Of a stretch of 35,356 bases of DNA, positions 1-35,356 are shown piece after piece. The translations under genes were made by a program, and so were the position numbers. Below the pieces are notes generated by a model. The model saw only the letters and a program-made list of their open reading frames with translations. It searched no databases and was not told where the DNA came from. Where the stretch lies: NCBI GenBank assembly GCA_003648635.1, contig QMPQ01000007.1:1-35356 (forward strand). The letters are read 5' to 3'. The DNA is from Bacteroidota bacterium. Its GTDB lineage: Bacteria > Bacteroidota > Bacteroidia > Bacteroidales > GCA-2748055. Every line of letters starts with the position of its first letter. Position 1 is the first letter of the stretch.

Positions 1-1520
1 GCCTCCTCATCTGTAAAGCCCAGGTTATCGAACATCTGTTTCTGCAGTCCCTCGTCATGGATCCGGATGGAACCACCACCGATCTCCACCCCATTGATCA
101 CCAGGTCGTATGCCTTGGCGCGTACCTTTCCCGGATCGGTCCGGAACAGCTCCATGTCCTCTTCGTAGGGACTGGTAAAGGGATGGTGCATGGCATGGAA
201 GCGTTTGGTCTCCTCGTCCCACTCAAGTAGCGGGAAGTCCACCACCCATAATGGTTTAAATACACTGGGATCGCGCAATTCCAATCTGTTGCCCATCTCC
301 AGCCTAAGCTCACTCAATGCTTTCAGGGTAAGTTCATGGTCACCTGCCAGTACCAGGATCAGATCACCAGGCTTGGCGCCAAACAATGCTACCCACTCCT
401 TGAGGGCGGCTTCATCGTAAAATTTATCGGCCGAGGACTTCAGGGTTCCGTCCTCGTTGTATTTTACATAGACCAGTCCCTTCATCCCTATCTGAGGTCG
501 CTTTACCCAATCGGTCAAAGCATCCAGTTGCTTGCGGCTATACCCGGCACATCCTTCAGCACAGATTCCACCCACATACTCGACCGAGTCAAATACCTGA
601 AATCCCTTCCCTTTCACCAGGTCCGACATTTCGCTGAGCTCCATACCAAAACGGATATCGGGCTTGTCGTTTCCAAAGCGGCTCATGGCCTCTGTGTAGG
701 GCATCTTTATGAACTCTCCCTCAATTTCCACCTCCTTGATGGAGCGGAACAGGTACCTGGTTAATCCTTCAAATGCATGGAGCACATCGTCGCGTTCCAC
801 AAAGGACATCTCGCAATCGATCTGGGTGAACTCGGGCTGACGGTCGGCCCGAAGGTCCTCGTCCCTGAAGCACTTTACGATCTGAAAATATTTATCAAAA
901 CCCGCCACCATCAGCAGCTGCTTAAAGGTCTGTGGTGACTGTGGAAGGGCATAAAACTCCCCAGGATTCATACGGGAAGGCACCACAAAGTCCCTGGCCC
1001 CTTCCGGGGTGGACTTGATCAGTACAGGGGTCTCCACCTCCAGGAATCCTTCTTCGCTCAAATACTTCCTGATCTCAATGGCCATGCGGTGCCTCAGTTG
1101 CAGGTTTTCACGAACCACCTTCCGGCGCAGGTCGAGGTAACGGTATTTCATACGAAGGTCATCTCCCCCGTCTGTATTCTCTTCAATGGTAAAAGGGGGT
1201 GTTTCTGAACTATTCAGGACCTCCAGTTTCCCCACCAAAATCTCAATCTCCCCGGTGGGAATCTGCGGATTCTTATTGCTTCGCTCGGCCACCTTTCCTG
1301 ACGCCTTTACAACAAATTCTCTTCCCAGTTTACGCGCTTCCTGACACAAAGCAGGGTTGGTCTCCACATTAAACACCAGCTGGGTAATCCCATAGCGATC
1401 GCGCAGGTCCACAAAGGTCATCCCACCCAGGTCCCTGGACTTCTGAACCCAGCCTGAGAGCATCACTTCCTCACCAACATTCTTCATATTCAACTCTCCG
1501 CAATTGTGTGTCCTGTACAT
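1..1520 (-). CDS. aspS: Aspartyl-tRNA synthetase, 3' end cut by the left window edge
   Basis: Minus-strand reading from ATG at 1520 gives [50 protein letters not shown]...; class II motifs such as [18 protein letters not shown] and a C-terminal [17 protein letters not shown]. Frame is consistent at both ends; absent from the ORF track because no stop lies in the window. Confidence 0.95.
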
Positions 1521-1527
1521 AAGATTC

Positions 1528-1535
1528 TATTTTTG
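1528..1535 (+). promoter_or_regulatory. Candidate Bacteroidota -7 element (TATTTTTG) for tadA
   Basis: Exact match to TAnnTTTG upstream of the 1599 ATG; weak -33 match. Confidence 0.4.
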
Positions 1536-1551
1536 TAACTTTATTGAGCTG

Positions 1552-1559
1552 CAAATTTA
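1552..1559 (-). promoter_or_regulatory. Candidate Bacteroidota -7 element (TAAATTTG) for aspS
   Basis: Minus-strand TAAATTTG matches TAnnTTTG about 32 nt upstream of the aspS ATG. Confidence 0.4.
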
Positions 1560-1598
1560 GCAACTTTTTAAAGGAAATAGTAAGAAAGCTTATCTATC

Positions 1599-2057
1599 AT
1601 GGTATACCCCGTACTCTCCGATGAATATTTTATGAATGAGGCACTTAAGGAAGCTCACAAGGCCATGGACATGGAAGAGGTGCCGGTGGGAGCAGTAGTG
1701 GTGAATCAGAACAGGATCATTGCCAGGGCGCATAACATGACCCAGCAATTGAATGATGTGACCGCCCATGCAGAAATGATTGCTATTACCTCAGCCGCCA
1801 ACTACCTTGGTGCCAAATATCTTACAGAGTGCACCCTCTATGTTACTCTGGAGCCCTGTGTGATGTGTGCCGCCGCCCTGAAATGGGCCCAACTGGGCAG
1901 CCTGGTTTTTGCAGCCTCCGATCCAAAGGAGGGTTTTTCCCATCTGAAAGAGAAGATTCTTCATAAAAAAACGGTCGTGCTTCCGGGCATGCTGGAAGAA
2001 GAGGCATCCCTCCTGCTTAAGCAGTTTTTCCTGAAACGTCGCGACTCGAAAAACTAG
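1599..2057 (+). CDS. tadA: tRNA adenosine(34) deaminase / nucleoside deaminase
   Basis: 152 aa; zinc-deaminase motifs HAEMIAI and PCVMCAAAL. Confidence 0.93.
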   Translation: MVYPVLSDEYFMNEALKEAHKAMDMEEVPVGAVVVNQNRIIARAHNMTQQLNDVTAHAEMIAITSAANYLGAKYLTECTLYVTLEPCVMCAAALKWAQLGSLVFAASDPKEGFSHLKEKILHKKTVVLPGMLEEEASLLLKQFFLKRRDSKN

Positions 2058-5000
2058 ATGCCTGCCACCGGTTCAGCTTCTTTTTGAAAATAGAGAGAGC
2101 TGTAGTATTCTATGTAATCGAGCAGTCTCTCTCTGTACTCCTCCAATCCAAGCTCTTCCTCATCACAGATCAAATAAGACATATCGGCCCGCCTGAAAGC
2201 AAAGTGCCGGGCGCGGTCCTGCCTGTGAAAGAACTCTTTATCATCGGTCGACATTCCTTTGGGAAGTCTGGTACGTTCCCAAATGCTTACCAGCTCGCTG
2301 TACACTTTCTCTCGTTCCCGCAGGTTGCTCTCAATAATTTGAACTGCTTTCTCCAGGGACCCCAGGGCCGCTTCATGATTCCGAAAGCGCTGATTATGGG
2401 CTTCCTTGATGCTTCGCTCAAGTTCTGAAAGTGTCAGGTAGGTATTGCAGCTATGGTTTACCAGTTGAACGATGGAAGAGAAGATCTCCAGATCATAGCT
2501 GTTCCGGATACCAGCCGACTGATTTGCCCGGATGATTTCCATGGCACGTTCCATATGTTTGATCTGCTTCCGGGATTCATCAATTTTCTCAGCATACTCG
2601 CGATTCCAGAATTCATCATACTCCAGGTTGTCACCGCGAGGCAGATCAGGCAGATGCGTCTTGCCGATATCGCCATAGTGCCAGACCCTGCGTTCAAAAG
2701 ATTTATAATAGAAATAGGCTGCCTTATTAAGCAATAGGAACAGTTCCTTCATATCACTGGACCTATCCCCGTAATAGTTCAGGAAAAACTTGTTACTAAA
2801 CTCCTCCGCTGATGGATTGGCACCGCTCCAGGACCATTCGGCCGAGTTGATAAAACTCATCATCCAGACTTGATTATGCAGCCCTGAATCATCCCATGAG
2901 GTGTTGATCATACCATCAAAATATCCTGATACTGCCGCCCGGGAGACCTCCTTATGGGATCTTTGCAATGAGTTTTCAGCCTCATGTTCATTCTCTCCTT
3001 CCCCTCTAAGTTTGTAAAAGTAGGGAAGGAAAAGCGGTTCAATGCCCGGGTTGGGATCATAGGTGAAAATTTCGTAGCCTGCCTCACTTGCTTCCCTGGC
3101 ATAGGTGAAGTCATCACTCTCATACTTGTAATCCTCCATCAATACCAGTCCCTCCAGCGGCTCTTTACCCCTGGCAGGCGAATCACTATGTGCCCAGCCC
3201 ATGGGCCTTTCCCAGGCCATTACTGTTCTGCCTAAAGCCTGCAGGGGTGCTCCGGCCTGTTTGATAAACTGGTGATAGAGTCCGCTTTTTCCAATTTCCT
3301 CAGATTTTTGCTGGCAGAGCTCACACAGACCCAATTCATAGGTCTCATCGGAGCCGATGTGGATGTATTCCGAACCGGGAGTAGCCTCTATGGCATCTTT
3401 CCAGAGATCCCAGAGCAAGTCATAACTTCCCTCTTTCAGCGGGCAGAACTCCCAGTTGGAGGCCTCGATCTCACGAAGGTGACTATGTTGTGGCCACTTC
3501 AGGATGTAGCTCACATGTCCAAGCCCCTGAACCAGGGGTACCAATTGCACATGGTATTTCTTTGCATAGTGTGTGATTTCCTGCATCTCTTCCATGGTGA
3601 AGGCTCCCGGAGCCCCAATCTCGGGATGGCTGGGGTAGAGGAATTTGTCCTCCCATTCCCAGACCAGCATATTGATCTTATACCTGGCCAGATCCCGGAT
3701 GAAGCCTTCGACATATTCGCGCTTGTCCTGGTGATGCTTGGTATCGTAGTGACAGGCCCGCTGCGGAATATCTGGCCAGTCGGTAATTCTCATTCCGGGA
3801 ATATAGGATCCCGCCTCGCCTGCTTTCAGGATCTGCAGCAAAGTCTGGGTACCATAAAAAAGGCCAGCATCCCCCATAGCCCTGATGGTCAATTGATCCT
3901 TATTTACGAGCATTTCATATCCCTGGAGGGCTGTCTTTTCCGGGAGTGAAGTGATTTTTTCAGAAACTCCATCATGGGTCAATCGGATGGCCCCGGGGGA
4001 CTCCTGCTCGGTGATCTCAGCTTTTATGGCCCATTCTGTTTCAAGAGTTCGGGCCAGCTCCCGGGCCGTAAACTTCACCTGATCTGTGGCATCCCTGTCA
4101 AGAACAATGCGCAGTTCATCTCCAGGAACAAAATCTCCCTCCTGAAAGCTCACTTCCTGGGGATATGGGATGAGGGTGATTCCCTCCTTAAAGAGTGCAG
4201 TTATAGCCTCCTCTCCGCCCTCTTCCTTTTTAACAATGACAATTCTATGTGCCGGTCCGGATACCCCTGCCAGATTCATGGTCCGAAAATGAAATTCATG
4301 CCTCTCCCCGCTCAGCTCCATGTCCAGGGAATCCTTCACCGCTTCCCACTCCCCTGAAGGACCTATCCTTAACTGGTACTCTTTCAGATTGGGAGTTTCA
4401 GAGAAGAGCCTTATCCTGGCCATGTGACCCTCGAGCCGGATCTCCGAATAAATTGTATTGGGCGTCCACTCAATAGCATCACGGTTGCTAACCCGGCGCA
4501 TAAACTCGGGCTTGTCATAGGCCCAGTGGGGTTTCCCATCCCAGATCCAGGTATGATTCAGAAAATAATCATCTTCATACATGCTCAGTAAAGTTTCATG
4601 CTCCGGCCAAACAGTAAACATATCGTTGTGGGTATGATACTCGATCCAGGTATAGGTCTGTGCACTGCGTTCCCAGCTTGATCCGGTTTCAGGATTAATT
4701 TGCTTGGGGATTCGATCCGGACCTCTTACCAGAGTGATATCCGCCGCCCCGTTTTTCAAATATTCGTCACGGATTTCCAAAGCAGATAAAGGGATCCCAT
4801 CTTTTTCAAAATGATGATCGTACTTGGCATCTGAGAGAAACCATTTCTGGTAGTCGTTGAGCCAGATCTCGTTGATTCCATGATGCCCATCTGGTCCATC
4901 CATCACTCCGGGACCTGCACCAAGCGTTCTGCTCACATAGCCATAGGCATTCATGATACCATTCTGTACCTTCATGAAATGACCGCAATGAAATCCCTGT

Positions 5001-5323
5001 CCCTCTAATGCTTCATCTAATATACCCTCCACATATCCCCCTCCGGGGTAGGGATCGCCATGATCATCAATCGATACTACCGACCGGATCCAATGCCTGA
5101 GCATCAGAATTCTTTTAAACTCATCTGTCTCTCCCCGAAATATGGTATCCAGCTGATACTTCTCTTTTAGGACCTGAAATCCGGGATGGTTCAGGTCTTC
5201 GTTGCCCATAAATTCAACATTGGGCTTGAACAGGGGATTGTCAACTTTCTCAAGAACATATTCCGGATTAGAGCATCCGGCAACTACAATTAATAACAGG
5301 GCAGGCAAAAATTTAGCTTTCAT
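2054..5323 (-). CDS. Lipoprotein with N-terminal transglutaminase-like region and C-terminal GH20-like (beta-N-acetylhexosaminidase) region
   Basis: Start trimmed from ORF 5449 to M at 5323 giving MKAKFLPALLLIVVAGCSNPEY (lipobox). FHCGHFMKVQNG...GHHGINEIWLND...LSDAKYDHH fits a Cys-His-Asp arrangement; later GLFYGTQTLLQIL...RITDWPDIPQRACHYD...HIGSDETYELG is GH20-like. Confidence 0.85.
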   Translation of the reverse strand: MKAKFLPALLLIVVAGCSNPEYVLEKVDNPLFKPNVEFMGNEDLNHPGFQVLKEKYQLDTIFRGETDEFKRILMLRHWIRSVVSIDDHGDPYPGGGYVEGILDEALEGQGFHCGHFMKVQNGIMNAYGYVSRTLGAGPGVMDGPDGHHGINEIWLNDYQKWFLSDAKYDHHFEKDGIPLSALEIRDEYLKNGAADITLVRGPDRIPKQINPETGSSWERSAQTYTWIEYHTHNDMFTVWPEHETLLSMYEDDYFLNHTWIWDGKPHWAYDKPEFMRRVSNRDAIEWTPNTIYSEIRLEGHMARIRLFSETPNLKEYQLRIGPSGEWEAVKDSLDMELSGERHEFHFRTMNLAGVSGPAHRIVIVKKEEGGEEAITALFKEGITLIPYPQEVSFQEGDFVPGDELRIVLDRDATDQVKFTARELARTLETEWAIKAEITEQESPGAIRLTHDGVSEKITSLPEKTALQGYEMLVNKDQLTIRAMGDAGLFYGTQTLLQILKAGEAGSYIPGMRITDWPDIPQRACHYDTKHHQDKREYVEGFIRDLARYKINMLVWEWEDKFLYPSHPEIGAPGAFTMEEMQEITHYAKKYHVQLVPLVQGLGHVSYILKWPQHSHLREIEASNWEFCPLKEGSYDLLWDLWKDAIEATPGSEYIHIGSDETYELGLCELCQQKSEEIGKSGLYHQFIKQAGAPLQALGRTVMAWERPMGWAHSDSPARGKEPLEGLVLMEDYKYESDDFTYAREASEAGYEIFTYDPNPGIEPLFLPYFYKLRGEGENEHEAENSLQRSHKEVSRAAVSGYFDGMINTSWDDSGLHNQVWMMSFINSAEWSWSGANPSAEEFSNKFFLNYYGDRSSDMKELFLLLNKAAYFYYKSFERRVWHYGDIGKTHLPDLPRGDNLEYDEFWNREYAEKIDESRKQIKHMERAMEIIRANQSAGIRNSYDLEIFSSIVQLVNHSCNTYLTLSELERSIKEAHNQRFRNHEAALGSLEKAVQIIESNLREREKVYSELVSIWERTRLPKGMSTDDKEFFHRQDRARHFAFRRADMSYLICDEEELGLEEYRERLLDYIEYYSSLYFQKEAEPVAGI

Positions 5324-5364
5324 GGGATCCAAATATTGAATAAATTTATAGAAATATACTCCAA

Positions 5365-5376
5365 TATTTGCAAATA
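5365..5376. promoter_or_regulatory. Perfect 12-bp palindrome TATTTGCAAATA in the divergent intergenic region
   Basis: Read directly; lies between the 5323(-) and 5384(+) starts. Confidence 0.4.
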
Positions 5377-5383
5377 AACTGTG

Positions 5384-6838
5384 ATGAAAAAGCTTACATC
5401 TATCCCGATTGCAACACTTGCGGTCCTGCTCCTTATTATTCCGTTTCAAAATGCTATTTCACAAATTGAAGATGATGTAGTTGTTATCCGGTCTCAGGAA
5501 ATTGACAAGGTCTTAGATAATCCGGGAATGGGATTTATGACCTTCCAGCGCTTCAATGGTGATGAGTTGAATGAAGGCAGCGGCTGGACCGAAGGATTCC
5601 CAATTGATTATCAGGAATTTGATGGAGATTTATCCAACCTGAATTATCCCTCTACCACCATCGCCTACTGGCGCATATATTGGAAGTTTATGGAGCCTGA
5701 AGAGGGAGCATATCAATGGGACATGCTGGACAGGGCACTCGCTTTGGCCAGATCAAGGGGACAAACCCTAATTATTAGGATTGCTCCCTATGGAACAGGC
5801 GATGAGCGAGATGTCCCCCAATGGTACCGTGCTTTGGTTGGCGATGAAAAAGAGTGGACCTATAGCAATCCCGTGAATAAGTGGATGGTGAATCCTGAAG
5901 ATGCACGCTATGCCAAATACTTCGGGGGACTTATAGGTGCGATGGGAAAGCGCTATGATGGCCATCCCGACCTGGAAGCGGTGGACCTTGCGATAATCGG
6001 AGCATGGGGAGAAGGTGCCGGATCAGAACTACTGAGTCAGCCTACAAGGGAAGCACTGGTAAATGCCTATACCTCTTCGTTCAGGAAAACTCCCTTGATT
6101 GCCCTGCTCATGGATGAAAAAACAAACATGTACGCTAATTCACAGATACCAGTAGGATGGAGAGTCGACTGCATAGGTGACCTGGGATTCTGGGCAGATG
6201 AACAAAACGGGTGGACCCACATGTATGACTTTTACCCTCAGGAAATTATTAACTGCGGGCTTGAAGATGATTGGCTTAGCTCGCCCCTCAGTTTTGAAAT
6301 CTGCGGAACATTCCTTCGCTGGAGAGACCAGGAGGGTTATGATAGGGACGATGTGAAGTATATTTTCGACGAAACACTCAAATGGCATATCTCCTCTTTT
6401 AACGCCAAATCGTCCCCGGTACCAGAAGAGTGGAATGATCTGGTTGAGGAGTGGTTGAAAAGAATGGGTTATAGGTTTGTTTTAAGAAGATTCAGCTACC
6501 CCAAACAGGTACATCCAAACGGCTGGCTCCCATTCCTTAGCTGGTGGGAGAACAAAGGCGTTGCTCCCTGCTACAAAGATTTCACCCTGGCCCTGCGCTT
6601 GTTTTCTGATAATCAATCCATTGTGCTTCCTACAGATGCCGTTGTCAAAGAGTGGCTCCCCGGAGATAATATTTATGATCATTCCCTCTTCATTCCGGAT
6701 CATGTATCTGAAGGCATTTATGAATTACAAGTAGCTGTTGTAGATCGTAGAAATCATGAACCCAGGGTAAATCTTGCTATTGAAGGCAGAAAAGATGATG
6801 GCTGGTATCAACTTGGAAAAATTGAAGTTGTCCGATAA
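5384..6838 (+). CDS. Secreted DUF4832-type / TIM-barrel glycoside-hydrolase-like protein
   Basis: Signal peptide MKKLTSIPIATLAVLLLIIPFQNAISQ; NPGMGFMTFQRF, TIAYWRIYWKFMEPEEGAYQWDMLDRALALARSRGQTLIIRIAPYG, DLAIIGAWGEG. Alternative GTG start at 5381. Confidence 0.75.
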   Translation: MKKLTSIPIATLAVLLLIIPFQNAISQIEDDVVVIRSQEIDKVLDNPGMGFMTFQRFNGDELNEGSGWTEGFPIDYQEFDGDLSNLNYPSTTIAYWRIYWKFMEPEEGAYQWDMLDRALALARSRGQTLIIRIAPYGTGDERDVPQWYRALVGDEKEWTYSNPVNKWMVNPEDARYAKYFGGLIGAMGKRYDGHPDLEAVDLAIIGAWGEGAGSELLSQPTREALVNAYTSSFRKTPLIALLMDEKTNMYANSQIPVGWRVDCIGDLGFWADEQNGWTHMYDFYPQEIINCGLEDDWLSSPLSFEICGTFLRWRDQEGYDRDDVKYIFDETLKWHISSFNAKSSPVPEEWNDLVEEWLKRMGYRFVLRRFSYPKQVHPNGWLPFLSWWENKGVAPCYKDFTLALRLFSDNQSIVLPTDAVVKEWLPGDNIYDHSLFIPDHVSEGIYELQVAVVDRRNHEPRVNLAIEGRKDDGWYQLGKIEVVR

Positions 6839-6856
6839 AGAGACAACACGCCCCTA

Positions 6857-8089
6857 TTAGGCCTGGGTGATTCCAAATCCAGCCTTTTCAAGGTCTTTCC
6901 AGTAGCCGGGATATGATTTGCTCACTACCCCGGGATCTTCAATGGATATCTTCCCCAGCGGGATGGCCAGCGGCGCAAAGGCCATGGCCATACGATGATC
7001 GTGATAAGTCCGGATAAGTGGATCACCCTCCGGATCACATCGGGCTCCATCCCATTCCAGCCACTCTCCCCGGGGATCGGCGCTCAGAACAAAGCCCACC
7101 CGTTTTAATTCTGTCTGCAGGGCTGCAATACGGTCGGTTTCCTTTACCCGCAGGGTGGTGGTCCCGGTAAACCTGAAGGGAACACCCAGGGTGCACAGGC
7201 TTACTGCCAGAGTCTGCACCAGGTCGGGACAAGCGGTAAAATCATAGACATATTGTTCAGGTAACTCCTGTTTTTGAGAACGCAGGATCAGTCCTTCTTC
7301 ATTGAAGGTGGTGCGAACACCCAGGGGCTCAAAAATCTTTACCAGGGCGGAATCGCCCTGCAGACTGTTCTGAGAAAGATTGGGTAATGTGATTTCCGAT
7401 CGCGGTAGAAGTGCCGCCACCTGGTACCAGTAAGAAGCCCCGCTCCAGTCCGATTCCACCCTGAAATCCTCCATGGAATAAGTGCCCTGAGGCACGGTGA
7501 TTGTCCTTCCATCAAAGCGGGCTCCGACACCACAACTATTCATCAATGAAAGAGTCATCTCTATATAGGAAGCCGATACAACATCGCCCTTCAGTTCGAT
7601 GCGCAGACCTCCTTCCAATACTGGCCCAATCATCATCAAGGCACTGATAAACTGGCTGCTGATTCCTGCTTCGATCGCAATGCTTCCCCCGGTCAATCCT
7701 CCACCTGAGATTCTGAGTGGCGGACAGCCCTCATTTTCGAGATATTCTATACGGGCACCCACCTGTTTTAAAGCATCCACCAGGGGGCCCACAGGACGCT
7801 GCTTCATCCGCTGCGATCCTGTCAAAGTAACTTCGCCCGGCTGTGTGGAGAGATAGGCAGTCAGGAAACGCATAGCTGTACCGGCATGCCCTACATATTT
7901 TACATCTGACTCTGTATCAAGGGCTTCACTTAACACCTTTGTGTCATCACTATCCGATAAATTGTAAAGAGTAGCCCCGGAACCAGCCAGGGCCCGAATA
8001 ATTAACATCCGGTTAGAGATGCTCTTGGAGGAGGGAATATGGATGCTACCTGAGAATGCTTTTAAAGGAGCAGAGATGACATTTTTCAT
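6857..8089 (-). CDS. aroA: 3-phosphoshikimate 1-carboxyvinyltransferase (EPSP synthase)
   Basis: 410 aa; PSSKSISNRMLIIRAL, GHAGTAMRFLTAYL, ESDWSGASYW, LRVKETDRIAAL, DHRMAMAFAPL. Confidence 0.95.
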   Translation of the reverse strand: MKNVISAPLKAFSGSIHIPSSKSISNRMLIIRALAGSGATLYNLSDSDDTKVLSEALDTESDVKYVGHAGTAMRFLTAYLSTQPGEVTLTGSQRMKQRPVGPLVDALKQVGARIEYLENEGCPPLRISGGGLTGGSIAIEAGISSQFISALMMIGPVLEGGLRIELKGDVVSASYIEMTLSLMNSCGVGARFDGRTITVPQGTYSMEDFRVESDWSGASYWYQVAALLPRSEITLPNLSQNSLQGDSALVKIFEPLGVRTTFNEEGLILRSQKQELPEQYVYDFTACPDLVQTLAVSLCTLGVPFRFTGTTTLRVKETDRIAALQTELKRVGFVLSADPRGEWLEWDGARCDPEGDPLIRTYHDHRMAMAFAPLAIPLGKISIEDPGVVSKSYPGYWKDLEKAGFGITQA

Positions 8090-8151
8090 AAATCAAAGAT
8101 AATAATTAGCATATATTGCGACCCTGAAATAGTAGCAAGTAACGAGAGACC

Positions 8152-9327
8152 ATGAAAGAAATTAATTTTGAAGATACAAAGACGGCTTTCCGGATCAAGT
8201 CGGACCGTGACCTACGCAGGGCGTATATACTTTTTAAACTGATCTCATACCCCATCCTGGTGAAGATAGGCAACCCGGTGATAAAAGTTTTATCTGTTTT
8301 AAGAATACCCATCGGGTGGATCGTGAAGCCCACCGCATTTAAACATTTTGTTGGAGGCGAAACCCTTGAAGATTGCCAGCCAGCCGTTGAGAAGATCAAA
8401 ACTGCCAATGTATACTCCATTCTCGACTATTCAGTGGAGGGTAAGGAGAGCGAAAAAGCAATTAACGCTGCACTGGAAGAAACACTTCGTGCAGTAAAAA
8501 ATGCAGGAAAGAATCCCGAGATTCCCTTTGCTGTTTTCAAACCCACCGCTTTTGGTAAGCACCATGCCCTGGAAGTACTCAGCGGAGAAGGCACTTCTGA
8601 CGCAGAGACCAAAGAAGAGGGTGAGAAGTTCCGCAACAGGATAGACACCCTCTGCAAGACTGCCTTTGCTTATGACATTCCCATTATGATCGACGCTGAA
8701 GACACCTATATTCAGCACTTTATCGATAAAGTAGTGATGGAGATGATGCAGCTCTATAACAAAGAGAAATGCATCGTATTCAATACCTACCAGATGTATC
8801 GTCATGACCGGATCGCAATCCTTGAAGCCGATATCAAGAAGGCACGTGAAGAAAAATTCTTCCTGGGGGCCAAGTTTGTACGTGGTGCCTATATGGAAAG
8901 AGAACGCTTACGTGCCGAGAAAATGGGCTATGAAGATCCCATCCAACCCGACAAGGAGAGTACCGACAAGGATTACAACCTGGCTCTCAAAATTTCCATG
9001 GATAACCTGGATATTGTTTCCATCTTCAACGGAACCCATAACGAGTACAGCAGCAAGTACCTGGCTGATCTGATGATTGAGCAAGGGATTGATCCAGCCG
9101 ATAAGCGTATCTGGTTCTCCCAGCTTTATGGCATGAGTGAACACATCTCCTACAACCTGTCTGACGCTGGTTTTAATGTCGCAAAATATGTACCTTACGG
9201 TCCGGTTCATTTTGTACTGCCCTACCTAATGCGCCGGGTAGAAGAAAACACATCGGTTAAGGGGCAAACAGGGAGAGAGCTGTCCCTGATTAAAAAAGAG
9301 CGGCAACGTAGAAAACATGAGCATTGA
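8152..9327 (+). CDS. Proline dehydrogenase family protein
   Basis: 391 aa; FVRGAYMERER, GTHNEYSSKYLADLM, QLYGMSEHISYNLSDAGFNVAKYVPYGPVHFVLPYLMRRVEEN. Confidence 0.9.
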   Translation: MKEINFEDTKTAFRIKSDRDLRRAYILFKLISYPILVKIGNPVIKVLSVLRIPIGWIVKPTAFKHFVGGETLEDCQPAVEKIKTANVYSILDYSVEGKESEKAINAALEETLRAVKNAGKNPEIPFAVFKPTAFGKHHALEVLSGEGTSDAETKEEGEKFRNRIDTLCKTAFAYDIPIMIDAEDTYIQHFIDKVVMEMMQLYNKEKCIVFNTYQMYRHDRIAILEADIKKAREEKFFLGAKFVRGAYMERERLRAEKMGYEDPIQPDKESTDKDYNLALKISMDNLDIVSIFNGTHNEYSSKYLADLMIEQGIDPADKRIWFSQLYGMSEHISYNLSDAGFNVAKYVPYGPVHFVLPYLMRRVEENTSVKGQTGRELSLIKKERQRRKHEH

Positions 9328-9799
9328 TAACCAGAAAAACACCTATCGGATCTGGCTGAGCAGGCTGGTAATGACCATTGTATTTTCATTGATCATTCTG
9401 GCGATTGTATTTCTTCCCTGGTTTGATGAAACAGAGTTCTGGCTCTCCAAATATCATGTGGCCATCTTTATCTCTGCCATCTACATCATTCTAAACTGGA
9501 TCAACTTCCTGAAGCGCCCCTACTTTATCTCTTACAACGACCAGGGGGAGAAGATTGTGGTGAGGTTCTACCCGGTAAGCATGTTTACCAGCCGGAAGAA
9601 CTCCATTGAGATCCCAAAAAAGCAGTTTGTAAAATACGAACTCAAGCCCTTTCTCTTTAAAACACAGCACTACCTGATCCTCCACCAGAACTTCCGTGGT
9701 AAGGTAGTCGCTTATCCACAGATCAGCCTATCCGCCCTGGATAAGGAGGACCGGGAGAAGATGCTTGAGTCGCTGGAAAAATATACTTCCCAGGGCTAA
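9317..9799 (+). CDS. Hypothetical membrane protein with two predicted TM helices
   Basis: 160 aa; overlaps the 3' end of proline dehydrogenase by 11 nt; hydrophobic segments LVMTIVFSLIILAIVFLPWF and VAIFISAIYIILNWI. Confidence 0.75.
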   Translation: MSIDNQKNTYRIWLSRLVMTIVFSLIILAIVFLPWFDETEFWLSKYHVAIFISAIYIILNWINFLKRPYFISYNDQGEKIVVRFYPVSMFTSRKNSIEIPKKQFVKYELKPFLFKTQHYLILHQNFRGKVVAYPQISLSALDKEDREKMLESLEKYTSQG

Positions 9800-9853
9800 T
9801 TCAATTTGAATTCTTAACCATTGGTACCACCAATGGAGTGCTTTAACGAATCT

Positions 9854-10366
9854 TTAGTAGGTGATTTCGCCCAAACCCTGCAGATCGAATATCATATTTA
9901 CCTCATCAATAAGGCCCCACATATCTATGTGTCCCGTGGCTCCTTCAAAACGTCCGTCCCCTTCCAGGATTGCATAATGGTATATGAGTCCCAGATCCTC
10001 ATCTATCGAATAACCAATGACCATCGTGAAAATATGGTCCCCATTAGCGGCTGTCAATATCCCTCTTATGGGATGAATCGGATTGAAATTGGCATCCAGG
10101 CAATAGGTATTTTGAACCTTAAAAGCCCCCAGATGCGTGGCATGACCTGTGCCATCAAGTAAAATTTGAAATCCTGATTCAGTGCACTCCGCATTGGCAA
10201 CCACAGCCATGGTTCCTGAGGATTCATGAATCTTTAAGGTTTTGGTAACAAGTTTTGCTCCTTTTAAAAAATTATCTCCGGAATCCGAATCAGGGATTAC
10301 ACTCTCTTTGGTGCAGCTGAAAACAAATAACAAAATAACAAATAAAGCAGTGCTTGCTTTTTTCAT
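9854..10366 (-). CDS. Hypothetical lipoprotein
   Basis: Start trimmed to M16 of the ORF: MKKASTALFVILLFVFSCTKES (lipobox); Gly-rich beta-type sequence. Confidence 0.7.
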   Translation of the reverse strand: MKKASTALFVILLFVFSCTKESVIPDSDSGDNFLKGAKLVTKTLKIHESSGTMAVVANAECTESGFQILLDGTGHATHLGAFKVQNTYCLDANFNPIHPIRGILTAANGDHIFTMVIGYSIDEDLGLIYHYAILEGDGRFEGATGHIDMWGLIDEVNMIFDLQGLGEITY

Positions 10367-10558
10367 AATTAAACATTTTAATTTGTGTAAAAAAATTGCC
10401 TGTAGTAACACTAATGCAGTGTCGGAGAGAGAAATGGCTTTTTATTTCGGAATTTAAATTCACAATATATAAGATACAAAGTCAAATAAAAGGGGATATA
10501 AAAAAGTCCAATTCGAAGGTCGATTAATCGCTAGCAAAACACATCAACCCTGTAAAAG

Positions 10559-11686
10559 ATGTCTTCTTCCACCAACAGTGAACTGCAATACCAGATCGCA
10601 TTAGCCATGGCCCCGGCCATCGGACCAATTACCGCCCGAAAACTCATCAAAAAGAGCGGGTCGGCCAGGGCTGTATTCAGACAGAACAAAGCTATCCTGG
10701 AAAAGATTGAAGGCATTGGTCCGGTGGTTTCAGGATCTCTCTCTTCAGCCTCGCTGCTTCACCAGGCTGAAAAAGAGCTGGAGTTTCTTGATCGGTATCG
10801 CATTTCAGCGTTCTATTTTAAAGACGCAGAATACCCGGCACGGCTAAAGGAGTGCGAGGATGCTCCCATCCTGTTATATACCCGTGGTAGCAAAGGATTA
10901 AATTCAAAAAGAGCCTTAAGTGTTGTGGGAACCAGAAAAGCCTCCTCCTACGGGAAGGAACTTTGCCGTTCCATAGTCCTGGATCTGAGTTGCATGATCA
11001 ACGACCTGGTGATTATCAGCGGGCTGGCCTTTGGCATCGATGTTATTGCTCACCGGGCAGCACTTGAAGGTGGGATTCCAACAGTGGCCGTGCTGGGACA
11101 TGGCCTTAGCACGCTTTATCCCCATGCCCACCGGGAAACGGCAAAAAAGATTTGTGGACAGGGTGCCTTAGTCACAGACTTCCATTCGGGTATGGGACCG
11201 GAGCGTAACAATTTTCTCCGACGCAACCGCATCATCGCAGGAATGGCCGATGCCACCCTGGTGGTCGAATCGGCCTCATCAGGAGGAGCCCTGATCACTG
11301 CAGATATGGCCTCCTCCTATCAAAGGGATGTTCTGGCGGTTCCCGGACGTTCTACGGATGAGCGATCTAGAGGTTGCAATGGACTTATCAAGAAAAATGT
11401 GGCGGCCATGGTTGAATCTGCCCAGGATGTAATCGACCATCTGAACTGGACAGATGATATTACTCAAACCCCAAAGCATCGTTCCAAAAAAATCTCTTTT
11501 ACTGAGCAAGAGAAGCAAGTGCTCGAGTTAATGACTATGCATAATGGTTTAAGACCAGAAGAGCTTAGCTCCTTTTCAGACATTCCCATCCCTACTATGC
11601 TCTCACTGCTTACCCAAATGGAACTGAAAAGATGGGTCCGTGTAGAGCCTGGAAACCTGTATCAAACCATAGTTGACCTCTCCTGA
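10559..11686 (+). CDS. dprA: DNA-processing protein DprA/Smf
   Basis: 375 aa; SVVGTRKASSYGKELCRSIV, IISGLAFGIDVIAHRAAL, VLGHGL, NRIIAGMADATLVVESASSGGALITADMA; C-terminal winged-helix-like region. Confidence 0.95.
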   Translation: MSSSTNSELQYQIALAMAPAIGPITARKLIKKSGSARAVFRQNKAILEKIEGIGPVVSGSLSSASLLHQAEKELEFLDRYRISAFYFKDAEYPARLKECEDAPILLYTRGSKGLNSKRALSVVGTRKASSYGKELCRSIVLDLSCMINDLVIISGLAFGIDVIAHRAALEGGIPTVAVLGHGLSTLYPHAHRETAKKICGQGALVTDFHSGMGPERNNFLRRNRIIAGMADATLVVESASSGGALITADMASSYQRDVLAVPGRSTDERSRGCNGLIKKNVAAMVESAQDVIDHLNWTDDITQTPKHRSKKISFTEQEKQVLELMTMHNGLRPEELSSFSDIPIPTMLSLLTQMELKRWVRVEPGNLYQTIVDLS

Positions 11687-11813
11687 ACAAGGGATGTGCC
11701 TAATCTATGTAAGCTGATAATGTTTAATGACATACGGAGTACATGATAAAGGGCATATGCAACTGTGCTAAATAATTTTAGATTTACTCCCGTCGAACCC
11801 AATAAAAAAAGAT

Positions 11814-13154
11814 ATGGATCCAAAAGTTGAACAATTCATGGCCAAAATCAAGGCCAAAAACCCATCAGAACCAGAGTTTTACCAGGCAGTCCACGAAGTG
11901 GCTGAATCACTGATTCCCTACATAGAAGAGAATCCAAAATACAAGCATGCCAAGATTCTTGAGAGAATCGCCGAACCCGAGAGGGTCATTATGTTCAGGA
12001 TTCCCTGGATAAATGACAAAGGTGATGTGGAGATCAACAGAGGTTACAGGATAGAGATGAACTCTGCCATCGGGCCCTACAAAGGTGGTCTGCGTTTTCA
12101 CCCTACAGTAAACCTTGGAATTTTGAAATTTCTTGCCTTTGAGCAGGTATTGAAAAACAGCCTTACCACCCTGCCCATGGGAGGCGGTAAAGGAGGATCC
12201 GACTTTGATCCCAAAGGAAAATCAGATAACGAAGTGATGCGCTTCTGCCAGAGTCTTATGACAGAACTTAACCGGCATATCGGACCCAATACAGATGTAC
12301 CTGCTGGGGACATCGGAGTGGGCGGTCGTGAGATTGGTTACCTGTTTGGTCAGTATAAGCGTATCAAGAATGAATTTACCGGGGTGCTTACAGGAAAAGG
12401 CCTTGAATGGGGTGGTAGCCTGATCAGGCCCGAAGCCACCGGATACGGCGCAGTCTATTTTGCAGAAGAGATGCTAAAAGTCAAAGGTGATTCTCTTAAG
12501 GGAAAGATTGCCACTGTTTCCGGATCGGGAAATGTGGCCCAGTTTGCCGTTCAAAAATTAACTGAACTTGGTGGGAAAGCGGTCACCATGTCCGATTCTG
12601 CAGGAGCCATTTATGATCCCGAAGGTATTGATGCTGAAAAGCTGGCCTGGGTGATGGATCTGAAAAACAACCGCAGAGGCCGCATCAAAGAGTATGCAGA
12701 GCATTTCGGCTGTGAATACTTTGAAGGAAAGCGCCCATGGCACGTGAAGTGTGATGTGGCCTTCCCATCCGCAACCGAGAATGAGATCGATAAGAATGAT
12801 GCTGAAACCCTGGTTAAAAATGGTTGCTATTTGATCAGTGAAGGAGCAAACATGCCATCCACACCTGATGCCATTGAGGTATACATGGAAAAGAAAATTC
12901 TCTATGGCCCTGGCAAAGCTGCCAACGCAGGGGGTGTTGCTGTATCCGGACTCGAAATGACCCAGAACAGTATGAGGCTTCCATGGTCGAGGGAAGAGGT
13001 GGACAGCCGCCTGCAGACTATTATGAAAAATATACATCAAACCTGTGTGGATTTCGGTACAGAAGCGGATGGTTACGTTAACTATGTGAACGGAGCCAAC
13101 ATTGGCGGTTTTGTGAAGGTAGCCGATGCCATGCTGGCACAAGGAGTTGTATAA
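11814..13154 (+). CDS. gdhA: NADP-type glutamate dehydrogenase
   Basis: 446 aa; GPYKGGLRFHPTVNLGILKFLAFEQVLKNSLTTLPMGGGKGGSDFDPKGKSD, ATGYGAVYFAEEML, NAGGVAVSGLEMTQN. Confidence 0.96.
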   Translation: MDPKVEQFMAKIKAKNPSEPEFYQAVHEVAESLIPYIEENPKYKHAKILERIAEPERVIMFRIPWINDKGDVEINRGYRIEMNSAIGPYKGGLRFHPTVNLGILKFLAFEQVLKNSLTTLPMGGGKGGSDFDPKGKSDNEVMRFCQSLMTELNRHIGPNTDVPAGDIGVGGREIGYLFGQYKRIKNEFTGVLTGKGLEWGGSLIRPEATGYGAVYFAEEMLKVKGDSLKGKIATVSGSGNVAQFAVQKLTELGGKAVTMSDSAGAIYDPEGIDAEKLAWVMDLKNNRRGRIKEYAEHFGCEYFEGKRPWHVKCDVAFPSATENEIDKNDAETLVKNGCYLISEGANMPSTPDAIEVYMEKKILYGPGKAANAGGVAVSGLEMTQNSMRLPWSREEVDSRLQTIMKNIHQTCVDFGTEADGYVNYVNGANIGGFVKVADAMLAQGVV

Positions 13155-13193
13155 TCCCTTCCCCTGAGGGACTATATATAATGGAGTAGTTTG

Positions 13194-13245
13194 ACCCAGG
13201 GTGCTTAACAAGGCGGTAATGCGCTTATTAGCACCCTGGGTTTTT
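13194..13245 (+). terminator. Intrinsic terminator after gdhA with long arms and structured loop
   Basis: Perfect 12-bp arms ACCCAGGGTGCT (13194-13205) / AGCACCCTGGGT (13230-13241) followed by TTTTT. Confidence 0.85.
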
Positions 13246-13267
13246 CTTCTATTTACTATCGATAATG

Positions 13268-13275
13268 TATGTTTG
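13268..13275 (+). promoter_or_regulatory. Candidate -7 element TATGTTTG for tatD
   Basis: Exact TAnnTTTG match 15 nt before the tatD ATG. Confidence 0.4.
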
Positions 13276-13290
13276 TAGCCGCAAACTAAA

Positions 13291-14076
13291 ATGTATACCG
13301 ACTCACATACACACCTATACCTGGATGCCTTTGAAGACGATAGGGATCAAATGATCCAAAGGGCCATCGAATCTGGTGTAAGTCGAATGTTGCTACCCAA
13401 TATCGACAGCTCATCCATCGGCCCCCTGTTTGCTCTTGCAGAACGTTTTCCGGACCACTGTTTTCCAATGATGGGCTTGCATCCCACATCAGTTAAGGAG
13501 AATTACCAGGAGGAGCTAATGCGCATTGAGGAAGCTTTAGATCACAAAGATATTATTGCCATCGGTGAGACAGGTATTGACCTTTACTGGGATAAAACTT
13601 TTCTAAAGGAGCAAGAGAAGGTTTTTAGTACTCAGATTGCCTGGGCCATGAAACTTGATCTTCCTCTGGTGATTCATGCAAGGGATTCTTTTCAGGAAAT
13701 ATTTGCTGTCCTGGACAGAGCCGGAGGTCCAGAACTCCGAGGAGTGTTCCATAGTTTTACAGGTGGACCGGCCGAACTGGAGCGTGCGCTTTCCTATAAC
13801 TTTATGATAGGCATCAATGGCATTGTCACTTTCAAGAACTCGAATCTGGCAGAGGTCGTCAGTAAAATTCCCTTAAACAGGCTCCTTCTGGAGACCGATG
13901 CCCCTTTTCTGGCGCCAGTACCTCACAGGGGAAGGAGAAATGAGAGCAGTTACCTGCTTGAAACTGCTGCTAAAGTGGCAGATATTCATAACTTGAACAA
14001 AGAAGAGATCGCCAGGATCACTTCTGTAAACGCTGAGCTATTGTTTCGCCTAAAACCCCAATATGAACCCAGATAA
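13291..14076 (+). CDS. tatD: TatD family hydrolase
   Basis: 261 aa; YTDSHTHLYLDAF, GETGIDLYW, LPLVIHARDS, GVFHSFTG, LLLETDAPFLAPVPHRGRRNE. Confidence 0.93.
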   Translation: MYTDSHTHLYLDAFEDDRDQMIQRAIESGVSRMLLPNIDSSSIGPLFALAERFPDHCFPMMGLHPTSVKENYQEELMRIEEALDHKDIIAIGETGIDLYWDKTFLKEQEKVFSTQIAWAMKLDLPLVIHARDSFQEIFAVLDRAGGPELRGVFHSFTGGPAELERALSYNFMIGINGIVTFKNSNLAEVVSKIPLNRLLLETDAPFLAPVPHRGRRNESSYLLETAAKVADIHNLNKEEIARITSVNAELLFRLKPQYEPR

Positions 14077-15100
14077 ACCCACCATATTAATAATTTATAC
14101 AGGTGGCACCATCGGTATGATTAATGACCCGGCCAATGGTTCATTGAAGCCCTTCGATCTTAATAAGATCATGGAGCACATCCCCGAAATCAAAAGCCTG
14201 GGCTACCGAATCGAATCCCACAGTTTTGATTCACCCATAGACTCTTCTGAGATTGAACCGGCCATTTGGACCCGAATCGCCGAAATCATCGAAGAGAACT
14301 ATCAGGCCTTTGATGGATTTGTCATATTGCACGGAACCGATACCATGGCCTATTCGGCTTCAGCACTCAGTTTTATGCTGGAAGACCTGGCGAAACCGGT
14401 CATTTTTACAGGCTCCCAACTTCCCATCGGGGCCCTGAGAACAGATGGAAAGGAGAACCTGATCACCTCCATCGTGATTGCAGCGGCAAAAGAATTTGAC
14501 AAGCCGGTAGTCCCGGAAGTGTGTGTGTATTTTGAGAGTAAACTCGCGCGCGGAAACAGAACCACCAAAGTCAGTGCCGAACAGTTTAATGCCTTTCAGT
14601 CTGCCAACTATCCCTACCTTGCAAATGCAGGAGTACATATTATATATCACAGGGAAGCCATCAGGTATCCGGGGGAACCAAAGGAACTTGTGGTTCACAA
14701 AGAGTTTAACAATCATATTGCAATCCTGAAACTGTTTCCTGGAATAACATCGGAATATATGGATGCAGTTCTTGGATACCAAGAATTGAAAGGTTTGGTT
14801 CTGGAGACCTACGGTGCCGGAAATGCTCCCACAGAATCCTGGTTTCTGGAGAGAATAAAAATAGCAATTGAAAAGGGGGTGGTCATTTTAGATGTGACAC
14901 AATGTATCAAAGGGAGTGTTGAGCTGGGAAGATATGAAACCAGCAGGCATCTTTTAAATGCCGGGGTAATAAGCGGTTACGATATTACAACGGAAGCTGC
15001 CACCACCAAAATGATGATTCTGCTGGCGCAGAATCTGGATGATGAAGAGGTTAAAATGCTTTTAAATAAATCGCTGAAGGGAGAAATCACTCTGCCTTGA
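14063..15100 (+). CDS. ansA: Type I L-asparaginase
   Basis: 345 aa; ILIIYTGGTIGM, FVILHGTDTMAYSASALSFML, VIFTGSQLPI, LVLETYGAGNAP. Overlaps tatD by 14 nt. Confidence 0.93.
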   Translation: MNPDKPTILIIYTGGTIGMINDPANGSLKPFDLNKIMEHIPEIKSLGYRIESHSFDSPIDSSEIEPAIWTRIAEIIEENYQAFDGFVILHGTDTMAYSASALSFMLEDLAKPVIFTGSQLPIGALRTDGKENLITSIVIAAAKEFDKPVVPEVCVYFESKLARGNRTTKVSAEQFNAFQSANYPYLANAGVHIIYHREAIRYPGEPKELVVHKEFNNHIAILKLFPGITSEYMDAVLGYQELKGLVLETYGAGNAPTESWFLERIKIAIEKGVVILDVTQCIKGSVELGRYETSRHLLNAGVISGYDITTEAATTKMMILLAQNLDDEEVKMLLNKSLKGEITLP

Positions 15101-15241
15101 GTGCTAGTTTTAATATTTTTTTGTATTTTTCGCCGCAAATTTCTCCCGAGTGAAAGGATGTAATCTGATACGGGAGTAGTTCTTACAAAATTCTGAAGAT
15201 AAGCGGGTTTGAGTGGCCCAGTTAGTCTTTACAGGTATAAC

Positions 15242-15329
15242 GGAGAGGTGCAGGAGTGGTTTAACTGGCACGCCTGGAAAGCGTGTGTACCTCAAAAGGG
15301 TACCGAGGGTTCGAATCCCTCCCTCTCCG
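15242..15329 (+). tRNA. tRNA-Ser (anticodon GGA)
   Basis: GGAGAGG/CCTCTCC acceptor pair, anticodon loop CTGGAAA, long variable arm (TGTGTACCTCAAAAGGGTACC), GGTTCGAATCC T-arm. CCA not encoded. Confidence 0.95.
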
Positions 15330-15436
15330 CATTTTTCTTTTACAAATCGTATATTTACACTAACTTGTATAAATCATTAACCTAATTAAGGAAATATTTA
15401 ACGTTAAATAATAAAGTAAAACAAACAAACAACACC

Positions 15437-16249
15437 ATGAAAAAATTATTTGCATTGATAGCCGTATTCGGGATGCTTTTTATGGGAGCATCAATCTTTG
15501 CACAGGATGAAACAACGGATAGTCCTGCTGCTGAAGAGACCACACAGGTTGCTGAAGAGGTTGTACCTGAGCCCGTAGCTGCTGAACCAGCTGCCGAAGA
15601 AAAAGGTGGAATTGCAGTACTGCACACCACCCTGAAGACCAAATTCATTGAAGGTGGCGCCAGTTTTATGGGCGCTGTGCTTCTGTGCTTGATTTTCGGT
15701 CTGGCTCTGTCTTTTGAAAGGGTTATTTACCTGAACCTTGCCGCTACCAATACTGACAAGCTTCTCCAGGAAGTTGAAGAAGCGCTGAACAGTGGCGGAG
15801 TTGAAGCTGCCAAAGAATTATGCCGCAACACCCGCGGTCCTGTAGCCAGTATCTTTTACCAGGGTCTGGATCGTATCGATGAAGGAATTGATGTGGTCGA
15901 AAAATCAGTTGTATCCTATGGTAGTGTACAGATGGGCCTTATGGAGAAAAACCTTAGCTGGATCTCCTTGTTTATCGCCATCGCTCCTATGCTTGGTTTC
16001 ATGGGTACAGTAATTGGTATGATCGATGCATTTGATCAAATCCAGATACAGGGAGATATGTCTCCAACCGTTGTAGCGGGTGGTATCAAGGTCGCCCTTA
16101 TTACAACTGTTACCGGTCTGATGGTGGCCATCATCCTCCAGATTTTCTACAATTACCTGATATCTCAAATTGACGGTATCGTCAATAAGATGGAAGACTC
16201 TTCTATCTCACTTGTAGACATGCTGGTAAAACATAAACTTAAAAAATAA
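15437..16249 (+). CDS. exbB: ExbB/TolQ/MotA-family proton channel protein
   Basis: 270 aa; signal-like N-terminus, Ala/Glu-rich linker, IAIAPMLGFMGTVIGMIDAFDQIQ and VALITTVTGLMVAIILQIFYN. Confidence 0.9.
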   Translation: MKKLFALIAVFGMLFMGASIFAQDETTDSPAAEETTQVAEEVVPEPVAAEPAAEEKGGIAVLHTTLKTKFIEGGASFMGAVLLCLIFGLALSFERVIYLNLAATNTDKLLQEVEEALNSGGVEAAKELCRNTRGPVASIFYQGLDRIDEGIDVVEKSVVSYGSVQMGLMEKNLSWISLFIAIAPMLGFMGTVIGMIDAFDQIQIQGDMSPTVVAGGIKVALITTVTGLMVAIILQIFYNYLISQIDGIVNKMEDSSISLVDMLVKHKLKK

Positions 16250-16255
16250 GAAGCT

Positions 16256-16918
16256 ATGGCTTTTTCTAAATTAACAAAAATCATTTTGTGGGTGGTTGCT
16301 GGAATCTCCCTCATCGTGGTTCTTTTCTTCTACATCGGACCCAAGACCGTCGGTGATTATGACGCACTGGTGGACCGGGTTGATGACGCACTGGCCGGTG
16401 TGGATATTACTCCATTAGCCCCTATGCCTGTCATAGATACATCTCTGACAGACTCTATTGCTATTGCTGAGAATATTGCCGCCGTCCAGCAAGCTGAAGA
16501 GGAGCATCTTGCTGCAGCAACTGCGGCGGCCGAGGCTCCACAGAAAACTGTCAAAGAACTGACAACTGGCTGGGAAGCTCTACTCTATTTTCGTACCGAT
16601 ATAGCACTGATGTGGGCATATATCCTTATTCTCATCACTTTGATTGCTGCTATCGCGTTTCCGCTTGTTGCTGTAATTTCCAACCCCAAAGCCCTCATAA
16701 GGTTACTGATAGTACTTGCAGGTTTTGCAGTGTTGGTGGTGGTTTCATACCTGTTGGCCAGCGATACAGCCATGGAAATCATTGGTTACGATGGAACAGG
16801 AAACACTGATCCGGGAACCTTGAAGATGGTCGATACAGTCTTGTTTGTGACCTATATGCTGTTTGGATTGGCTCTTGGATCAATTCTCTATGCCATTACT
16901 TCAAAGGCATTTAAATAA
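16256..16918 (+). CDS. Membrane protein encoded between exbB and exbD
   Basis: 220 aa; several hydrophobic helices; 6 nt after exbB. Confidence 0.8.
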   Translation: MAFSKLTKIILWVVAGISLIVVLFFYIGPKTVGDYDALVDRVDDALAGVDITPLAPMPVIDTSLTDSIAIAENIAAVQQAEEEHLAAATAAAEAPQKTVKELTTGWEALLYFRTDIALMWAYILILITLIAAIAFPLVAVISNPKALIRLLIVLAGFAVLVVVSYLLASDTAMEIIGYDGTGNTDPGTLKMVDTVLFVTYMLFGLALGSILYAITSKAFK

Positions 16919-16942
16919 GAATCACTAGAAAAACAAAAACCG

Positions 16943-17578
16943 ATGGCATCAAGAGAAACACCGGAAGTAAATGGAGGATCACTGGCTGATATTGCCTTTC
17001 TCCTGTTAATATTCTTCCTGGTTACTACTACCATGGATACCGACACCGGGATCACCAGGCTGTTGCCTCCAGAACCCGATCCAGAACAGGAAGATGTTGA
17101 AGTGAGGGTAAACAAGCGAAATGTGCTGGTGGTGCTTCTCAACCGAAGCGACCTGCTGATGGTGGGTGGAGAAGTAATGGATAGGCTTGCTTTGAAAGAC
17201 AAGACCATTGAGTTCTTCACCAATCCGCTGTACAAAGAAGATCTGCCAGTTATGGAAGAGACTGAAATACAGTTTCCTCCTGGTAGTTCATCTCTTCTTC
17301 CCGAAGATGGAATGTGGAGGGGCGAGGTCTCCAAAGGGGTGATTTCGCTTCAAAACGACCGTTCAACCACCTACGGGAAATACCTGCAGGTTCAGAACGA
17401 GTTAGTTGCAGCGGTAAACACTTTGAGAAATGACTTCTGTAACCTATACTTCGACAAGGATTACAGTGAGCTAAACACAAATAATCCCATTGAAGAGGAG
17501 ATACAGCTGGGAATCCGGAAGAGGTATAAGATGAATATTTCCGAATCGGAACCTAAAAGTATAGGAGGGCGTAACTAA
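16943..17578 (+). CDS. exbD: ExbD/TolR-family protein (longer paralogue)
   Basis: NGGSLADIAFLLLIFFLVTTTMDTDTGITRLLPPEP is the ExbD N-terminal TM signature. Confidence 0.87.
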   Translation: MASRETPEVNGGSLADIAFLLLIFFLVTTTMDTDTGITRLLPPEPDPEQEDVEVRVNKRNVLVVLLNRSDLLMVGGEVMDRLALKDKTIEFFTNPLYKEDLPVMEETEIQFPPGSSSLLPEDGMWRGEVSKGVISLQNDRSTTYGKYLQVQNELVAAVNTLRNDFCNLYFDKDYSELNTNNPIEEEIQLGIRKRYKMNISESEPKSIGGRN

Positions 17579-18078
17579 TGTCTAAATTCAGAAAAAAAGG
17601 TGGGAAAGGTCTTCAGAAGATCAACACCTCTTCTCTTCCCGACATTGTTTTCATGCTGTTGTTCTTTTTCATGGTGGCAACAACAATGAGGGAAACTGAG
17701 ATTCAGGTAAGAGTTAAAGTTCCTGAAGCCACAGAGGTAAAGAAGCTGGAGAAGAAATCTCTTGTGAGTTACATCTACATCGGACGCCCCATTGCACACG
17801 TGGCCAGGATGTATGGAACTGAACCCCTGATTCAGCTTAATGACAAGCTGGTCAGTGAGGAGGGTATCCCCTATGAGGCGATTCAGGACTTTGTTCTGTT
17901 TGAGAGGGAAAAACTTCCCGAAGCTGATAAGAGCAAAATGGTCATATCCATGAGGGTCGACCAGGATATTTCTATGGGTAAAGTAGATGATGTGAAACAG
18001 TCGCTCAGAAGAGCAAAAGCTTTGATTATCAACTATTCTGCTAAGAAGGAATATAGAAATCAGGGAAGACAAAGGTAA
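17578..18078 (+). CDS. exbD: ExbD/TolR-family protein (second paralogue)
   Basis: INTSSLPDIVFMLLFFFMVATTMRETEIQVRVKVPEA; start shares 1 nt with the preceding stop. Confidence 0.88.
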   Translation: MSKFRKKGGKGLQKINTSSLPDIVFMLLFFFMVATTMRETEIQVRVKVPEATEVKKLEKKSLVSYIYIGRPIAHVARMYGTEPLIQLNDKLVSEEGIPYEAIQDFVLFEREKLPEADKSKMVISMRVDQDISMGKVDDVKQSLRRAKALIINYSAKKEYRNQGRQR

Positions 18079-18099
18079 CAGGATTAGATCCAAACATAC

Positions 18100-18134
18100 A
18101 GAGGGCGCCCATATGGGTTGCCCTCTTTTTTTTT
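18100..18134 (+). terminator. Intrinsic terminator after the exbD cluster
   Basis: AGAGGGC / GCCCTCT arms (18100-18106, 18120-18126), inner GCCC-ATAT-GGGT, then a run of T. Confidence 0.88.
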
Positions 18135-18194
18135 CTTATACTCAGCCATATATAGTTTCGCAGCTGAAATAAGAAAACCTGAAGAGAATAAGGG

Positions 18195-19178
18195 TTATTC
18201 GTATAGGGCGGCGTAAACCTGGTCAACCATGTCCTGGAAGGTCTCAGGCTGATCAAAGAGAGAACGTTTCTTCATGAAGCGCTCTGTGTGGTATAATAGC
18301 TTGGTTTTATCTGAGCCTGTATACTTTTCTATGGAACTATCAAAGTAGAGCTCACTGATGTTTTTATCGTACAGTTTCTTTACCGAGTTCCCGATGCCAA
18401 AAAGCAGGTAATATTTGGAGATCTGTTTGGCCGGATTCTCATAGTCGCAATAGATTTTATCCACGTAGGTTCCATTCTCATAAATCACCACCTCCCTGAC
18501 AAATCCCTCATAGGTATAGAAGACCCACTCCCCATGGCGCTGGCGTGTCTTTTTAAATCCCTGGACCTTGATGGTCCCATCATTATAAAATTCCATCTCG
18601 GGCACATACATCTTACCACTGGGTGCCTTTAGTTTGCCATTCACCAGGTTTCGGTCCTCAATGCCGAAATAACTCAGATAAGGCATGTCACGAATAATCT
18701 CCTCCGGATTTGAGGCATCTTCAGGCTTCTGGTAATTGGCACCAGCAAATACCTCTTCTGCTTGCTCAATAAACAGCTCCTGTTCATAAATACCATCCTC
18801 ATAAGCCTTCCTATCCCTCAATTTGGAAATAAGAAGCCCCATATCGCTGTGTTGGCTGCCACTCAGATCTGCCAGTCCCATGGATGTAAGAATCAACTCC
18901 TTTTCATTTCTGAAGAGAAAGGTGTTGAGTTTATCATGATGCAGAATCCTCAGGTTCTTGTACTCCTTGAACCAACGCTGGCCCCGGGTCTGGTTCCGCT
19001 CCTTCCCATATACCAGTGTAATGCGGACATTCCGTTGATCAGCCTGCTGAAACCTCAGGATAACACTTTCATGTAATTTCAGCACCGGGGCGAAGAAAAC
19101 AATCTCATTGTTGGCCTCCGAAATCATACGGTCAATCTGGTATGATGTCCCAACAGGTGACAGGAATTCAGCAGCCAT
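18195..19178 (-). CDS. PLD-like domain protein with MORN/YwqK-like C-terminal region
   Basis: 327 aa; EANNEIVFFAPVLKL, ILHHDKLNTFLFRNEKELILTSMGLADLSGSQHSDMGLLIS resembles a PLD-like HxK core; MEFYNDGTIKVQGFKKTRQRHGEWVFYTYEGFVREVVIYENGTYVDK resembles MORN-type repeats. Confidence 0.65.
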   Translation of the reverse strand: MAAEFLSPVGTSYQIDRMISEANNEIVFFAPVLKLHESVILRFQQADQRNVRITLVYGKERNQTRGQRWFKEYKNLRILHHDKLNTFLFRNEKELILTSMGLADLSGSQHSDMGLLISKLRDRKAYEDGIYEQELFIEQAEEVFAGANYQKPEDASNPEEIIRDMPYLSYFGIEDRNLVNGKLKAPSGKMYVPEMEFYNDGTIKVQGFKKTRQRHGEWVFYTYEGFVREVVIYENGTYVDKIYCDYENPAKQISKYYLLFGIGNSVKKLYDKNISELYFDSSIEKYTGSDKTKLLYHTERFMKKRSLFDQPETFQDMVDQVYAALYE

Positions 19179-19294
19179 AAATTCTATCCTAAAAGTTATA
19201 TCAATTTGTTCCTAACGAAATTATAGAAAAAACAAACCCCTTTCAAAGGAAATATTAACAGTCAAAGGCTTTGAGAAAGTTTCCTTTCGGGTAG

Positions 19295-19323
19295 AAAAAA
19301 AAAGCCCTGATCAAATCAGGGCT
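19295..19323 (-). terminator. Intrinsic terminator after tRNA-Arg
   Basis: AGCCCTGAT-CAA-ATCAGGGCT hairpin; + strand A-run at 19295-19303 becomes the U-tract on the minus strand. Confidence 0.85.
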
Positions 19324-19337
19324 GAAAGTTATGTATG

Positions 19338-19410
19338 TGACTCCAGGAGGACTCGAACCCCCACCATGGGAACCGGAATCCCACGTTCTATCCAGTTAAA
19401 CTATGGAGCC
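19338..19410 (-). tRNA. tRNA-Arg (anticodon CCG)
   Basis: Minus strand GGCTCCA...TGGAGTC acceptor, anticodon stem TGGGA/TCCCA with loop TTCCGGT, T-arm GGTTCGAGTCC. CCA not encoded. Confidence 0.93.
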
Positions 19411-19439
19411 GGAATGGACCGCAAAGTTAATATTTTTTG

Positions 19440-19598
19440 CTAAAGCTCAGCTCTTATAAGCTCCCAATCCAGATCAATGGGTTCCGCTTCAAAATCCTTT
19501 GCAGGCTTGAAGGAGAGCGCCTCTCTGATCCGGGAATGGAAGCTTGGATGAGTGGAGATGATCTCAAAATGTTGTATTAATTCATTGTCCATCTCCTC
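19440..19598 (-). other. Frame-displaced C-terminal segment of the M48 peptidase
   Basis: Minus-strand reading in the -1 frame: EEMDNELIQHFEIISTHPSFHSRIREALSFKPAKDFEAEPIDLDWELIRAEL*, including the STHPS..SRI motif expected in an M48 C-terminus. Confidence 0.75.
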
Positions 19599-20215
19599 CC
19601 CAGCTTTCTGAAGAGGGTGGCCAAAGATCGCGGTTCAATGGAAGCTGTTTCAAGCAGCTTTGCTGCAAACAGGTCTGCCTCCTCCTCCTGCTTTCGGTCA
19701 AAACTGGTGGAAGTAAGCAGCTCGCTTACCTCCCCGATCACATATTGATCTCCAGATGTGAGGATCTCAATTCCCAGCTCCTTGATAAGTCGTGAAACTA
19801 CATGTCGTTCCTCCACATGACCCATCTCATGCGCTATAACTGCTGCAAGCTCCTCTGGTGTATCACAGAAAGCCAGGAGCCCGGTTGAGATCAGGATGTT
19901 TCCTCCCGGCACGGTAAAGGCATTGATCATTTCGCTGTCAAACACTACAAAATGGTAATTATATTCAGAATCCTCCAAACCCTCTTCCAGGCGGTCTGCG
20001 ATCACCCTGACCGCCGAATCGACGCGACTGTTATCAAACTCTCCGAAGACAGGATTCAAGAGGATCAGATCCACATAGACTTCCCCCAACTTCTCCTCTT
20101 TGTGGATGCTTATGAGCTGAGGATCCTCTGGATAGGAAAAGAGCGAAAATACCAGCCAGATGAGTCCAAAAACCCCCAGCAACACAAGCAGATCCCGAAG
20201 AATAGTTCTTTGCAT
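19577..20215 (-). CDS. M48 family metalloprotease, prematurely terminated by an apparent frameshift
   Basis: AAVIAHEMGHVEERHV (HExxH), EEEADLFAAKLL (third ligand); ends ...LFRKLGRRWTMN* before the expected C-terminus. Confidence 0.88.
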   Translation of the reverse strand: MQRTILRDLLVLLGVFGLIWLVFSLFSYPEDPQLISIHKEEKLGEVYVDLILLNPVFGEFDNSRVDSAVRVIADRLEEGLEDSEYNYHFVVFDSEMINAFTVPGGNILISTGLLAFCDTPEELAAVIAHEMGHVEERHVVSRLIKELGIEILTSGDQYVIGEVSELLTSTSFDRKQEEEADLFAAKLLETASIEPRSLATLFRKLGRRWTMN

Positions 20216-20224
20216 CTTTGAGAT

Positions 20225-20710
20225 TTACTGGCGAGGGGGTCTGTTGCTGAAAGTGGATTGATCCCGCTCCGGCCTGATCCGATAAACCTGGTGGTAGGCC
20301 AGCTTACCGAAAAATAGGAAATAGTAAAAAACTCCTTTCCTGGCCTTCACAGCTCCAACAATGCTAAAGATAAAGTATACCAGGTTGGCTGTTGCTACCA
20401 TCACCAGGTATCCCCAGTAGAATCCGAAAAAATCCAGATCCCTGGCAAAATTAACAATGGTCCACACCACGAGTCCCGAATTCAAAAGCGTAACAGGAAT
20501 CTGGGAATACAGAGACTGCAGCGTATGAAACTGAACGAATCTTCCCTTATCCCGGTTCACATAGTAGTAAATAATGGCAGCCACCAGGTTCAGGATGGGA
20601 AGTGGCAGCCCCATAGCTGCGGTTGCAAACATCATGAAGTATGCCCCCATGGCATCTTCTTTGACTCTGGTCTCGATCTGATCGGGCTGTGGGAGTGGAT
20701 GATAGTCCAT
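20225..20710 (-). CDS. DUF4870-like membrane protein
   Basis: 161 aa; LPLPILNLVAAIIYYYVNRDKGRFVQFHTLQSLYSQI plus further TM helices. Confidence 0.65.
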   Translation of the reverse strand: MDYHPLPQPDQIETRVKEDAMGAYFMMFATAAMGLPLPILNLVAAIIYYYVNRDKGRFVQFHTLQSLYSQIPVTLLNSGLVVWTIVNFARDLDFFGFYWGYLVMVATANLVYFIFSIVGAVKARKGVFYYFLFFGKLAYHQVYRIRPERDQSTFSNRPPRQ

Positions 20711-20737
20711 ATTCTTTATATGTTGATGTTCCGGGAT

Positions 20738-21337
20738 CTATACCTCATCTGGCAGTTCATCACCCGTAAAAGGTGGATAGGTATCAGTCATGTACATCAT
20801 GTAAAGACTCACCCGCAACTGCCATCGTATTTGTCCAGTTACCCAATCGAACATAAAATCCGGATACTTGGCGGTGAATAGTACGATCCACCAGGCCAGA
20901 AAGGTTAATATGCCTACAAACCAGGCCCTGAATATCAGGATAAACATATGTGGCAGGTAGACATAAAAAATCCCGAAAAACAGCCTTATCAACATCAATC
21001 CCCGGTTTACCTTTTCAGGATAGGGCACGACCAGATCGGTATTTTCATCGGTCGAATTAATCCCGAAGGCCGGGTAACCATCCGATACATTGTACATCCT
21101 GGCGTTTACTCGCAAGCTCCATTTCATGAGCCCTACCTGGAATTCAAACATACTCTGGGGGTAGCGCCCGGTAAAAAGAATGACCCAGAAGGCCGCAAAT
21201 TGAAGAATAGCTCCCCATAAGCTTACAAACATTAAAATGAAGACATGTGGAATAAGGATGTAAATCCAGCCAAACAGGGTTCTAAGCAATAGCTCACCTC
21301 TGGAATAGCGCTCCTGATGTTGAATGGTTAATTTCAT
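20738..21337 (-). CDS. DUF4389-like membrane protein with two tandem copies of the domain
   Basis: Copy 1 RGELLLRTLFGWIYILIPHVFILMF...WVILFTGRYPQSMFEFQVGLMKWSLRVNARMYNVSDGYPAF; copy 2 RGLMLIRLFFGIFYVYLPHMFILIF...WIVLFTAKYPDFMFDWVTGQIRWQLRVSLYMMYMTDTYPPF. Confidence 0.75.
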   Translation of the reverse strand: MKLTIQHQERYSRGELLLRTLFGWIYILIPHVFILMFVSLWGAILQFAAFWVILFTGRYPQSMFEFQVGLMKWSLRVNARMYNVSDGYPAFGINSTDENTDLVVPYPEKVNRGLMLIRLFFGIFYVYLPHMFILIFRAWFVGILTFLAWWIVLFTAKYPDFMFDWVTGQIRWQLRVSLYMMYMTDTYPPFTGDELPDEV

Positions 21338-21396
21338 AGGTTCAAGTTTTATTTACAATGAATTTCGTAAAAAAAACCCCTTCATGTCAACTCTTT

Positions 21397-21429
21397 TTTG
21401 TTAAAATAAAGCAAAATAGGCTAATTTCG
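21397..21429 (+). promoter_or_regulatory. Candidate promoter for leuS (TTTG-N21-TAATTTCG)
   Basis: Near match to TTTG/TAnnTTTG; supports the 21454 start over the ORF-track start at 21358. Confidence 0.45.
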
Positions 21430-21453
21430 CACACTGAATCAGAAGCTGACAGA

Positions 21454-24108
21454 ATGGAGTATAAATTTGCAGATATTGAGAAACGGTGGCAGGACTACTG
21501 GGAAGATAACCATACCTTCAAAACAGAGGATGACTTCTCAAAGCCAAAGTTTTATGTCTTGGATATGTTTCCCTACCCTTCAGGATCGGGCTTGCATGTG
21601 GGTCACCCCGAAGGATATACAGCAACTGATATTGTTGCCCGTTATAAAAGGATGAATGGCTTCAATGTGTTACACCCAATGGGATGGGATGCCTTTGGAC
21701 TGCCTGCAGAGCAGTATGCCATAGAAACCGGGACTCATCCCTCCCTGACAACACAAAACAACTGTGATAATTTCCGCAGACAAATCAAGGCACTGGGATT
21801 GGGATATGACTGGGACCGTGAGATAAATACCACCGATCCCGGCTATTTCAAATGGACCCAGTGGATCTTTATCCGCCTGTACAACACCTGGTTTGATGAG
21901 GAGCTTCAAAAGGGGCGTCCCATTGCAGAGCTAGATATACCTGCAGAAATCAAAGCTGCTGGAGAAGCGGCCGTCACGGAATACATTGTAGAAAAACGAC
22001 TGGCTTATTACGACGATGCTCAGGTATGGTGGTGCCCCCACTGCAGAATTGTCTGTTCCAACGAAGAGGTGCTTAATGACGGAATGCATGAAAAATGCGG
22101 AAATCCTGTAGAAAGAAAGAATCTAAAGCAATGGATGCTTCGAATTCCGCTTTACGCTGAAAGATTGCTGGCAGGATTAGAGAAGGTCGATTGGCCGGAA
22201 GGTGTTAAAGATATGCAGCGCAACTGGATCGGTCGCTCGACAGGGGCCGAGGTAGATTTCAAGGTGGAAGGCGCCAATGAAACCCTCCGGGTATTTACAA
22301 CGCGTCCGGATACGCTTTTCGGTGCTACGTACATGGTGGTTGCACCCGAGCATCCACTGTTGGATACATTTGCAACAGCAGGACAGAAATCCACGGTGGA
22401 TGCCTATGTGGCACAGGCCGGACTAAAATCAGAGCTGGACCGTTCCGATCTCTCCCGCGAGAAAAGCGGGGTCTTTACAGGCACCTATGCCATCAATCCT
22501 GTAAATAATGCAAAGGTCCCCATCTGGGTAGCCGATTATGTGCTGATGGGATATGGCACCGGGGCCATCATGGCTGTTCCCTGTCACGACACCCGCGACT
22601 TTGAATTTGCCTCCGCATTTGGACTTTCGATCCCTTGCATACTCGATCCGGATACCGATGATAAAGTCTTGCGTGAACAGGTAATACAGGGCTTAGCCTG
22701 CTGGATTGGCGATGGTCGCTATATAAACTCCGCCTCGGAGGAGACAGGACTTGATATCAACGGGCTTTCCAAGGAAGAAGGGATTGCAACATGCATAAAG
22801 TGGCTGCACCAGAATAAACTTGGAACTGAAGCCATCAATTACAAGATCAGGGACTGGCTCTTTAGCCGGCAACGTTACTGGGGAGAGCCCTTCCCGATAA
22901 TTCACTGGGAGGATGGAGAGATTACATTGCTGGAGGAGTCCCAACTGCCTCTGCAACTTCCCGAACTGGAAAAGTATGAACCGGGCAGCCATGGGGAATC
23001 GCCTCTGGCCAATGCCACTGAATGGCTCCACGTAAGGGATGAAAATGGTCGGAAAGGCAAGCGTGAAACCAATACCATGCCACAGTGGGCCGGATCATGC
23101 TGGTACTACCTCAGGTACATTGATCCCAAAAATGATAAAGAGCCCTTCTCCAAAGCCAAAGAAAACTACTGGCTTCCGGTGGATCTCTATGTGGGGGGAG
23201 CTGAACATGCAGTACTTCACTTGCTCTACAGCCGCTTTTGGCACAAAGTATTGTTCGATCTGGGCATAGTCTCTACCGATGAGCCCTATACAAAGCTGTT
23301 TAATCAGGGGATGATCCTTGCCTTTGCTTATGAAACTGAAGCCGGAGCCAAAGTAAGTAGCGACCTGGTGGTGGAACGGGATGGTTCGTTTTTTCATACT
23401 GGTACTGGCGAAAAGCTTACTCAGATTGTGGCTAAAATGTCCAAATCATTGAAAAATGTGGTGAATCCGGACGATGTGGTAAGGGTTTTTGGAGCTGATT
23501 CACTTCGCCTCTATGAGATGTTTCTTGGACCTCTCGACGCAGTAAAACCCTGGGTTGAAAACGGGGTCAAGGGTGTTTACAACTTCCTGAACCGCGTACA
23601 CAGGTTTTTTGCAGATACATCCCACTACCATGAGGGTGAAGAGGATCAGGAGCTAAGGAAGTCGCTTCACGCCACCATTAAAAAGGTGGGTGGCGATGTG
23701 GAGGCACTTCATTTTAACACCGCCATCTCGCAGATGATGATCTTTACCAATCTCGCTATAAAGAAGGGTAAGATAACCCGGACTAGTGCAGAAGCTTTCA
23801 TCAGGGTGCTGGGCCCCTTTGCTCCTCACCTGGCTGAGGAGATATGGAGTATTTTGGGGAACAGTGGCTCCATTGCTGAAGCACCATGGCCCCCATTTGA
23901 TGAATCCATGCTCCAGGAAGACTCTCACGAATATCCTGTCATGATCAATGGGAAACTCAGGTTTAAAATTCTACTTCCTCTTAATATGGCAGAAGAGGAG
24001 ATCAAAGAGCAGGTCCTGTCTCATGAAACCGCTCAGAAGTGGACCGAAGGAGCTGATCCCAAGCGGTTCATTCATGTTCCTAAAAAGATTATCAATATCG
24101 TGGTATGA
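21454..24108 (+). CDS. leuS: Leucyl-tRNA synthetase
   Basis: MEYKFADIEKRWQDYWEDNHTF..., FPYPSGSGLHVGHPEGYTATDIVARYKRMNGFNVLHPMGWDAFGLPAEQYA, MSKSLKNVVNPDDVV. Confidence 0.96.
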   Translation: MEYKFADIEKRWQDYWEDNHTFKTEDDFSKPKFYVLDMFPYPSGSGLHVGHPEGYTATDIVARYKRMNGFNVLHPMGWDAFGLPAEQYAIETGTHPSLTTQNNCDNFRRQIKALGLGYDWDREINTTDPGYFKWTQWIFIRLYNTWFDEELQKGRPIAELDIPAEIKAAGEAAVTEYIVEKRLAYYDDAQVWWCPHCRIVCSNEEVLNDGMHEKCGNPVERKNLKQWMLRIPLYAERLLAGLEKVDWPEGVKDMQRNWIGRSTGAEVDFKVEGANETLRVFTTRPDTLFGATYMVVAPEHPLLDTFATAGQKSTVDAYVAQAGLKSELDRSDLSREKSGVFTGTYAINPVNNAKVPIWVADYVLMGYGTGAIMAVPCHDTRDFEFASAFGLSIPCILDPDTDDKVLREQVIQGLACWIGDGRYINSASEETGLDINGLSKEEGIATCIKWLHQNKLGTEAINYKIRDWLFSRQRYWGEPFPIIHWEDGEITLLEESQLPLQLPELEKYEPGSHGESPLANATEWLHVRDENGRKGKRETNTMPQWAGSCWYYLRYIDPKNDKEPFSKAKENYWLPVDLYVGGAEHAVLHLLYSRFWHKVLFDLGIVSTDEPYTKLFNQGMILAFAYETEAGAKVSSDLVVERDGSFFHTGTGEKLTQIVAKMSKSLKNVVNPDDVVRVFGADSLRLYEMFLGPLDAVKPWVENGVKGVYNFLNRVHRFFADTSHYHEGEEDQELRKSLHATIKKVGGDVEALHFNTAISQMMIFTNLAIKKGKITRTSAEAFIRVLGPFAPHLAEEIWSILGNSGSIAEAPWPPFDESMLQEDSHEYPVMINGKLRFKILLPLNMAEEEIKEQVLSHETAQKWTEGADPKRFIHVPKKIINIVV

Positions 24109-25382
24109 TCAAACGGAAGGGAATTCGGGTCACAGGCTTGTTGCTTTTTGTGGAGATTATCGGCTTAGGTCTGTTTTCCGCCTGTAAAAACACACCAAGT
24201 CCGGTAGCTGCTTCCACACCAATCGAAGCGACCTATACGGATACACTAGTTCAGGTAACAGATGTTTATGGTATTCCCCTGGGCATCTATAGCATTGAGG
24301 AAGGAAAGGTTCGTCGTAACCAGACCCTTTCCGACCTGCTCCAGCCCCTGGGCATAACTATGCAGGAGATTTATAAGATATCACTGCTTCCCGACAGCCT
24401 GGTAAACGAGCGAAAAATAAAGCAAGGCAACCGCTACCTGTTTTACACAAAGGCCGATACCATTTCTGAACTCCCCCTGCACGCGGAAACTGTTTTTATC
24501 TATGAAAAGGATCATCTGAATTTTGTAGTTATCAGTATTGATCCCGATACCATCTGGGCCAGAAATGGACGGAAACCCGTAGAAACAAGACTCAAGGTGG
24601 CCTCCGGTACCATTGAAACATCCCTTTGGGAGTCGATGCTGGCAGAAGATGCCAATCCCATGCTGGCAGTGGAATTAAGCGAAATCTTTGCCTGGACCAT
24701 TGATTTTTTCGGAATACAGCAGGGCGATCGTTACAAGGTAATTTATGAGGAGTCCTATGTGGATTCGAACTCCCTGGGCATTGATAAAATAACGGGTGCA
24801 TGGATTTACCATAATGAGACCGATTTCTGGGCGATACCCTTTGTCCAGGACAGTATCAGAAGTTTCTTTGATGAACAGGGAAACAGCCTTCGTAAGGCCT
24901 TTTTAAAGGCGCCTCTCAGGTTTTCCAGGATCAGTTCGGGGTTTTCCCACTCCAGGTACCATCCTGTATTAAAAATCAGGCGTCCGCACCACGGAGTCGA
25001 TTATGCAGCAGCCACCGGAACTCCGGTTCATACAGTGGGCGACGGCGTGATCACTAAAGTGGGTTATCAGAAGGGAGGTGGTGGCAACTATGTGAAAATC
25101 AAACATAACAGTGTGTATTCCACTACCTACATGCACCTGAGCGGTTTCGGGAAAGGTGTGAGACAGGGTGTTTATGTGAAGCAGGGCGATGTCATCGGGT
25201 ATGTGGGAAGCAGCGGCCTGGCAACTGGTCCGCACCTCGATTTCAGATTCTATAAGAATGGCAGTGCTGTTAATCCACTCAAAGTGGAAGCTCCTCCTGT
25301 GGAACCAGTACATGAAACGAACATGCTGGCCTATGGATGGACCCGGGCCTTCACCATAAGTTGGTTAAAGCTCCTTGAGTAA
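24105..25382 (+). CDS. M23 family metallopeptidase / peptidoglycan endopeptidase-like lipoprotein
   Basis: 425 aa; HHGVDYAAATGTPVHTVGDGVITKVGYQKGGGGNYVKIKHNSVYSTTYMHLSGF, GYVGSSGLATGPHLDFRFY; ATGA overlap with leuS. Confidence 0.9.
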   Translation: MIKRKGIRVTGLLLFVEIIGLGLFSACKNTPSPVAASTPIEATYTDTLVQVTDVYGIPLGIYSIEEGKVRRNQTLSDLLQPLGITMQEIYKISLLPDSLVNERKIKQGNRYLFYTKADTISELPLHAETVFIYEKDHLNFVVISIDPDTIWARNGRKPVETRLKVASGTIETSLWESMLAEDANPMLAVELSEIFAWTIDFFGIQQGDRYKVIYEESYVDSNSLGIDKITGAWIYHNETDFWAIPFVQDSIRSFFDEQGNSLRKAFLKAPLRFSRISSGFSHSRYHPVLKIRRPHHGVDYAAATGTPVHTVGDGVITKVGYQKGGGGNYVKIKHNSVYSTTYMHLSGFGKGVRQGVYVKQGDVIGYVGSSGLATGPHLDFRFYKNGSAVNPLKVEAPPVEPVHETNMLAYGWTRAFTISWLKLLE

Positions 25383-25934
25383 ACCTTCAATCACATTCGG
25401 GAAATAATCATACTCCAGTTCATGAATCTTTTTTGCAAGGGAATCTGGCGATTCGTCTGGTTCTATTTTACACCTGGCCTGGAAGATAATATCACCTTCG
25501 TCATATTTCTGGTTTAGGTAGTGAATGCTAATGCCCGATTCTGATTCTCCGGCTTCAATCACTGCCCTGTGTACTCGGCTGCCATACATTCCCTTTCCAC
25601 CATATTTGGGAAGTAGAGCAGGATGAATGTTAACTATCTTATTTTCAAATGGTAAGAGCAAATACTCTGGCACAAGCCAGAGAAAACCAGCCAGAACAAT
25701 ATAATCGATGTCCCGTTCGACAAGCAGATCCAGCACCTCCTGTGAACTGTAAAACTGCTCTCTTGTAAACACAAGAGATTCAACTTCAAGAGATTGAGCC
25801 CGATTGATCACCCCGGCATCCTTACGGTTGGTAAGCACGACCCGAACCTTGCCAAAGCGACTCGTTCGAAAAAAACGGATCAAATTTTCGGCGTTTGTTC
25901 CTGATCCGGAGGCAAATATGGCTATGTTCTTCAT
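25365..25934 (-). CDS. purN: Phosphoribosylglycinamide formyltransferase
   Basis: 189 aa; IAIFASGSGTNAENLIRFF, IVNIHPALLPKYGGKGMYGSRVHRAVIEAGESESGISIHYLNQKYDEGDIIFQ. Confidence 0.93.
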   Translation of the reverse strand: MKNIAIFASGSGTNAENLIRFFRTSRFGKVRVVLTNRKDAGVINRAQSLEVESLVFTREQFYSSQEVLDLLVERDIDYIVLAGFLWLVPEYLLLPFENKIVNIHPALLPKYGGKGMYGSRVHRAVIEAGESESGISIHYLNQKYDEGDIIFQARCKIEPDESPDSLAKKIHELEYDYFPNVIEGLLKEL

Positions 25935-25939
25935 TTTTT

Positions 25940-25970
25940 TTTGAAAATAGTCGAATTTTGCATTTCTTTG
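25940..25970 (+). promoter_or_regulatory. Candidate promoter for acpP (TTTG-N19-TTTCTTTG)
   Basis: TTTG at 25940-25943 and TTTCTTTG at 25963-25970, one mismatch from TAnnTTTG. Confidence 0.45.
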
Positions 25971-26013
25971 CAGCGTTAAAAATAACCAATATTATTAATT
26001 AAAATTTACAGTT

Positions 26014-26250
26014 ATGTCTGACATTGCATCAAGAGTAAAAGCAATCATCGTAGACAAATTAGGTGTTGATGAGAATGAAGTAACTGCCGAAGCCAGTTTT
26101 ACAAATGACCTGGGAGCAGATTCACTTGACACCGTTGAGCTAATCATGGAATTCGAAAAAGAATTCAATATGGGTATTCCCGATGACCAAGCTGAAAACA
26201 TTTCTACTGTTGGTGACGCCATCAAGTATATTGAGGAAAATGCAGAATAA
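26014..26250 (+). CDS. acpP: Acyl carrier protein
   Basis: 78 aa; [19 protein letters not shown] phosphopantetheine site. Confidence 0.97.
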
Positions 26251-26280
26251 GGGTAGTTAAGAGTTCCAAAACTTATTTGT

Positions 26281-27528
26281 ATGAGACGGGTAGTTGTTAC
26301 AGGATTGGGGGCGATTACCCCCCTGGGTAAGAATGTACAAGACTTCTGGAACGCACTTGTTAAGGGTGAGAGCGGAAGTGATTGGATTACTAATTTCGAT
26401 ACTGAGAAGTTTAAGACCAAATTTGCCTGTGAGGTTAAAGGTTATAACTCGCAGGACTACTTTGACAGGAAAGAGGCCCGTAAACTGGACCGTTATGCCC
26501 AGTTTGCGATGATTGCCGCTCATGAAGCGTACCTGGATGCAGGGCTTGATACGGCTGAACATGATAAGGATCGTGCAGGGGTCATATGGTCATCCGGAAT
26601 CGGAGGTATTGAGACCTTCGCCAAAGAGATGTCGGACTTCGCGACAGGTGACGGAACTCCAAGATTCAGCCCTTTCTTTATCCCAAAGATGATCTCGGAT
26701 ATTGCAGCAGGGCACCTCTCCATGAAATATGGGTACAGAGGTCCCAATTATGCTACTGTCTCCGCATGCGCCTCATCCACCAATGCCATCATTGATGCGT
26801 TTAACCTGATCCGCCTGGATATGGCAGATCTATTTATCACAGGAGGATCTGAGGCTTCAGTAAATGTTCCGGGAGTAGGGGGCTTTAATTCCATGCAGGC
26901 GCTCTCCACCAACAATGAGGAGTACAAAACAGCCTCCCGTCCATTTGATGCAAACCGCGATGGTTTTGTTATTGGTGAAGGTGGGGCCGGACTCATCATC
27001 GAGGAGTTGGAACATGCCAAAAAAAGGGGTGCCAAGATCTATGCTGAACTGATCGGTGGCGGTATGTCGGCCGATGCATACCACCTGACTGCTCCACATC
27101 CCGAGGGAGACGGGGCCACTCTGGTGATGACCAATGCCCTGAGAGATGCGAAAATTGCCCCTGAAGAGGTCGATTATGTCAATGTCCACGGAACCGCCAC
27201 CCCGCTAGGGGATCGGTCTGAGATCAAGGCTATAAAGCGCGTTTTCGGGGATCATGCCTATAAGCTCAACATCAGTTCGACCAAATCAATGACCGGTCAC
27301 CTGCTGGGTGCAGCAGGAGCCATTGAATCCATGGCAGTGATCTTGTCCATCGTTAATGGTATCGTACCCCCTACCATTAACCTGAAGACCCTGGACCCGG
27401 AAATTGATCCCAAACTGAACCTCACAGCCAATAAAGCGCAGGAACGTGATGTAAATGTGGGTCTGAGCAATACCTTTGGATTTGGAGGACACAACACCTC
27501 CGCTGTTTTCAGGAAATTTAAGGATTGA
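26281..27528 (+). CDS. fabF: Beta-ketoacyl-ACP synthase II
   Basis: 415 aa; MRRVVVTGLGAITPLG, TVSACASSTNAI, VNVHGTATPLGD, KSMTGHLLGAAGAIE, NTFGFGGHN. Confidence 0.97.
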   Translation: MRRVVVTGLGAITPLGKNVQDFWNALVKGESGSDWITNFDTEKFKTKFACEVKGYNSQDYFDRKEARKLDRYAQFAMIAAHEAYLDAGLDTAEHDKDRAGVIWSSGIGGIETFAKEMSDFATGDGTPRFSPFFIPKMISDIAAGHLSMKYGYRGPNYATVSACASSTNAIIDAFNLIRLDMADLFITGGSEASVNVPGVGGFNSMQALSTNNEEYKTASRPFDANRDGFVIGEGGAGLIIEELEHAKKRGAKIYAELIGGGMSADAYHLTAPHPEGDGATLVMTNALRDAKIAPEEVDYVNVHGTATPLGDRSEIKAIKRVFGDHAYKLNISSTKSMTGHLLGAAGAIESMAVILSIVNGIVPPTINLKTLDPEIDPKLNLTANKAQERDVNVGLSNTFGFGGHNTSAVFRKFKD

Positions 27529-27532
27529 TGCC

Positions 27533-28225
27533 TTGAAGAACCGTAGATTCTATTTGGATCTGGTTCATATGCTGGGATTTCTGCCTCGCAAAACATCCTT
27601 GTATAGACTAGCTTTTATACCCAAGTCTGCTCAACAAAAAACCCCATCCGGGAATCACCTCAATAATGAACGCCTGGAATACCTGGGTGATGCCGTACTG
27701 GACGCCATTGTAGCCAACCACCTGTTTATGCGCTATCCTGAGGGTGACGAAGGATTCATGACCAAACTGCGTGCCCGCATCGTTAAACGGAAAAATCTGG
27801 ATTACCTGGCTACAAAAATCGGTATTCCTGCTTTTATCGATCGTGGGATTACCACGGGAAGCAAATCAAAACACATCTATGGGAATGCGCTAGAAGCGCT
27901 TGTCGGGGCCATCTACCTCGACCGGGGTTTTGGGTGCGCCAAAAAGTTCTTCGAAAGGAAAATCCTGAAGAGACATATCGATCTGGTACTCGTGGCGCAG
28001 AAGGATCCTGATTATAAAAGCAGGATTATCGAGTGGACCCAGAAGAACAGTGTGGAGATTACTTTTGAAAGCAAAGAAGAGCACCTGTCGGGAAGCAAGG
28101 CACCCTCTTTTGTCTCCGTCATCCTCTTAAATGAAGAGGCGAAAGGTACAGGGAGAGGCGATTCTAAAAAAGAGGCAGAACAGCAGGCCTCAAAAGCAGC
28201 ACTGAAGAGCATTCATACTGTTTGA
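27533..28225 (+). CDS. rnc: Ribonuclease III; start uncertain (TTG at 27533 proposed, ORF track opens at 27476)
   Basis: NERLEYLGDAVLDAIVANHLFMRYP, GNALEALVGAIYLDRGF; C-terminal dsRBD GTGRGDSKKEAEQQASKAAL. Confidence 0.9.
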   Translation: MKNRRFYLDLVHMLGFLPRKTSLYRLAFIPKSAQQKTPSGNHLNNERLEYLGDAVLDAIVANHLFMRYPEGDEGFMTKLRARIVKRKNLDYLATKIGIPAFIDRGITTGSKSKHIYGNALEALVGAIYLDRGFGCAKKFFERKILKRHIDLVLVAQKDPDYKSRIIEWTQKNSVEITFESKEEHLSGSKAPSFVSVILLNEEAKGTGRGDSKKEAEQQASKAALKSIHTV

Positions 28226-28227
28226 AC

Positions 28228-28656
28228 ATGGGCGTAAAAAAACATAAGCTGGAACTGGCCATTGAGGAGGATTTTTGTCTGCTGGGCGTGGTTGCAGATG
28301 AACCAGACTATAAGTTGTGCTGGTTGATTAACCATGCGCTTGACATGAACTTTGAGAAACAGGATGAGCTACAACTATTTCATAGCAAACTGGATGAGGA
28401 GCAGGTGTTTTCCAATTTCTCATATCACGATCAGGATGCATTGATCACCTTCAGAATAATCAGGAACCGAAGCGAAAACGGATACTTCCTGGACGAACTA
28501 AAAAACATCGACTTCCTGATCCATATCCAGGGAGATATCACCACCACCAGAATCAATAGTTTTATGCAAGCTGTGGGTGCACTGGAGCCGGTTAGAATGT
28601 GTGTTCCCTCCGACCTGAGCCGGATTAAGAACAAAGAGAGATTGATGCTCTGGTAG
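28228..28656 (+). CDS. IPExxxVDY-like family protein
   Basis: MGVKKHKLELAIEEDFCLLGVVADEPDYKLCWLINHAL; position immediately downstream of rnc fits the family. ATG at 28222 is an alternative start. Confidence 0.65.
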   Translation: MGVKKHKLELAIEEDFCLLGVVADEPDYKLCWLINHALDMNFEKQDELQLFHSKLDEEQVFSNFSYHDQDALITFRIIRNRSENGYFLDELKNIDFLIHIQGDITTTRINSFMQAVGALEPVRMCVPSDLSRIKNKERLMLW

Positions 28657-29892
28657 TCAAAATAACCATCTAACAAGAGGATATATTATCGAATATACCG
28701 GCAATTCCTGGTAGTTCTGATATCCATCATTGTATAGCGAATCCAATATGGCTCGCTGCTTGAACACTGGTTTGAACATTCTTCGGTAGAAAGGAAGAAA
28801 ACCAACCGCCAGATCAAAAATCATATCAAGCAAAAAGAGCAAGCCAGCCACTACCAGGTAAACGAAGCTCGAAATCTGAATATCAAATCCGGGACCCAGG
28901 CTGCTGATCAAGCTGAGAGAAACCATCCAGATAACAACTTTAACGATGAGTCCGGGCGTAAGTAGGTAGCTGACCTTTGACCGCACCCTGCCCAGCTTCA
29001 AAAAAAGGCTTGAGATAATCCCTCCAAATAACAACCCGGCTATAAACCTCCATAGAATACTTTCTACGGGGAAAAAAAACAGGAATGCCAGGATAGACAG
29101 GAACTTGATTAAAGAAGCCAGCCTGTGATAATACACAGCTCTGGCACTTCGTGGGACCACCACACGTTTTACTCTGTTCTTGTACTTGGCACTATGGTTC
29201 AAAGTTCCATAAGTACGGACCTCAATATCAACTGTCTTCAACAATTCTATTCTGTAAGCTTTCCCATCAGCCATGGTGCTTCGGCAATAGCAGCACCTGT
29301 CTTTGCTTGGCTTTCCAGGAACGAGTCTGAAAAAATTCAGCATCTCCCCTGGAGATGTATTGAGTTGTCCCAGGCGAAACCACAGTTTTCTTTTCTGGTA
29401 GATATAGACCAGAAGCACAATACCCATGACGATGAATATGGAGGTGCCAGCCAGGCTTTGCGGGTCCCCGAAAATCGCCAGAAGTACAGGGAAAACTACT
29501 GCTGAAACTGCAAAAAGAAGGGCGATGCCATTGCCAGCATATTTCAGGAGCAGGATGGGATCGTGCCATTCCGGTCTGTTGAAATACTCCTCCTGCTGCC
29601 TCTTTTTCTCGCGCTGGGCACTGGCCCGTTGCTTCATTTTTTCACGCTCTTTTTTGTATACCTCACCCGCCAACTGTTCTTCATAACTTTTGGCATCATT
29701 CAAACCTGCTTCGGGATGGTCTATCAGGTAGTCATATGCTTCGGTAAGCTCCTGGAATTTCCTGACGGCACCTGCTGAATTGTTTCGGTCTGGATGGTAT
29801 TTGAATGCCAGTTTTCGGTAGGCACTCTTTATCTGCTTCTTTGTCGCTCCTGGAGATAATCCCAGTACTTTGTGGTGTAAGGTCTGAGGCAA
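28657..29892 (-). CDS. J-domain membrane protein
   Basis: N-terminal J-domain LGLSPGATKKQIKSAYRKLAFKYHPDRNNSAGAVRKFQELTEAYDYL with HPD motif, followed by several TM helices. Confidence 0.88.
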   Translation of the reverse strand: MPQTLHHKVLGLSPGATKKQIKSAYRKLAFKYHPDRNNSAGAVRKFQELTEAYDYLIDHPEAGLNDAKSYEEQLAGEVYKKEREKMKQRASAQREKKRQQEEYFNRPEWHDPILLLKYAGNGIALLFAVSAVVFPVLLAIFGDPQSLAGTSIFIVMGIVLLVYIYQKRKLWFRLGQLNTSPGEMLNFFRLVPGKPSKDRCCYCRSTMADGKAYRIELLKTVDIEVRTYGTLNHSAKYKNRVKRVVVPRSARAVYYHRLASLIKFLSILAFLFFFPVESILWRFIAGLLFGGIISSLFLKLGRVRSKVSYLLTPGLIVKVVIWMVSLSLISSLGPGFDIQISSFVYLVVAGLLFLLDMIFDLAVGFLPFYRRMFKPVFKQRAILDSLYNDGYQNYQELPVYSIIYPLVRWLF

Positions 29893-29939
29893 TGGGGTGC
29901 TTTTTACGCAAGTTATTCATTCCCCAATAACCTACAACA

Positions 29940-29969
29940 AAAGCTGCCCGCCGGGAGACGAGCAGCTTT
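29940..29969 (-). terminator. Probable intrinsic terminator downstream of the acidic secreted protein gene
   Basis: Minus strand AAAGCTGC-N14-GCAGCTTT followed by TGTTG; weak T-tract. Confidence 0.5.
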
Positions 29970-30037
29970 ACACCAATAAACCCTAAACTAAACCAAAATT
30001 GCCTGCTAAAGCATCTTAAACTACTTCTACTTGTATT

Positions 30038-30742
30038 CTATTTCTTTTCCTTCTTTTTAACAACTTTCACTTCCACTTCTACTTCTTCGCCGTGGTCACT
30101 GTCATGGTCATGGTCCACATCGTGATCCTCATGCAAATCTCCACTCTCAGTTATAACGATCACTTTCACATTCTCTCCATCACCCTCTTCTTCCATGATC
30201 TTCATAACCTTTACTTTCACATCATCATCTCCCTTCATGATAAAGACATTCTCATCCTTATCCATCATCTTCTCATCACCTTCGACTACAGTCCAGTTAC
30301 CCTCTTCATCGCTCGAAACCATTACTTTAATCTCCTTCTTCTTTACCACATCACCGCTCTTCATCACGATCACTTTTTTGCCATCATGCTCTTCCTCTGT
30401 CACCCAAACAAGGGAGTCTCCATGAAGCTCTGAGATTTCAGTTGTCTCACCATCCTTGGAGATAAACACCATTGTTTTTGCTTCACCGTGTCCAGAATGT
30501 GCCGTTGTATAGTTATATGTGACATGCTCCTTATGCAGTTCATCACCACTCATAAGCTCCATCATTTTCATCGCATTCTTAGCCTCTGCGGCATCATCAA
30601 ACTGGTAGCTTGTGTCCTTAACTACCTTGCCATCCTTTGTCACCTTGATGCTCATCTCGATTTGCTCCTGTGCCAGGAGTCCGGTCGAAAGAATAAGCGA
30701 GGCGGCAATACTTAATATCCAAAAGGGTATATATATTTTCAT
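30038..30742 (-). CDS. Secreted acidic, His/Asp-rich hypothetical protein
   Basis: 234 aa; signal peptide MKIYIPFWILSIAASLILSTGLLAQ; C-terminal HEDHDVDHDHDSDHGEEVEVEVKVVKKKEKK. Confidence 0.8.
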   Translation of the reverse strand: MKIYIPFWILSIAASLILSTGLLAQEQIEMSIKVTKDGKVVKDTSYQFDDAAEAKNAMKMMELMSGDELHKEHVTYNYTTAHSGHGEAKTMVFISKDGETTEISELHGDSLVWVTEEEHDGKKVIVMKSGDVVKKKEIKVMVSSDEEGNWTVVEGDEKMMDKDENVFIMKGDDDVKVKVMKIMEEEGDGENVKVIVITESGDLHEDHDVDHDHDSDHGEEVEVEVKVVKKKEKK

Positions 30743-30849
30743 GATTGTGTGCTTTTTTGTTTGAACAAATCTATTCCAGAATATCGTTAGATAGGTTTAA
30801 AGGAAGTTAAAGAATGTTAAAACACTCTGAATGAACCGATGAGGTGAGC

Positions 30850-30857
30850 TATCTTTG
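30850..30857 (+). promoter_or_regulatory. Candidate -7 element TATCTTTG for the histidine kinase gene
   Basis: Exact TAnnTTTG match, with TCTG 20 nt upstream; begins 12 nt before ATG 30862. Confidence 0.45.
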
Positions 30858-30861
30858 GGCC

Positions 30862-32463
30862 ATGAGCAGAACCTTTCTGTGGATAGTATCCCTTTTCCTT
30901 GCATTCGGCATGGTGGCCATGATCCTGGTTCAAGGATACTGGATCAGGCGCTTCCTGGAGAATGAGGAGCATCAGCTTGGATTGGTTGTCAATGAAGTAC
31001 TTTCAGATATCTCCGACGAACTGGTTCAGAATGAAACGGTGATCACCATCCTCAATGAGATCCAACCCCCGGTAATTCAACACCAGAGTCAGGCAGTTTG
31101 GAACTTCCATATTGATAGCCGTTCTTCCTATGACCGGACAGAGAGCACTGTGGATATTGCCATTGAGGCAGAGGACATCTATGAGGAACACACAACCTTT
31201 AGCTATACACCACCTGATATTTCTCTGAAAAACCAGAAAGTACAGATGATCAATGATTCACTTCTGGTAGTTGTGGGTGAAGACATTTCCATGCGGGATA
31301 CCATCCTTGTTTCGGCCATGCACCCGGACATTGTCAGAAAGGAACTCAGAAACCAGGTAAAGAAACAAGAATACTTCGTAGATCATATTGTCAAGAAAAT
31401 GCTCATGGAAGAGGGTCAGGTATTGGACAATATCTCCGGCTCAATGATTGAAGCATCCCTCTCTGAAAAACTGACAACCCGGGTTGGGGATTATCCTTTC
31501 GAATACGCGGTATATGAGATGGGGCGTAAACCCATATACAGTTCGGAAAACTTCAATGAATATGAGCAATGCAGGTATTTCAGGAGATCCCTGTTCCCAA
31601 ACAGTGTATTTAATCGTTTCGTCTACATCAGTATTTATTTTCCCCAGGAAAGGCAACTTCTTCGCAATTCTATTAAAATCATGGGGGGATCATCTGTGAT
31701 AATCACGCTGTTTATTATTATCATGTTCAGCCTGACCCTATATATCATGTTTAAGCAGAAGCGTCTCTCGGAGATGAAGAATGACTTTGTTAACAACATG
31801 ACCCACGAACTTAAAACGCCTATCTCGACCATCAGTCTGGCCTCACAGATGCTCAATGACCGGTCGATTCCGGATGAACAGAAAAATCTGGGCCATATAT
31901 CCCGTATTATCCAAACAGAAAGCAGGCAGTTGGGTTACCAGGTAGAACGGGTGCTCCAGATGGCTATTTTTGATCACGGAGAGCTAAAGCTGAAAAGCGA
32001 AGCGGTGGATCTGCACGATATCATTGAGACTGTGGCGCAGAACTTCCTGTTGCAGATGGATAAACGGGGAGGAAAACTGGAGTTTCATCCGGAGGCAGAT
32101 CAATCTGTGATTACAGGTGACCTGATGCACCTCACCAATGTGATCTCCAACCTGATGGAGAATGCCCTGAAATATACCAATCGCAAACCCGAAATTACCA
32201 TTTCCACTCTGAATGAAAACAGCTCCCTTGTGGTCTCAGTGGCCGACAATGGAATTGGGATCAGCAAAGAAGATCAGAAACGTATTTTCGATAAGTTTTT
32301 CCGGGTCCCCACAGGGAATGTACACAATGTAAAAGGGTTTGGGCTGGGCCTTAGCTATGTCAAGCTAATTGTGGAAGAACATGGAGGTACCATTAAAATA
32401 AAAAGTGAGCCCACTGTGGGCTCCCGGTTCGATATTCACTTACCTTTAGAAGAGCAATCATAA
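30862..32463 (+). CDS. Sensor histidine kinase
   Basis: Two TM helices; NNMTHELKTPISTISLASQML H-box, NLMENALKYTN, DNGIGISKEDQKRIFDKFFR, GFGLGLSYVKLIVEEHGG. Start trimmed from 30844. Confidence 0.93.
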   Translation: MSRTFLWIVSLFLAFGMVAMILVQGYWIRRFLENEEHQLGLVVNEVLSDISDELVQNETVITILNEIQPPVIQHQSQAVWNFHIDSRSSYDRTESTVDIAIEAEDIYEEHTTFSYTPPDISLKNQKVQMINDSLLVVVGEDISMRDTILVSAMHPDIVRKELRNQVKKQEYFVDHIVKKMLMEEGQVLDNISGSMIEASLSEKLTTRVGDYPFEYAVYEMGRKPIYSSENFNEYEQCRYFRRSLFPNSVFNRFVYISIYFPQERQLLRNSIKIMGGSSVIITLFIIIMFSLTLYIMFKQKRLSEMKNDFVNNMTHELKTPISTISLASQMLNDRSIPDEQKNLGHISRIIQTESRQLGYQVERVLQMAIFDHGELKLKSEAVDLHDIIETVAQNFLLQMDKRGGKLEFHPEADQSVITGDLMHLTNVISNLMENALKYTNRKPEITISTLNENSSLVVSVADNGIGISKEDQKRIFDKFFRVPTGNVHNVKGFGLGLSYVKLIVEEHGGTIKIKSEPTVGSRFDIHLPLEEQS

Positions 32464-32474
32464 CTGAATGTGCA

Positions 32475-33173
32475 ATGAATGAAATAAAAAACAGGATATT
32501 ACTGGCAGAAGATGATGAAAACCTGGGGTCCTTGCTCCAGGAATATCTCCAGGCAAAGAATTATGAAGCTGACTGGGTCACCAATGGCGAGAAGGCCTTC
32601 CGGCATTTTGAACAGTTCCACTACGACCTGTGCCTGCTGGATGTCATGATGCCCATCAAAGACGGTTTTACCCTGGCCTCTGAAATAAGGATCATGAACA
32701 GCAGCATCCCAATTATCTTCCTGACTGCTAAGTCTATGAAAGAGGATGTGCTGGAAGGCTTTTCCCTGGGAGCTGATGATTACATTACCAAACCCTTCAG
32801 TATGGAGGAGCTCTTGTTCAGAATTGAAGCCATCCTCCGACGAACAAAGGGAACCCGCGGTTTTGACAAAGAGAGCTGGGAAATTGGCTCATTCACATTT
32901 GACGTGAATAAACAGATGCTCACGGGAGATGGTACGGAACAAAAACTGACAACCAAAGAGTCAGAACTACTGAAGCTACTTTGCAATAACATCAACCAGG
33001 TATTGGAACGGAATTTTGCTCTCAAAGCAATCTGGATCGATGATAATTACTTCAATGCCAGAAGTATGGATGTCTATATCACCAAGCTTCGTAAGTACCT
33101 GAAAGCGGATCCAGGAGTACAGATCATCAATGTGCACGGGAAAGGTTACAAACTTGTCCTGGATGAAGGATAG
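32475..33173 (+). CDS. OmpR-family response regulator
   Basis: ILLAEDDENLGSLLQEYL, LCLLDVMMPIKDGF, FLTAKS, LGADDYITKPF; C-terminal winged helix. Confidence 0.94.
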   Translation: MNEIKNRILLAEDDENLGSLLQEYLQAKNYEADWVTNGEKAFRHFEQFHYDLCLLDVMMPIKDGFTLASEIRIMNSSIPIIFLTAKSMKEDVLEGFSLGADDYITKPFSMEELLFRIEAILRRTKGTRGFDKESWEIGSFTFDVNKQMLTGDGTEQKLTTKESELLKLLCNNINQVLERNFALKAIWIDDNYFNARSMDVYITKLRKYLKADPGVQIINVHGKGYKLVLDEG

Positions 33174-33187
33174 CGAGAAGGAGTGGA

Positions 33188-34975
33188 TTAATCAAGTTTG
33201 AGTACGGCGAGAAATGCAGACTGCGGAACTTCAATATTCCCCACCTGGCGCATCCTTTTCTTCCCTTTTTTCTGCTTTTCAAGCAATTTCCTCTTCCTGG
33301 TAATATCACCACCATAACATTTGGCTGTAACATCTTTTCGTAGCGCTTTAACTGTCTCCCTGGCTATCACCTTGGCCCCAATGGCCGCCTGAATGGCCAC
33401 CTCGTATTGCTGACGGGGTATCAGTTCTTTCAGCTTTACACAAATCCTTCTGCCGAAATCATAGGCATTGTCCCGGTGAATCAGGGTGGAGAGCGCATCC
33501 ACCATATCCCCATTCAACAGGATATCCAGCTTCACCAGGTCGGCTTTTCGATATCCATGGGGATGGTAATCAAAGGAAGCGTATCCTTTGGAGATACTCT
33601 TCAATCTGTCATAGAAATCAAATACAATCTCGGCCAGTGGCATATCAAAGGTGAGTTCCACACGGTTGCTTGTCAGATAGACCTGGTTTTTAAGAGTTCC
33701 ACGTTTATCCAGGCAGAGATTCATAACCGATCCCACATACTCAGCCTGTGAAATCACCTGTGCAGTGATAAAAGGCTCCTCTATATGATCGATGGCGGTG
33801 GAAACCGGCAAGCCCGATGGATTGTGCACTTCCATCAGCTCCCCTTTGGTACTGATCACATTGAAAGAGACATTGGGGACAGTGGTAATCACATCCATAT
33901 TGAATTCCCGGTCAAGTCTCTCCTGGATAATCTCCATATGTAAGAGTCCCAGGAAACCACAGCGGAATCCAAAACCCAATGCTGCTGACGATTCCGGGAT
34001 AAAGGTAAGAGAGGCATCATTCAACTGGAGTTTCTCTATGGAATTCCGAAGGTCTTCATAATCATCGGCATCCACCGGATAGATCCCCGCAAACACCATG
34101 GGCTTTACATCTTCAAATCCTGATATGATCTCAGTGGTTGGGCGATCAACATGGGTAATGGTATCCCCCACTTTCACCTCTTTGGAGGTCTTGATTCCAG
34201 AAATGATGTAACCTACATCACCGGCCGACAGAACATCCCTGGGCTCTGGACCGAACTTCAGCACCCCAACCTCATCTGCATAGTACTCCTTCCCGGTTGC
34301 CACAAACTTCACCAGCTCTCCCTTGCGGATGGAACCGTTCATAATCCGGAAGTAGGCAAAAATTCCACGATATGAATTGAATACTGAATCAAATATAAGG
34401 GCCTGTAAGGGAGCATCCGGATCGCCTTTAGGAGCTGAAATCCGCTCAATAATAGCTTCCAGGATCTCGTCCACACCCTGTCCCGTCTTCCCGCTTGCTT
34501 CGATAATCTCACTGCGATCGCAACCAATCAGATCCTCAATCTGGTCTTTAACATCATCGGGCATGGCACTATCCGAATCCATCTTGTTCAGAATCGGGAT
34601 GATCTCCAGGTTGTGCTCGATCGCCTGATAAAGTACGGAAATGGTCTGGGCCTGTATTCCCTGGGTGGCATCTACAATAAGCAGAGCCCCTTCACAGGCT
34701 GCAATGGAACGACTTACCTCGTAGGAGAAATCCACATGTCCCGGGGTATCAATCAAATTAAGCAAATATTGCTTTCCCTGGTGTTCATGTTCCATCTGGA
34801 TGGCATGACTCTTAATGGTAATACCTCTTTCACGCTCCAGTTCCATATCATCAAGCACCTGGTCCTGGAAATCCCTTTCGTCCAGGGTGCCGGTTTTCAT
34901 CAGCAGCCTGTCGGCCAGGGTACTCTTCCCATGATCAATGTGGGCAATGATGCAGAAGTTGCGAATGATATCCAT
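33188..34975 (-). CDS. lepA: Elongation factor 4 (LepA)
   Basis: [65 protein letters not shown]; start trimmed from 35005. Confidence 0.96.
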
Positions 34976-35002
34976 AAAGAATTGACCTGTTTTTTGCGCC
35001 CA

Positions 35003-35010
35003 CAAAGATA
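35003..35010 (-). promoter_or_regulatory. Candidate -7 element TATCTTTG for lepA
   Basis: Minus-strand exact TAnnTTTG match 28 nt upstream of the lepA ATG. Confidence 0.4.
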
Positions 35011-35204
35011 GTTATTCTCCGGGATTAATATGTAGGCCTTTTGTTACTCTTCAGGATATTGTTATCGTTGCTTAACCTGGCACTATGTGCCAGCTGTAGG
35101 CTCCTCTCCCAATATCCTTTCGAGTAGTAAGACCTCCTCCACTTTTATCCCGTTGAACAGACAGGAAAAAATCTGAGAAATCCCGGATCAACGGAAATTT
35201 ATGG

Positions 35205-35252
35205 AATAAAGAAGCCGCCTCATGTGACTTATGAGACACCCTCTTCTTTATT
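35205..35252. terminator. Long imperfect hairpin, possible terminator of the edge gene or remnant end of an insertion element
   Basis: AATAAAGAAG / CTTCTTTATT outer arms (10 bp perfect) and CTCAT / ATGAG inner arms. Confidence 0.5.
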
Positions 35253-35263
35253 AAGGCTCTAGT

Positions 35264-35356
35264 TTAACTCTGCGTTGATATTAACATTTCGTACCTTGTT
35301 ACAATGCCGTGATACTTTTCCATGGCGACATTGCTCTCCATCGTCTTGGGCACAAA
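35264..35356 (-). CDS. 3' end of an unidentified gene cut by the right window edge
   Basis: Open minus frame FVPKTMESNVAMEKYHGIVTRYEMLISTQS*; too short to identify. Confidence 0.3.
   Translation of the reverse strand, partial: FVPKTMESNVAMEKYHGIVTRYEMLISTQS

Follow-up and report, generated by a model that had tools for sequence, protein, structure and literature searches.

A frameshifted M48 peptidase gene within an apparently loss-prone gene block in a genus of Bacteroidales

The window analysed here is a stretch of 35,356 nucleotides from a Bacteroidota bacterium (assembly GCA_003648635.1) and represents contig C7 of a draft genome comprising 416 contigs (G000), which we compared with 17 congeners. 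It carries a gene for a peptidase of family M48 with a broken reading frame, adjoining genes for two membrane proteins and a tRNA. The features of this locus are as follows:

19577..20215, minus strand: M48 peptidase ORF in its truncated form, 212 aa (Pfam PF01435, 86.5 bits, residues 62-202)
19440..19598, minus strand: displaced C-terminal tail, 52 codons plus stop in the -1 frame (aligned to residues 207-258 of the relatives)
19589..19603, minus strand: frame-change site CTGGGGAGGAGATG (comparison with the nearest relative)
19817..19831, minus strand: HEMGH, zinc/catalytic motif located in the head, which is intact (sequence reading)
19673..19687, minus strand: EEEAD, region of the third zinc ligand, likewise in the intact head (sequence reading)
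19530..19550, minus strand: HPx4R active-site-plug motif (HPSFHSR), in the displaced frame only (motif definition from PMC7950410)
20225..20710, minus strand: intact upstream partner of the M48 gene within the block, a DUF4870 membrane protein (PF09685, 40.2 bits)
20738..21337, minus strand: intact DUF4389 membrane protein with which the block begins (PF14333, 56.7 bits)
19337..19410, minus strand: tRNA-Arg (CCG), directly downstream of the M48 gene and conserved flank of the block (ARAGORN)

Upstream of the M48 gene, the DUF4870 and DUF4389 genes are followed by the divergently oriented leuS, and on the other side tRNA-Arg(CCG) is accompanied by a gene whose 327-aa product shows a weak match of the PLD-like kind. 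The window also contains a 1131-aa ORF (2054-5449) in which a transglutaminase-type domain precedes a hexosaminidase-type (GH20-like) domain, as judged by eye.

Assignment of the truncated ORF to family M48, as proposed in the first-pass annotation, is borne out by its PF01435 score, which is to be compared with a gathering cut-off of 20.3 bits, as well as by the presence of the HExxH motif and of the third ligand glutamate (ExxAD region), both read in the head frame. In Escherichia coli BepA, zinc is liganded by the two histidines of HExxH, a glutamate and H246 of an active-site plug, and the plug motif HPx4R is conserved throughout PF01435 (PMC7950410). In the intact relatives read out, this motif lies in the same frame as the head, which is not the case in the window. 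The best match among solved structures is PDB 3c37, a peptidase of the M48 family (98.7 bits, residues 33-233, plug motif included) that is intact, whereas the window copy is frameshifted; when used as a profile, the intact relatives match 3c37 and the BepA structures 6sar and 6ait through the STHP..R segment.

BepA (YfgC) shares with the window gene the M48 domain, HExxH, the glutamate ligand and HPx4R, provided that both frames of the window are taken together. It is also the best NCBIfam match, though an intact relative falls outside this family with 85.7 bits against an equivalog cut-off of 570 bits (NF052400) and without the TPR domain. Unlike BepA, the window protein ends after the M48 domain and has a hydrophobic N-terminus resembling a membrane anchor, and its gene is frameshifted. 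The E. coli M48 lipoprotein LoiP (YggG) is likewise small (about 250 aa) and of similar domain extent, but its score of 49.5 bits remains under the curated cut-off of 365 bits, and the N-terminus of the window protein is devoid of a lipobox cysteine.

The 212-aa ORF terminates with the residues LATLFRKLGRRWTMN and a stop codon. Codons 1-205 are homologous to those of relatives, and the final seven residues are out of frame and without homology. Reading in the -1 frame past CTG GGG yields EEMDNELIQHFEIISTHPSFHSRIREALSFKPAKDFEAEPIDLDWELIRAEL, i.e., 52 codons at 19443-19598 on the minus strand with a stop codon at 19440-19442, and the frame break falls between codons 205 and 207 in the numbering of the relatives' reading. 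With the homologue L002 from congener G010, the head shares 86% identity over residues 1-205 and the tail 77% over residues 203-258. Both pieces thus match one protein collinearly with an offset of -1 base, and the displaced tail is therefore not due to chance. This confirms the -1 frame change described in the first-pass annotation and likewise sustains the idea that a functional tail has been displaced. The tail matches the relatives in its own frame and holds the HPx4R plug motif.

Full M48 genes of 258-259 aa are present in five congeners (G010, G007, G016, G008 and G015; L002-L006) and are 73-85% identical to the window gene. Continuous homologues also occur in the sister genera G019 and G022 of the same family, and all full-length homologues comprise approximately 258-263 aa. 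None of the relatives shares the frameshift, the five same-genus and two same-family frames being open, and intact, continuous orthologues in close relatives, by which a pseudogene is recognized, accordingly number seven. It had been considered that close homologues might all end at the short form; instead, every full-length homologue in the alignment carries the tail. In the nearest relative, G004 (LeuS 94% identical), the slot between leuS and tRNA-Arg is unassembled. A second, intact M48 allele was sought in the window's own assembly and not found, and a wider scan of contigs returned only more distant named relatives outside the window's genus, the best being the Bacteroidales MAG C14-09 with 58%.

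At the frame-change site, CTGGGGAGGAGATG in the window stands against CTG GAG GAG GAG ATG in the nearest relative compared there (L002, G010), and other members of the genus feature GAG GAG GAA, GAG GAT GAG, GAA GAG GAA or GAA CAG GAA at the break. The window is one base shorter than these codons, which mostly specify glutamate, and the best reading of the event is therefore that a run of GAG codons has lost one base. A single deletion within GAG codons would suffice to produce the observed sequence, and contraction of a homopolymer would need an additional substitution. The proposal of a contracted G tract is thus not upheld, as the relatives do not have a G tract at this position. While a fifth G would indeed join the two frames arithmetically, the homologues indicate a glutamate codon and not a longer run of G.

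The block formed by DUF4389, DUF4870 and M48 has a patchy distribution within the genus. G003, G006, G009 and G017 have leuS and tRNA-Arg almost immediately next to each other, and all three genes are absent. The nearly identical junction of these four species, GAAATTATAAAAA[A/T]CTATTAACTTTG, connects the region just 5' of leuS with that just 5' of tRNA-Arg. G001, G012 and G014 also lack the block but have different spacers. The block-less G006 is the sister of the block-bearing G010 (LeuS tree support 100/99), and parsimony on the LeuS tree requires at least six changes for presence or absence of the block, with G002 not scored as an absence because its leuS contig stops just inside DUF4389. 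G005 has lost the interior of its M48 gene, of which only the start and the last codons are left beside the tRNA. DUF4389 and DUF4870 are also internally collapsed there (L017, G005:C131, 1679-2054), so the whole block decays together in G005 or is misassembled in this genome.

The identity of intact M48 copies drops with species distance and the site is always the same, and repeated loss is therefore favoured over repeated gain. Exchange of alleles between species is a further possibility at this locus. The block-less junction in the four species with nearly identical spacers (L141, L145, L148 and L157) exhibits a C that is unseen in the block-bearing copies read out, and judging from the sequences an empty allele without the block may have a single origin and move between species. 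Furthermore, contigs of four congeners end inside the block (G002:C220/C128, G010:C51, G011:C388 and G016:C533), as would be expected if strains with and without the block occurred side by side in the populations sampled.

A search of the window's genome with the M48 profile revealed a second M48 gene, LoiP-like, of which a remnant of 104 residues is left (L178, G000:C21, 5932-6243). This remnant is 5'-truncated, lacks HExxH and matches residues 159-262 of a relative in G003 (262 aa) with 82% identity. A Ste24-like M48 protein of about 410 residues that occurs in most relatives was not found in the window's assembly, which could be explained by a gap in the draft.

Taken together, a real and very recent one-base deletion has probably inactivated a single-copy, membrane-anchored, BepA/LoiP-like M48 protease, in line with the recent inactivating deletion that is the best supported of the options offered in the first-pass annotation. 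A real loss is favoured because the block is absent in several congeners, the G005 copy is internally deleted and the second M48 gene is a remnant; it is rendered less certain by the 416-contig draft, an isolated stop codon in a cytochrome gene (see below), the lack of a clear sign of relaxed selection and the unassembled slot in G004. We infer a genuine absence of the base in living cells as well as a loss of function in the short product. Translation would pass HEMGH and EEEAD, go out of frame and stop seven codons later, giving a product without the last 52 residues, among them those of the plug (HPx4R) packed into the active site. Such a product would most likely be misfolded, unstable or deregulated and would not have the function of a regular M48 enzyme. 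In the genus, the gene itself appears to be dispensable and to be lost repeatedly, usually as a whole block together with the two upstream membrane-protein partners.

The main rival reading, less probable and also raised in the first-pass annotation, is that the organism has an intact gene and that one base was dropped from the draft assembly or its consensus. When compared to G010, the head has a dN/dS of 0.085 and the tail, read in its own frame, one of 0.116, in keeping with intact relatives. Head and tail are both still under a strong signal of purifying selection, and as the tail is not yet drifting, the deletion either happened very recently or is an error of the consensus. The lineage-specific changes counted in the head (7 vs. 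2) are too few to tell, and no clear relaxation of selection is seen by which the event could be placed before sampling.

The rate of assembly errors was estimated by comparing 835 kb of the window's genome with 1.6 Mb of G003. This comparison does detect the M48 frameshift, yet it uncovered no convincing mid-gene frameshift in 244 other testable orthologues (90,319 residues), and indel errors are therefore rare in the assembly. A single N-terminal discrepancy among the compared genes lies upstream of the likely start. A cytochrome c gene (L203, G000:C40, 9681-10805), 75% identical to its G003 counterpart over the full length, is interrupted at codon 202 by a lone in-frame TAA, which is a nonsense mutation or a base error and hints that rare single-base consensus errors may exist. 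Dropped bases are expected at long homopolymers, whereas the site in question comprises only four G, and an error is further disfavoured by a locus that is prone to real loss across the genus. Most internal stops flagged genome-wide were discarded, as they apparently reflect antisense shadow ORFs or over-extended starts (alignments judged by eye). In G003, three adjacent genes (L282, G003:C12, approximately 13996-18216) that are open in the window's genome contain in-frame stops; by eye, they are outer-membrane-like, NHL-like and cytochrome-like and apparently form a decaying cluster.

Programmed -1 frameshifting or a phase-variable tract, as also suggested in the first-pass annotation, is the least probable of all explanations: although the G before the P-site GGG could permit a -1 slip into the tail frame, the relatives are continuous without the tract, neither slippery site nor two-frame layout is conserved, in-frame NNG GGG is common (21 in 8,965 codons of 27 intact window genes), runs of exactly four G or C number 130, and the RNA downstream of the site folds no better than shuffled sequences (z = -0.54). 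A run of four G is shorter than the phase-variable tracts known. We rejected recoding as well as slippage on a G tract, based on the codons of the relatives, on how often the motif occurs and on RNA folding.

Hardly more probable is that the truncated protein has remained functional, be it alone as a deregulated protease that lacks the plug or together with a tail translated on its own after re-initiation. The HEMGH and EEEAD motifs are undamaged, and the tail ORF has a possible start codon, ATG at 19592, overlapping the head ORF by 16 bases. In addition, the H246N plug exchange in BepA appears to deregulate rather than abolish proteolysis, but this variant fails to complement (PMC7950410). 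Moreover, 52 residues and not one side chain are lost here, the tail is kept in all full-length relatives and the split form is found in none of them. That a plug-less M48 protease, or one working with a separately translated tail, exists in the living cell is thus very unlikely; if true, it would constitute a natural loss of the autoinhibitory plug, resulting in a constitutively open enzyme.

Returning to the deletion as the preferred explanation, the M48 gene conforms to ordinary single-base-indel pseudogenes in that one base is lost, the orthologues of close relatives are intact and the remainder is preserved, with nothing essential being different. It is a case of ordinary gene decay, already known in kind. 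In otherwise close species, the block between leuS and tRNA-Arg may be intact, carry a frameshift, be internally deleted or be cleanly absent, and co-loss suggests that the three genes constitute one dispensable membrane-associated unit. The frameshift in the M48 gene has a small value in that it captures an early stage of decay at a locus repeatedly lost in the genus.
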